Of a DNA stretch of 64,000 nucleotides, positions 1-64,000 are shown in pieces. Within the stretch, counting starts at the first letter, position 1, and each line of letters begins with the position of its first letter. The notes beneath the pieces are model-generated. The model did not search any database and was not told the DNA's origin. It saw only the letters and a program-made list of their open reading frames with translations. The DNA is from Rhodobacteraceae bacterium HTCC2150. Lineage in GTDB: Bacteria; Pseudomonadota; Alphaproteobacteria; Rhodobacterales; Rhodobacteraceae. The stretch covers positions 186,001-250,000 of the forward strand of contig AAXZ01000002.1 in the NCBI GenBank assembly GCA_000169395.1, given 5' to 3'. The position numbers and the translations under genes are program-made.

Positions 1-130
1 CACCTTCGCGCAAATCGCGGGTAACACCGGGTTGGTCATCAACCAAAGCCAGACGTTTGCCCACAAGGCGATTAAAAAGTGTCGATTTGCCCACATTCGG
101 GCGGCCCACTATTGCGAGGGTAAAGCTCAT
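1..130 (-). CDS. der: Ribosome-associated GTPase Der (EngA), N-terminal fragment
   Basis: Only the first 43 codons lie in the window; the gene runs off the left edge. The N-terminus carries a P-loop (GRPNVGKST, residues 9-17) and the typical G2-region start ([10 protein letters not shown]) of the first G domain of Der, an essential double-GTPase needed for 50S ribosome maturation. The start is the ATG at 128-130. It is the last gene of a minus-strand group (YfgM-like, bamB, der), an order common in proteobacteria. The family call is firm even from this fragment. Confidence 0.9.
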
Positions 131-193
131 CGGTATTCTTTCAGGTCAGTCAGAGGGTGCGTCATACACCCATCTGTAGCAAACGCAACCAGA

Positions 194-1624
194 TCAACGA
201 TAAGCGAGCAGATTGCCAGATTTAGAAATTATGTACATTGTACCATTCACCACGATCGGCGCAGAGGCCGCACCTGAAGGCAAATCGGTTGTATAGGTCA
301 TATCACCGGACGCGGGGTCAAATGCTTTAAGAACCTTATCCTCAGAGGCGACCCAAATGCGACCACCGGCCAATACAGGACCGTAGTGACCAAATATGGC
401 GCGGCGCTTCTTGATTTTGTCACGCACAAAGTATGGCAATGAACGCGACCAGATAACCTCGCCTGTTTTTGCATCTAGTCTGACCAGTTGCGATTGATCT
501 GAAATCAAGAACAAAGAACCACCAGCAGGCCATACAGGGCCAATTGCCCCTTCATTTGCTGTCCAAATGCGCTCACCATTAAAGGCATCAATCGCCACAA
601 CACGGCCCGATGCGTTGCCAGTGTAAATCTTATTGCCGTCCAAAACAGGATCAGCGGTAATGTCTGTCACACCTGCATAGGCACGCCCACGACGTTCGCC
701 AGAAACCGTAGCGCGCCATGTGGTAATCCCACTTTTCCTAAGGGCCGCGGAAATTTCGCCGGAACCGAAAGGAAACACAACTGAACGATCTGTTATTGTG
801 GGCCCAGCGCCGCCAACACGCACGGATGTGCCCCCAAGACCGTTCATTTGCCATTTGATGCGGCCATCGTCAGTATCCAACGCCCAGCCACGCCCGTCAC
901 GCGATACCACATAAACCAATCCGCCGGAAATCGTGGCGGATCCAGTAACAGCCCCACCCGTTTTTTGACGCCAGATGATTGCGCCAGTTTTCAAATCCAT
1001 CGCAACAAGTTCACCAAAACCGGATGTTGCGAATAATTTGCCATCGCCAATAGACAGGGCACCGGGCGATGCCTGTCCCTCTTTGTCACTCGCAGGAACC
1101 AAGCTAACAGACCACGCGGCAACGCCTGCGCTTGTTGTTGCGGTCACCATTGCGCCTGTATCCATCGTATAAATCAAATTGCCCACAGCAACAGGATCAC
1201 CCGCAAAGCGTACTTTACGGTTCTCACCGGCACCAATGTCAGCGGACCAGATCAAAGATGGCGCACTGGATATTCCTGGGTGTTGAATACGATGTGTCTG
1301 CGCACCGTTCTTATGTGTCCACGAGGCATGATTTTTGATGGCTGGCAATTTTATTGCCTTAGGTTCACCCACCATCTCGGTGCGCGCGCCAAACAATCTT
1401 ACATCAGGCAAAATGGGCTTAACCCGACTAGGGTTAGCGCCCGCTTCTATTTCGGCTTTTACCCGTGCCTCTTCTTCGGCAGCGGCAACTTCACCACCCT
1501 TGGCAACGTCTTCAAGCGGCGCGCGAACATTAAATCTTGGCCCGGCAAAAATCTCTTCTCGTTCAGAACATCCCATGACAACGCTGGCAACCAGCAAGGA
1601 GGATAAGTAGAAGGAGTTTTTCAA
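194..1624 (-). CDS. bamB: Outer membrane assembly lipoprotein BamB (PQQ-like beta-propeller)
   Basis: This 476-residue protein has a lipoprotein signal ending in VVMGC (Cys19), so it should be lipidated and face the periplasm. From about residue 100 to the end it is made of repeated beta-propeller blades of the PQQ type (recurring 'AIDAFNGERIW'-like strands), the fold of BamB, which helps BamA fold outer membrane beta-barrels. The apparent start is TTG at 1624, preceded by AAGAGG at a suitable distance; no ATG fits ahead of the signal peptide. It sits between the YfgM-like gene and der, which supports BamB over a quinoprotein dehydrogenase. Confidence 0.88.
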   Translation of the reverse strand: MKNSFYLSSLLVASVVMGCSEREEIFAGPRFNVRAPLEDVAKGGEVAAAEEEARVKAEIEAGANPSRVKPILPDVRLFGARTEMVGEPKAIKLPAIKNHASWTHKNGAQTHRIQHPGISSAPSLIWSADIGAGENRKVRFAGDPVAVGNLIYTMDTGAMVTATTSAGVAAWSVSLVPASDKEGQASPGALSIGDGKLFATSGFGELVAMDLKTGAIIWRQKTGGAVTGSATISGGLVYVVSRDGRGWALDTDDGRIKWQMNGLGGTSVRVGGAGPTITDRSVVFPFGSGEISAALRKSGITTWRATVSGERRGRAYAGVTDITADPVLDGNKIYTGNASGRVVAIDAFNGERIWTANEGAIGPVWPAGGSLFLISDQSQLVRLDAKTGEVIWSRSLPYFVRDKIKKRRAIFGHYGPVLAGGRIWVASEDKVLKAFDPASGDMTYTTDLPSGAASAPIVVNGTMYIISKSGNLLAYR

Positions 1625-1668
1625 TTTTCAGCGCCTCTTGGTTATTTACTTAATAGCCGTTCTTTGAA

Positions 1669-2316
1669 CTATGCCTTTGGTTCTGCTCCCAAAGCAACAA
1701 TCAACTGTGTTACGCGTTGACGCAAGTCAGTGGTCAGGGATTGTTCCGACAATAATTCTTGCAAAATCACAAGCGCACCTTCGACATCACCTGTTTCAAC
1801 GAGCACGACCGCCTTTTGTTCCAAAGCAATCAAACGAAACGCTTTTCCAGGTACAGCAAGTGCATCAAGCATGTCGATACGATCGGCAGCCGGTGCATCC
1901 GCGCCTTGCAACATCACCAATTTAAGACGGGCCAAATCTTTGTAAATCTCTTCGGCATCTGCATTGTCAATAATTGCAGTTAACGAGGCAATTGCTGCTG
2001 GCTTGTCGTTGTTTGCCGCTGCAGCACCTTGCAACAGGGTAATGATTTCAGCTGAAGGTCCTTCTGCCCCGATTTCACCAAGGGCTGCACGTTGATCTGC
2101 ACGATCCTCAATGCTGAGTGCCGCCATTGTGGCGTCACCCAAACCCTGAGCGGCTGATTGCGCCGATGCCTTGCTATATTCATTGTAGGCTGCACCGCCA
2201 ACAAGAACGACCACTGCAACAGCAGCAATCCAGCCGTATTTACGCAAATATGTGTACAGTTGGTCGCGCCGTACTTCTTCGTTCACTTCATCAATAAAGC
2301 TGTCGGTATTGCTCAC
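1669..2316 (-). CDS. YfgM-like tetratricopeptide membrane protein
   Basis: This 215-residue protein has a short cytoplasmic N-terminus ending in a conserved 'VRRDQLYTYLRKYGW' type segment, one transmembrane helix (about residues 29-45) and a periplasmic alpha-helical TPR-like region. That is the architecture of YfgM (DUF2133), an ancillary SecYEG subunit linking the translocon to periplasmic chaperones. The start is a GTG at 2316 with GAGG upstream. It is the first gene of the YfgM-bamB-der group and diverges from the RND efflux genes. Confidence 0.82.
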   Translation of the reverse strand: MSNTDSFIDEVNEEVRRDQLYTYLRKYGWIAAVAVVVLVGGAAYNEYSKASAQSAAQGLGDATMAALSIEDRADQRAALGEIGAEGPSAEIITLLQGAAAANNDKPAAIASLTAIIDNADAEEIYKDLARLKLVMLQGADAPAADRIDMLDALAVPGKAFRLIALEQKAVVLVETGDVEGALVILQELLSEQSLTTDLRQRVTQLIVALGAEPKA

Positions 2317-2525
2317 GTTCTTGCCTCGCGGAATTTAGTTTCCACCCTCTTAAACTGAACGATCCATACTGCCAAGCCCTACAGGGTTTTTAAGGCTTCA
2401 ACTGCGACAAGTTAATTGGTTGAGGTCACCTTGAATACCCTATAATCTAAACTATGTAGTTCAGAACAAACTTTAGGTTCAACTGACCCGGCCATAGCCC
2501 ATTTAAAAATCTCGAAAGACAACCT

Positions 2526-3851
2526 ATGCGTATTTTCTCAATTATTTCTGCTATTTTGGTCGTAATTGCCCTGTATTTGATGGTTTTTGAACGGGAACGC
2601 GTTTTTGCGTTTGCTGGTCGTGACGCCCCTTCTGAGACGGAAACAGTTGAATCGGCGGCGCCAGTAACGGCAGCATCGCGTCGAAATGACAAAGGCGAAA
2701 CCAAGGTTTCGGTTGTTGCAATCAAATCAATTGCACAAACAATCGACAGCGCGGTGGTGTTGCGTGGCCGGACCGAAGCCATGCGTCAGGTTGTTGTGCG
2801 CTCGGAAACTTCTGGTCTTATTATCTCAGATCCGCTTCGTGCAGGAACGCAAGTAAACGCTGATGATGTGTTGTGCCAAATTGATCCAGGTACGCGTCAA
2901 ACCGCATTGGCTGAAAGCAAAGCACGCTTGTTAGAAGCGCAAGCGCGTTTGCCAGAAGCAGAATCGCGCCTCCCATCCGCCCGTGCCGTAGTTGATGAGG
3001 CGAATGCTCGTGTGATTGAGGCGCAAGCCCGTGTTGCCGAAGCTGAAATCAACGAAACCGCCGCCTCACGTTTAAGTAAGGATGGCTTCGCCTCTGAAAC
3101 GCGGGTGAAGTCTGCGCGCGCCGCATTAGAATCTGCACGCGCCGGTGTTGTGGCCGCTAAATCAAACTTGGCCGCATCGTCATCCGGCATTGCCAGCGCA
3201 AATTCAGGCATCGAGGCCGCACGCGCGGGTATTCTGGCCGCTGAAGCGCGTGTCGCGAGTGCCGAAAAGGCCATTGAACAACTTACGATTACAGCACCGT
3301 TTGCAGGGCTTTTGGAAACCGACACCGCTGAAATCGGCAGCCTACTGCAGCCAGGCGGCGAGTGTGCCACTGTAATACAGCTAAACCCCATCAAATTGGT
3401 TGGTTTCGTTCCTGAAACAGATGTTGCTCGTGTGAATCCAAAAGCAAATGCAGGGGCAGAATTGGCTGATGGGCAACGTGTTATCGGACAAGTTGGTTTT
3501 CTTTCACGATCAGCGGATGAAACAACACGAACATTCCGAGTTGAAATTTTGGCAGACAATATCGATTTGAAAATTCGCGATGGCCAAACAGCCACAATAA
3601 TCATTGAATCCGATGGTGCCAGCGCGCATTTGGTGCCGCAATCGGCACTTACGCTCAATGACAACGGGGAACTTGGTGTGCGTATCGCCAAAGACGATGT
3701 CGCGCGATTTGTCGGTGTTGAGATTATTCGCGACACCATCAAGGGTGTCTGGGTCAGCGGATTGCCACAAGAAGCCGATATTATCGTTGTTGGCCAAGAA
3801 TTCGTCACCGAGGGTGTCGCTGTTGCGGTCACCTTTAGAGAGGACATGTAA
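2526..3851 (+). CDS. RND efflux periplasmic adaptor (membrane fusion protein)
   Basis: This 441-residue adaptor has an N-terminal membrane anchor (residues 3-22), a lipoyl half-motif near residues 95-120, a long Ala/Glu/Arg-rich coiled-coil hairpin (about 130-225), the second lipoyl half ('ITAPFAGLLETD'), a beta-barrel and a C-terminal membrane-proximal domain. Such adaptors bridge an inner-membrane RND pump and an outer-membrane channel. Its stop overlaps the start of the pump gene by one base (TAATG), so the two are translationally coupled. No TolC-type channel gene is adjacent, so the channel is presumably encoded elsewhere. The substrate cannot be told from sequence. Confidence 0.9.
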   Translation: MRIFSIISAILVVIALYLMVFERERVFAFAGRDAPSETETVESAAPVTAASRRNDKGETKVSVVAIKSIAQTIDSAVVLRGRTEAMRQVVVRSETSGLIISDPLRAGTQVNADDVLCQIDPGTRQTALAESKARLLEAQARLPEAESRLPSARAVVDEANARVIEAQARVAEAEINETAASRLSKDGFASETRVKSARAALESARAGVVAAKSNLAASSSGIASANSGIEAARAGILAAEARVASAEKAIEQLTITAPFAGLLETDTAEIGSLLQPGGECATVIQLNPIKLVGFVPETDVARVNPKANAGAELADGQRVIGQVGFLSRSADETTRTFRVEILADNIDLKIRDGQTATIIIESDGASAHLVPQSALTLNDNGELGVRIAKDDVARFVGVEIIRDTIKGVWVSGLPQEADIIVVGQEFVTEGVAVAVTFREDM

Positions 3852-6800
3852 TGACTGGTATCGTTGATTGGGCCGCCGCCCGTGCGCGGATGGTCTTGGC
3901 CTTTATCGTACTGTCCATTTCGGCTGGTGCGTTTGCCTATGCCACCCTTCCTAAAGAGGGCGAACCTGACATTGAAATTCCGGCGTTGTTTGTTTCAGTG
4001 CCATTCCAAGGTATTTCGGCCGCTGACAGTGAAAAACTGTTGGTCAAGCCAATGGAAACCGAACTTGGCGATCTTGACGGGCTAAAAAGAATGTCAGGCA
4101 CGGCATCCGAAGGGTATGCCATCGTTGTCATGGAATTTGAATTTGGCTGGGACAAGGGTAAAACCTTGGCCAACGTGCGGGATCGCATGAACAAAGTCGA
4201 AGGCGGATTTCCACAAGGTGCGGACAAATACACCATCGATGAAATCAACTTTTCTGAGTTTCCGATCATCGTTGTAAATCTAACAGGCGCCCTCCCCGAA
4301 CGTACATTATTGAAATTTGCCAAAGACTTACAAGATGTCATTGAAGGCGAAGACGCCGTTCTAGAGGCCACGTTGGCAGGCCACCGCGATGAGATGCTTG
4401 AGGTAATCATCGATCCGCTAAAGCTAGAGGCGTATAACGTCACAGCCGGCGAACTGATCAACGTGGTGACAAACAATAACCTGTTGATCCCAGCTGGTGA
4501 AGTTGAAACAGAAAGCGGTACTTTTGCCGTTAAGATACCGTCGTCATTTGATGAACCACAAGATGTCTACAGTCTGCCGGTTAAAACAAATGGTGATCGT
4601 GTGATTACATTGGGTGACCTTGCTGAAATCAAGTTAACCTTTGAAGATCGACAAGGCACTGCACGGTTCAACGGGGAACCAACCGTAGCCTTACAGGTCG
4701 TCAAACGCAAAGGTTTCAACCTGATTCATACAGCAGAACGCGTTAATGAATTGGTTAAAATAGAATCCGCAAAATGGCCTGCCGATTTGCAACAAGCCAT
4801 TGTCGTGGGCACTTCGCTTGATCAATCTCGCATCGTGAATTCTATGGTCAATCAGTTGCAAGGCTCAGTTCTGACCGCCATTGCATTGGTTATGATTGTG
4901 GTTTTGGCGGCCCTTGGCACGCGCTCAGCGCTGTTGGTCGGATTTGCAATTCCGACATCATTCTTGCTGTGCTTTGTTTTGCTGGCCCTCATGGGCATTA
5001 CCATTTCAAACATCGTCATGTTTGGCCTGATCCTTGCCGTTGGAATGTTGGTGGATGGGGCCATTGTTGTTGTTGAATACGCAGATCGCCGTATTCAAGA
5101 GGGCGTCGGCCCAATGAAAGCTTATGTCGAGGCCGCAAAACGCATGTTTTGGCCCATCGTCAGTTCAACGGCGACAACTCTTTGTGCCTTTTTGCCGATG
5201 CTATTCTGGCCAGGTGTTCCGGGTGAATTTATGGGCATGCTGCCTGTAACATTGATCTTTGTTCTCTCGGCATCCCTTGTTGTCGCTCTTGTTTATCTGC
5301 CTGTTATGGGTGGTGTTGCCGGTCGTTTCAGCCGTGGCATAGAAACCATATCGCATGCGTTGCAGATGCGGTTCCATTGGATTGTTCGCGCGCTTTTGGT
5401 TATCCCAGCGGTGATCTTTCTGTATGCAAGTATCCTTCAGGCCGTAAATCCCAATTTCATCGCGCCATTTGGTGCGATAATAGCCAATGCCAAAGCATCT
5501 GCACCGGGTATAGGCGCCGTTTTAGTATCGGTGCTATTTCAAGCCGTTCCATTTATTCTTGCCGCTGCATTCATTTCCATCGCGTTAGGTGCCGCCAAAT
5601 TCCGTCCTCGCCCTAGCAAAGTCACCTCCGGTTACCGACGGGGTATCTTTGGCTGGTTCATCCATTTGATCGCTGGCAACCCCATTATGCCTTTGGTGAC
5701 CATGGGTGCTGTTTTCTTTTTTGTGGCGTCGGTGTTCAGCTATTTTGGCGAAAACAATAACGGCGTTGAATTCTTCGTTGAAAGTGAACCCGAACAGGCG
5801 ATCATTTACGTCCGTGCACGCGGCAATCTTTCCTTATCGGAAAAAGACGCATTGCTGAAAGACGCCGAAGAAATTGTCGTAAATGACCCTGGCATCCAGT
5901 CGGTATTTGCCTTTGCAGGTGCTGGTGGTTTGAACCAAAACACCGGCGGCGCAACTGCACCCGGTGATACGATCGGCCAAATGCAAATCGAGCTGATCCC
6001 ATGGGAGGAACGCCCATCTGCTGAAAACAAGCTGGGTCTTGCCACCACAGATTCCCAATATGATGGCGGATTGGTTTTAGATCGTATTGAACTGGCATTG
6101 AAAAAACAGCCCGGTGTGCAAATCGACATCCTAAATGCCGATCGTGGCCCTGCCTCGGGTAAACCTGTGCATCTGCGCCTGAAGGGTGATGATCGCGTTC
6201 TACTTGAACGTCTGACACGCGACATTCGAGCCGAATTTGATAAACTGCCTGGTCTAAGCGATATCGAAGATACACGCCCCCTACCCGGTATTGACTGGCA
6301 GATTGACGTCGATGTGGCCAAAGCCGGCCGATATGGCGCAGACGTAGCTACGGTTGGCGCAATGGTGCAAATGGTAACACGCGGCATTTTGCTGGACACC
6401 ATGCGCGTTGACAGTTCGGATGAGGAAATCGAAATTCGCGTTCGCCTGCCGGAAGAAGACCGCGTCCTATCAACATTGGACAGTCTAAAAGTACGCACGC
6501 CTACGGGGCTGGTTCCTTTGTCCAACTTTATCTCACGCAAACCAGTTAAGAAATTGGCCAAAATCGACCGTGTAGATCAAGTACGCAACTATGACATTAA
6601 GGCAGGCATTGAGCCCGGTCTTGTCAAAATCACTGATGCCGAAGGCGAAGTATTACAAATCACAGAGGCCGTTTTGACTGAAGAAGGTCAACCACTTGCG
6701 GCTGAGATCATAGAGAACGAATGGCTGGTTGTGCCAATTACCGCAAATGAGCGTATCGAAGCGATCACAGAGTGGCTGGATACATCTGACATTTTGCCAG

Positions 6801-7663
6801 ATGGTGTGAAATATGAATGGACAGGCGATCAAGAGGAACAAGCTGAAAGCCAAGCGTTCTTGGGCAAAGCCTTTCTAGGGGCTCTTGGGCTGATGTTCAT
6901 TATTTTGCTGGCGCAGTTCAACAGTATTTACAATTCAATCTTGGTACTTTTGGCGGTGGTTCTGTCCACCACTGGAGTTTTGATTGGTATGCTTGTGATG
7001 GATCAATCGTTTTCGATCATCATGACCGGAACTGGCATTGTGGCCCTTGCGGGTATCGTGGTGAACAACAACATTGTTTTGATTGATACCTATCAAGAAT
7101 ACGCCCGCTTTATGCCCAGAATTGAGGCGATCACCCGCACAGCCGAGGCCCGCATTCGCCCCGTTTTGCTGACCACCATCACAACAATGGCTGGTCTAAC
7201 GCCGATGATGTTTGGTCTGTCTTTTGACTTCCTCGTCGGTGGATCGTCTATCGACAGCCCAACAGCGCTTTGGTGGAAGCAACTGGCAACCGCTGTTGTC
7301 TTCGGCCTTGGTGTCGCGACTGTTCTGACATTGGTTGTAACCCCGTCCATGTTGGCGATCCGTGTTTGGTTCGTAACTTACGTGCGCGGCTTTGCACGCC
7401 TATTGGCCGTCCTTTCAATGGGCCGTGGCAGCCGTGCCGCCAACGATTGGGTTCTGCGCCGTCAAGCGCGACGCCTGCCACCACCCGTCATCGTTTGGGA
7501 TGATGGGCTATTGGAACCGGGCGTCGCCCTTAGCCACGAAGCACTCGCCAAGATTGAAGATCATTCTCCATCAAATGCCACAAGTGGCGAAACGTTGGCG
7601 ATTACAAATGATCCGATTAACGAAAACTTGGGCGGTGATTTCTCACTCGGCGATGCGGACTAA
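3851..7663 (+). CDS. RND efflux transporter, inner-membrane pump
   Basis: This is an RND-superfamily permease with the expected N-terminal helix, two large periplasmic loops and two blocks of membrane helices. The TM4 motif reads 'LVDGAIVVVEY', so only one of the two Asp residues of AcrB-type pumps remains. At 1270 residues it exceeds the usual 1030-1050. The excess lies in a hydrophobic insert of about residues 499-585 between the two halves, which looks like extra membrane helices, and in a polar C-terminal tail of about 80 residues. It follows its adaptor with a one-base overlap. Confidence 0.9.
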   Translation: MTGIVDWAAARARMVLAFIVLSISAGAFAYATLPKEGEPDIEIPALFVSVPFQGISAADSEKLLVKPMETELGDLDGLKRMSGTASEGYAIVVMEFEFGWDKGKTLANVRDRMNKVEGGFPQGADKYTIDEINFSEFPIIVVNLTGALPERTLLKFAKDLQDVIEGEDAVLEATLAGHRDEMLEVIIDPLKLEAYNVTAGELINVVTNNNLLIPAGEVETESGTFAVKIPSSFDEPQDVYSLPVKTNGDRVITLGDLAEIKLTFEDRQGTARFNGEPTVALQVVKRKGFNLIHTAERVNELVKIESAKWPADLQQAIVVGTSLDQSRIVNSMVNQLQGSVLTAIALVMIVVLAALGTRSALLVGFAIPTSFLLCFVLLALMGITISNIVMFGLILAVGMLVDGAIVVVEYADRRIQEGVGPMKAYVEAAKRMFWPIVSSTATTLCAFLPMLFWPGVPGEFMGMLPVTLIFVLSASLVVALVYLPVMGGVAGRFSRGIETISHALQMRFHWIVRALLVIPAVIFLYASILQAVNPNFIAPFGAIIANAKASAPGIGAVLVSVLFQAVPFILAAAFISIALGAAKFRPRPSKVTSGYRRGIFGWFIHLIAGNPIMPLVTMGAVFFFVASVFSYFGENNNGVEFFVESEPEQAIIYVRARGNLSLSEKDALLKDAEEIVVNDPGIQSVFAFAGAGGLNQNTGGATAPGDTIGQMQIELIPWEERPSAENKLGLATTDSQYDGGLVLDRIELALKKQPGVQIDILNADRGPASGKPVHLRLKGDDRVLLERLTRDIRAEFDKLPGLSDIEDTRPLPGIDWQIDVDVAKAGRYGADVATVGAMVQMVTRGILLDTMRVDSSDEEIEIRVRLPEEDRVLSTLDSLKVRTPTGLVPLSNFISRKPVKKLAKIDRVDQVRNYDIKAGIEPGLVKITDAEGEVLQITEAVLTEEGQPLAAEIIENEWLVVPITANERIEAITEWLDTSDILPDGVKYEWTGDQEEQAESQAFLGKAFLGALGLMFIILLAQFNSIYNSILVLLAVVLSTTGVLIGMLVMDQSFSIIMTGTGIVALAGIVVNNNIVLIDTYQEYARFMPRIEAITRTAEARIRPVLLTTITTMAGLTPMMFGLSFDFLVGGSSIDSPTALWWKQLATAVVFGLGVATVLTLVVTPSMLAIRVWFVTYVRGFARLLAVLSMGRGSRAANDWVLRRQARRLPPPVIVWDDGLLEPGVALSHEALAKIEDHSPSNATSGETLAITNDPINENLGGDFSLGDAD

Positions 7664-7728
7664 TCGTTCACCTGCATGTTCTTTACGCATTTGGCCATCA
7701 ACCGCCTTCCCTAATAAGTCAGGAATTT

Positions 7729-7764
7729 CCAGTCGGCCTTACTCACGTACGGTCGACTGGAATG
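7729..7764. terminator. Hairpin after the RND genes
   Basis: A perfect 9-bp inverted repeat (TTCCAGTCG and CGACTGGAA) extends inward by about 3 more pairs around a 12-base loop. It lies between the end of the RND pump gene and the convergent AhpD-like gene. No T-run follows on the plus strand, so it could be a Rho-independent terminator of weak type or simply an mRNA 3'-end stabiliser. Confidence 0.45.
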
Positions 7765-7787
7765 GTTAATTAAATTGACCTCGAGTC

Positions 7788-8231
7788 CTATTCAAATCGT
7801 GCATCTGGTACATGTCCAAAGCTAATAGCAAGACGGTTCCAAGCGTTCATTTGTGCAATAATCAACGTCAAATCCACGATCTGTTTTTTTGAAAAATGAT
7901 CGGCCAACGCATCATACATTTCTTTGGGCGCGCCAATTTCTGCGACCAATGTAACAGCTTCGGCCCACGCAAGGGCGGCTTTTTCTGCCGCATCAAAAAA
8001 TGGGCATTCCTGCCACACGACAAGACAATCAAGGCGTTGTTGCGTCTCGCCTGCCTTGCGCGCCTCATTTGTATGCAGATCAACGCAATAAACGCAGCCA
8101 TTGATCTGGGACACCCGTAATTCTACGACCGCCCGCAGACGTACACTAATCGATGCCATATCGTTTTTGGCTTTCGCCATACTGGCAATTGCAGGCCCAT
8201 TTATCGACACGTAATCAAGACGTTCAATCAT
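7788..8231 (-). CDS. AhpD-like / carboxymuconolactone decarboxylase family protein
   Basis: This 147-residue all-helical protein carries the redox motif CVYC (Cys46, Cys49) followed by His53, the CxxC...H signature of AhpD-type alkylhydroperoxidases. Members reduce peroxides or thiols in the cytoplasm; the exact substrate here is unknown. The ATG at 8231 has a strong AAGGAG upstream. It is divergent from the arsR-SRPBCC pair, whose operator-like palindrome lies in the shared intergenic region, so the three genes may be co-regulated (inference). Confidence 0.85.
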   Translation of the reverse strand: MIERLDYVSINGPAIASMAKAKNDMASISVRLRAVVELRVSQINGCVYCVDLHTNEARKAGETQQRLDCLVVWQECPFFDAAEKAALAWAEAVTLVAEIGAPKEMYDALADHFSKKQIVDLTLIIAQMNAWNRLAISFGHVPDARFE

Positions 8232-8305
8232 TTCATGCTCCTTATCGTTCTAGCAAAGGTACCATCCGCTTGGCCTTCTGAACAGTGACATCAATTGAAA
8301 CAACA

Positions 8306-8341
8306 ATTAAACCACTTGATTAATTAACTGATAGGTTTAAT
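8306..8341. promoter_or_regulatory. Composite palindrome, likely ArsR-type operator
   Basis: Two perfect 8-base arms (ATTAAACC at 8306-8313 and GGTTTAAT at 8334-8341) flank a centred perfect palindrome TTAATTAA (8320-8327), all sharing one axis. The element ends one base before the ATG of the ArsR-family regulator. This placement fits an autoregulatory operator of a dimeric winged-helix repressor. The geometry is seen directly; the binding protein is inferred. Confidence 0.6.
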
Positions 8342-8342
8342 A

Positions 8343-8693
8343 ATGACTCCCATGGAACATTCGGATCAACTAGACGCAGCCTTTGCAGCATTGGCCAACC
8401 CGACAAGACGCGCGATTTTGGCACAGCTTGCGGATAATGGCGAAGCAAGCGTAAACACCCTAGCTGCGCCGTTTGACATGAGCCTACCGGCAATTTCAAA
8501 ACACATTCGCGTACTGGAAAACGCAGGCCTAATTAAAAGGGGTCGAAACGCACAATTCCGCCCTTGTTCCTTGGACACCGAGCCACTTCAAAAAGTTACC
8601 GATTGGACAGACCAATACCGCCACATCTGGGAGGCGCGTTTTGACAAAATGGACAGTATTTTAAAAACAATGAAGGAAACAGAAAATGAATGA
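8343..8693 (+). CDS. ArsR-family winged-helix transcriptional regulator
   Basis: This 116-residue protein matches the ArsR/SmtB fold: an N-terminal helix with 'ALANPTRRAILAQLA', a recognition helix region 'MSLPAISKHIRVLENAGLI' (about residues 48-67) and a beta-wing. There is no cysteine cluster typical of metal sensors; such ArsR proteins paired with an AHSA1/SRPBCC gene are usually metal-independent repressors. It overlaps the SRPBCC gene by 8 bases, so they are co-translated, and it is preceded by a composite palindrome that probably serves for autoregulation. Confidence 0.92.
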   Translation: MTPMEHSDQLDAAFAALANPTRRAILAQLADNGEASVNTLAAPFDMSLPAISKHIRVLENAGLIKRGRNAQFRPCSLDTEPLQKVTDWTDQYRHIWEARFDKMDSILKTMKETENE

Positions 8694-9162
8694 TCAGCAA
8701 AAATGGGTTAAAATTCAGCGCGAATTTGATGCACCTATTGGTGATGTTTGGGCTATGTGGACCGATCCTGATAAGTTCAAACAATGGTACGGGCCAAAAG
8801 GCATGGCAATTCCAGTCGCCGAAATGGACTTAAGCGTTGGTGGCACACGCAAAATTTGCATGGAAATGAAAATGCCCGATCGCACCATGACCATGTGGAC
8901 AACGGGTGTTTTCAAAGAGGTGAATAGACCCACTCGTTTGGTTTACACCGAGGCCATGTGCCAAGAAGACGGAACATTGATCCCCCCACAAAGCATGGGC
9001 ATGCCAGAAGGTTACCCCGAATTTACCGAGGTGATTGTTGAACTGGCCGAGGTTGATGGCAAAACACTGATGACCATGGTGCACGTAGGCGTTCCAGAAG
9101 GCTCACCCGGTGCTGGCGGTTGGGGCCAAGCATTCGACAAGCTTGCCGAGCTGATTGCATAA
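8686..9162 (+). CDS. SRPBCC (AHSA1-like START-fold) domain protein
   Basis: This 158-residue protein has the AHSA1/SRPBCC pattern: 'IQREFDAPIGDVWAMWTDP' at the start, 'WYGPKGM' near residue 30, and a C-terminal helix after a Gly-rich turn (GAGGWGQAF). The fold forms a hydrophobic pocket for small ligands. Its ligand is unknown. The 8-base overlap with the ArsR-type regulator is the classic pairing of these two families, where the SRPBCC protein is usually a regulated partner. Confidence 0.88.
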   Translation: MNDQQKWVKIQREFDAPIGDVWAMWTDPDKFKQWYGPKGMAIPVAEMDLSVGGTRKICMEMKMPDRTMTMWTTGVFKEVNRPTRLVYTEAMCQEDGTLIPPQSMGMPEGYPEFTEVIVELAEVDGKTLMTMVHVGVPEGSPGAGGWGQAFDKLAELIA

Positions 9163-9182
9163 TCTGACGATTATTAAAACAA

Positions 9183-9215
9183 GATCAGTGGAACTGTATC
9201 ACAGTTCTGCTGATC
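9183..9215. terminator. Long hairpin between convergent genes
   Basis: The arms 9183-9197 and 9201-9215 can form a 15-pair stem (13 Watson-Crick pairs plus two adjacent G-U wobbles) closed by a 3-base loop. It lies between the SRPBCC gene and the convergent proline racemase-family gene. There is no downstream T-run on either strand, so it may act as a bidirectional 3'-end structure rather than a textbook intrinsic terminator. Confidence 0.5.
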
Positions 9216-9246
9216 ACACTGCTTTAACCGCGCACTCTCGTAAGGT

Positions 9247-10272
9247 TCACGAGGGCCAAGTGTCGCTTAACCGATATCCACCGGGCCATGGGTCCGTTGG
9301 GTCAAGCGTCAATTGATGGGTACCGGTGATCCACGCCCGTCCTGTGATCTTGGGTATGATGCCTTGCCGATCACCGACTTTGGTTTCAGACATAATTTGC
9401 CCTTCAAATTCAGAACCCACAATTGAGGTTGCCACCAAGGTGTCACTAACGTTCATTTCGCCCTTAGCATGAAGAACGGCCATCCGCGCACTGGTGCCTG
9501 TGCCACAAGGCGATCGATCAAGTTTGGCTGGTTTGATCGAAACGGCGTTAGGGCCAATTTGACGGCCGCCTGATGTCACGATGGGCCACGTAAATTGGCA
9601 AAACGAAATATGTTTCCAATCAGGGATTTCGGGGTGCGAAAACCCCAACTGCTCATTAGCTGCATCGGTAATCACGGCACCCAATCGCGCTATTTCACGT
9701 GCGTTTTCGGGTTCCAAGGAAAGGTCAAGTTGCCCTGCATCCACTAGAACGAAACTGTCGCCACCAAAGGCCGTGTCAACGCGCAATTTGCCAATCCCTG
9801 GTACATCCAACCATACATCCAGTTTATCTGCAAAGGAGGCGACGTTGGTCACGGAAACTGCTGTTACTTGACCGTCGGCGCATTGGGCCTCGACCTGCAC
9901 CAATCCGCCTGGGGCCTCTAGAACCAGATTAGTAACGGGTTCCTGCATCGGCACAATTCCGGTTTCCAGCAAGACGGTCGCGACGCACATAGAGTTCGAT
10001 CCTGACATTGGTGGCGTATCTTCGGGTTCCATGATGATCCAAGCAGCATCAGCAGATTTGTGAATGGTTGGCACTAACAAGTTCACGTGGCGAAAAACAC
10101 CGCCGCGTGGTTCGTTCAGCACAAAATTTCGCAACGTTTGATCCTGTGCAATCCATGTTCTTTGTTCCCAAAGCGTATCCCCAGGTGGCGGTGCAACACC
10201 GCCCACAATAACATCGCCAACCTCGCCCGCGGCATGGGCGCTTACGATATGCACAATTTTAGACGTTCGCAT
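9247..10272 (-). CDS. Proline racemase-family enzyme, Ser/Cys type (hydroxyproline epimerase or dehydratase)
   Basis: This 341-residue protein has the two-domain proline racemase fold. The first catalytic position is serine (PPMSGSNS, Ser90) instead of the cysteine of true proline racemases, while the second is kept as Cys256 ([10 protein letters not shown]). Ser/Cys members of this superfamily are known as 4-hydroxyproline 2-epimerases or trans-3-hydroxy-L-proline dehydratases, so the gene probably feeds hydroxyproline or a similar compound into catabolism. No other hydroxyproline genes are adjacent. The start is the ATG at 10272. The 10273-10507 gap upstream holds nothing I recognise. Confidence 0.85.
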
Positions 10273-10507
10273 TCCTGCCCCTATTCCTGAAAAACCCTAA
10301 AACAGTGATAGGAACCTAGGACGAGGGCGTCAATTTCAGAATTACAGGGCTAAGTTACCAACGCCGTACAGATTTAGTCAGGCAGGGACAAATCCAACAT
10401 CCCAGACTGAAAAAGTGAAAATAAGAACCTCAGTTCAAAAATAACCCCAAGAACGGGCACCACCGCGTGTAACACGCAGCAGTGAGTTATGCGTTCTAAT
10501 TCAAGGT

Positions 10508-12340
10508 CTATGCATCGACTGTCGGCATTTCTTCGTTCATTTGACGATGCCACATCGAGGCGAATTGACCGTTCAATTCCAATAACTCAGCATGAGTGCC
10601 TTGTTCAGCCACCACACCAGCATCAAGAACGATGATTTGGTCACTGTCGGCAATCGTGGACAAACGGTGCGCAATGGTCAGCACAGTGCGGCCTTGGGCC
10701 ATGTGATTTAGACTGTCTTGGATGTCTTGTTCTGTTTGGCTGTCCAACGCCGATGTCGCCTCATCCAAAATCAGGATCGGTGGGTTTTTCAACAATGTAC
10801 GCGCAATGCCCACACGTTGTTTTTCACCGCCGGATAATTTCAAACCCCGTTCGCCCACGGCAGTTTCATACCCTTCAGGTAGCTGCATGATGAAGTCGTG
10901 AATCTTTGCAGATTTGGCCGCAGCCTCGACATCATCCTTGGTGGCATTCGCTCGACCATAGGCGATGTTGTAATAGATCGTGTCGTTGAACAGAACTGTG
11001 TCTTGCGGCACCACGCCGATTTCATTGTGCAGGCTTTTTTGCGTAATGTCGCGCACGTCTTGGCCATCGATCAACAAGGCACCTTCATTGACATCATAAA
11101 ACCGGAAAAGCAGCCGCCCAATGGTGGATTTACCTGAACCTGATGGGCCGACAATTGCGATTTTCTGACCGGGTTTTGCATGAATATCCACGCCCTTTAG
11201 GATTGGGCGCGCGGCATCATATCCAAATTGTACATCCTTTAGGATCACTTCGCCTTTGGTGACGGCCAAATCTGGTGCGTCTTTTTTATCTTTAACTTCG
11301 GCAGGTTGCCCAAGCAGATCGAACATCTCACCCATATCAATCAACGCTTGGCGAATTTCGCGATAAACAGTGCCAAGGAAATTCAAAGGCATGGTTACTT
11401 GAATCATGTAGGCGTTAACTAGAATGAAATCGCCAACGGTAAGCGTGCCATTTTGCACACCAATCGCCGCCAGCACCATCACACCAATAAGACCGCCAGT
11501 TATCAAAACCGCTTGACCGAAGTTCAAGAACGCCAGTGAATAACTGGTTTTCAGCGCAAGGTTTGCATAGGCCTTCATTGAAACATCATAACGCGCCGCT
11601 TCGCGATCTTCGGCACTGAAATACTTTACTGTTTCAAAATTTAGTAAGCTGTCGATGGCTTTTTGATTGGCTTGCGTATCTTGTTCGTTCATTTGACGAC
11701 GAATTTGTACCCGCCACTCTGTCACCTTAAACGTGAACCAAACGTAGCCCCCGATCGTTACAACAACTACGGCAAGATACGAAATCCCGAACATCCAGAA
11801 AAATATGGCCCCGATGAAAAACAATTCGAGTATCAACGGTCCGATGGAAAACAGCATAAAGCGGAGTAGAAACTCAACGCCCTTCACGCCCCGCTCAATT
11901 ATTCGGCTAAGGCCGCCCGTTTTACGCGTGATGTGATACCGCATAGACATGCGGTGGATATGTTCAAAGGTTTCCAATGCTAAACGTCGCAGCGCACGTT
12001 GAGCAACCGGTGCAAAGACAACATCGCGCAACTGTTGAAAACCGATGTTCATCAACCGTGCGATGCCGTAAATCAAAGTAAGAGAAATTGCCCCCAACGC
12101 CAAGAAATACGCATTGGATTGCGTTTCACCCGCCAACGCATCGACCGCCCATTTATAAAAGAAAGGCGTAAACGCCGATACAACCTTGGCCAACACCAGC
12201 ATAGATAACGCCAAAACCACGCGAAATTTAACGTCCATCCGCCCTTTTGGCCAAAGATATGGAATGACGCGACGGACAACATTTAGACCGCTTTGGCGCG
12301 CTTCTTGCTCTTCAGAATGGGCTGACATGTTTGGTGACAT
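10508..12340 (-). CDS. Atm1/HMT1-type ABC exporter (fused permease-ATPase)
   Basis: This is a half-transporter of about 610 residues with six membrane helices followed by an ATPase with Walker A GPSGSGKST (near residue 395), signature LSGGEKQRVGIAR, Walker B ILILDEATSALD and the H-loop AHRLST. The membrane-domain sequence resembles the ATM1/HMT1 group, which exports glutathione-linked sulfur species or metal-glutathione complexes. I chose the ATG at 12340 (MSPNMSAH) over an upstream TTG at 12406. It stands alone; no cognate partner gene is visible. Confidence 0.85.
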   Translation of the reverse strand: MSPNMSAHSEEQEARQSGLNVVRRVIPYLWPKGRMDVKFRVVLALSMLVLAKVVSAFTPFFYKWAVDALAGETQSNAYFLALGAISLTLIYGIARLMNIGFQQLRDVVFAPVAQRALRRLALETFEHIHRMSMRYHITRKTGGLSRIIERGVKGVEFLLRFMLFSIGPLILELFFIGAIFFWMFGISYLAVVVVTIGGYVWFTFKVTEWRVQIRRQMNEQDTQANQKAIDSLLNFETVKYFSAEDREAARYDVSMKAYANLALKTSYSLAFLNFGQAVLITGGLIGVMVLAAIGVQNGTLTVGDFILVNAYMIQVTMPLNFLGTVYREIRQALIDMGEMFDLLGQPAEVKDKKDAPDLAVTKGEVILKDVQFGYDAARPILKGVDIHAKPGQKIAIVGPSGSGKSTIGRLLFRFYDVNEGALLIDGQDVRDITQKSLHNEIGVVPQDTVLFNDTIYYNIAYGRANATKDDVEAAAKSAKIHDFIMQLPEGYETAVGERGLKLSGGEKQRVGIARTLLKNPPILILDEATSALDSQTEQDIQDSLNHMAQGRTVLTIAHRLSTIADSDQIIVLDAGVVAEQGTHAELLELNGQFASMWHRQMNEEMPTVDA

Positions 12341-12452
12341 TGGGTATCCACTTATACTTGGATTTTCTACGTAAGCTTCTTTGACAAGCAATACCAGTGT
12401 GGCCAAGAATTATTGACGCACAATCGTAATTCAGCGTTTGGAAAATACCGGT

Positions 12453-14060
12453 TTATTTGTTGGGCAGCTCAAAAATTTGACCTGGAAAGATCATGTTTGG
12501 ATCCTTGATCTGGCTTTTGTTCGCCTCATAAACTTGAACGTATAGATTACCCTCGCCCAGTTTATCGCGTGCAATTGCCCACAATGTATACCCTGGCTGA
12601 ACCGTGATAATTCCCGCCTGTGTTGGCGTTTTTGGCACAGTTGGTTCGGCGGTCGCGACAGGGGTTTCAGCCTCTACAACGGGCTCAACAGGTTTCGGCG
12701 CTTCGGGTTCAATTGGAGCCAAAGGCTCAGCGATTGTTTCGGCAACAACTGCCGCCACCACTTCTGCTGGTTCATCTTTTGGCTCAGGGGACGTTTCTGG
12801 TAAGGCTGGTGCAACTATTTCTTCTACCGGGGCAGTCACCACGACGGATCGTTCTTCGTTTGATGCTACTTCCTGAACAACGGGTTCAGCGTCGTCTTTT
12901 GGTACAATCGCGTCCAAGACTTTGGAAACTTCCTCGCGCAAGAAAGGCGTTTCAAAACGAGACGTTACTTTGCCCGCGTCATCAAGTTCGTCAACACGTA
13001 GCGTATAAATTCCGGCGTCAATTTGCGGCAACGGCGTGCGCCACGTGCCATCGGCCTCGATCTTGGCTGTGCGTACAGATTCATTATCTAGATAGAACCG
13101 AACAGAACGATCGGCATGGCCACGACCAGCCAATTGCACATCACCTGATTCATTGTAACTGATGGCATCAATAACAACATTTGAAAGAACTGATGGCCCT
13201 TGACCGCCTGCCTGTTGTAAAACTTTGACCCCATCAGCATCTGCCATCAAAACAGCCGGTGCGATGACAGGTTCAATAATTTTTTCTTCGACACCTTCAG
13301 GTTCGGTGACAGGTTCTACAACTGTCTTTTCCACCACATTTTCGACAACGGTCTCTTTAATTTCGGGGATAATTTCTTCTACAAGTTCGGCAACCACATC
13401 GTCAGCCACAACAACTTCGGGCTCCAATGCTTCGGCGACGACTTCTTCCACAACCGTTTCTTCAACCACAGCTGCTTCTTCGACGACTTCAGGAACGGGT
13501 TCCGCTTTAACCTCGGCAACGACGATGGGTTCTGGTTGTTTGAAGGGTGCAATAATCACGCTGGCATCAGACACGATAATGTCGTCACCCATTGTCTGTT
13601 TCAATTCAACGATTTGCGGTTTGTCCAATGTTTCCACATCAAACAAAGCAACAAACTTGCCCTTACGGTCTGTGGTTACAGTGGTCATGCTGACCCCATC
13701 CACGAAAACTTGCAGTTCACTGTTAGGTGCCGCAGTACCTGCAATTGCAGCAGCACCTTCGGGATCGACGCGCACCAAGTCAAAGATAGGAATTATCGGC
13801 GCAGCAGGTTCTTCTTCAACCACAACGATTTCTTCGGTGACAGGTTCAGGTGCTTTTGGTTCGACCTTAGCAACTGTTTCTTCAACAACTGGCGCTGTTT
13901 CAGAGCTGGTTTCGGGCGCGGTAATTTCAGCGACGGGGACATCGGGTGCAGCTGGATTAAGCTGTTTATATCCGTAAAAACCACCTACAGCCACCGCCAC
14001 AGATGCGGCAGCCCCCGCAGCAGCGCCGCCACTAAGCCCAAAACTCGACCAAAAAGCCAT
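12453..14060 (-). CDS. LysM-domain protein with long acidic low-complexity linker
   Basis: This 535-residue protein has an N-terminal hydrophobic segment (about residues 10-30, signal anchor), a long Val/Glu/Pro/Ala-rich region with two or more Ig-like stretches ('VRVDPEGAAAIAGTAAPNSELQVFVDG', cut here to its key residues) and a C-terminal LysM domain (about 485-535, starting 'VQPGYTLWAIA'). LysM binds peptidoglycan, so it is likely an envelope anchor protein. Related LysM proteins are common in Rhodobacteraceae. The low-complexity linker produces long meaningless open frames on the other strand. Function beyond wall binding is unknown. Confidence 0.8.
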   Translation of the reverse strand: MAFWSSFGLSGGAAAGAAASVAVAVGGFYGYKQLNPAAPDVPVAEITAPETSSETAPVVEETVAKVEPKAPEPVTEEIVVVEEEPAAPIIPIFDLVRVDPEGAAAIAGTAAPNSELQVFVDGVSMTTVTTDRKGKFVALFDVETLDKPQIVELKQTMGDDIIVSDASVIIAPFKQPEPIVVAEVKAEPVPEVVEEAAVVEETVVEEVVAEALEPEVVVADDVVAELVEEIIPEIKETVVENVVEKTVVEPVTEPEGVEEKIIEPVIAPAVLMADADGVKVLQQAGGQGPSVLSNVVIDAISYNESGDVQLAGRGHADRSVRFYLDNESVRTAKIEADGTWRTPLPQIDAGIYTLRVDELDDAGKVTSRFETPFLREEVSKVLDAIVPKDDAEPVVQEVASNEERSVVVTAPVEEIVAPALPETSPEPKDEPAEVVAAVVAETIAEPLAPIEPEAPKPVEPVVEAETPVATAEPTVPKTPTQAGIITVQPGYTLWAIARDKLGEGNLYVQVYEANKSQIKDPNMIFPGQIFELPNK

Positions 14061-14159
14061 CTATCACCCTATTCTGGTGAACCGTCCCATTCACCCTTGC
14101 GCGACCATACCAACCGCTTTAACCCGATGTCAAAGCACAAGAATGAGAAAGGTATTATC

Positions 14160-14711
14160 ATGTCTTCACAGCAACGGTCAGTTTGCGTTTTCTGCGGTGC
14201 CCGCCCCGGCAATGATCCCGCCTATATGAATGCGGCCAAAGACCTTGGCATGTCCTTAGTAAAAAACAATTTGCGGTTGGTATACGGCGCTGGTGACATT
14301 GGCATCATGGGCGAAGTGGCGCGCGCCACGCAAGACGCCGGTGGCACAGTTTTTGGTGTGATCCCCGTTCATTTGATGCAAGCAGAGGTCGCAAAAAGAG
14401 ACCTAAATACTTTTGTCATTACCGAGGACATGCACGAACGCAAAAAGGTGATGGTGATGAATTCCGACGCCTTTGTTGTTTTGCCAGGTGGCGCAGGTTC
14501 CTTGGATGAATTCTTTGAAATCTTGACGTGGCGCCAATTGGGTTTGCATGGCAAGCCGATTGTTTTGGTGAACATCAATGGTTATTGGGATCCACTGATC
14601 GATCTTGTGCGTCACATCGTTGATCAAGGTTTTGCTGGTGAGGATGTCTGGCAATCCATCAACATCGCAACAAATGTTGACGAAGCACTAGAAATCATCA
14701 CCAACGCGTAA
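14160..14711 (+). CDS. LOG-family protein (cytokinin riboside 5'-monophosphate phosphoribohydrolase-like)
   Basis: This 183-residue Rossmann-fold protein belongs to the TIGR00730/LOG family: 'VCVFCGARPGNDP' near the start and the active-site motif LPGGAGSLDE (residues 108-117), a Thr-to-Ser variant of PGGxGTxxE. LOG enzymes cleave nucleoside 5'-monophosphates to base and ribose 5-phosphate. The ATG at 14160 follows GAGAAAGG; a longer frame from 13536 would run inside the LysM gene and lacks homology, so it is rejected. A bidirectional terminator follows. Confidence 0.88.
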   Translation: MSSQQRSVCVFCGARPGNDPAYMNAAKDLGMSLVKNNLRLVYGAGDIGIMGEVARATQDAGGTVFGVIPVHLMQAEVAKRDLNTFVITEDMHERKKVMVMNSDAFVVLPGGAGSLDEFFEILTWRQLGLHGKPIVLVNINGYWDPLIDLVRHIVDQGFAGEDVWQSINIATNVDEALEIITNA

Positions 14712-14716
14712 ACATA

Positions 14717-14747
14717 AAAAAACCGGCACCAAATGGCGCCGGTTTTT
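14717..14747. terminator. Bidirectional intrinsic terminator
   Basis: An inverted repeat with arms AAAACCGGC and GCCGGTTTT is flanked by an A-run on the left and a T-run on the right. It lies between the LOG gene (plus) and sodB (minus) and should end transcription from both sides. Confidence 0.88.
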
Positions 14748-14771
14748 CAATTTTTGTGGCAAAAGCCTGAA

Positions 14772-15371
14772 TTACATGCGGGATGCAACATTTTCCCAGT
14801 TAACCAAGTTATCCAAGAAGTTGGTCAGGTAAACAGGGCGTTTGTTGCGGAAATCGATGTAGTAGGAATGTTCCCAAACATCACAACCCAACAAGGCGGT
14901 TTGGCCAAAGCACAATGGGTTAACACCGTTTTCAGTTTTGGTAACTTTTAGGCCACCGTCAGTGTCTTTCACCAACCAGCACCAACCTGAACCAAATTGA
15001 CCAGCACCAGCGGCTGAGAATTGCTTTTTGAATTCATCAACGGAGCCAAAGCTTTCGTTTAGTGCGGCTTCAAGTTCGCTTGGCATTGCAGATGCGCCTG
15101 GTGACATCATTTCCCAGAACTGGTTGTGGTTCCAAAGTTGGCTGATGTTGTTGAAGATACCATTCTGGGCAACGCTTGATGCGTCATACGTGCCGGTGAT
15201 GATGTCCTCTAGGGATTTGCCTTCCCACTCTGTGCCAGCAATCGCGGCATTGCCGTTCGTTACATAGGCGTTGTGGTGCAAGTCGTGGTGGAATTCCATG
15301 GTTTCAGCAGACATGCCATCGGCAGCCAAAGCATCATGGGCATAAGGAAGATCAGGAAGGGTGAAAGCCAT
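14772..15371 (-). CDS. sodB: Superoxide dismutase, iron type
   Basis: This 199-residue protein is a complete Fe/Mn superoxide dismutase that converts superoxide to hydrogen peroxide and oxygen in the cytoplasm. Metal ligands are visible as His28 (MEFHHD), His82 (LWNHNQFW), Asp164 and His168 (DVWEHSYYID). Gln78 in 'SQLWNH' occupies the position that marks iron-type enzymes, so I call it sodB. It lies behind the sarcosine oxidase operon, whose product includes hydrogen peroxide, but a hairpin separates them. Confidence 0.95.
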   Translation of the reverse strand: MAFTLPDLPYAHDALAADGMSAETMEFHHDLHHNAYVTNGNAAIAGTEWEGKSLEDIITGTYDASSVAQNGIFNNISQLWNHNQFWEMMSPGASAMPSELEAALNESFGSVDEFKKQFSAAGAGQFGSGWCWLVKDTDGGLKVTKTENGVNPLCFGQTALLGCDVWEHSYYIDFRNKRPVYLTNFLDNLVNWENVASRM

Positions 15372-15403
15372 TTTTGGGCCCTTTCAGTTAAAAATCAGAT
15401 TAA

Positions 15404-15428
15404 GCCGACTAAAACGCTTTTAGACGGC
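15404..15428 (-). terminator. Hairpin between soxG and sodB
   Basis: The minus strand can fold 15404-15428 into two arms, GCCG-T-CTAAAA and TTTTAG-T-CGGC, around a GCG loop with one T-T mismatch. A moderately T-rich stretch follows toward sodB. It probably ends or attenuates the soxBDAG transcript before sodB. Confidence 0.6.
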
Positions 15429-15447
15429 AAGGGCAAGGTCGTGGGCC

Positions 15448-16011
15448 TTAGAAATACCCGACCTCGCCGCCTTTTTCTGCAGAAACAGCCAAAACATCAA
15501 ACATGTAACGCGCGACAGATCGGAAACAAACAACGTTAAATGTTTCTTGATCAACCATCCAAAATGCTCCTGCAACCTGTGCAAGGCGGCTGCGGCGAAT
15601 TTCACCAGGTTGAAAACCCATGCCAAAATCGGTTGGGGCAAGTTTGGCCATGGCATCACGTGCATCGGCACCTTTAACCGCAAACATTGCACGCGCATCG
15701 GACACATTAATCACAAGCGCATGCGTTTTACCCAAAGCATCATTCAGCGCCGTCACCATTGCCTCGGCCCCACTATGCGGACAAAGGATCAATAATTCAT
15801 CTGGTGACATCCAGCCAATGCTGTTGTCACCATCATGAAGGATTTGACGCATTTTTGGCACCAGAACGCCTGTCACATCCTTGATCGCTTTTTTCACCTT
15901 GGGCGTGCTTAGATTTGCGCGCAGTGTGATCATGCCCTGTAATCCCAATTCAGAAACTTGCACGAAGCCTTTGACATTTTCGCCATTCAAGGCGCTGACA
16001 GAATTAGACAT
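15448..16011 (-). CDS. soxG: Sarcosine oxidase, gamma subunit
   Basis: This protein of about 187 residues matches the small gamma subunit of heterotetrameric sarcosine oxidase, which shares the folate-binding fold of aminomethyltransferases ('GWMSPDELLILCP', 'TDFGMGFQPGEIRRSRLAQVAGAFW' in part). It completes the enzyme that oxidises sarcosine to glycine, using tetrahydrofolate and oxygen. The ATG at 16011 has GGAGAAAAA upstream and overlaps soxA by 8 bases, so it is the last gene of soxBDAG. Confidence 0.92.
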   Translation of the reverse strand: MSNSVSALNGENVKGFVQVSELGLQGMITLRANLSTPKVKKAIKDVTGVLVPKMRQILHDGDNSIGWMSPDELLILCPHSGAEAMVTALNDALGKTHALVINVSDARAMFAVKGADARDAMAKLAPTDFGMGFQPGEIRRSRLAQVAGAFWMVDQETFNVVCFRSVARYMFDVLAVSAEKGGEVGYF

Positions 16012-19000
16012 TTTGTTTTTCTCCGTCTTTATCATAGATCACGGGATCAACGATCCGCGTCTTGATGATTGTGCCATCGGTTTTCGGTATATCCAGAACC
16101 TCGCCCATGCGATCAGGTCCATGCAGAACCAAGCCCATCGCGATACCACGATCCAATGTTGCCGAATAATAGGTGGACGTAACGCGACCGATCATGTTGC
16201 GTTGTCCATTGGCGTTTGTGCCATCGGCCACCACATAGGCACCATCAGGCAAAACCGACCCATCCAACGTTTCCAAACCGACCAATTTCCAACGATCAGG
16301 GTCCGCCATGTGGCTGCGCAATTGCGCACGTTTGCCAAGGAAATCTTCTTTCTTTTTGGAAATCGCCCACTGCAAGTTCAGATCCTGTGGGATCACTGTA
16401 CCGTCGCTTTCGTCCCCAATCATGATGAAGCCTTTTTCAGCCCGCAAAATGTGCAAGGTTTCCGTTCCATAAGGCATAACGCCGAATTCTTGGCCCGCCT
16501 CTATCAAGGCATCCCAGAACGCCTGACCTTGGCTAGCTGGCACTGCGATTTCATAAGACAATTCGCCCGAGAAACTGATCCGATAAGCACGGCAATCAAA
16601 ACCGCCAATGATGCCATCAGCCCATGTCATAAAGGGCAACGCTTCTTTGGAAACATCCATGCCACCCAGTTTTTCCAGCACCTTACGGGCATTCGGGCCA
16701 ACCACCGCGATTTGGGCGAATTGTTCAGTGACGTTGGCTGTGTAAACTTTCCAATCCCACCATTCGGTTTGCAGCCACTCTTCCATATGTGCGTGGATAC
16801 GATCCGCGCCGCCCGTTGTTGTGTGGCATAGATATGTATCATCATCGATGCGCGCAACAACGCCGTCATCCATCAGAAATCCGTTTTCCGTGCACACAAG
16901 ACCATAGCGACATTTGCCTGGCTTTAGCGAAGACATCATGTTGGTGTACATCATGTCGAGGAATTTACCGGCATCCGGACCTTTGACAATGATTTTACCC
17001 AGAGTGGATGCATCAAGAAGACCAAGGTTTTGACGTGTGTTCAGTACCTCGCGGTTCACCGCTTCGTGGACAGTTTCACCTTGTTCCACATATGCGAACG
17101 GACGATGCCACTGACCAACAGGTTCAGGGTCCGCACCATTTGCCATGTTCCAATCATGGATCGGTGTGCGACGTAAAGGTTGGAAAACCTTACCGCGCGC
17201 TTCGCCCGCAATCGCACCCATGGAAATCGGCGTATATGGCGGGCGGAATGTCGTCGTACCCACTTGCGGAATATCCGCATTCAATGCTTTAGAAAGCACC
17301 GCCAAACCATTGATGTTGGACAATTTACCTTGATCCGTTGCCATGCCCAAAGTGGTATAGCGCTTGGTGTGCTCAACGCTTTCATAACCTTCTTGGGCGG
17401 CCAATTGAACGTCTGAAACCTTCACATCATTTTGAAAATCCAACCACGCCTTCATGCGCTTTTTGATCGGCGCACCTTGGGGCATCAACCACACAGGTTC
17501 CATCGGCGAAATCGTCGCCTCTGATGCGGTTGGCGCCTTGGCAGTTTTGGGTTTTGAACCTGCCGCCTTGGCCGCATTTTTACCAGCTTGATCAGCGTCT
17601 TGCAAAACATTGTTCAAGTCCAAATAACCGTTGGCAATACCCGCAACGGTAACCATAGCTTCGCCATCGTGTGACGTTGGCGGACGTGTCGCATCGGGGC
17701 GGAACATTTGCTGTTCTACATCCCAATTCAACTTGCCACCACAATGCGACCACAGATGCACAACAGGCGACCAACCGCCTGACATTGCCACAACTTCACA
17801 GTCGATTTCACTAAGAACCGCGCCCTCGCCGATTTGAGCACAGACTTTAACACCAGTGACACGTTTGCCCCCTTTGACAGCAGCGATGGCGCGGCCAAAT
17901 TCCAAACGAATGCCCATATCAATTGCTTGTTGTACCAAATCACCATTTGCGGATGCACGTGCATCCAAAATGGCCGGTACATCAAGACCAGCATTTTTCA
18001 TGGCAATCGCAGTCAGATACGCATCGTCATTGTTTGTCACAACAACCGTGCGATCACCCACGGACACGCCGAAATTAACGGCATAATCACGCACGGCACT
18101 GGCCAGCATCACACCTGGAATATCGTTTCCAGCAAAGGAAAGTGGGCGCTCAATTGCACCCGTTGCCGTCACGATTTGCTTGGCCCGAATGCGCCACAAA
18201 CGATGACGAGGTCCTGCATTAGATGGCGTGTGATCATTCACCCGCTCATAGCCCAGCGCATAACCGTGATCATAAACACCCGCGCCCATCAAACGATCGC
18301 GGCGGGTTACATTTGGCAAATCATCCAGCGCCTTAAGGGTTGATGCGATCCAATCGGCAACAGGTTTCCCGTCTACTTCGCCACCGTCAACTTGTGCACG
18401 GCCACCCCAATCAGCAGTTTGTTCAATCAACAGAACATTGGCACCAGATTGTCCCGCCGCCAATGCCGCCTGAAGGCCAGCAACACCGCCGCCGACAACC
18501 AGAACGTCAACGAAAGTATAAAAATGCTCGTACCGATCCTGATCACGATCTTTGGGTGCACGACCCAAGCCCGCGGATTTACGGATGATCGGTTCATAAA
18601 CGTGTTTCCAGAAAGGGCGCGGATGAATGAACATCTTGTAATAGAAACCAGCCGGCAGAAAACGCGCCAAATGGGTGTTGATCGCGCCCACATCAAAATC
18701 AAGGCTTGGCCAATGGTTTTGCGATTTCGCCGCAAGACCATCAAACAGTTCCGTGGTTGTGGCACGTTGGTTGGGTTCAAACTGACCACCCTCGCCCATG
18801 TTCATCAAGGCGTTCGGCTCTTCTGCACCCGAGGCCACAATGCCGCGCGGACGGTGATATTTAAATGAGCGCCCGACAAGCATTTGGTCATTCGCCAAAA
18901 GAGCCGAGGCAAGTGTATCGCCCTCATAGCCCTTTAGGCGTTTGCCGTTAAAGGAAAATTCGATTTGTTTGCTGGCATCGATCAGACGGCCAGCGTTTGG

Positions 19001-19015
19001 CAAACGCGTACTCAT
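16004..19015 (-). CDS. soxA: Sarcosine oxidase, alpha subunit
   Basis: This is the large subunit of about 1003 residues. It has an N-terminal ferredoxin-like domain (FSFNGKRLKGYEGDTL), an FAD/NAD-binding Rossmann motif (VVGGGVAGLQAALAAG, about residue 155) and, from about residue 620, a GcvT-like folate-binding domain. It carries NAD and channels the iminium intermediate to tetrahydrofolate, yielding 5,10-methylene-THF. The ATG at 19015 follows GGAGAG and forms an ATGA overlap with soxD. All domains appear intact. Confidence 0.95.
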   Translation of the reverse strand: MSTRLPNAGRLIDASKQIEFSFNGKRLKGYEGDTLASALLANDQMLVGRSFKYHRPRGIVASGAEEPNALMNMGEGGQFEPNQRATTTELFDGLAAKSQNHWPSLDFDVGAINTHLARFLPAGFYYKMFIHPRPFWKHVYEPIIRKSAGLGRAPKDRDQDRYEHFYTFVDVLVVGGGVAGLQAALAAGQSGANVLLIEQTADWGGRAQVDGGEVDGKPVADWIASTLKALDDLPNVTRRDRLMGAGVYDHGYALGYERVNDHTPSNAGPRHRLWRIRAKQIVTATGAIERPLSFAGNDIPGVMLASAVRDYAVNFGVSVGDRTVVVTNNDDAYLTAIAMKNAGLDVPAILDARASANGDLVQQAIDMGIRLEFGRAIAAVKGGKRVTGVKVCAQIGEGAVLSEIDCEVVAMSGGWSPVVHLWSHCGGKLNWDVEQQMFRPDATRPPTSHDGEAMVTVAGIANGYLDLNNVLQDADQAGKNAAKAAGSKPKTAKAPTASEATISPMEPVWLMPQGAPIKKRMKAWLDFQNDVKVSDVQLAAQEGYESVEHTKRYTTLGMATDQGKLSNINGLAVLSKALNADIPQVGTTTFRPPYTPISMGAIAGEARGKVFQPLRRTPIHDWNMANGADPEPVGQWHRPFAYVEQGETVHEAVNREVLNTRQNLGLLDASTLGKIIVKGPDAGKFLDMMYTNMMSSLKPGKCRYGLVCTENGFLMDDGVVARIDDDTYLCHTTTGGADRIHAHMEEWLQTEWWDWKVYTANVTEQFAQIAVVGPNARKVLEKLGGMDVSKEALPFMTWADGIIGGFDCRAYRISFSGELSYEIAVPASQGQAFWDALIEAGQEFGVMPYGTETLHILRAEKGFIMIGDESDGTVIPQDLNLQWAISKKKEDFLGKRAQLRSHMADPDRWKLVGLETLDGSVLPDGAYVVADGTNANGQRNMIGRVTSTYYSATLDRGIAMGLVLHGPDRMGEVLDIPKTDGTIIKTRIVDPVIYDKDGEKQNV

Positions 19016-19341
19016 GAGAAGTCTCTCCAAGACCAACCTGGTCGTTTCGCGGAAATTTTGTCTTTGATTTCTTGAGGCGGCTCAAATGTTTGGGCCGCAT
19101 ATGTGCCGAACACCTCAAGTGTCATGGTGCAACGCGCCGCATGAAACCACTTGCCGCACCCATTCGCATGGCGCCAGCGTTCAAAGTGAACACCCTTGGG
19201 ATTTTCACGGCCAAACAAATAACCTTCAAAATCAGTGTCAGATGAACCAGGGCCATATCGTTTGATATGCGCCTCGCCACCGGGGGAAAGTTCGGTTTCA
19301 TCAGCGGATGTGCCGCAGTATGGGCAGTCTAGGATCAGCAT
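19012..19341 (-). CDS. soxD: Sarcosine oxidase, delta subunit
   Basis: This small zinc-binding subunit (about 109 residues) begins MLILDCPYCG. The CxxC pair, with 'CGKWFHAARC' further on, supplies the zinc ligands known for SoxD. It has the conserved central segment 'YLFGRENPKGVHFERWRH'. I chose the ATG at 19341, preceded by GAGGGATG, over an upstream TTG. It lies between soxB and soxA, the standard order, and overlaps soxA by 4 bases. Confidence 0.93.
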   Translation of the reverse strand: MLILDCPYCGTSADETELSPGGEAHIKRYGPGSSDTDFEGYLFGRENPKGVHFERWRHANGCGKWFHAARCTMTLEVFGTYAAQTFEPPQEIKDKISAKRPGWSWRDFS

Positions 19342-19389
19342 ATCAGCATCCCTCAATCATAGAAAAACGGGTGGGGTTAAACTGGTTCA

Positions 19390-20640
19390 TTAGTGTGCCA
19401 CCCCTGCTGCAACGCTTTCATCAATGAAGCGTCCTTCGGCAAATCGGTTCAAACCGAATGCATCTGTTAATGGTGAGCTGCCTTTGGCCATCAATTCGGC
19501 CATGCCCCAACCAGAGCCCGGAATGGATTTAAAGCCGCCGGTGCCCCAGCCACAGTTGATGAAACATCCACCCAAGGGCGTGGATGACAAAATTGGTGAG
19601 CGATCGCCAGTCATATCCACAATGCCGCCCCATTGGCGCAACATTTTCAAGCGTGACAGCATCGGGAAGGTTTCGACCAGCGCACGCACGGTTTCTTCGG
19701 CGTGATGGAATGATCCACGTTGGGTGTAATTGTTAAACCCGTCTGTACCGCCACCAATGACCATCTCGCCTTTGTCAGATTGTGACAGGTATCCGTGCAC
19801 CGTGTTGGCCATGATGACCACATCCATGCAAGGCTTGATCGGCTCTGATACCAATGCCTGCAGGGCAATAGATTCCACAGGCAATCTGAAACCCGCCATA
19901 TCGGCCAGCACGCCAGAGTGACCTGCAACAACCACGCCAAGTTTTTTACACGCGATGTCACCTTTGGTGGTTTTAACACCAGTAACCTGACCATCTGCTT
20001 GATCAACGCCGGTCACTTCGCACTGCTGAATGATATCCATGCCCATGTCAGAACACGCACGTGCATATCCCCAAGCAACCGCATCGTGACGGGCCGTGCC
20101 GCCGCGTTCTTGCCACAGCGCACCCAGAACTGGGTAACGCGGGCCAGACAACTCAATAATCGGGCACAACTCTTTAACACGGGCGGGTGTAATGAATTCG
20201 GTCTTAACCCCCTGCAACGCATTAGCCTGTGCCGTGCGCAAATAGCCGCGAATTTCGCTTTGGGTTTGGGCCAACATCATGACGCCGCGCGGGCTGAACA
20301 TGACGTTGTAGTTCAAATCCTGAGACATCGTTTCATAAAGACTGCGGGCCTTCTCGAAAATAGCGGCTGAAGGATCTTGCAAGTAGTTTGAGCGGATGAT
20401 CGTCGTATTACGACCGGTGTTACCACCGCCAAGCCAACCTTTTTCAATCACGGCCACATTGGTGATGCCGTGATTTTTTCCCAAGTAATAAGCCGTGGCC
20501 AAACCATGACCACCGGCACCCACGATAATCACATCGTAAGATTTTTTCGGCATTGGCGAACGCCATGCGCGTTCCCAACCTGAATGATATCGCGCCGCCT
20601 CGCGAGCAACGGCAAAAGCAGAATAACGTTTCATGAACAT
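19390..20640 (-). CDS. soxB: Sarcosine oxidase, beta subunit
   Basis: This subunit of about 416 residues is the FAD-dependent catalytic subunit of heterotetrameric sarcosine oxidase. It starts '(MF)MKRYSAFAVAREAARYH', followed by the dinucleotide motif VIIVGAGGHGLATAYYLG and 'GGGNTGRNTTIIRSNYL'. It oxidises sarcosine and passes electrons to the covalent FMN at the alpha-beta interface. Two in-frame ATGs (20640, 20634) are possible starts. It is the first gene of soxBDAG and is preceded by a dyad-rich leader. Confidence 0.95.
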   Translation of the reverse strand: MFMKRYSAFAVAREAARYHSGWERAWRSPMPKKSYDVIIVGAGGHGLATAYYLGKNHGITNVAVIEKGWLGGGNTGRNTTIIRSNYLQDPSAAIFEKARSLYETMSQDLNYNVMFSPRGVMMLAQTQSEIRGYLRTAQANALQGVKTEFITPARVKELCPIIELSGPRYPVLGALWQERGGTARHDAVAWGYARACSDMGMDIIQQCEVTGVDQADGQVTGVKTTKGDIACKKLGVVVAGHSGVLADMAGFRLPVESIALQALVSEPIKPCMDVVIMANTVHGYLSQSDKGEMVIGGGTDGFNNYTQRGSFHHAEETVRALVETFPMLSRLKMLRQWGGIVDMTGDRSPILSSTPLGGCFINCGWGTGGFKSIPGSGWGMAELMAKGSSPLTDAFGLNRFAEGRFIDESVAAGVAH

Positions 20641-20658
20641 AACACTTTCTTGAGACAG

Positions 20659-20708
20659 GTCTTGGACCTTTGCGTCCTTTTGCGCCAAATTTCCAAAGAT
20701 TCCAAGAC
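20659..20708 (-). promoter_or_regulatory. Nested dyad in the soxBDAG leader
   Basis: The arms GTCTTGG (20659-20665) and CCAAGAC (20702-20708) enclose a second pair CTTTG and CAAAG. A shorter palindrome AGGTC-TTG-GACCT (20657-20669) overlaps the left arm. The structure ends about 19 bases before the soxB start, in the soxB-ccmI divergent region. It could be a leader hairpin or an operator; it does not look like a glycine riboswitch. Confidence 0.4.
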
Positions 20709-20817
20709 GCAGAACGTCCGTTTTAATCCGTTTTGCGACAGTCGTATTTCTGTGATGCGTCGTTTTTGCGCTTTTGCCAATCCTTCAGTGACGATACACA
20801 TCCATTAGGAGAATAAT

Positions 20818-22035
20818 ATGGTTTTTTGGATCACAGCGATAACCCTTGCAGGATTGGTGTTTTTAGCCATTCTTTTGGCGATTTTTGGCACCTCTTCGAC
20901 GCAAGATAAAAGCAGCGATTTACAGGTTTATCGCGATCAACTGGCAGAACTTGATCGCGATCTGGCGCGTGATTTGATTTTGGCGTCTGAACACGAACGT
21001 GCGCGTGCTGAAATTGCCCGCCGTATATTGGCATTGGATGATCAAGGAAATGTAAGCCAAAATGATTCATCCGTGACCAGCAAGACAATCCTAGCCGTTG
21101 CAGTTGGTGTATTCGTTGTTGGCGGTGGTGCACTTGCCTATGCCAAGCTGGGTGCGGTAGGCGCACGCGATTTGCCGTTGAACGCAAGGCTTGATGCAAT
21201 TGAAACCAATCGACAAAACCGCCCCAGCCAAGCCCAAGCAGAAACAGACATGCCTGTCAGTGTTGATTTAGGAGGCGTTGATCCGGCTTATGTTGCCTTG
21301 GTTGAACAGCTTCGTGAAAAAATGGCTGAACGCCAAGATGACGCGCAAGGATTTGAGGTTTTAGCACGCGCAGAAAGCAATTTGGGTAACTACGCCGCCG
21401 CCTATAAGGCGATGCAGCGTCGTATCGAACTGTTGGGCGATGCCACTACTGCTGATGAATATGCCATTTTGGCGGAATTTCAGGTACTGGCTGCTGGTGG
21501 CTATGTTTCCCCAACGGCTGAGACTAATTTAGACAAAGCGCTTGCATTGGATTCTGAAAATCAACTGGCGCGCTATTATGTTGGCCTGATGTGGGCACAA
21601 GCACAGCGCAGCGATTTAGCCTTTGAAACGTGGCAAAGTCTTTTGACAGACAGTGCGCCAGATGCACCTTGGCGCGCATTTATCCAAAGTCGTCTTCCAT
21701 CCTTGGCAGAAGACGCTGGGATAAAATATTCACCACCAGAACCCGCTTTGCCCGATGCAACGCTGCCTGGTCCGGATGCACAAACCATCGCAAACGCCGC
21801 CGACATGGATGAAGCAGATCGCCAAGAAATGATTAGCAATATGGTCGAAGGTTTGGCTGAAAGACTGGCATCCGACGGTGGCAGTGCCGAGGAATGGGCG
21901 CGTTTGATCCGCGCATTGGCAATTCTAAATCAAAACGATCGCGCAAAGGCTATTTTGGCAGAAGGGCGTCAAATTTTTGCCGCCAGCCCTGAAAGTTTAG
22001 CCCTAATTAATAGTGCTGGTGAGGCATTGGAATAA
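20818..22035 (+). CDS. ccmI: Cytochrome c maturation protein CcmI
   Basis: This 405-residue membrane protein has an N-terminal helix (residues 2-22), a cytoplasmic segment with 'YRDQLAELDRDLARDLI', a second helix (about 83-105) and a periplasmic TPR region ('SNLGNYAAAYKAMQRRIELLG' in part). That is the CcmI/CycH layout, which delivers apocytochrome c to the heme ligation complex. A clear AGGAGA precedes the ATG. Other ccm genes are not in the window. It overlaps ruvX by one base. Confidence 0.9.
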   Translation: MVFWITAITLAGLVFLAILLAIFGTSSTQDKSSDLQVYRDQLAELDRDLARDLILASEHERARAEIARRILALDDQGNVSQNDSSVTSKTILAVAVGVFVVGGGALAYAKLGAVGARDLPLNARLDAIETNRQNRPSQAQAETDMPVSVDLGGVDPAYVALVEQLREKMAERQDDAQGFEVLARAESNLGNYAAAYKAMQRRIELLGDATTADEYAILAEFQVLAAGGYVSPTAETNLDKALALDSENQLARYYVGLMWAQAQRSDLAFETWQSLLTDSAPDAPWRAFIQSRLPSLAEDAGIKYSPPEPALPDATLPGPDAQTIANAADMDEADRQEMISNMVEGLAERLASDGGSAEEWARLIRALAILNQNDRAKAILAEGRQIFAASPESLALINSAGEALE

Positions 22036-22505
22036 TGGCCATTATCGAGGACTTTGTTGAATTCGGCAGTAGTTTGAAAGAAATGAGCCCGATTTTCGCT
22101 TTGGATTTTGGCGACAAAACCATCGGAATTGCCACATCTGACATTTTCCGCAACATCGCCACGCCATTGGAAACCATTCGACGAACAAAATTCACGGCGG
22201 ATGCCGAGCGATTATTAGAGCTGGCAAAACAGCGTCAAGTAACTGGGTTTGTACTGGGCTTACCCAGAAATATGGATGGTTCAGAAGGTGTGCGTTGCCA
22301 AAAAACCCGTGCATTTGCCCGCAACCTTGAACGTTTGACTGAAATTAATATCGCCTTTTGGGATGAACGACTGTCAACTGTCGCTGCTGAACGCGCATTG
22401 ATCGAGGCAGATACATCACGGGCAAAACGCGCACAGATCATTGACCACGTCGCCGCGGGATACATCCTGCAAGGCGCATTAGATAGGCTGGCACATCTGC
22501 CATAA
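22035..22505 (+). CDS. ruvX: Putative Holliday junction resolvase RuvX (YqgF)
   Basis: This 156-residue RNase H-like protein shows the YqgF pattern: 'ALDFGDKTIGIATSD' with the first catalytic Asp, 'GFVLGLPRNMDGSEG' in the middle and 'FWDERLSTVAAERAL' near the end. The family takes part in Holliday junction or rRNA processing. It starts inside the ccmI stop codon (TAATG), so it is translationally coupled. Confidence 0.92.
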   Translation: MAIIEDFVEFGSSLKEMSPIFALDFGDKTIGIATSDIFRNIATPLETIRRTKFTADAERLLELAKQRQVTGFVLGLPRNMDGSEGVRCQKTRAFARNLERLTEINIAFWDERLSTVAAERALIEADTSRAKRAQIIDHVAAGYILQGALDRLAHLP

Positions 22506-22629
22506 ATGACAGGCAAACGGCAGAAAACGTAAAAAAATATTTCTGTAATTCGTTTTTGACCTGTAATTTACGGCAAGCTGCGTTAGTCAGTTAAAAAAAG
22601 TACATAGTATCAGGCGAATAGGGATCTGC

Positions 22630-22857
22630 ATGGCTGATGAAATCTGGCGTCGCGACGAAGTATCTTCGCCTTGCGTAAATATTTGCGTTGTTCACCCCGT
22701 GGAACGTATTTGCGCGGGCTGTTTGCGCAGCGTTGATGAGATCACGATGTGGGCAAAACTGTCCGAAGAAGAACGCCAGACCATTATGGCCGAATTACCA
22801 GAACGTGCACCACGATTAAAAAAACGCCGCGGTGGTCGCGCCTCCAGAGTTGCCTAA
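22630..22857 (+). CDS. DUF1289 small cysteine protein
   Basis: This 75-residue protein has the DUF1289 cysteine pattern: CVNIC (Cys15, Cys19) and CAGC (Cys28, Cys31), then 'LRSVDEITMWAKLSEEER' and a basic tail. The four cysteines could bind zinc or an iron-sulfur cluster, but no function is established. Its last codons overlap the end of the convergent dusA gene by 4 bases. The 124-base gap after ruvX likely holds its promoter. Confidence 0.88.
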   Translation: MADEIWRRDEVSSPCVNICVVHPVERICAGCLRSVDEITMWAKLSEEERQTIMAELPERAPRLKKRRGGRASRVA

Positions 22858-23867
22858 GCAGTTTCAATTTCGCGCATTTTTGCAAGTGCTTCCAACACTG
22901 TTTCGGGACCCGCCCCATCCTTGTGGGCAAATTCCGATAGATGCCGACGCCAACGTCGCGCACCGGGTTTGCCCGCAAAGGCCCCCAGCATATGACGTGT
23001 GATTTGGTTTAACCGCCCACCCTTCAAAAGATGGTTTTCGATATAAGGCAGCATTGTTTGGATTGCAGCATCTACGCCCTGCCCTTTTTCATCGCTAAAA
23101 ATGAGCTCGTCAGCATCACACAGAATATCGGCTGGTTGATGATAGGCTGCACGCCCAATCATAACGCCATCAAGGCCCTGTTCAATAAGACCGCTTGCTT
23201 GTTCCAACGTCGTTACGCCACCATTTATGGAAATATGTAGATGTGGAAATTCAGCTTTCATTTGATGAACGATGTCATAATCCAGTGGCGGAATATCCCT
23301 GTTTTCTTTGGGGCTTAAACCTTGCAACCATGCTTTGCGCGCGTGGATTGTGAACCGTGTCACACCAGCCGCACTTACTTTGGCCAGAAAGTTTGGCAAT
23401 ACGGTTTGTGGATCTTGATCATCGACACCAATGCGGCACTTTACAGTGATTTCAACGTTCGCAGCCGCCTTCATCTCAGAAACGCATTCAGCAACCAAAT
23501 CTGGTTTTGCCATCAAGACCGCACCAAAATATCCAGATTGCACACGATCAGACGGGCACCCGCAATTCAAGTTCACTTCATCATACCCAAAGTCACAAGA
23601 AATTGCCGTTGCTTGTTGCAATTGTGCAGGATTGGAACCCCCTAGTTGAACCGCAACAGGATGCTCTGTTGCGTCAAATCCCAACAACCTCTCTCGGTCC
23701 CCATTAATAATCGCGGGTGCTGTTACCATTTCGGTGTAAAGAAGGCTGTTTTTGCTAAGTTGGCGATGGAAATAACGACAATGACGATCCGTCCAATCCA
23801 TCATCGGTGCAACAGACAATAAAGCGGCCTTGCGAATGGGTGTTTTGTTCGTTGATTTTTGTGGCAT
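22854..23867 (-). CDS. dusA: tRNA-dihydrouridine synthase DusA
   Basis: This 337-residue FMN enzyme has the TIM-barrel start 'APMMDWTDRHCRYFHR', the cofactor-site stretch 'PVAVQLGGSNP' and the catalytic segment 'NLNCGCPSDRVQ' with Cys104. DusA reduces uridines 20 and 20a of tRNA to dihydrouridine. The long C-terminal 'FAGKPGARRWRRHLSE' region fits DusA rather than DusB or DusC. Its 3' end overlaps the convergent DUF1289 gene by 4 bases. Confidence 0.93.
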   Translation of the reverse strand: MPQKSTNKTPIRKAALLSVAPMMDWTDRHCRYFHRQLSKNSLLYTEMVTAPAIINGDRERLLGFDATEHPVAVQLGGSNPAQLQQATAISCDFGYDEVNLNCGCPSDRVQSGYFGAVLMAKPDLVAECVSEMKAAANVEITVKCRIGVDDQDPQTVLPNFLAKVSAAGVTRFTIHARKAWLQGLSPKENRDIPPLDYDIVHQMKAEFPHLHISINGGVTTLEQASGLIEQGLDGVMIGRAAYHQPADILCDADELIFSDEKGQGVDAAIQTMLPYIENHLLKGGRLNQITRHMLGAFAGKPGARRWRRHLSEFAHKDGAGPETVLEALAKMREIETA

Positions 23868-24000
23868 AAAATTCGGCTCATCGAATTGGGCAAGGCAAAT
23901 TGATCGTTCGCCGCCTATACACCGTAGCGCCCAATATTTACAATATATTCATTGCAACAGCCGCGTAATGTGCCAGTTGGAAACTGCCGGCTTAACAGGC

Positions 24001-24651
24001 TCAGCCGCAGTGACGCGCCCAAATTTCCACACGACGATTTTTAGGATCAGTGGTTGAAATGCCTTGTAAAGGAGCATCTTCGCCCTCACTCGTCACCTCA
24101 ATCCGCGTCGAGGCAAACGCAGTGCGATTGGTCAAATATCCCTTAACCGCCTTGGCACGCAACATGCCCATGTTGAAGTTGGCCTTTGCCGATCCACTGG
24201 TATCAGAATGCCCCACTAATTTCAGACAAGTTTGTGACAGTGAGGAGTACTGTAATATTCCCGCAAGCATATCCAAGTGTTGACCAAATTCTTCGACAAT
24301 AATGTCAGAACCTTGTGGAAAGTGAATGCGATAATCGTAATCGGCAGGCCGTGAAATCGTATTTGCTGGCATCAAAGGGTTCACCAATGAAACCGCCAAA
24401 ACTGGCTCAACAACAACTGCTGGTGCAACATTTTGAAAATCATTTTGCACCACATTCATTGGTTCAACGATCGTTTTGTGAACGGAATCATCACACGCAG
24501 AGGCATCCAATTTCAACAGTCGCGCCAGGGTGACACAGGTTTGTCTATCTGAACCTACGGCTTCATTGGCCTCAGCCGTTTGAGCCGCAGTTTGGGTTGC
24601 AAGAGACACCCAAATCAAAACGATTGTGGCAAAAAGTTTAACCGATTGCAT
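24001..24651 (-). CDS. Exported OmpA-family protein
   Basis: This 216-residue protein has a signal peptide (about residues 1-23, ending ATQTAAQ) and a C-terminal OmpA-like peptidoglycan-binding domain (about 100-213) with 'LVGHSDTSGSAKANFNMGMLRA' and 'DPKNRRVEIW' (both given in part). The central linker has no recognisable motif. It should sit in the periplasm and bind the cell wall. It is divergent from the polysaccharide-type cluster and may belong to it, but that is inference from position only. Confidence 0.82.
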   Translation of the reverse strand: MQSVKLFATIVLIWVSLATQTAAQTAEANEAVGSDRQTCVTLARLLKLDASACDDSVHKTIVEPMNVVQNDFQNVAPAVVVEPVLAVSLVNPLMPANTISRPADYDYRIHFPQGSDIIVEEFGQHLDMLAGILQYSSLSQTCLKLVGHSDTSGSAKANFNMGMLRAKAVKGYLTNRTAFASTRIEVTSEGEDAPLQGISTTDPKNRRVEIWARHCG

Positions 24652-24828
24652 AGTACAGTTCCCTTTGGTTTGCCCTTTTGATTAATTCGGATGCCCTAAC
24701 ATTTGATGAATTTGAAAATGAAAAAATATTCGTTCTGCAGGCAAAAAAATTGTTTCGCTTAACCGATTGTTTTGAATTTGGGTTTTTATTCAAACGCAAT
24801 CAATAGCGACGCAAACCTAGGAATGAGT

Positions 24829-25977
24829 ATGACAGTGCCAAGTGACAGAATGGTTTGGTTAGACGCACTTCGATTGATTGCGGGTATTTCTATGGTGGGC
24901 CTTCATGGTTCGACCGATGCAAATGGTCAGCCATTTCCTGATGCCAGCCCACCAGAACGTTTGGGCCCTCTTGTTTTCCGAATGATAATCTACACAGCGC
25001 GAACCGAGCTTTTCCTGATCATATCCATATTTTTGCTACTTATGGCGTTGGAACGTCGCCCGCGTGGATATTTCGAAACATTGAAAGAGCAAGCCCGCCG
25101 CTTGCTTATTCCGTTCGCATTTTGGACAGTTTTCTATGCCCTCTATTCGCTGATCAAGGCATATTCCTATGGTTATCAAGACGCCATTTTTAACGACTTA
25201 CAATCAGTTTCAGCTTGGCTGGGGTACTTTGTACTTGGTGATGTGAAATATCACATGCATTTCATTCAAACACTGTTTGCGCTTTTATTGTTCTACCCGT
25301 TGTTTCTGGTGGCAGTGAAGTATCCATTTCTTGGGTTATTGGTATTGATTTGTCTGGCGACTAAACGCGAAGCCGACGTTTATTTGTGGTCAAATTTGCA
25401 GAATAAAAATGGCTTTGACTACATCCTGCGCTTCGTAAAGGTTCTAACTTATTGCGGCTATGGTCTGATTGCAGGCGCATTTTGGGGTATATACAAAAAG
25501 CGGGATACTTTCACCTATCTCAATGATTGGTTCGTACTCATTTGTTATCTTGCCGTTTTGTTGCTGGGTATCAAAATAATATACACTCACAACGTCGCAA
25601 TCACTGGTGAATGGCAACATAATTTCACACCAGCGTTCTGGGCAGATTTTGTCATGCCAGCACTTTTGTTCGCAGCCCTTATGCTAAACGCGCACCGTAC
25701 ATGGCCGCCCATCATTTCAAGCCTAGCGCCATATAGTTTTGGAATTTACCTCTGCCATCCCATTTTTCTGGATCTATTCGAAAGTCTCATCAGAAACGTA
25801 CAACTTCTCCCATCCCTATATGTTTGCGCCAAAGTTTGTTTTGCTCTTTTTTTCACTTTCCTATTGGTCTTTTGCATAAAGAGAACACCTTTTTTGGCTT
25901 GGACAATAGGGTTGGGGAAAATTCCCTTTTTTGAAGGTGCCACGAAACGGCACGATCCCAAAACTTCGATTCATTGA
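24829..25977 (+). CDS. Membrane acyltransferase (acyltransferase-3 family)
   Basis: This integral membrane protein of about 382 residues begins 'RMVWLDALRLIAGISMVGLHG', the acyltransferase-3 signature with the histidine after the first helix, followed by roughly ten membrane helices. Such enzymes O-acylate surface polysaccharides or lipids. The ATG at 24829 is preceded by AGGA six bases upstream; the ATG at 24823 is an alternative. It opens the plus-strand cluster and is followed closely by the STAS-nucleotidyltransferase, so it likely modifies the cluster's glycan product. Confidence 0.85.
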   Translation: MTVPSDRMVWLDALRLIAGISMVGLHGSTDANGQPFPDASPPERLGPLVFRMIIYTARTELFLIISIFLLLMALERRPRGYFETLKEQARRLLIPFAFWTVFYALYSLIKAYSYGYQDAIFNDLQSVSAWLGYFVLGDVKYHMHFIQTLFALLLFYPLFLVAVKYPFLGLLVLICLATKREADVYLWSNLQNKNGFDYILRFVKVLTYCGYGLIAGAFWGIYKKRDTFTYLNDWFVLICYLAVLLLGIKIIYTHNVAITGEWQHNFTPAFWADFVMPALLFAALMLNAHRTWPPIISSLAPYSFGIYLCHPIFLDLFESLIRNVQLLPSLYVCAKVCFALFFTFLLVFCIKRTPFLAWTIGLGKIPFFEGATKRHDPKTSIH

Positions 25978-25988
25978 AAGTATCTCAC

Positions 25989-27479
25989 ATGTTTTCACTC
26001 ATAAATAACCTGCCGCACCTGCAAATCGTTCAAATCACGACGCGACAATTACGATCAGACGCAGTAGCCGGAATGCAGCGATGGTGCCCGCCCAAATCAA
26101 GCACAAAAATCACACTTTTTGATTTGTCAGGCGTGGGCAACGCTTCGGAAAGCGGTATCAGTGCCATGATCTTTATCGCGCAAGGCAACGCCAATGTTGG
26201 TTTTTTGGGCGCGAACCACAGCGTTCAACGAAAACTAGTTAAGCTAGGTCTAGATAAGGAACTGCGGCTATTTTCAGACGCAAAAGAAGCTTTAGAAAAT
26301 CCATGGGTAAAACGCAGACGACTAAAAGGAACCAAAGCTGTTGTTTTAGCAGCTGGCAAAGGATCGCGATGTGCACCTTTAACCTTCAACATGCCTAAGC
26401 CAATGCTACCCATTCTCGGCAGGCCAATTATCGAACATTTACTTGAACATTTCGGTCGATTTGGGTTGGAGGACGTCGTGATTAATCCCGTGTATCTGGG
26501 TCCCCAAATTATCCAGCATCTTAAATGCGGCGCCGCATTTGGAAAACATATTCAATACGCAAACGAAGGCCATTTTAAAGGCGAATTATGGTGGGATAAT
26601 GCTATCGGATCAGCCTCCAGCCTTTTAAAAATGCATCAAGAAAATGCGGCATTCTTTGATGACTTTTTTGTTTTTTGCGGGGATGCGCTGATTGATCTGA
26701 ACCTTGCAGAAATGATGGAACAGCACAAACGTTCAGGCGCAGCCGTTACCATCGCCGCCCAACGTGTTGATCCGACATGCGTTGAAAAATTTGGTATAAT
26801 TGATTGCAACTCCTTGGATCAAATTACAGCATTTCAAGAAAAGCCAAAGATATCAGAAGCAATTTCAAATCTCGCAAATACGGGGATTTATATATTCAAC
26901 CCCAGCATTCTGGACAAAATTCCCTTAATACAGGCCTGCGATATTGGCACACACTTGTTACCGAAACTGTTGGCCGAAGGCGTGGATTTAAATGTGTACC
27001 AATCCACCTTTACTTGGCTCGATGTGGGCTGTGGAAAGGACTTCTTTGACACTAATCATAAGATTTTGGATGGTGGCTATAAGTTTATCAAACATTCTGC
27101 CAAGGAATTTTCGCCGGGCCAATTTTTGTCTGAAGGCGCTGAAATAAATAGTAAAGCGAAGGTAAGCGGCCCTGTTTTTCTGGCTGAAAACGCTTACGTG
27201 GACGCAGGTGCAACGATCAATGGTCCTGTTTTTCTTGGTCCCAATTCTATTGCCGAAAAAGGATCATTCATAAAAAACAGCTTGTTGTTTCAAAATACGC
27301 GGGCACATAGCGGTGCATTTGTAGATGGAATGATAACAGATGGTAACTGGGCATTTGCCCATGCATTCGCAACAGCTGCGGCGTTGAACGTTTCGCCTCT
27401 TGATTACGTTTCGTCGACCACTGGAATTGCCAAAGATGGTCAACAAATCGAGCCTGTAAAACTTCGAATTGCGAGCTAA
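25989..27479 (+). CDS. STAS domain fused to sugar nucleotidyltransferase
   Basis: This protein of about 496 residues joins three parts. Residues 1-105 form a STAS-type fold with 'FDLSGVGNASESG', where Ser55 matches the phosphorylated serine of anti-anti-sigma factors, and a typical ending 'LVKLGLDKELRLF'. Residues 115-340 are a nucleotidyltransferase with AAGKGSRCAPLT (121 onward) and PKPMLPI. The C-terminus has hexapeptide-like repeats. The enzyme should make an NDP-sugar, likely GDP-mannose or UDP/dTDP-glucose type. The start is ATG 25989, though TTG 25974 overlaps the acyltransferase stop. The STAS fusion is unusual. Confidence 0.85.
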   Translation: MFSLINNLPHLQIVQITTRQLRSDAVAGMQRWCPPKSSTKITLFDLSGVGNASESGISAMIFIAQGNANVGFLGANHSVQRKLVKLGLDKELRLFSDAKEALENPWVKRRRLKGTKAVVLAAGKGSRCAPLTFNMPKPMLPILGRPIIEHLLEHFGRFGLEDVVINPVYLGPQIIQHLKCGAAFGKHIQYANEGHFKGELWWDNAIGSASSLLKMHQENAAFFDDFFVFCGDALIDLNLAEMMEQHKRSGAAVTIAAQRVDPTCVEKFGIIDCNSLDQITAFQEKPKISEAISNLANTGIYIFNPSILDKIPLIQACDIGTHLLPKLLAEGVDLNVYQSTFTWLDVGCGKDFFDTNHKILDGGYKFIKHSAKEFSPGQFLSEGAEINSKAKVSGPVFLAENAYVDAGATINGPVFLGPNSIAEKGSFIKNSLLFQNTRAHSGAFVDGMITDGNWAFAHAFATAAALNVSPLDYVSSTTGIAKDGQQIEPVKLRIAS

Positions 27480-27480
27480 A

Positions 27481-29340
27481 TTGCAAAATAAATATTTTGA
27501 TAACGCTAGGATTTCACCGATCCACCCTAAATCCTGTTTTTATTTCAGTAAATTTGAGGATCGGATCCCGTTAGCGCCTCAAAAACACAGCTCTATCGTA
27601 GAATTCCTTTGGCAAATGATGATGTCTGTCACAATTGCACTTGGTGCTTGGTACTTAATTTGGCGTTGGACATCATCATTAAACCCTGATGCTTTGGCGT
27701 TTTCTATTCTGGTTGCGACAGCCGAAACCCTCGCATATTTGGGCACCCTTTTATTCGCTTTTGATATTTGGTCGTGGGGCGACACCCCCCGCAAAATGGC
27801 ACCAAAAACACGGGCTAACGCTGGGTTATCTGGCAACGGGCCAATCAATATCGACATATTTATAACGACATATGATGAAGACCCAGAAATTGTTCGTCTC
27901 AGTATTAAAAACGCAAAAATGGTTAAGTCACCTCGAAACGCGAAAGTAAAAGTTTTCGTTCTGGATGACGGCGCCAGGTATTGTATGGCCCAAGTCGCCA
28001 AACAAGAGCAGGTCTCGTATCTTAGCCGATTGGACAACTTCGGCTATAAGGCGGGTAATCTTCGAAATGCCTTGTTCCACAGTACAGGCGATTTCTTTGC
28101 TATTTGTGATGCGGATACACGCCTATTCCCTAGTTTTTTGGAAAATACGTTGGGCTATTTTCGAGACCCTTCGGTGGCTTGGGTCCAAACGCCACATTGG
28201 TTTTACGACATTCCTGAATGCGACAGCTTCGGCAAAATATTAGTCAACTTCCCTCGACAGCTAACATTCTTAAAACTCAAAACCAAAAACGAAAAATCTA
28301 CAAATGACCAAGATCCTTTCCTTGTTGACCCAGGATATTTTTTTGATGTTATCCAACGACGTAGAAATAGGAACAACGCATCATTCTGTTGTGGTGCTGG
28401 TTCCATTCACCGTCGAGAAGCAGCATTTCAAGTTGCTAACATTCAATGGCAAAAATCTACTTTCAAATGCTCCAAACTCAATCCACTCAACGCCAAAATT
28501 ACGAAACGTTTTGCGATTCAACATTCGCAGATTGCGCCGTTTCAATTTCACGTGTCCGAGGACCTTCTTTCGTCGATTAAAGTGCATACAAATCCGAAAT
28601 GGAAATCAATCTACCATCCAATCGTCGAAAGTAAGATGCTGTCACCGTGGGGCATGAATGCATGGGCGGTACAGAAATTAAAGTACGCCGGCGGAACCTT
28701 TGACATAGCTATAAATCACAATCCAATTTTCAATTCGAAAATGCCATGGCGTCGAAAATTGCACTATCTTGCAACGTTTTTTTCCTATTTTTCATGCTTA
28801 TGGGTTTTGATCCTCTTGTTGACACCCATCCTCACTCTTTTCACGGGAATTATGCCTGTAAGTGCCTATTCTGTTGTGTTTTTTGCACATTTGCTACCAC
28901 TACTTATCACCAATGAAATTGCTATGATATTAGGTGGATGGGGGCACTCAACGCACAAAAGCGCACGCACGACGATAGCGACTCTTCCTATAAATCTACG
29001 CGCATTCTACTTGGCTCTAAGAGGCCAAAAATTTAAATTTCAACCAACCCCGAAGACACCCAAATTTGATGGTGCCCTTCGCTATATTCGGTTTCACTTA
29101 GGGATTCTTGTCTTAAGTTTTTTGGCCATCGTTTTTGGTTTTTGTAATTTTTTTCTATTCAACGGCACAAGTTCGGCTGCCTCACTAACTGTCAATGTAT
29201 TTTGGGCTTGTTGGAATGCCTGGTCAGTGATCCCCATCATTAGGGCCGCTTTCTGGAAACCTGCCAAAGGCCACGTTGCGCTCTCAACAAACAATTTGAA
29301 TTCTACAGAAGGAAGCCATCATCATGTCATCGCGAAATAA
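27481..29340 (+). CDS. Cellulose synthase-like family 2 glycosyltransferase, membrane
   Basis: This protein of about 619 residues has two N-terminal membrane helices, a cytoplasmic GT2 domain and a C-terminal block of about five helices. Catalytic motifs are visible: Asp162/163 (VLDDGA), DxD at 210-212 (CDADT), SED at 359-361 and QKLKY at 398, a variant of QxxRW. Processive synthases of the BcsA type make beta-glucans and export them through their own helices. The PilZ domain of BcsA is absent, so c-di-GMP activation by that route is not expected. No ATG precedes residue 46; TTG at 27469 or 27481 is the likely start. Base composition looks AT-rich. Confidence 0.85.
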   Translation: MQNKYFDNARISPIHPKSCFYFSKFEDRIPLAPQKHSSIVEFLWQMMMSVTIALGAWYLIWRWTSSLNPDALAFSILVATAETLAYLGTLLFAFDIWSWGDTPRKMAPKTRANAGLSGNGPINIDIFITTYDEDPEIVRLSIKNAKMVKSPRNAKVKVFVLDDGARYCMAQVAKQEQVSYLSRLDNFGYKAGNLRNALFHSTGDFFAICDADTRLFPSFLENTLGYFRDPSVAWVQTPHWFYDIPECDSFGKILVNFPRQLTFLKLKTKNEKSTNDQDPFLVDPGYFFDVIQRRRNRNNASFCCGAGSIHRREAAFQVANIQWQKSTFKCSKLNPLNAKITKRFAIQHSQIAPFQFHVSEDLLSSIKVHTNPKWKSIYHPIVESKMLSPWGMNAWAVQKLKYAGGTFDIAINHNPIFNSKMPWRRKLHYLATFFSYFSCLWVLILLLTPILTLFTGIMPVSAYSVVFFAHLLPLLITNEIAMILGGWGHSTHKSARTTIATLPINLRAFYLALRGQKFKFQPTPKTPKFDGALRYIRFHLGILVLSFLAIVFGFCNFFLFNGTSSAASLTVNVFWACWNAWSVIPIIRAAFWKPAKGHVALSTNNLNSTEGSHHHVIAK

Positions 29341-30652
29341 TTTTACGGCATTGGGCATCAATGTTGCTTTTCTCTTGGGTCTTAGTGGTGCAGCAGGAAT
29401 TGCAATTGCTGTCGATTCCCCTCCTGCGCGCAATTATCACAAAGCGATTGATCCCGCGAAAAGAACTGCCGCGTCAATTGCCTTGCAACGTGTCACTCAG
29501 CGCACTCTCACATCCAAGGAAGTTGACGCCGCGAATGCCGCATGGAGTTACATCAAAAACAATACACAATCAGAAACCGGATTTGTAAATTCTGTAGATA
29601 ATTTTCCTTCGACCACGCTGTGGGACCTTGGTTCATATATATTTGCCCTAATTGCAGCAGAAAAAATTGGGGTTATCGAGGCACCGGAACTGGTAAATCG
29701 AGCGGACCTCGTGGTGCACTCGCTAAGCAGACTCCCGCTCGTTGACGGGCTTCTACCTAACAAGGTGTATAATACTAAAACGCTCGCAATGACGGATTAT
29801 GAAAACAATCCCTCAATTGGCGGAATTGGATGGTCCGCGCTGGATTTGGGTCGCCTCCTACTCGCCTTAAAAGTACTCAGCAATCGAGTTCCAGAGTTGG
29901 ATACAAAAATTAGAAAATTGAACACATCCTGGTCGCTGGCAGAAATGTCAAAAAATGGCTACCTTTCCGGATCCCACCGTTTAAACAGCCAATCACTGGA
30001 GCGTCGCCAAGAGGGACGAATTGGATATGAACAATACGCTGCCCGAGCAGCATTGTTATATGGATTGGATGCGTTGCATGCCGCGACGCCAGTCGACAAT
30101 CTAACTTGGAAAAAAGTGGAAGGGGTGAATATTCCGATCGATGTTAGACGATTTCAGGATTTTAGTGCAATTACGCCAATAACAAGTGAGCCATACTTTA
30201 TGATGGCCCTTGAAATGGGATTGGATACGGATAGCAGCCTACACGCGTTCCAAGTTTATCGTGCGCAAGAAGCGCGGTTTACAAAGACTGGAATACGAAC
30301 GTTAGTTTCAGAAGATCACCTAAATGACGCGCCCTATTTTGCCTATAGTACGGTTTTTGGAAACGGAAAGAGCTGGGCAGTTCTTGGTGAGGACGGGACT
30401 GAGTACCCTGATTTTCGAACCATAAGTTTGAAGTCAGCATTTGCTTGGAACGCGATTTATCAAACCAAATACACGCACGAAACCCTGGCATTGTTGGATG
30501 ATCTCAAATCCAACGAAGATGGGTGGATGGCCGGTCGTTTTGAAAATTCTTCCGAAAATAATACAGCTTTGTCTTTGAATACGAACGCGATTGTTCTTGA
30601 ATCCTTACACTACACAGAATTTGGGTCATTCCTAAATTCATACCGACACTAA
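29324..30652 (+). CDS. DUF3131 protein, exported (copy 1)
   Basis: This 442-residue protein has an N-terminal signal or anchor (residues 8-29) and a DUF3131 region with 'FVNSVDNFPSTTLWDLGSY', 'LPNKVYNTKT', 'ALDLGRLL' and 'RRQEGRIGYEQYAARA'. The helical-repeat look recalls (alpha/alpha)-toroid glycoside-active folds, but no activity is proven. It overlaps the glycosyltransferase gene by 17 bases with GAAGGAAG upstream, so the two are co-translated. It is a divergent paralogue of the gene at 32331-34031. Periplasmic glycan processing is a reasonable guess. Confidence 0.85.
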   Translation: MSSRNNFTALGINVAFLLGLSGAAGIAIAVDSPPARNYHKAIDPAKRTAASIALQRVTQRTLTSKEVDAANAAWSYIKNNTQSETGFVNSVDNFPSTTLWDLGSYIFALIAAEKIGVIEAPELVNRADLVVHSLSRLPLVDGLLPNKVYNTKTLAMTDYENNPSIGGIGWSALDLGRLLLALKVLSNRVPELDTKIRKLNTSWSLAEMSKNGYLSGSHRLNSQSLERRQEGRIGYEQYAARAALLYGLDALHAATPVDNLTWKKVEGVNIPIDVRRFQDFSAITPITSEPYFMMALEMGLDTDSSLHAFQVYRAQEARFTKTGIRTLVSEDHLNDAPYFAYSTVFGNGKSWAVLGEDGTEYPDFRTISLKSAFAWNAIYQTKYTHETLALLDDLKSNEDGWMAGRFENSSENNTALSLNTNAIVLESLHYTEFGSFLNSYRH

Positions 30653-30714
30653 ATTTAACCTCAGAGTGATTCACAAAGGGATCTTAGAACTTCCAACTTG
30701 GCAATCTTTTAGGT

Positions 30715-32334
30715 TTATGGCTTGGCCGAGTGTAGCACCGTTCTCAGATATTCTGAAAGTGTCACGAATTCGCGCGATATTTGTGCTTGCACAATAGGTT
30801 TTTCCGCCTCATCAACCAGCGAAGGAACATCAACTTGCTTGATAGGCAAAGTTTTCGCGTCATTTTCCAGATCCGACAAAATTTTCATAACCATTCGATC
30901 TGAAAGCAGCGTTGAGGTGTCATTGCCTTCTGTACCCGTTCCTGCAATTTCCTTTTGTTCAGTTCCGTTGACTGAGGATTCCAACAACGTCAAAAGCAAC
31001 GACGCGCTGCTTTTTGAAATCCCAAGTTCTGAAGACAATTGAGTTATGGTATCCGTCGCCACAGGTGAAATTGGGGCTCGGCTATCACCCAACAAAGTCT
31101 TTGCTTCGTCTTCAAACCTCTTACTAACTTCTGAATCCATTTCAGAAGTTTTATTTCGCGCCGCAAGCAACTTTTCAAATATTTTTTCCACTTCATCGTT
31201 GGCCAATGCCGCGTCATTTGCTTTATTTACAGCCATTTCATCGTTGTAATTAGAAACCTCCGGCTTAATGGCTTTTGGTGCCGTATTTTCAGAAATGGCC
31301 AATTCAATAGTTTTCAAGTCGGACAAAACTTGTATCATGCTGATTTCTAACTTCGACAAACGAACTTGATAATCAAGCGATGAATCAACCCCCTTGCCCA
31401 AGGCATGTGCTTCTCCCCGATGAAAACTAGTCAAAGGAAGGGTTTCTCCTTCATCAATCATTGGATCATGCACAGAGTTCGGTTTGTTTTGCGCCAACAA
31501 GGCCTGGCGTAGGGCATCAATTTCCGAGCTTAATTGCTCCATTCCCTCACCTACCGCATTTGCATTCTGTAGTGTAGTGTTTCCCATCAAATTTGCGGTT
31601 TCATTGTCATCTGGAACCAATCGTGACGACCAAACGGAATCGTTGAAAGATGAATTTTCAGAAATTGGTGTGTTTGAGCTGGGAACAGGCCAATCACGCG
31701 GGAGAATTGTGTAATTTTGTTCGGCTGCAACCCATCGCAAATATGGAACAACAGCAGAAAACCCATTTAGAGAAATAGTGTGCACATCCTCAGAATCTCG
31801 CCGGATTATGAGCTCACCTCCTGCCATCAACAAAGTTTCCAAACGCGAATCCAATGGCAAAAAAAGCCGCTCTGGAAGTTGAAGTTCGCTGACGCCTTCG
31901 GAAACAAAAAACGTATCGCCTTCTAAAAGTTGATCAATTTTCAACTGAACACGACCACGAGAATCCAAAACAATTGTTAGGGCATCTTTTCTGGCAATAC
32001 ACAAAAGTGTTCGTGGCCGGCAAATTACTTCAAATACATCGGTGTCCAATCGCGGAGAGGTCGAAAATCGTGCATAACCATCTGGATCAAAGCGAAAATA
32101 GACGCCTTCCACAAGCCCTTCTTGGAACGTGTCCCACCCAAATGCGCCGCGTAAAGATTGTCGAGCTTGTCTTGCACCAATGGCAAAAGGAATTGCTGTA
32201 TCAATGACGGCATTTTCAGGATCGAATTGGTCAGCGGTTTTGGGGGGCAGTGCGCTTTGTGCCATTGCGCCACCAGTAAAATTTATTTGTCCAAACGCTA
32301 AAAGACATGTGGTTAGCAATAATTTGCGCATCAT
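30715..32334 (-). CDS. Exported protein of unknown function
   Basis: I do not recognise this protein of about 539 residues. It has a signal peptide (MMRKLLLTTCLLAFGQ...GGAMAQ), a structured N-terminal half (to about residue 225) with mostly beta-strand character and several Cys, and a polar, Ser/Glu/Asn-rich second half with helical stretches. It overlaps the DUF3131 copy 2 gene by 4 bases (ATGA), so it is the second gene of that minus-strand pair. A periplasmic role in the same export pathway is inferred from this coupling. Confidence 0.7.
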   Translation of the reverse strand: MMRKLLLTTCLLAFGQINFTGGAMAQSALPPKTADQFDPENAVIDTAIPFAIGARQARQSLRGAFGWDTFQEGLVEGVYFRFDPDGYARFSTSPRLDTDVFEVICRPRTLLCIARKDALTIVLDSRGRVQLKIDQLLEGDTFFVSEGVSELQLPERLFLPLDSRLETLLMAGGELIIRRDSEDVHTISLNGFSAVVPYLRWVAAEQNYTILPRDWPVPSSNTPISENSSFNDSVWSSRLVPDDNETANLMGNTTLQNANAVGEGMEQLSSEIDALRQALLAQNKPNSVHDPMIDEGETLPLTSFHRGEAHALGKGVDSSLDYQVRLSKLEISMIQVLSDLKTIELAISENTAPKAIKPEVSNYNDEMAVNKANDAALANDEVEKIFEKLLAARNKTSEMDSEVSKRFEDEAKTLLGDSRAPISPVATDTITQLSSELGISKSSASLLLTLLESSVNGTEQKEIAGTGTEGNDTSTLLSDRMVMKILSDLENDAKTLPIKQVDVPSLVDEAEKPIVQAQISREFVTLSEYLRTVLHSAKP

Positions 32335-34031
32335 AATTTTGTCTCCGATTGTACAGCATGCCTTAGAGCGGGCAGCCAATTATCTTGGGTAAATGGATCT
32401 GGAAGGTGTTTTCGTTCCCTGGCGTCTTGCTCGCGAAACGCGGTATACCAAACCTCGGTTTCACCTAAGTAGGGCGTGAGAAGTTTCCCCTGAACTTTGT
32501 GAAGCAACGATCCTAAAATAATGCCGTTAATGTTGGCGGTATAGATTTCAATCTTACCCTGCCCACCTTCGTAAAGCCCCTCATACATGCCGTTTTCAGG
32601 ATTATAGAGTTCAACAATCGCCTCAAACAAATCATCCGTGTAGGGCGTATCCCATAATGACCAAAGACCCATTGCAGCCTTGGCGGAAACCGCTGAATGA
32701 TCTGGTGCATAGTCACCGCGCGGGGTTACAGTATTCCAAGGATATCCATCCGAGAATATCGTGTCATAGGTAAAATATGGGGGGCCTTTGACGTTGTGCT
32801 CGGATCGCGCGGTTAAAAATCCAGTATGTGTGTAACGTTGTTCTTGTACCAAATAAATTCGATCTGCAAACTCCGCCCGCCATCCGTCTGAATGCATGCG
32901 GTCCTTACTGCTGTTACCATGTGGCATGTCAAAACCGAATTCTAAGCCATCCAGCAAATATGATTCTGTCACAACATAATTTTGAGAATGGAAAATCCGC
33001 GGATCACGACCATCATAGGGAACCGCCACACCAAATATACTCGCCGTCAGGAACGGCTCAGCGCGGTGGGCAAGCAACGGGCGAAAACCCCAAAGAGCAA
33101 ATCCCTTAGCTGCGTATTCTTCATAACCAAGCCGCCCTTCTTGAGCGTACTTAATCTCTTTGGTTTTTTTGTCGATATACGCGCCTACGAGCAGTCCCTC
33201 GGATGAAATTGCATTGGAGTAATCCCATTTCAAAAGAACGCTGTCGATGGTGTTGCCCAGATATGGATATCGGTTTTTTAATATCCGCATCCAAACAAGA
33301 AATCGCCCAATGTCTAATGCGGAAAAGCCAACTTCGCCCGGTTTGTTCGTATAATCAACCTGCGCACCCGTCTTGGTGTGGTACACTTTATTGGGCAATT
33401 CACCTCGAAAGAGTTTCAGCCCCTTAAATGTTGTAAGTAGGCGAAATACTCGATCATCAAATTCCGGTTTTTCGATCAAACAAAGTTCATAGGCGGAAAC
33501 CAAACCACTAATATAAGAGGCAGTATCCCACATGGTTGTCGAAGGAAAATTTCCAACAGAATTGGCAAGACCGGTTGTGGGTTGCGTAAATTTCTCAAAG
33601 TAATGCCATGCGACCTTAGCCGCGCGCATTTCGCGTTCGGTCAAAAAACCACGTCTGTCCTTAAACTTACGCACATACCCATTTCGACGCGTATACCCGA
33701 CAGGTAGATCAACGTCCAATTCTGCCTTTTCAAAGTAATCTTTGGGCATTTCACACATGCGCGGAACCCTTGGCGTTTTAGTTTCGCCATATGCAAGGCT
33801 GGTTGTAACCGAAGGACGATTTCCGCGCATCAAAGCCGGAATATCATCAAGATCACTGCCCGCAATAACAGGGTCAATTTCTTCCTCTTGATACAACATC
33901 ACACTACGCGCAACCTGACTCGCTGCAAAAGCAGTTGCCGTAATCACAAAGAAAGAGAGCGTAAAAGCAAGCAGACCAAAACGCGGCGTTTTTCGCGAGC
34001 TACCATAAAAGGAAGAAAGTCGTTTTTTCAT
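32331..34031 (-). CDS. DUF3131 protein, membrane-anchored (copy 2)
   Basis: This protein of about 566 residues has an N-terminal membrane anchor (about residues 18-40) and a DUF3131 region from about 120. It shares with copy 1 the blocks 'LANSVGNFPSTTMWDTASY', 'LPNKVYHTKTGAQVDY', 'ALDIGRFL', 'QEGRLGYEEYAAKG' and 'PPYFTYDTIFSDGYPW'. Several acidic residues conserved between the copies (the Glu of QEGR, the Asp of LWD/MWD) could be catalytic. The ATG at 34031 has AGGACG upstream. It is divergent from the ABC-HlyD pair. Confidence 0.85.
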   Translation of the reverse strand: MKKRLSSFYGSSRKTPRFGLLAFTLSFFVITATAFAASQVARSVMLYQEEEIDPVIAGSDLDDIPALMRGNRPSVTTSLAYGETKTPRVPRMCEMPKDYFEKAELDVDLPVGYTRRNGYVRKFKDRRGFLTEREMRAAKVAWHYFEKFTQPTTGLANSVGNFPSTTMWDTASYISGLVSAYELCLIEKPEFDDRVFRLLTTFKGLKLFRGELPNKVYHTKTGAQVDYTNKPGEVGFSALDIGRFLVWMRILKNRYPYLGNTIDSVLLKWDYSNAISSEGLLVGAYIDKKTKEIKYAQEGRLGYEEYAAKGFALWGFRPLLAHRAEPFLTASIFGVAVPYDGRDPRIFHSQNYVVTESYLLDGLEFGFDMPHGNSSKDRMHSDGWRAEFADRIYLVQEQRYTHTGFLTARSEHNVKGPPYFTYDTIFSDGYPWNTVTPRGDYAPDHSAVSAKAAMGLWSLWDTPYTDDLFEAIVELYNPENGMYEGLYEGGQGKIEIYTANINGIILGSLLHKVQGKLLTPYLGETEVWYTAFREQDARERKHLPDPFTQDNWLPALRHAVQSETKL

Positions 34032-34228
34032 TGAATGCGTCCTATGTTGCCCCATTGATAGAACGCCGAAAGTTAAAATCTACATAACCGGCAATCATAA
34101 AATTTCAGCTGTCTTGATCTTTAGTTTTGGTTAACTCAATCGAAATGATAAATTTACGAATTCCGACTATCGCTGGTGTTTGACGGGAACTTGAACAGAC
34201 GTATTCAAGCAAATCCCCCACGCAAAAT

Positions 34229-34234
34229 AGGAGG
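34229..34234 (+). promoter_or_regulatory. Consensus Shine-Dalgarno that sets a TTG start
   Basis: AGGAGG at 34229-34234 lies 7 bases before TTG at 34242. It is the best ribosome binding site around this gene and favours TTG 34242 over the upstream GTG at 34176, which has no such site. Confidence 0.7.
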
Positions 34235-34241
34235 CGATCCC

Positions 34242-36179
34242 TTGGCTGATTTCGTGAAGACCGACACCAAACCACCCTCAAATCAGCCATTGTTCCGCGA
34301 CCGTGCAATGCCACGGTGGGCCTTCATTCTAACCTGGCTTTTTGGTACGCTCAGCTCGCTATGCTGGATTTCGCTGGCTGTATTTGCGTTGCTTTTTCAA
34401 TCAATGGTTATTGAAACTGGAAATAAGGGCGCGATTCCAATCCTTGCCGTTCTTGCGGTTGTTCCGGTAATTGCGGCGTTGATTTTGGACTATTCCTACG
34501 TTCGAGCATTGGCAGGGTATGGCATGCAGCGTGGTCCTGCTGAATTACGCGTGCGGGCCGCTATTGCAGGCGTGTTGGTTCTTTGTTTAGCGTTCGTGCA
34601 TCCATTTTTACCATTAGGCATCGTTTTTGGTGGATTTACAGGTTTTGCCCTTGTCCGGCTTTACTGGGCAATCGTTGACCGTGATCGCCTTTGGGACTTT
34701 AACCCCGAAGAGGCGGCATCGATTTTTTCAGGTCGAGATAAATTGGGGTTCAAAATGGCGAAAAACACACCCCCAACATCGCCCAGTTTTCTGCGCAGCT
34801 TAAGGAATGTTGCCTCTGCTGTTGGTTTTGTGGTGACACTTGTTGTTGGAAGTTGGCTTGCGGCAAACAACGTAATTACCTCATCTGCTGTTTTTGCCGC
34901 AATTCTCTTCAGCCTTTGGTCAACCGAAGCAATTGGTTCTTACATTTCAATGCTTCAATTTGAAAAACCGCCGTCTTACACTCGCGCAGGGAATGTCATT
35001 CAAATTGAAGCACCTCTTGATGCAAAATCAGCTGACCACAAGGGATTGTGGGTTCACGATCTTTCAGTTTCTACGGATTGTGGTGAAAAACTGCTGAGCA
35101 ATATCAACATTGAGGTGCCCTCCGGCACTTTGGTTGGAATAATCGGCGCACCGGCCAGTGGTAAAAGCCTACTTTTATCTAGCCTGATTTCCCCTTTTGA
35201 TCTGTGTGCACTAAATATCGAAGGCTCTGTTGAATTCAACGAGGTAAATTTGTGGGACCGAAGTGCACGTTCACAAATTGTGCCTGCCGTATATTTGCCA
35301 AAAGAACCCATTCTATTGCCTACAAGTGGTTCACAAAATCTAACTTGTTTCCAAGACGATCGCGTCAAAGAACGTGCCCGTAAAGTTATGGAGCAAATGC
35401 TTTATTCCGGCGAAGCTGCTGACAGAATTCTAAACGCTCACGATGCCACTTTATTGTCTGCGAGCGAACAAAAAGCACTTAGTTTTGCGCGGGCATTCAT
35501 CCTGAACCCTGGTTTATATCTTATTGATCAGCCCGAGGTCAGCGCATCAGAAGCAATGATCGCCGCCCTTTGCCAGCGTTTTCAGATAGAACGCCGCGCT
35601 GGTCGATCCTTTGTGGTTGCGACCGATAACCGTGCCATCCATGAAATGGCCGACTTTCTGTTGGTCATGAGCGACGGAAAAGTCATCGATTATGGGCCAT
35701 CTGATGATGTGCGCGCACGTATGTCTTCGGGTTGGGCCCGTTTGGTTGTTGATCGGAATTTGGACAGCGAAGAAACCGTTCAAAATTGGATCCGAAGTCA
35801 CTTTCGTCGTGATGGAGATGAAAAAAATCGACGTAATATCAGCATTGTTGCATCCGAAATGCTCGCGCTGTCATGCCAAGATGCCACTTCTTTTGCAGAG
35901 GATCGAGTTAGCTTTGATTTTAAGCACCAAAAAGAACAGTGCATTTTACGCTTTAAGGATCAGGGTGAGCTTTTGACTAGTGGCCAAATGGCAAAGGCCG
36001 GCGCAACAAATTCCGTAAATTCTAACAGCGATGAGCAAACTGCATTGGCCCGCGTATTGCGGGGAACTTTGTCGTTTGATCAATCACTTGTCGATGGGGT
36101 ACGTACCGTTTCGGTTACAATAAAAACATATGACCCTAGGCTGACCAAACGCGATCAGGTTGTTGAAAATGCCGATTAG
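34242..36179 (+). CDS. ABC-type export protein with degenerate ATPase and extra C-terminal domain
   Basis: This protein of about 645 residues has a membrane part with about six helices (to about residue 260), then an ABC ATPase-like domain and an extra C-terminal domain. Walker A is intact (GAPASGKS), but the Q-loop Gln is Lys (YLPKEP), the signature is LSASEQ, Walker B reads LYLIDQP with Gln instead of the catalytic Glu, and the H-loop His is lost (VVATDN). ATP hydrolysis is therefore doubtful. The C-terminal domain (bases 35778-36140) shares RDGDE and VASEM, with identical spacing, with the ABC protein at 58253-60400. It overlaps the HlyD-like gene. Confidence 0.78.
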   Translation: MADFVKTDTKPPSNQPLFRDRAMPRWAFILTWLFGTLSSLCWISLAVFALLFQSMVIETGNKGAIPILAVLAVVPVIAALILDYSYVRALAGYGMQRGPAELRVRAAIAGVLVLCLAFVHPFLPLGIVFGGFTGFALVRLYWAIVDRDRLWDFNPEEAASIFSGRDKLGFKMAKNTPPTSPSFLRSLRNVASAVGFVVTLVVGSWLAANNVITSSAVFAAILFSLWSTEAIGSYISMLQFEKPPSYTRAGNVIQIEAPLDAKSADHKGLWVHDLSVSTDCGEKLLSNINIEVPSGTLVGIIGAPASGKSLLLSSLISPFDLCALNIEGSVEFNEVNLWDRSARSQIVPAVYLPKEPILLPTSGSQNLTCFQDDRVKERARKVMEQMLYSGEAADRILNAHDATLLSASEQKALSFARAFILNPGLYLIDQPEVSASEAMIAALCQRFQIERRAGRSFVVATDNRAIHEMADFLLVMSDGKVIDYGPSDDVRARMSSGWARLVVDRNLDSEETVQNWIRSHFRRDGDEKNRRNISIVASEMLALSCQDATSFAEDRVSFDFKHQKEQCILRFKDQGELLTSGQMAKAGATNSVNSNSDEQTALARVLRGTLSFDQSLVDGVRTVSVTIKTYDPRLTKRDQVVENAD

Positions 36180-37533
36180 GGGGCAAGCAAAAATACCCCC
36201 TGAACCCCACTCATCGTCTCTGGTGTTGCGAACGTTTTCTTGGGCGGCGTTTGGTCTTGGTGCGACCGCTTGCCTTTTAGTTTTCGTTTATATGTCAGTA
36301 TCAGAATTAGTTTTGCCCCAAACAGGTACATATGTTGGCGAGATGCGGCCAAATTTTCAGATATCTACAGTTGAATTACCAGCAAACAGCCAGCTCTCCA
36401 GAGTTTTTGTGAAAGAAGGCGACGTTGTAAAAAAAGGCGATATCCTATTTCAACTCAACTATACTGCTCTTACTCAAGAAAGCGAACGACTGAATAGAAC
36501 GTTGCTTGGCCTACGATTGCAAAGGCAATGCCTGCTGAAATGGCCCAAAAATCCATTTACCAAAGCCGAACTCCTTGACCGACGCAAAAGCCTGCGTAAT
36601 CCCGAAGATCAATTTGTCTTTGATGCCGCCTCATCAGAGTGTCAAACGGAAGGCGCGGGCTTTGAAAGGGGATCTTTGTCCCATAACGAAACAATGAAGA
36701 AACTGGAAAAACGGATTTACTTGTTGAAGAAGAAGCTGTCTCTGTTAACAAATTCCCCAGATTTGGCAAAGGCGACTTCGCAATCAAAACTAAGCCTTGC
36801 ATATGAAGCACTTTCTGTTGCTTTAGCCCAAAACATTACAGAACTGACCCGCTCAACTATAGATGATAAGCACGCAGAAACACTAAAAACGCAAAAATCT
36901 GAAAAATTTTCACGCGCAATGGAAATCCATGGCACCATCGAAAATATTGCAGATACTCAAAGCTTGTTGACCAATTTTCTTGCCCACCCAGAAATTCGGG
37001 CAGAAATTGATGGGCAAGTTGCCCGTGTTCGTGATGACCAGTTAAACGGACAATATGCTGCGGGCGTTCCACTAATAGATTTGCGCGTAATTGAAGAAAA
37101 TGATTTTCGCGTAACGTTTGCAATACCCGCAACAGAAGCAGGTAATTTGCGAATTGGGAAGCTCGTTGAAATCGTTACCATTGGTCTTTCGAAACAAAGT
37201 CCATTGTTAAAAGGGCACGTGACCGACATTTCTACGACGCATAGTGCAGGTGAGATCGACAGCTTGACGATAGAAATTGCCTTGAACAATGGATCGAGGG
37301 CGATTTTGGAAGGCTCGACAACTGGTCTGGCGCTGCACGACAAACAAACGGCTGCAACCGTAAAGGTCGCTTTGGCGCCTACAGCATTTTTGCCCGACTT
37401 TATTGGGACCTTGCATCAAGCATTTGGCGGAATAACGAGCCCATTTAATAAAATTCAAACATTCCTTGATCAATCTGCAAGGCATGCTGAATTTGACCAA
37501 AATGAATACTTGTCAAATTTTGGTGGGCTCTAA
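36169..37533 (+). CDS. HlyD-like membrane fusion protein
   Basis: This protein of about 454 residues has a single N-terminal membrane helix (about 20-43), a lipoyl half ('SRVFVKEGDVVKKGDILFQL'), a helical middle with heptad-like character, the second lipoyl half ('EIRAEIDGQVARV') and a beta-barrel. This is the layout of adaptors of type I secretion and some polysaccharide exporters. It starts inside the ABC gene (11-base overlap), so the two are partners. A C-terminal tail of about 60 residues goes beyond the usual barrel. Confidence 0.8.
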   Translation: MPIRGQAKIPPEPHSSSLVLRTFSWAAFGLGATACLLVFVYMSVSELVLPQTGTYVGEMRPNFQISTVELPANSQLSRVFVKEGDVVKKGDILFQLNYTALTQESERLNRTLLGLRLQRQCLLKWPKNPFTKAELLDRRKSLRNPEDQFVFDAASSECQTEGAGFERGSLSHNETMKKLEKRIYLLKKKLSLLTNSPDLAKATSQSKLSLAYEALSVALAQNITELTRSTIDDKHAETLKTQKSEKFSRAMEIHGTIENIADTQSLLTNFLAHPEIRAEIDGQVARVRDDQLNGQYAAGVPLIDLRVIEENDFRVTFAIPATEAGNLRIGKLVEIVTIGLSKQSPLLKGHVTDISTTHSAGEIDSLTIEIALNNGSRAILEGSTTGLALHDKQTAATVKVALAPTAFLPDFIGTLHQAFGGITSPFNKIQTFLDQSARHAEFDQNEYLSNFGGL

Positions 37534-37567
37534 AACATCCATAACATCATGCGGCCACGTGCAAAAA

Positions 37568-38410
37568 TTAGAAATCCGAACCCAAAGATGAGGACATTTT
37601 CTTTTGACGCCATTGCGTAGTAATAAACGCAGCGATGAAAAAAACTGTCATCACCAGAACTATGGTGGCAGCTGGCGCAGAATTTAAAAAGAAACTTGCA
37701 TAAACACCAATAAACGACGAACTTAAAGCCACTAAAAATGAAACAGTCATCATCTTATAGAACTCTCGTGTCAACAAAAACGCAATCGCACCAGGTGCGA
37801 TCAAAAATGAAATTGCCAAAATAATTCCAACAGATTTCAGCGCCGAAACTATTGTCATCGATAAAGCAATCAAAAGAGCATAATGTAAGAACCGAACGGG
37901 CAAACCCGCCGCTTTGGCCTGTGCAGCATCAAACGCACAAAGTAGTAGATCACGCCACCTCAGCAAAATGCCGCCGCCCACCAGAACTGCGACAAGAGCG
38001 ACTTCAATCAGATCAAAGCGAACCAAACCCAAAATATTTCCATATAAAATATGATCCAAATGAACGTCGCTTTGAATTGCGGTATACATAACCAGACCGA
38101 TAGCAAACATGCCTGAAAACACGATACCCATCACCGTATCTTGCTTAACACGGGTATTTTCAGCAATAAATCCAGTGGCAATTGCACAAAATAATCCCGC
38201 AAAAAACGCACCGATTGCTAAGGGAGCACCCAAAATGTAGGCCAGAACGATACCGGGTAAAACCGCATGACTGACGGCATCACCCATCAGAGACCAACCT
38301 TTCAAAATCAAAAAGCACGACAATAAAGACATCGGCACCGACAGCAAAATCGCCCCCCAAAAAGCAAATCGCATAAACTCAAACTGAAAAGGAAGCAGTA
38401 AGGTTTCCAT
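37568..38410 (-). CDS. sitD: Manganese/iron ABC transporter permease
   Basis: This 280-residue protein has about eight membrane helices and the ABC-3 permease pattern ('LKGWSLMGDAVSHAVLPGI', 'ISFLIAPGAIAFLL'). It is homologous to the adjacent permease (38410-39270), and the two form the membrane pore of the Sit system. Gene order sitABCD and the one-base overlap with sitC support the name. It is the last gene of the operon. Confidence 0.9.
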   Translation of the reverse strand: METLLLPFQFEFMRFAFWGAILLSVPMSLLSCFLILKGWSLMGDAVSHAVLPGIVLAYILGAPLAIGAFFAGLFCAIATGFIAENTRVKQDTVMGIVFSGMFAIGLVMYTAIQSDVHLDHILYGNILGLVRFDLIEVALVAVLVGGGILLRWRDLLLCAFDAAQAKAAGLPVRFLHYALLIALSMTIVSALKSVGIILAISFLIAPGAIAFLLTREFYKMMTVSFLVALSSSFIGVYASFFLNSAPAATIVLVMTVFFIAAFITTQWRQKKMSSSLGSDF

Positions 38411-39270
38411 TAGGTTTCTGGCCCCAAAAGAGCCAGTCGCGCCTTGGCACGCGCGGCAAGTACGCCGTGTTTTGGGGCAAAAACGAAGGCTAACCCAAAC
38501 AACAAGGTTTGAAATAAAACGATGATACCACCGGTTGCTCCATCTAAAAAGAAACTAGCGTATGCGCCAAAGCCTGATGAGAAAACACCTATGGCAAGTG
38601 CGATCAAGATCACGCGATGAAACCGATCCGAAAGTAAATATGCTGTGGCCCCCGGCGTAACCACCAATGCAATAACCAAAAATGCACCCACTGTTTGCAT
38701 TGCAGCAACCGCGGATGCAGCAAGCAATGTGAAAAACACAACGCGCATCACATTCGGGTTGATGCCAATTGATTTTGCATGGTGCTCATCAAAAAACGTC
38801 ACCATCAAATCTTTCCATTTCAGTGTCAAAACCAACAACGAAATACCTGCGATCAAGGACAACTGCAGAATATCATGTGGCGTGATTGCCAGAATATTAC
38901 CCATGGCAATGGTTTGAATGTTCACGGATGTAGGCGACAGCGATACCATGAATAGACCCAGTCCGAAAAATGACGTAAATATCAGCCCGATGATGGCATC
39001 TTCTTTTAAACCAGTGCGTTGGTTCAAAAACAACATGGCAACCGCCGCTAGCCCGCCAGAAAAAAAAGCGCCCAATGCAAACGGTAATCCAAGCATGTAA
39101 GCACCCGCCACACCTGGAACGATCGCATGACTAAGTGCATCCCCGATCAAGGACCACCCCTTAAGCATCAGAAAAACCGATAAAAAAGCGCATACCCCAC
39201 CCACAAGTGACGACACCCAAATGGCGTTGATCATATAAGAATATGAAAAGGGTTCCAAAAGAACGCTCAC
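38410..39270 (-). CDS. sitC: Manganese/iron ABC transporter permease
   Basis: This 286-residue multi-spanning protein carries the ABC-3 family segments '[19 protein letters not shown]' and '[16 protein letters not shown]'. With SitD it forms the channel for divalent metal uptake through the inner membrane. It overlaps the ATPase gene by 4 bases and sitD by one base. The similarity to SitD indicates an old duplication, as is usual for this transporter type. Confidence 0.9.
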
Positions 39271-40112
39271 TCTACGTCCTTTTCATTGTACATTACGAAT
39301 GGCCGTTCATCGTCGGTGATGACCGTCACCTGTCTTTGGTCATCGTCATCATTGTGCAAATCCGCGCCCCCCAAAACAAAATGACGCAACACGCCTCCAA
39401 ATGTTTTTTCAAGGTTCAAAGGCGTGAATGTTTCTTTGGTGGTTCCGTGGGCTAAAACTGTTCCTTTAATCAGAACGCAGCGATCACAGAATTCGGGCAC
39501 CGAACCAAGGTTATGTGTGGAAACAAGCATAACCCGACCTTCGTTCCGCAACTCGATCAGCAACTTGATGATCGCCTCTTCTGTTGTGACATCAACGCCA
39601 GTAAATGGTTCGTCTAGTAAAATTACTTGGCCTTCTTGTGCCAAAGCCCGCGCCAAAAAAACGCGTTTCTTTTGGCCGCCCGATAATTCACCGATTTGCC
39701 GTTTAAGAAAATCTGCCATCCCAACACGCGTTAAGGCATCAGTAACCAGTTTTTGATCACGCTCTGATGGGCGGCGAAAAAATCCCATGTGACCATAACG
39801 TCCCATCATTACGACATCTTCGACAAGAACGGGGAAAGACCAATCGACCTCTTCGGCTTGGGGAACATATGCCACCAAATTTTGACGCAATGCTTGGGCA
39901 ACAGGCATGCCCAATATTTGTATCTGGCCCCGCGCGAGCCGTAAAAAACCCATCAGTGCTTTAAAGAGCGTCGATTTCCCTGAACCATTCACACCAACAA
40001 GCGCAGTTATGGTGCCCCCTGGAATAGTGAAACTTGCATCCCTAAGCGCAGTGGTGCCGTTACGATACGTAACAGTAACGTTGTCTACACTTAGGCCTGG
40101 TTGCGAGTTCAT
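39267..40112 (-). CDS. sitB: Manganese/iron ABC transporter ATPase
   Basis: This 281-residue ATPase has Walker [10 protein letters not shown], signature [13 protein letters not shown], Walker [11 protein letters not shown] and H-loop STHN, all intact. It energises uptake by SitCD from SitA. It overlaps sitA and sitC by 4 bases each, giving a tightly coupled operon. A short acidic/His-containing C-terminal tail ([11 protein letters not shown]) could hold metal, though that is only a guess. Confidence 0.93.
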
Positions 40113-40984
40113 TTTGAAAGGGCCTCGGCAATGCGGGCTGATGTGACCTGCAATAATGAAATGTAATCGGGCACGGCACCATCAGGGGCGGAAAGGCTGT
40201 CAACGTACAGAATGCCGCCGTAGGTCGCGTTGGTTTCGCGTATTACCTGTTTTGCAGGCGCGTCTGATACGGTGCTTTCGGAAAACACAACCGCGATATC
40301 GTGCTTGCGAACAGTATCTATAACCGCCTTAACCTGACGTGGGCTGCCTTGCTGATCCGCATTCATGGGCCAAAGGTAAACTTCGCGTAGGCCAAAATCA
40401 CGGGCCAGATAACTGAATGCGCCTTCGCTTGTTACCAACCAACGTTCGTTTTCCGGCAACACAGCAAGTTGCGCCGCAATTGGGTCAATCTGGGCGGCAA
40501 TCTTTTGTTTATAATTCGCAGCATTCGCCAAATATCCTGCGGCATTGGCAGGATCATATTTCACCAGTGCCGCCGCGATATTATCAACGTATAACTGACC
40601 GGCGCTTGGCGACATCCACGCATGAGGATTTGCCTTACCAGTATAAGGCCCCTTGCTGATTGAAATCGGTTCAACGCCCTCCGAGACAATCGCACTAGGA
40701 ACGTCTTTGAGGGATGAAAAAAATCGCTCAAACCAAAGTTCAAGCCCAAGACCATTCCACAGAACCAAATCGGCATCTTGCGCGCCGACAATGTCACGTG
40801 GGGTTGGCTGATACCCATGGATTTCGGCGCCCGGCTTGGTAATGGATACAACATCTGCATAATCCCCCGCCACGTTCTGGGCCATATCAGCGATGATGGT
40901 AAAGGTTGTAACGACCTTGAATTTGTCCGCAAAAATCGGTGATCCGGCAAAGACAAACAGTAAAACGAACGACAAAAGGCGCAT
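40109..40984 (-). CDS. sitA: Manganese/iron ABC transporter substrate-binding protein
   Basis: This protein of about 291 residues has a signal peptide ([19 protein letters not shown]) and the cluster A-I binding fold. Likely ligands are the His of GAEIHGY, the His of NPHAW, the Glu of TSEGAF and the Asp of LYVDS. The His-His-Glu-Asp set and the absence of a His-rich loop fit Mn/Fe binding of the PsaA/SitA type rather than zinc. ATG 40984 is best spaced from AGGG; ATG 40993 is an alternative. A Fur/Mur-like box lies upstream. Confidence 0.9.
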
Positions 40985-41042
40985 GATCGGCATCCCTAAA
41001 AGGTAAATTCGCCTTTTAATATGGATGGCAATCACACCAATT

Positions 41043-41061
41043 GCAAGTCATTCTCATTTTC
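41043..41061 (-). promoter_or_regulatory. Fur/Mur-like operator of sitABCD
   Basis: On the minus strand these 19 bases read GAAAATGAGAATGACTTGC, matching the classical Fur box at 13 of 19 positions by my count. The site is 58 bases before the sitA start, where a repressor would block transcription. In Rhodobacteraceae the Fur homologue Mur is known to repress sitABCD with manganese; which protein binds here is inference. Confidence 0.6.
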
Positions 41062-41079
41062 AACACATAAGGGCAGCTA

Positions 41080-41844
41080 TTATTGGCTTTCAGCCCGTGC
41101 CTCGGCAATCATTTCCACCATTCCGGCCTTTTCAACATAGCCCGGAACAAGCTGATTCCCGACGACGAAGGACGGTGTTCCACTAAAACCAAGGCTTTGG
41201 GCCATTTCACGAGAAAGACTGATATGCGCATCGACGCTGGTTTTTTGCATATCTTCCTTCAATTGCGCGATATCAAGGCCAACTTCTGCGGCTACCGCCA
41301 TGACACCATTTTCAGAACGCGCGCCATTGCCGGCCATCAAGGCCCAATGGAATTCCTCATATTTGTCCTGCTCACGCGCTGCCAAAGACGCGCGTGTTGC
41401 GAAAACCGACGCTTCACTTAGAATTGGCCATTCACGGAAGACCACACGCAGTTCAGGATCTTCGGCAATCAGTTCTTGCATCACGTTGAAAGCTTTCTTG
41501 CAGTAGCCACAATTGTAATCAAAGAACTCGACCAAAGTAACATCGCCTTCGGGATTACCCAAAACAAACGCATTTGGATCATTAAACAGCGTGTTTGATT
41601 GCGCGGAAAGCGTGGCGGCGGCTTGTTCTTTGGCTGCGGCTTCATCGCGTGCGCGCAAAATAGCAACCGCTTCCATAATAACATCTGGGTTATCCAGAAT
41701 GATTTCCAAAACCAATGCTGGATTGTTTTTCACCGCTTCTATCGCAATATCGCGGACCTCGTCGCGGCTAAGGTTTTGAGCGTTTGCAAATGCAGGCAGC
41801 AAGATCATGCAAGCCGTAGCAAAAAATTTGAAGATCGATGGCAT
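41080..41844 (-). CDS. DsbA-family thiol oxidoreductase, periplasmic
   Basis: This 254-residue protein has a signal peptide (to about ANA, residue 22), a helical N-terminal segment (residues 25-80) as in Com1/ScsC-like proteins, and a thioredoxin fold with the active site CGYC ('FDYNCGYCKKAF') and the cis-Pro region 'SGTPSFVVGN'. It probably forms or isomerises disulfides in exported proteins. It lies just upstream of sitA on the same strand, but the Fur-like box in between suggests separate transcription. Confidence 0.88.
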   Translation of the reverse strand: MPSIFKFFATACMILLPAFANAQNLSRDEVRDIAIEAVKNNPALVLEIILDNPDVIMEAVAILRARDEAAAKEQAAATLSAQSNTLFNDPNAFVLGNPEGDVTLVEFFDYNCGYCKKAFNVMQELIAEDPELRVVFREWPILSEASVFATRASLAAREQDKYEEFHWALMAGNGARSENGVMAVAAEVGLDIAQLKEDMQKTSVDAHISLSREMAQSLGFSGTPSFVVGNQLVPGYVEKAGMVEMIAEARAESQ

Positions 41845-41924
41845 GTCGTTTCCTTGTAAATTGGTTCAGGCAACAAAGGGTGCAATCACCGCGATGTCAA
41901 TTCGAGTTTTCGCCAGCTTTATGA

Positions 41925-43586
41925 TTAAGACTGAAATTGGGTAAGTGTTTTAAGTGGCGTTATTGCCTCTACTGCTACATTCAAATCCAATACGGCACCG
42001 GTTTTCGATGCCAAAGCACGATCAAAAGCATCGGCAAATTCCGCTGTGGTTTCTACGCGTTCTCCATGAAACCCATACGACCGCGCAAGCGCCGAAAAGT
42101 CGGGATTGATGATTTCGGTACCAGAAACACGATGTGGAAAATCACGTTCTTGGTGCATACGGATTGTTCCGTAAGAGCCGTTATTCACAATCAAAATAAT
42201 TGGTTGTGCATCCATCTGAAGTGCCGTCCCAAGTTCCTGACAATTCATTTGAAAATCACCATCACCGGCCACACAGACCACTTGGCGCCCCCTATCCAAT
42301 ACTTTTGCGGCCACAGCAGCAGGAACCCCATATCCCATAGCACCACTTTGAGGCGCCAAAAGGCGTTGATTTTCACCAAATAGAAAGTGTTTTGACAGCC
42401 AAATCGCAAAATTACCGGCGCCGTTGGTCAAGATTGCGTCGTCATCCAGTTTGTCTTGCAAAATCTGCGTCACAACCCCCATGTCAACGGGACTGGGCTG
42501 TGCAGGCACAATTATCCCAGCCTTGAAATCCGCGCGCGCAGTTTGACAAAAATCAGCCCAACGCGGCTTCACTGCCAGACTATTCAGCCCAGCCACCATT
42601 TGGTTGGGACCAGAAACAAGTGGAACATCCGCCTGATAGATTTTGTTCAGTTCTTCCGCACCTAAATGACTATGGATCAAAACCTGTTTCATTTTAGGCG
42701 TATCAAACAACGTATATGCATCGGTGGTCATCTCGCCGAAACGGATATTTATTGCCAGAATCAAATCAGATTTATCAATTAGATTGCGCACAGATGCGGC
42801 CATACCGACACCTGCATGCCCTGCAAAACTAGGTGAATTATTGTCCAACAGATCCAGATAACGAAAGGCTGTAACACAAGGAATACCCTGCCCTTCGACA
42901 AAATTGCGAAGATCAGCCTTGCCTTGTGCGGTCCACCCACTGCCACCAACAATCACCAACGGCGCCTTTGCCGCATCCAACTTTTCGCCAATTTCTGAGA
43001 TTTGATCAATTGTTGGCGCAGGTTCTGCTATTTTGATTGGCCCGCAAGCCGCGGCTGTAACTGGCGCACTTAACATATCCTCAGGCAGTGAAATCACAAC
43101 GGGGCCAGGTCGACCAGACATTGCCGTTGACCATGCGCGACTTACAATTTCAGGTATACGATCCGCGTCGTTTATTTCGACAGCCCATTTTGCGATCGGT
43201 GAGAAGAACGCGCGGTAATCTACTTCTTGGAATGCTTCACGGTCGCGTAATTCTGCACCCACCTGACCAATAAACAATAACATCGGTGTTGAGGCTTGCA
43301 TTGCAGAATGAACACCGATTGAGGCGTTGGTCGCGCCGGGTCCACGGGTTACAAAACAAATGCCAGGCGTTCCGGTAAGCTTGCCATAAGCCTCTGCCAT
43401 ATAGGCACCACCGCCCTCATTGCGAGAGCCAATGAATGGCAGATTTTCTTTGGTATCAAAAAGACCATCAAGGGCTGCAAGATAGCTTTCCCCCGGCACA
43501 CCGAAAGCGTGTTTTGCCCCAAGGTTTTTCAAACAAGCAACTAAAAGGTGACCACCATTTTGATCTTCAGCCAATTTATGTTCCAT
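41925..43586 (-). CDS. Thiamine diphosphate-dependent enzyme (acetolactate synthase-like)
   Basis: This 553-residue protein has the three-domain ThDP-enzyme layout. The catalytic Glu is in 'SRNEGGGAYMAEAYG', and the ThDP motif runs from GDGDFQMN to NNGSYGTI. It resembles the acetolactate synthase large subunit/benzoylformate decarboxylase superfamily, but no small regulatory subunit gene (ilvN) is present, so biosynthetic acetolactate synthase is unlikely. Substrate unknown. It follows the malonyl-CoA synthetase and small-protein genes on the same strand. Confidence 0.83.
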   Translation of the reverse strand: MEHKLAEDQNGGHLLVACLKNLGAKHAFGVPGESYLAALDGLFDTKENLPFIGSRNEGGGAYMAEAYGKLTGTPGICFVTRGPGATNASIGVHSAMQASTPMLLFIGQVGAELRDREAFQEVDYRAFFSPIAKWAVEINDADRIPEIVSRAWSTAMSGRPGPVVISLPEDMLSAPVTAAACGPIKIAEPAPTIDQISEIGEKLDAAKAPLVIVGGSGWTAQGKADLRNFVEGQGIPCVTAFRYLDLLDNNSPSFAGHAGVGMAASVRNLIDKSDLILAINIRFGEMTTDAYTLFDTPKMKQVLIHSHLGAEELNKIYQADVPLVSGPNQMVAGLNSLAVKPRWADFCQTARADFKAGIIVPAQPSPVDMGVVTQILQDKLDDDAILTNGAGNFAIWLSKHFLFGENQRLLAPQSGAMGYGVPAAVAAKVLDRGRQVVCVAGDGDFQMNCQELGTALQMDAQPIILIVNNGSYGTIRMHQERDFPHRVSGTEIINPDFSALARSYGFHGERVETTAEFADAFDRALASKTGAVLDLNVAVEAITPLKTLTQFQS

Positions 43587-43625
43587 TTCCCGTGTTGTTA
43601 CTTTGAAGTGGGGTCGAAAAAAATA

Positions 43626-43853
43626 TTATTCCTCACGCCCCATTTCCTTTAATCTTTGATGAAAAACTTTTGCAGTTGGCAAGCCTTTTTGCAAAGCAAA
43701 AACATACGCATGGGTCAAATAAAAACTGGCCCCCTCGGTATCACCTTGTCCAAGCGACCAATCCGCAGCCTTTCCATAAAGATCAGAAAGTTGCGCCAAA
43801 TCCTCGCGGCCATGAGCTGCCAAAAGCTGACGTTCTAATTCGTCCTTGTTCAT
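43626..43853 (-). CDS. Small helical protein, TPR-like
   Basis: This 75-residue protein has the sequence pattern of two helical hairpins ('LERQLLAAHGREDLAQL', 'GDTEGASFYLTHAYVFALQ') like a short Sel1/TPR repeat. It has no signal peptide or metal motif. Its start overlaps the end of the malonyl-CoA synthetase gene by 4 bases (ATGA), so it is translated with it. I do not know its function; a partner role for one of the flanking enzymes is only a guess. Confidence 0.7.
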   Translation of the reverse strand: MNKDELERQLLAAHGREDLAQLSDLYGKAADWSLGQGDTEGASFYLTHAYVFALQKGLPTAKVFHQRLKEMGREE

Positions 43854-45358
43854 TTGAGGGCATCCGCAAACTGGTCTCTAAGGATATTTTTCTGCACTTT
43901 TCCCATGGTGTTACGCGGCAATTCCTTCATGATAACGATTTTCTTGGGTTGTTTGAATTTCGCCAATTTTTGCGCCATTGCCGCTTTCAACTGAGCAACA
44001 TCAACATCAGCGCCGGATTTCGGCACAACGATCCCCAAAACACCCTCGCCAAAATCAGGATGAGGAACACCGATCACGGCACTTTCCAAAACATTTGGTT
44101 GATCATCCAAAAGCGTTTCAATCTCTTTGGGGTAAACGTTAAAACCACCCGTAATGATTAAATCTTTGCCCCGCCCAACAATGGTTATGTAGCCGTCGTC
44201 ACTTTGGGTTGCCAAATCACCGGTAATGAAAAATCCATCCTCTCGCAATTCTTCTGCGGTTTTTTCTGGCATTTGCCAATACCCTTGGAAAACATTGTCT
44301 CCGCGCACCTCAAGTACCCCGATTTCACCATTTGCAAGCGTTTCCCCAGTCACGGCATCGCAAACCTTGGCCTCTACACCTTCTAAGGGCATACCAACTG
44401 TTCCAGCCCGACGATCACCAACATAAGGATTTGAGGTATTCATATTGGTTTCGGTCATGCCATAACGTTCAAGTATCTTGTGCCCAGAACGATTTTCAAA
44501 TTCAACATGGGTTTCCGCCAGCAAAGGTGCCGAACCTGACACAAACAGCCGCATATGTTTCACAAGATCTTGATTAAACCGCGCGTCACTCAACAAACGC
44601 GTATAAAACGTAGGTACACCCATCATAACGGTTGATTTTGGCAATGCAGCCAAAGCGTCTTCAAGATTGAATTTTGCTTGAAAAATCATCGATGCGCTCG
44701 TCAACAAACTTATGTTGCATGCAACGAAAAGCCCATGTGTGTGAAAAATTGGCAAGGCATGCAACAACGTATCCGCATTCGTAAACCACCAAGCTTTGGC
44801 CAAAACGGTCGCATTTGAAATCAGGTTCTTTTGGCTTAACATCGCACCCTTTGAACGCCCTGTCGTGCCCGATGTATAAAGGAAAGCCGCCAAATCATCT
44901 TGATCCCGTTCAACAGTTTGGAAATCCGCAGATTGCTCTTTTGCCTTTTCTGCGAAATCACCGCTGCCATCGCCGTTTAAAACCGCCAATTTAGCACCGC
45001 TTGATTGAGCAACATCAAAGAGGCTTTCGTAAGCCTTCACGTCGCAGAGCATCAATTTAGCACCTGAATTTCCCAAGAAATATTCAATTTCAGCCGCCGT
45101 ATATCCCGTATTGAGCGGCAAAAAGACGACCCCTGATTGCGCACACGCCGCATAAACCGCCAATGCTTCGGCCGATTTTTCAACCTGAACGGCAAGGCGA
45201 TCCCCTGCGACAAGGCCAAAACTGGCGATGGCATTGGCAAATTTAGAGGCCAATTTAAGAAAATCGTCGAAACTTAAATCTTGATCTGGCAAATACAAAA
45301 ACGTGGAATGGTTGCCCCAATGTGGTGCAAATAGGCTGTCATAGAGTGGATTTTTCAT
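43850..45358 (-). CDS. matB: Malonyl-CoA synthetase (acyl-CoA synthetase family)
   Basis: This 502-residue adenylate-forming enzyme has the P-loop-like AMP motif 'LYTSGTTGRSKGAMLSQ', 'RYGMTETNMNTSNPY' and the C-terminal 'GFNVYPKEIETLLDD' with the catalytic Lys near the end (NTMGKVQKN). Overall sequence fits MatB, which joins malonate or methylmalonate to CoA. No malonyl-CoA decarboxylase gene is adjacent. The ATG at 45358 has AGGAAG upstream. It heads a three-gene minus-strand group with the small protein and the ThDP enzyme. Confidence 0.82.
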   Translation of the reverse strand: MKNPLYDSLFAPHWGNHSTFLYLPDQDLSFDDFLKLASKFANAIASFGLVAGDRLAVQVEKSAEALAVYAACAQSGVVFLPLNTGYTAAEIEYFLGNSGAKLMLCDVKAYESLFDVAQSSGAKLAVLNGDGSGDFAEKAKEQSADFQTVERDQDDLAAFLYTSGTTGRSKGAMLSQKNLISNATVLAKAWWFTNADTLLHALPIFHTHGLFVACNISLLTSASMIFQAKFNLEDALAALPKSTVMMGVPTFYTRLLSDARFNQDLVKHMRLFVSGSAPLLAETHVEFENRSGHKILERYGMTETNMNTSNPYVGDRRAGTVGMPLEGVEAKVCDAVTGETLANGEIGVLEVRGDNVFQGYWQMPEKTAEELREDGFFITGDLATQSDDGYITIVGRGKDLIITGGFNVYPKEIETLLDDQPNVLESAVIGVPHPDFGEGVLGIVVPKSGADVDVAQLKAAMAQKLAKFKQPKKIVIMKELPRNTMGKVQKNILRDQFADALK

Positions 45359-45487
45359 ATTTCTTCCTATTTGCTTTTGCGTTTTGCGTTTATTCTGCCG
45401 CCCTGCGCCGCTTTGACACTGGTCAATCCGTCCGAAAACCTATACCGCGCCCTCAATCATACATTCAAACCCCAAAAGGCACCCATT

Positions 45488-47311
45488 ATGGACATGCGCA
45501 ATATTGCGATTATCGCACACGTTGACCATGGCAAAACCACACTTGTGGATGAGCTATTGAAACAATCTGGTCTCTATCGCGAAAACGAGGCTACAACCGA
45601 ACGTGCTATGGACAGCAATGATTTGGAACGCGAACGCGGTATTACGATTTTTGCCAAGCCGACTTCTGTTGAATGGGAAGGTTTGCGGATCAACATTGTT
45701 GATACTCCCGGTCACGCCGATTTTGGGGGCGAAGTAGAACGCATCCTTTCTATGGTTGACGGTGTTGTCTTGTTGGTTGATGCCGCCGAGGGCCCGATGC
45801 CACAAACCAAATTTGTGACCTCAAAAGCACTTGCACTTGGGTTGCGCCCAATCGTGGTTTTAAACAAAGTAGACAAGCAAGACGCAGAACCTGATCGCGC
45901 CTTGGACGAGTGTTTTGATCTGTTCGCCAGCCTTGGCGCCACAGATGAGCAACTCGATTTTCCTCACATGTATGCCTCTGGCCGCAACGGTTGGGCCGAC
46001 ATGGAATTGGACGGCCCACGCAAAGATTTGACCGCCCTTTTCAAACTGATCGTTGATCACGTACCGGCGCCGGCACAGCTTGCAAATGCTGACCAGCCTT
46101 TCTCAATGTTGGCAACAACATTGGGTGGTGACCCCTTCTTGGGTCGCCTGTTAACAGGCCGCGTTGAAACTGGTCGCGCAAAAGCAGGCGAAACCATCAA
46201 AGCCATGAGCAGCGATGGCGAACTGATCGAAAATTTCCGCATCACCAAAATCTTGGCGTTTCGCGGCTTGGGTCAGCAAGCGATTGAATATGCCGAGGCT
46301 GGTGATATCGTTTCCCTTGCAGGCATGTCCAAAGCAACGGTTGCCGATACATTGTCAGCACAATCCGTTACCGATGCGATCCCTGCACAACCAATTGATC
46401 CACCAACCATTACGGTGACTTTCGGCATCAACGACAGCCCCTTGGCTGGTCGTGATGGCAAAAAGGTACAAAGCCGCGTCATTCGCGAACGTTTGATGAA
46501 AGAGGCTGAATCCAACGTGGCGATCAAAGTAACCGACAGCGAAGGCGGCGACGCTTTTGAGGTTGCTGGTCGTGGCGAATTGCAGATGGGTGTTTTGATC
46601 GAAAACATGCGTCGTGAAGGTTTTGAACTTTCAATCTCGCGTCCACAAGTTTTGATGCGCGATGTTGACGGCGTAAAAATGGAACCCATCGAAGAGGTGA
46701 CCATTGACGTTGACGACGAATATTCCGGCGCTGTCATTGAAAAACTGACAGGCGTGCGTCGCGGTGAACTTGCTGAAATGCGCCCAGCGGGTGCAGGCAA
46801 AACACGGATCATCGCGTTGGTACCGGCTCGTGGCCTCATCGGATATCACGGTGAATTTCTAACAGATACCCGCGGCACAGGCGTTTTGAACCGCGTATTC
46901 CATGATTGGGCCCCTTACAAAGGCCCAATTCCTGGTCGCCGTGCAGGTGTTCTTATCTCAATGGAAAACGGCGCTTCCGTTGCCTATGCCATCTTCAACC
47001 TTGAGGATCGCGGTAAATTCTTCATTGGCGTTCAAGAAGACATTTACCAAGGCATGATCATCGGTGAACATAACCGTGAAAATGATCTAGAAGTGAATCC
47101 ACTTAAAGGTAAAAAACTGACCAACGTTCGCGCCTCTGGTACGGATGAGGCGGTTCGTTTGACAACTCCTGTCAAAATGTCTTTGGAACAAGCGATTGCA
47201 TACATCGATAACGACGAGTTGGTCGAAGTGACACCAAACGCCGTGCGCCTGCGCAAGCGTTATTTGGATCCCCATGAACGCAAACGTCAATCGCGTTCAG
47301 CCAACACTTAA
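45488..47311 (+). CDS. typA: Translational GTPase TypA/BipA
   Basis: This 607-residue GTPase has G1 [10 protein letters not shown]2 'ERERGITI', G3 '[14 protein letters not shown]' and G4 NKVD in an EF-G-like layout, and the TypA-specific C-terminal domain ('[19 protein letters not shown]' in part). It binds ribosomes and affects assembly and stress responses, especially at low temperature. ATG 45488 (MDMRN) fits the family length; an upstream extension to 45371 shows no homology. A strong terminator follows. Confidence 0.96.
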
Positions 47312-47316
47312 TACTC

Positions 47317-47346
47317 AAAAGGCCTCGCAAATGCGGGGCCTTTTTT
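47317..47346 (+). terminator. Intrinsic terminator of typA
   Basis: An inverted repeat AAGGCC-CGC and GCG-GGCCTT (one mismatch position) closes around an AAAT loop and is followed by a T-run on the plus strand. It lies directly behind the typA stop codon. Confidence 0.9.
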
Positions 47347-47418
47347 CTTATCAGTATAGCTTTCTTCTGGTCTTAAATATCCCCGCCGGAGGCTCCAACA
47401 TTCCCCAAAACCCAATGG

Positions 47419-48522
47419 CTAGATAAACTCGCCCATCAATACAGATTGGCCGGTTTCTGCTGACTTTTGTGCGGCCAATCCCATAGCGACTGCCCAATCC
47501 CCGTCATTGACTGAAACCTCTACCGTGCATTTGCCACGCACAGCGGCATTAAACTTTTGGTGCTGATAAAACGTCGACCCATTGTGATCTCCTGCCTCCA
47601 AAAGATCGGGATCAACAGGAATATCCAATTCCCGCGGCCCCATTGGCGATCTGGGGCTTTCCACAAGCTTTGCAATCGGGGCTGCCCCCATTTCCGTTGG
47701 CCAAAAACGACCAGGACCAGGGACAAAACACTCGATCTTTCCATTAGGTCCGACGGCGGTGATTTCTTCTTGATACCGGCTGCCTTCCGCAAACATACAT
47801 AATTCAAGCATCGCCCGTGCGCCGTTTTCAAAATCAACAATCACATAACCATTGTCTAAAATGTCCGACTGCCGACCATCGTAAACTTCATCTAGATGGT
47901 TGGCGTCTTGACCTGCGCTCGCCATGACCCGCACAGGATCACACCCCATCATAAGGCGCATCAAATCAAAGTGGTGACAGCATTTTTCTACAAGTGTTCC
48001 ACCCGATTGGTTGGAAAACCTGTTCCAATCACCGACTTTAGTTAAAAATGGAAAACGGTGTTCGCGGATCGTCAGCATTTTTATACCACCTGTCACACCA
48101 TCGGCTTTGTCCACTAGCGCCGTAATCATCGGCATATATCGATATTCCATCGCGACCCAAATAGGGGCGGTGTGGTCCACCACCATTTTGCGTAGTTTCA
48201 CGGCGTCAGCAGCATCAGTATAAAGAGGTTTCTCCATCAATACAGGCAGGTCCGAATTTTTGGTGATTGCCTCAAGATGTTCTACATGGCGGAAATTTGG
48301 GCTGACGACGACCAAACAATCCAGATCATCCCGTTCCCAAAGCGGCGGCAAGTCCTCATATAGGTCCGCATCCGGCAACATATCAGTCACAATCGCGCGC
48401 ATACCAGCGTTAGGTTCGACAACCGCTATGATCTCGACATCAGGTAACAATTGTATGTTGCGGATGTGTTCTTGACCCATCATCCCGCACCCAATCATGC
48501 CGTACTTTAGTTTTTTCTGCAT
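47419..48522 (-). CDS. Gfo/Idh/MocA family oxidoreductase
   Basis: This 367-residue NAD(P)-dependent enzyme has the Rossmann motif GMIGCGMMGQEHI at the start, the EKPLYT motif (about residue 98) with the catalytic-site Lys, and the C-terminal beta-sheet domain with 'KCCHHFDLMRLMMG'. Members oxidise or reduce sugars and inositols. The substrate is not clear. It is transcribed directly behind the GntR regulator with an 8-base gap, so the two likely form one unit and the regulator may respond to its substrate. Confidence 0.85.
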   Translation of the reverse strand: MQKKLKYGMIGCGMMGQEHIRNIQLLPDVEIIAVVEPNAGMRAIVTDMLPDADLYEDLPPLWERDDLDCLVVVSPNFRHVEHLEAITKNSDLPVLMEKPLYTDAADAVKLRKMVVDHTAPIWVAMEYRYMPMITALVDKADGVTGGIKMLTIREHRFPFLTKVGDWNRFSNQSGGTLVEKCCHHFDLMRLMMGCDPVRVMASAGQDANHLDEVYDGRQSDILDNGYVIVDFENGARAMLELCMFAEGSRYQEEITAVGPNGKIECFVPGPGRFWPTEMGAAPIAKLVESPRSPMGPRELDIPVDPDLLEAGDHNGSTFYQHQKFNAAVRGKCTVEVSVNDGDWAVAMGLAAQKSAETGQSVLMGEFI

Positions 48523-48530
48523 TATCTACC

Positions 48531-49241
48531 CTATTGAATACGCGTAACGTAACGCGCCTTTTTTGTATCAAACCACGTGCGTGAGTATTCTGCACGCACG
48601 TTATTTTGTGCCCAAGATATTCGCTCAACATATCCACAAGACGATCCCCGAGTGAAATCATCATGTGCCCAATCCGGCATATTGGCCAAAGAAACCTGAT
48701 CCTCGATGCGAAGTATCCAAAGGTTCAGACTTTGCCGGTAATACAGATAAAGTGATTCCGAAAGATCATTAATTGATAGTGTTGCAGCATAAGACTGGTC
48801 TAACCAAATCTCTTCCATCGCAACGGGAATTGCATTCAACAATCTCAGCCTGCGTATACGATGCGCCATGGGTGAGGTTCCAAATTCGGGGGCATCCGTT
48901 GGCTTGGGCAACAAATCAATCGAACGAATTTGTGCAGTTGGCAGACCCCCGCCAGTCGTTAGTTCAAGTCGGAACATGCCGTAAATACTGTTTATATCTG
49001 GGCGGTGTCGAATATAATTACCTGACCCTTGAATACGTTCAATCACACCTTTTTTTTCGAGTACTCTTAGGGCTTTACGCAGCGTTCCTACAGCAATCCC
49101 AAGGCTTTCTGCCATCGTTCTTTCTGGCGGCAATTTCGCACCATCTGGAATTCGGCCAGCCATTACATCTCTAATCAACACCTCGCTAATTTGGATGTAT
49201 TTGGGAAGAGAGGTGGAATAAGTCACATTGGCCTGCTTCAT
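48531..49241 (-). CDS. GntR-family transcriptional regulator (HutC/UTRA type)
   Basis: This 236-residue protein has an N-terminal winged helix ('KLPPERTMAESLGIAVGTLRKALRVLE' in part, about residues 37-63) and a UTRA ligand domain (about 85-230) with 'MAHRIRRLRLLNAIPVAMEEIWLD' in part. UTRA regulators bind small metabolites such as sugars or amino-acid intermediates. It is co-directional with the Gfo/Idh/MocA gene and divergent from the riboswitch-gcvTHP operon. A dyad-repeat element lies 3-25 bases upstream of its ATG. Confidence 0.88.
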   Translation of the reverse strand: MKQANVTYSTSLPKYIQISEVLIRDVMAGRIPDGAKLPPERTMAESLGIAVGTLRKALRVLEKKGVIERIQGSGNYIRHRPDINSIYGMFRLELTTGGGLPTAQIRSIDLLPKPTDAPEFGTSPMAHRIRRLRLLNAIPVAMEEIWLDQSYAATLSINDLSESLYLYYRQSLNLWILRIEDQVSLANMPDWAHDDFTRGSSCGYVERISWAQNNVRAEYSRTWFDTKKARYVTRIQ

Positions 49242-49243
49242 TA

Positions 49244-49266
49244 TTGATGCAAGATTGATGCATCAA
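49244..49266. promoter_or_regulatory. TTGATGCA repeat and palindrome, likely GntR operator
   Basis: TTGATGCA at 49244-49251 is repeated within the perfect 12-base palindrome TTGATGCATCAA (49255-49266). The element abuts the start of the GntR gene, the usual place for autoregulation. The repeat is seen directly; the binding protein is inferred. Confidence 0.55.
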
Positions 49267-49344
49267 CATGATCATTTACACAACATCAAAAAAATTTCCG
49301 ATAGGAAACTTTTTACTTGTATACCATTGTATATTTGCTAGGTT

Positions 49345-49505
49345 CCCCCAATCAAGGGAGACACTGACAATTGTCAGGGCCGAAGGAGCAACCGCCCCGG
49401 AAACTCTCAGGCACACGGACCTTGGTAAAAACAAACACTCTGGAGAGTGGCCGGAAATGGCCCGCCGAAGGGATAACAATCTCAGGCAAACGGACAGAGG
49501 GGGCA
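49345..49505 (+). ncRNA. Tandem glycine riboswitch of gcvTHP
   Basis: Two glycine aptamers in series are recognised by the conserved blocks 'GCCGAAGGAGCAA' and 'AAACTCTCAGGCA' (first, about 49356-49420) and 'CGCCGAAGGGATAACAATC' followed by 'TCAGGCAAACGGACAG' (second, about 49436-49503). In the family, glycine binding switches on glycine-cleavage genes. It lies 67 bases upstream of gcvT. The 49242-49571 stretch between gntR and gcvT contains this element, the GntR-like operator and two downstream hairpins, and no other gene. Confidence 0.93.
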
Positions 49506-49510
49506 TCAGC

Positions 49511-49548
49511 CACGCGATTTCGCGTGCGCGTGGTGCCGGACAACCGGC
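49511..49548 (+). promoter_or_regulatory. Expression-platform hairpins of the glycine riboswitch
   Basis: Two compact hairpins follow the aptamers: CACGCG-ATTT-CGCGTG (49511-49526) and GCCGG-ACAA-CCGGC (49535-49548). Neither has a T-run, so the switch may act on translation start rather than on termination. The likely ribosome site GAGGG at 49561-49565 lies just beyond. Confidence 0.55.
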
Positions 49549-49571
49549 CACTAGTAAAACGAGGGCCGAAG

Positions 49572-50702
49572 ATGACAGATCTTTTAAAAACCGCACTGAC
49601 CGAATTGCACCAAGAACTTGGGGCGAAACTCGTGCCTTTTGCTGGGTATGAAATGCCCGTCCAATACCCAATGGGCGTTTTGGGCGAACATAACCACACA
49701 CGCACAGAGGCTGGTCTTTTTGATGTCAGCCACATGGGCCAAGTGATATTACGCCCCAAAAACGGCACGCTTCGAGATGCCGCATTAGCGCTTGAAACAC
49801 TTATTCCCCAAGACGTCGCGGATTTAGAAGAAGACCGGCAACGGTACGGATTTTTTACAAATGACACTGGCGGTATTTTGGATGACTTGATGTTTGCCAA
49901 CCGCGGCGATCATCTGTTTCTGGTCGTTAATGCCGCGTGCAAAGAACAAGACATTGCCCATATGCAAGCACACCTGTCTGACGTTTGTGAACTTACAGTA
50001 ATTACAGATCGCGCCTTGATCGCCCTGCAAGGGCCCAAAGCAGAAGCCGCACTTGAAACACTGATCCCCGGCGTTGCTGCCATGAAATTCATGGATGTTT
50101 TAACCGCATCCTATAATGGTGCAGAATTTTGGATTTCAAGATCAGGGTATACCGGCGAGGATGGCTATGAAATTTCTCTGCCAAATTCAGTTGCCGAGGA
50201 TTTCACCCGTGCATTGTTAAACCACGAAGATGTAGCCCCTATTGGTATTGGTGCAAGGGATAGTTTGCGTCTTGAAGGTGGGCTTTGCCTTTATGGCAAC
50301 GACATTGATGAAACGACATCCCCCATTGAGGCCGCGTTAATTTGGGCCATTCAAAAAGTACGCCGCACAGATGGCGCGCGCGCCGGTGGCTTTCCGGGCG
50401 CTGAACAGATTTTGGATCACATCACAAACGGCGCTGAACGCAAACGGGTTGGATTACGCCCTGACGGACGCGCGCCCATGCGGGCTGGCACTGTAATTTT
50501 TGCCGATGAAACAACCACAACACCACTTGGCACCGTTACATCAGGTGGCTTTGGGCCAACGGTTGGCGGCCCTATTTCTATGGCCTATCTGACTAAAAGC
50601 AGCGCCGCAAAAGACACGACAGTTTTTGCCGAAGTACGCGGCAAACGCATGCCAGCAATCGTCTGTGCCCTGCCCTTTACCCCTGCAAATTTTAAACGAT
50701 AA
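49572..50702 (+). CDS. gcvT: Glycine cleavage system T protein (aminomethyltransferase)
   Basis: This 376-residue protein is the tetrahydrofolate-dependent T protein, with 'LVPFAGYEMPVQYPMGV', 'LFDVSHMGQ' and 'SRSGYTGEDGYEIS'. It releases ammonia from the aminomethyl-lipoyl H protein and forms 5,10-methylene-THF. The ATG at 49572 is the first after the riboswitch; a longer frame would run back through the aptamers. It heads gcvT-gcvH-gcvP, controlled by the riboswitch. Confidence 0.96.
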   Translation: MTDLLKTALTELHQELGAKLVPFAGYEMPVQYPMGVLGEHNHTRTEAGLFDVSHMGQVILRPKNGTLRDAALALETLIPQDVADLEEDRQRYGFFTNDTGGILDDLMFANRGDHLFLVVNAACKEQDIAHMQAHLSDVCELTVITDRALIALQGPKAEAALETLIPGVAAMKFMDVLTASYNGAEFWISRSGYTGEDGYEISLPNSVAEDFTRALLNHEDVAPIGIGARDSLRLEGGLCLYGNDIDETTSPIEAALIWAIQKVRRTDGARAGGFPGAEQILDHITNGAERKRVGLRPDGRAPMRAGTVIFADETTTTPLGTVTSGGFGPTVGGPISMAYLTKSSAAKDTTVFAEVRGKRMPAIVCALPFTPANFKR

Positions 50703-50729
50703 AAACCCAAACCAATACGGAGATTAGAA

Positions 50730-51089
50730 ATGAAATTCACTGAAGAACACGAATGGCTATTGCTTGATGGCGACATCGCAACCGTTGGCATCACGGCACA
50801 CGCTGCCGAAGCGCTTGGTGATTTGGTATTCATCGAACTACCAGAGGTTGGCGAAACAGTTTCCAAAGACGACGCAATCGTCGTTATCGAAAGTGTAAAA
50901 GCTGCTTCTGATATCTTGGCGCCACTAGATGGTGAAATCGTCGAAGTGAACGAAGCCCTTGTTGATGGCCCAACAGAAGTAAACGAAGACCCGTTAGGAA
51001 ACGGCTGGATTTTCAAGATCAAAGTGGCTGATGCTTCTGACATGGAAAACATGATGGAAGAAGCCGCATACAACGCATTTATCGCCTAA
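50730..51089 (+). CDS. gcvH: Glycine cleavage system H protein
   Basis: This 119-residue lipoyl carrier has the family start '[20 protein letters not shown]' and the lipoylation site Lys within '[12 protein letters not shown]'. It shuttles the aminomethyl group between the P, T and L proteins. It lies 27 bases after gcvT with GGAG upstream, in the same operon. Confidence 0.97.
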
Positions 51090-51115
51090 CCTTTTGACCT
51101 GTAGGAGTTTTCCTG

Positions 51116-53947
51116 ATGCCTTATACCCCAACATCCTATGACGCATATGATTTTGCACACCGCCGCCATATCGGACCTTCACCGGCTGAAATGGACGAAA
51201 TGCTTTCAGTGTTGGGCGTAAAAAGCCTGGATGATTTGATAGATCAAACCGTACCTGCCAGTATCCGTCGGGAAAGCGCGATGTCAGTGGGTGACCCATT
51301 GTCTGAAACGCAGATGCTGGCAAAAATGCGTGAATATGCGTCGCAAAACAAAGTATTCACGTCATTAATTGGTCAGGGATATCACGGCACGCTTGTGCCG
51401 CCCGCCATTCAGCGCAACATCTTGGAAAACCCTGCTTGGTACACCGCCTATACGCCCTATCAACCTGAAATCAGCCAAGGCCGACTTGAGGCGTTGTTAA
51501 ACTTTCAAACCATGGTTTGTGATCTGACAGGTCTTGAAATTGCAAATGCGTCCCTTTTGGACGAGGCAACCGCATGTGCCGAGGCCATGACCATGGCGCA
51601 GCGTGTGGCGAAAACCAAAGTGAAGGCCTTCTTTGTCGATGAAAATTGCCATCCGCAAAACATCGCATTGATGCAAACCCGCGCCGAACCCTTAGGTATC
51701 GAGCTGATCATTGGTGATCCAGATGCAATGCAAGCGGATGCAGTATTTGGGGCGTTATTCCAATATCCAGGCACCGACGGGCAATGTCGCGATTTCACTA
51801 ATCAGATGACTGCATTGCACGAAAAAAAGGCCATTGGCGTGGTTTCGGCTGACCCTATGGCGCTATGCTTGTTGAAAGAGCCCGGCGCGATGGGTGCTGA
51901 TATTGCTGTAGGCAGCAGCCAGCGATTTGGTGTTCCAATGGGGTATGGTGGCCCGCACGCAGCATATATGGCCACAAGCGAAGTGTACAAAAGGTCAATG
52001 CCCGGTCGTCTTGTAGGTGTTTCCATCGACAGTCGTGGAGGCCGCGCATATCGTTTGGCCCTGCAAACCCGCGAACAGCACATTCGCCGCGAAAAAGCCA
52101 CCTCAAACGTATGTACCGCCCAAGCATTGTTGGCGGTCATGGCCTCAATGTATGCAGTTTTCCACGGCCCCGATGGCCTGCGTTCCATTGCGCAATCGAT
52201 CCATTTGAAAGCCGCTCGTTTGGCAACGGCGCTTGAAAACGCAGGCTATACCCTCCGCCACAATGCGTTTTTTGACACGATCACGGTTGAAGTTGGCGCA
52301 AAACAAACCGCGATCATGCAATCAGGTCGCGATCTGGAACTGAACTTTCGCGCGCTTGGTGATGACGCAATTTCATTGGCCGCCGACGAGGCGCTGAACG
52401 AAGCGGATATTTTGCGTGTTTTATCAGCCTTTGCAGCATCAGATGCCACAGCTGAATATCGCCTGCCCAATGAGTTGATCCGTTCATCTGATTATCTGAC
52501 ACATCCTATTTTCCACATGAACCGCGCGGAAACTGAATTGACCCGCTATATGCGTCGTCTTGCGGATCGTGATTTAGCCTTGGATCGCGCCATGATACCG
52601 CTTGGCAGTTGCACCATGAAACTGAATGCCGCGGCTGAAATGATGCCTGTCACTTGGCCAGAATTTGGCGACTTGCACCCTTATGCGCCGGTTGATCAGG
52701 CCAAAGGATATACCGCTTTGATCGACGATCTTTCGGATATTTTGTGCGATATCACAGGTTATGACGCCATTTCCATGCAACCCAATTCAGGTGCACAGGG
52801 TGAATACGCCGGGCTTTTGGCGATCCGTGGCTATCACGCCGCCAATGGTGATGCGCACCGCAACATTTGTTTGATCCCAATGTCAGCACACGGCACGAAC
52901 CCTGCCAGTGCGCATATGGTGGATTACAAAGTTGTGGCAGTGAAATCCTTGGAAAATGGTGACATTGATATTGATGATTTCAAAGCCAAAGCTGAATTGC
53001 ATGGCGACAATTTGGCGGCTGTGATGATCACCTATCCGTCGACCCACGGCGTTTTTGAAGAAACCGTGCGCGAGGTTTGCGATGTAGCCCATGCCCATGG
53101 TGGTCAAGTTTACATTGATGGCGCGAATATGAATGCCATGGTTGGATTGGCAGAACCGGGTAAAATTGGTGGTGACGTAAGCCATTTGAATTTGCATAAA
53201 ACGTTTTGCATTCCTCATGGTGGGGGTGGTCCCGGCATGGGCCCAATCGGTGTGCGTGCGCATCTTATTCCCCATTTACCGGGCGATCCAATTGATGAAA
53301 CCGGCGCTGTGTCTGCTGCGCGTTTTGGGTCACCGTCTTTGCTGCCCATATCGTTAGGTTATTGCTTAATGATGGGTTCTGAAGGCTTAACTCAGGCCAC
53401 GCGTGTTGCGATTTTGTCTGCTAACTACATCGCCAAGCGTTTGGAAGGTTCTTACGATGTATTGTTCAAAGGACAAAATGGTCGTGTTGCCCATGAATGC
53501 ATCATCGACACACGTCCCCTAAAGGACACGGCAGATGTTACCGTCGATGATGTTGCAAAACGTTTGGTGGATTGCGGCTTTCACGCCCCAACCATGAGCT
53601 TTCCTGTTCCTGGCACATTGATGGTAGAGCCAACGGAAAGTGAAACCAAAGCGGAGCTTGATCGTTTTTGTAACGCAATGTTGGGCATTCATGCCGAAGC
53701 ACAGGAAATCATTGCTGGTAATCTGGATGCAGTTAACAATCCTCTGAAGAATGCGCCGCATACCGTTGAGGATCTGGTCGGTGAATGGGATCGCCCCTAC
53801 AGCCGCGAATCCGCATGTTACCCACCCGGCAGCATGCGCATCGACAAATATTGGTCACCTGTTAATCGCGTAGATAACGCATTTGGGGATCGAAATCTGA
53901 TTTGTTCCTGTCCCCCAATGGAAGAGTACTTAGACGCAGCTGAATAG
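51116..53947 (+). CDS. gcvP: Glycine dehydrogenase (decarboxylating), P protein
   Basis: This 943-residue protein is the single-chain P protein, with two homologous halves. The PLP lysine lies in '[19 protein letters not shown]'; other marks are '[14 protein letters not shown]' and 'TSVITD'-equivalent segments in the first half. It decarboxylates glycine and loads the H protein. It follows gcvH by 26 bases with AGGAG upstream. Length is typical (about 950) and no disruption is seen. The L protein gene is not in the window. Confidence 0.97.
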
Positions 53948-53948
53948 C

Positions 53949-53985
53949 AAAAAATGGCGGCAAATTTATGTTTGTCGCCACTTTT
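53949..53985. terminator. Terminator after gcvP
   Basis: The arms TGGCGGCAAA and TTTGTCGCCA (one G-T pair) form a 10-pair stem around TTTATG, with A-rich sequence before and CTTTTGTTT after. It should end the gcv operon and may also work against the convergent diguanylate cyclase gene. Confidence 0.8.
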
Positions 53986-53988
53986 GTT

Positions 53989-55035
53989 TCAACGTACCGG
54001 CGGCGCGATCTCTGTGCCAGGTTTGGGCAACCAATCCTGATTTTCAGGGGAAAACATCGTATGTTGCGCACGTCCTTTGTCTTTGCTGGCATAGAGAGCA
54101 AGATCGGCGTCACTTAACATTCGATCGGAATCTAAGGGTGTATAGTATTTGGATATTGTGGTTCCGATGCTGGCAGATATTCGGCAATTTTGCCCCTCAA
54201 ATGGGATTGGAACCTCAAGACCGGTAATTACCCGCTGCGCAATGGCATCCAGTAAAACCAAATCGTTACAATTTCGAATGAGAAGAACGAACTCATCACC
54301 GCCAACCCGCGCGACAAGATCATCTTTGCGCGTTTCCTTGTTCAAAACTTCGGCGACACGTTGCAAGACCGCATCCCCAGCTGCGTGGCCCTGTGTGTCA
54401 TTCACTTGTTTGAAATAGTCCAAATCAACATGCATCAATCCGAACATTTCTTTCGATTTATCATTTGTTAGGCCATCCAATGTTTGATCAAGCGCGCGGC
54501 GATTTTTTAAACCCGTCAACATATCAGTAAAAGTTTGTTTTTCAGCAACTTGCCTTGATACCTCTAGACGTTCAGAAAGATCCTTGGACAGCTTCCATGC
54601 ATGTGTCTTTGCCTCGACCAAATACAACATTTCTACGGTGGCATCGGTGTGGGCGAAATCATTCAGTGTCAGCCCAAATCGTTGAACCACCGAAATCATT
54701 GAAAACCCAAGAGACAAGTTCAAAAGTAGATTTCCTTCAGCCAGCGAGACAAGGGTTCCTTTCATTGAAACGGATTCATCTTCTTTCAGATGAACCGTTA
54801 GGGGTTTGCCCTTTGCCGATTGTAGATCGCACATGTTTTTAGCCACCAAAGGCCGTTGAAATTGCAAACAATCGAAAATGCTATCACTTTTCCAATCGCT
54901 TGCTTTTGCAATTTTTTCAATTGTTCTGCCCATTTGTGTAATGATACCTTGGGCATCTACAATAATATGCATGGGCATTAGCGTGCGTATTTGATCTGGG
55001 CATATTGCAATATTCTTTTGCTGGTTGTCCGTCAT
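53989..55035 (-). CDS. H-NOX-associated diguanylate cyclase (HNOBA-GGDEF)
   Basis: This 348-residue protein has a PAS-like N-terminus with an H-NOX-associated signalling stretch ('LNDFAHTDATVEMLYLVEA', about residue 127), a short coiled coil and a GGDEF domain with the intact motif RVGGDEFVLL (about residue 245). It should make cyclic di-GMP. It begins inside the stop codon of the H-NOX gene (TAATG), the usual sensor-output arrangement for nitric oxide or oxygen control. As the sensor gene carries a premature stop, control may be lost. Confidence 0.88.
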   Translation of the reverse strand: MTDNQQKNIAICPDQIRTLMPMHIIVDAQGIITQMGRTIEKIAKASDWKSDSIFDCLQFQRPLVAKNMCDLQSAKGKPLTVHLKEDESVSMKGTLVSLAEGNLLLNLSLGFSMISVVQRFGLTLNDFAHTDATVEMLYLVEAKTHAWKLSKDLSERLEVSRQVAEKQTFTDMLTGLKNRRALDQTLDGLTNDKSKEMFGLMHVDLDYFKQVNDTQGHAAGDAVLQRVAEVLNKETRKDDLVARVGGDEFVLLIRNCNDLVLLDAIAQRVITGLEVPIPFEGQNCRISASIGTTISKYYTPLDSDRMLSDADLALYASKDKGRAQHTMFSPENQDWLPKPGTEIAPPVR

Positions 55036-55625
55036 TATTCAGCCCCAGCCACAGCAAGGTCAAATTGGCGACCCTCTGCAAAAGAAACATCCAATACCGA
55101 AATGTCTATTTCCGCTGAACCTTGGCCAGTGTCGCGTCCATCTGGGAAAACAAGTGCCCCATAATCATCGCCCATCGCCCGTAATAGCCCCGCCAACACC
55201 ATACCGAAACCGGGCAGGCCCGCAGCAACCTTTAGCGAATAGTCGTCATTTGATTTTTGCGCGACCGTGATCGGTGGTAGAACCATATCAGAGATCGCCA
55301 TACGAACGCGTTCATGTAAATCGTTCAACGAATGCAAAAATTCAACATACGTTGCCCCACCAAACCGCAGTAAGCGGCGTAAAGATTATGTGTTTTCATG
55401 GGAAACGAGATAAAGACCTAAATCACCCAAAAGATCATCACGTTGTTTGCCTAGAACCTTGCAACTTGCGCATAAAACCATTTCGGTTTGCTCGTCTGGA
55501 TAATGAAGCATTGCCTCAAAGTTCTTGAAATCTAAACCGGCCTCGTCAACGACTTTGTCCCAAATTCTTTGTCCATAACTATCCCGAACGAACCCCTGCA
55601 TTGAACAATTTATCAATCCGTGCAT
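55035..55625 (-). pseudogene. H-NOX (heme nitric oxide/oxygen binding) gene with in-frame stop
   Basis: Reading 55625 to 55035 in one frame gives an H-NOX protein of about 196 residues, but codon 80 is TAA (55386-55388). The first part (MHGLINCSMQGFVRDSYG...) and the second ('SLRRLLRFGG', 'LHSLNDLHERVR' with a likely heme His) are in the same frame and both match the family. Family members usually have a Glu-like codon there, so one base change could explain the stop. The YxSxR heme-contact motif also looks degenerate (DYSLK), which supports decay. A sequencing error is not excluded. Confidence 0.8.
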
Positions 55626-55775
55626 TTCGCAATTTCTCCTACTCTGCTGGCAACTTAGGTTACAGCAGTTAAGAAACGGAAAAGCCTTGTGTCGGTGACA
55701 GGTCAAAAACCGCTAACAATTTGGCGTATATTTTAATTACGTTGAGCGGAGATCAGTTTTACAAAGGCCCTCGCG

Positions 55776-64000: not shown

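Follow-up and report, generated by a model that had tools for sequence, protein, structure and literature searches.

An envelope glycan system, conserved in Rhodobacterales and other proteobacteria and apparently unnamed, that likely makes a beta-glucan

OPG systems of the OpgGHC type combine an inner-membrane glucan synthase, a periplasmic glucanase and an OpgC-like acyltransferase, and cyclic glucan synthases (CGS) unite a GT84 synthase and a cyclisation domain in one protein. GT2 beta-glucan synthases carry the published signature D, D, D, QxxRW, in which the Trp makes a stacking contact with the acceptor glucose (PMC6821405). The DUF3131 family is hardly mentioned in the open literature, with three papers out of 5.39 million; its only mention with gene context is accessory block 3b of Klebsiella pneumoniae, which lists a cellulose synthase, three DUF3131 proteins, OpgC, a hybrid kinase, an anti-sigma factor and an antagonist, with no function given (PMC12974863).

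The gene cluster described here lies in a window of 64,000 nucleotides (the whole stretch of DNA analysed, numbered from its first letter) from Rhodobacteraceae bacterium HTCC2150, and is related to the Klebsiella block by listed content, the two being compared by the listing alone. It shares the predicted inner-membrane glucan synthase, periplasmic glucanase and OpgC-like acyltransferase with OPG systems, but its synthase and glucanase belong to other families. The cyclisation domain of CGS is homologous to its DUF3131 proteins, but here these are separate proteins, and the synthase is a BcsA-like GT2 rather than a GT84 enzyme. OpgG/OpgD (PF04349), present in 82 of the 199 family genomes examined, had no match in the window genome, from which CGS (PF10091) is also absent. 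Replacement of other OPG systems was considered and not retained, as OpgG occurs in 4/16 genomes that carry the system (p 0.20, not significant); likewise, CGS occurs in 0/16 (p 0.6, not significant). No name for the system was found in the open literature, in agreement with the preliminary description, which knew of no named system with this combination. We conclude that the cluster is part of a system for an envelope glycan, conserved and apparently without a name, whose product is likely a beta-glucan and plausibly a beta-1,2-linked one.

The eight genes, their families and their arrangement in three blocks are as first described. Block 1 (plus strand, 24829-30652) encodes a membrane acyltransferase 3 protein (24829..25977; Pfam Acyl_transf_3, E 7e-44) with a weak likeness to OpgC/MdoC (NCBIfam MdoC, E 1.7e-4), a fusion of STAS with a sugar-1-phosphate nucleotidyltransferase (NTase) that has left-handed helix repeats (25974..27479; NTP_transferase, 3e-41), the GT2 synthase (27469..29340) and a short DUF3131 protein (29324..30652). 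Block 2 (minus strand, 30715-34055) encodes an unnamed exported protein (30715..32379), which had no Pfam match, and a long DUF3131 paralogue (32331..34055), the best conserved protein of the set. Block 3 (plus strand, 34176-37533) encodes a degenerate ABC protein with a short transmembrane region (34176..36179) and a HlyD-like membrane fusion protein (36160..37533; Pfam HlyD_3 and Biotin_lipoyl_2; TIGR01843, 5.6e-14). The cluster is tightly packed, as had been noted, but several annotated starts are those of the longest open frame and some overlaps shrink on correction: by comparison with relatives, ATG 25989 is the likelier start of the STAS-NTase gene and 32334 that of the unnamed protein. 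A gene outside the limits first drawn, encoding an OmpA-domain periplasmic protein (24001..24651, minus strand; Pfam OmpA, E 1e-11), adjoins the acyltransferase gene divergently, and because this place is kept in about 15 Rhodobacterales loci it is a probable member of the cluster.

The AT-richness that had been taken as a hint of separate ancestry amounts to a modest dip in GC (44.7% in the cluster, 49.9% upstream and 47.6% downstream). It does not support a foreign origin, since GC3 in the cluster genes (0.38-0.45) is similar to the values of their neighbours (0.42 for dusA). Directly downstream, four overlapping minus-strand genes (37568-41035) show a strong AT skew; the first two look by eye like ABC-type multi-membrane permeases, perhaps of a metal-uptake operon.

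The association of these genes was examined in 199 genomes from the family of the window genome, the GT2 clade being defined at E <= 1e-60. DUF3131 is present in 42 of the 199, in strong short or long forms in 18, and the GT2 clade is present as a single copy in 16. All 16 are among the 18 strong-DUF3131 genomes (Fisher p ~1e-21); the remaining two are fragmented assemblies. Two gene orders recur, acyltransferase - STAS-NTase - GT2 - DUF3131 and unnamed protein - DUF3131 - ABC - HlyD, sometimes at separate places within one genome, and the long DUF3131 protein is about 52-75% identical across the system loci of the family. The set thus recurs together in other genomes, and the proposal that its genes form one pathway is borne out by repeated gene order and co-occurrence.

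The closest solved structures to the GT2 protein are BcsA chains (E 3e-62), and the motifs DDG, DxD (DAD), ED (SED), KAG (in QKLKYAGG) and the TxK of the gating loop (FxxTPK) are kept, which supports the earlier view of it as a beta-glucan-like synthase. Its CelA match (2.8e-46) is far below the model cut-off, and its TIGR03030 score is 158 against a cut-off of 699. In the GT2 clade, SED is present in 100/100 sequences and QxxKY replaces QxxRW in 99/100, the exception having QxxRY; the acceptor-stacking Trp is thus Tyr throughout. By sequence, the protein is nearest to BcsA yet falls in a clade of its own, in which acceptor geometry or linkage is possibly altered. The kinship with BcsA would also suit a cellulose-like or mixed-linkage (1,3/1,4) exopolysaccharide, with a long, secreted chain made by the GT2 protein and with DUF3131 in the role of BcsZ or ExoK. 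The Trp to Tyr change argues against this alternative, as does the lack of any Pfam match to PilZ or BcsB among the cluster proteins, and we regard it as rather unlikely.

The DUF3131 proteins bear on the same choice. The AlphaFold model of the short protein (pLDDT 91, pTM 0.88), predicted to be a membrane-anchored periplasmic alpha/alpha-barrel, gave in Foldseek 20 top matches that without exception belong to the clan or are GH144-like (E to 1.9e-10, TM 0.56-0.65), i.e. beta-1,2-glucan enzymes (GH144, SGL and CGS). BcsZ, which would fit the cellulose-like alternative, was also matched, but far more weakly (E 6e-4). The DUF3131 profile alone matches the CGS cyclisation domain 8wy1 (E 3.8e-6), and its profile-profile match to cyclic glucan synthases is 96%; the Pfam E-values of the two paralogues are 1e-121 and, for the long one, 1.5e-115. 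Both fold and profile therefore place beta-1,2-glucan enzymes first. From the model and these matches, DUF3131 shares the fold of beta-1,2-glucan enzymes (GH144, GH189, GH192-194), and this supports the periplasmic trimming that had been proposed.

Five residues are near-invariant in 198 DUF3131 sequences: E230 (in the motif QEGR), R232, D174, D273 and E297. E230 is present in 194/198, with Asp in the rest, and E297 in 197/198. In GH189, the acid/base lies within SEAR and the nucleophile within ISES (PMC10834661, PMC12102758); judging by motif and spacing, E230 and E297 are likely the counterparts of these two residues. The mapping was aligned over the first ~127 residues and made by motif beyond, where a global alignment is meaningless. 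E236 was dropped as the catalytic acid, as it varies (181/198) whereas E230 does not. Elsewhere in the window genome, a short remnant of DUF3131 that contains a stop codon (contig C17, 82089-82193) is 59% identical over 32 residues to the long DUF3131 protein of the window and looks like a decayed extra copy. A separate DUF3131 family of about 815-1160 aa, with no GT2 neighbourhood, was seen at loci L053-L063 and L080.

Scanning GTDB genomes with the GT2 profile yielded at least 314 relatives, which belong to the alpha-, beta- and gammaproteobacteria. The best 80 of these include Vibrio, Photobacterium, Shewanella, Ferrimonas, Thiothrix, Leucothrix, Azotobacter, Ramlibacter, Sphaerotilus, Burkholderia, Sphingomonas, Microvirga, Devosia and many Rhodobacterales. 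In 67 loci of at least 15 kb, DUF3131 is present in 61, STAS in 61, an acyltransferase in 28, a receiver-SpoIIE phosphatase in 50 and an anti-sigma-type HATPase in 30, and the gene order recurs in distant taxa. One locus (G264) reads phosphatase, STAS, nucleotidyltransferase, HATPase, GT2, three DUF3131, unknown, GH16 and second GT2. GH16 genes lie near 13 of the 67 loci and a GH26 gene beside one, which would also fit a beta-1,3/1,4-glucan and counts in favour of the cellulose-like alternative. The sole GH16 gene of the window genome (contig C10, 11065-11556) lies away from the cluster, unlike in several relatives. Sheath formation was also considered, as Sphaerotilus, Thiothrix and Leucothrix carry loci, and was set aside: the sole published Leptothrix sheath gene found, lthB, is a GT8 and not a GT2.

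Most relatives have, beside the synthase, an RsbU/V/W-type partner switch (PP2C, STAS and HATPase genes) and an outer-membrane barrel. Six of the 67 loci (L125, L137, L140, L151, L153 and L158) have the GT2 clade, phosphatase and STAS with no DUF3131 within ~9 kb, and five of the six have HATPase; these loci suggest that the link of the synthase to the switch is tighter than that to DUF3131. The arrangement in relatives resembles RsbU/RsbV/RsbW and SypE/SypA, but the window differs, its STAS being fused and devoid of the Ser, and PP2C phosphatase and HATPase kinase having no Pfam match in the cluster; the window genome has a HATPase_c_2 gene outside the cluster. The STAS domain at the N-terminus of the fusion is faint in a single-sequence search (E 0.005) but matches the separate STAS proteins in profile-profile comparison (prob 99, E 4.7e-18), which makes it a true relative of these by sequence. 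The phospho-serine is present in 64/64 separate STAS proteins and in 0/19 STAS-NTase fusions, two of which have Thr; the window STAS has Glu at this position (NASESG). At locus L036, STAS and NTase are separate genes and the DSSG motif is intact. The NTase motif GKGSRCAPLTFNMPKPM is intact in the window but the active-site motif is lost in three fusions of relatives (L040, L043 and L047), so these three would be unable to supply NDP-sugar.

Comparable losses affect the ABC protein. Walker A is kept in 22/22 relatives, but the catalytic Walker-B Glu and the H-loop His are each present in 0/22. Because these residues are missing, ATP-driven export is unlikely and a role as a scaffold is more likely for this protein; export through an active ABC-HlyD bridge, as first proposed, is accordingly doubtful. 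Its fold is nearest, though poorly (TM 0.32), to PrtD and HlyB, as would be expected if block 3 were a type I secretion system (ABC-HlyD) next to the glycan genes by chance. This explanation is highly improbable: the ABC clade occurs in 12/18 system genomes and in 0/22 controls, the gene adjoins that of the long DUF3131 protein in most loci, and the ATPase residues are lost. The HlyD-like gene adjoins the ABC gene in several relatives. The C-terminal domain of the ABC protein is possibly, on weak signals, HATPase/anti-sigma-like (Pfam E 0.11; profile probability 37-41% over 36-37 columns, reversed control 0.4%); it has no relative among solved structures, and the secondary structure of its model is compatible with HATPase.

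The loss of the phospho-site, of the ATPase residues and, in three relatives, of the NTase motif could mean that the locus is a regulatory island, in which STAS, the degenerate ABC protein and GT2 are mainly sensors of envelope state and little or no polymer is made in the branch of the window. We hold this to be improbable, since the catalytic motifs of GT2 and DUF3131 are strongly conserved in the same genomes and the NTase motif of the window is intact.

The outer-membrane beta-barrel-like protein of other loci (W[DN]PD motif, C-terminal F) was found in 42 examined loci, none of which has the ABC clade, and is absent from the window genome. Its presence in most loci fits secretion, which is a further point for a cellulose-like polymer. 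The unnamed protein of the window ("Unk") has no barrel, but its N-domain is related to the N-terminal domain of the longer of these barrel proteins: it matches the barrel protein of an Azotobacter locus (L136, E 1.6e-18), and the barrel N-domain in profile-profile comparison (prob 98, E 3e-13). The branch of the window would therefore have kept the periplasmic domain without the barrel. In Jiella mangrovi (L119, 11903-15451), a protein of 1182 aa combines the N-domain of the unnamed protein with a very long linker rich in Lys, Pro and Ala and with a C-terminus that looks by eye like a peptidoglycan-binding one. The window cluster is thus, by sequence comparison, a derived Rhodobacterales branch with neither partner switch nor barrel. 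The first interpretation stands in part; it overlooked the larger family to which the cluster belongs, the partner switch and outer-membrane barrel found there, and the kinship of the unnamed protein with the barrel N-domain.

The explanation that we favour, and consider fairly probable, is an envelope beta-glucan system that synthesises, trims and acylates a glucose polymer of the periplasm or the cell surface. The nucleotidyltransferase would supply an NDP-sugar, probably NDP-glucose, which the BcsA-like GT2 would polymerise, moving the chain across the inner membrane; in the periplasm, the two membrane-anchored DUF3131 enzymes would cut this chain or join it anew, and the acyltransferase would decorate it, as the preliminary description had also inferred. 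In most relatives, production is probably switched by the SpoIIE phosphatase, STAS and anti-sigma-type kinase whose genes adjoin that of the synthase, and the product probably crosses the outer membrane through a dedicated barrel. In the branch of the window, the STAS on the nucleotidyltransferase, lacking a phosphorylation site, is probably a docking module, and a static scaffold in the envelope is probably formed by the ATPase-deficient ABC protein together with the HlyD-like and OmpA-like proteins and the periplasmic protein that lacks the barrel. More tentatively, and as a possibility that we hold with limited confidence, the loci, which span alpha-, beta- and gammaproteobacteria, may represent a further class of glucan system, periplasmic or at the cell surface. 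Its GT2, lacking QxxRW, would make a glucan of beta-1,2 type, DUF3131 would cut or cyclise it, and an RsbU/V/W-type switch, replaced in Rhodobacterales by a fixed docking domain, would act directly on the synthase or on its supply of NDP-sugar, and not on a sigma factor.

If true, this would assign a role to the recurrent DUF3131 family, for which none is known, and would define an envelope glycan widespread in bacteria from the sea, from soil and from symbioses; a relative is listed in Klebsiella. It is unusual for a synthase gene to lie so often beside a protein-phosphorylation switch, and these loci would make it testable whether a partner switch may act on polysaccharide synthesis and not on transcription. 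They would also offer a clear evolutionary example of a phosphorylation switch that, once fused to a metabolic enzyme, loses the site of its phosphate.
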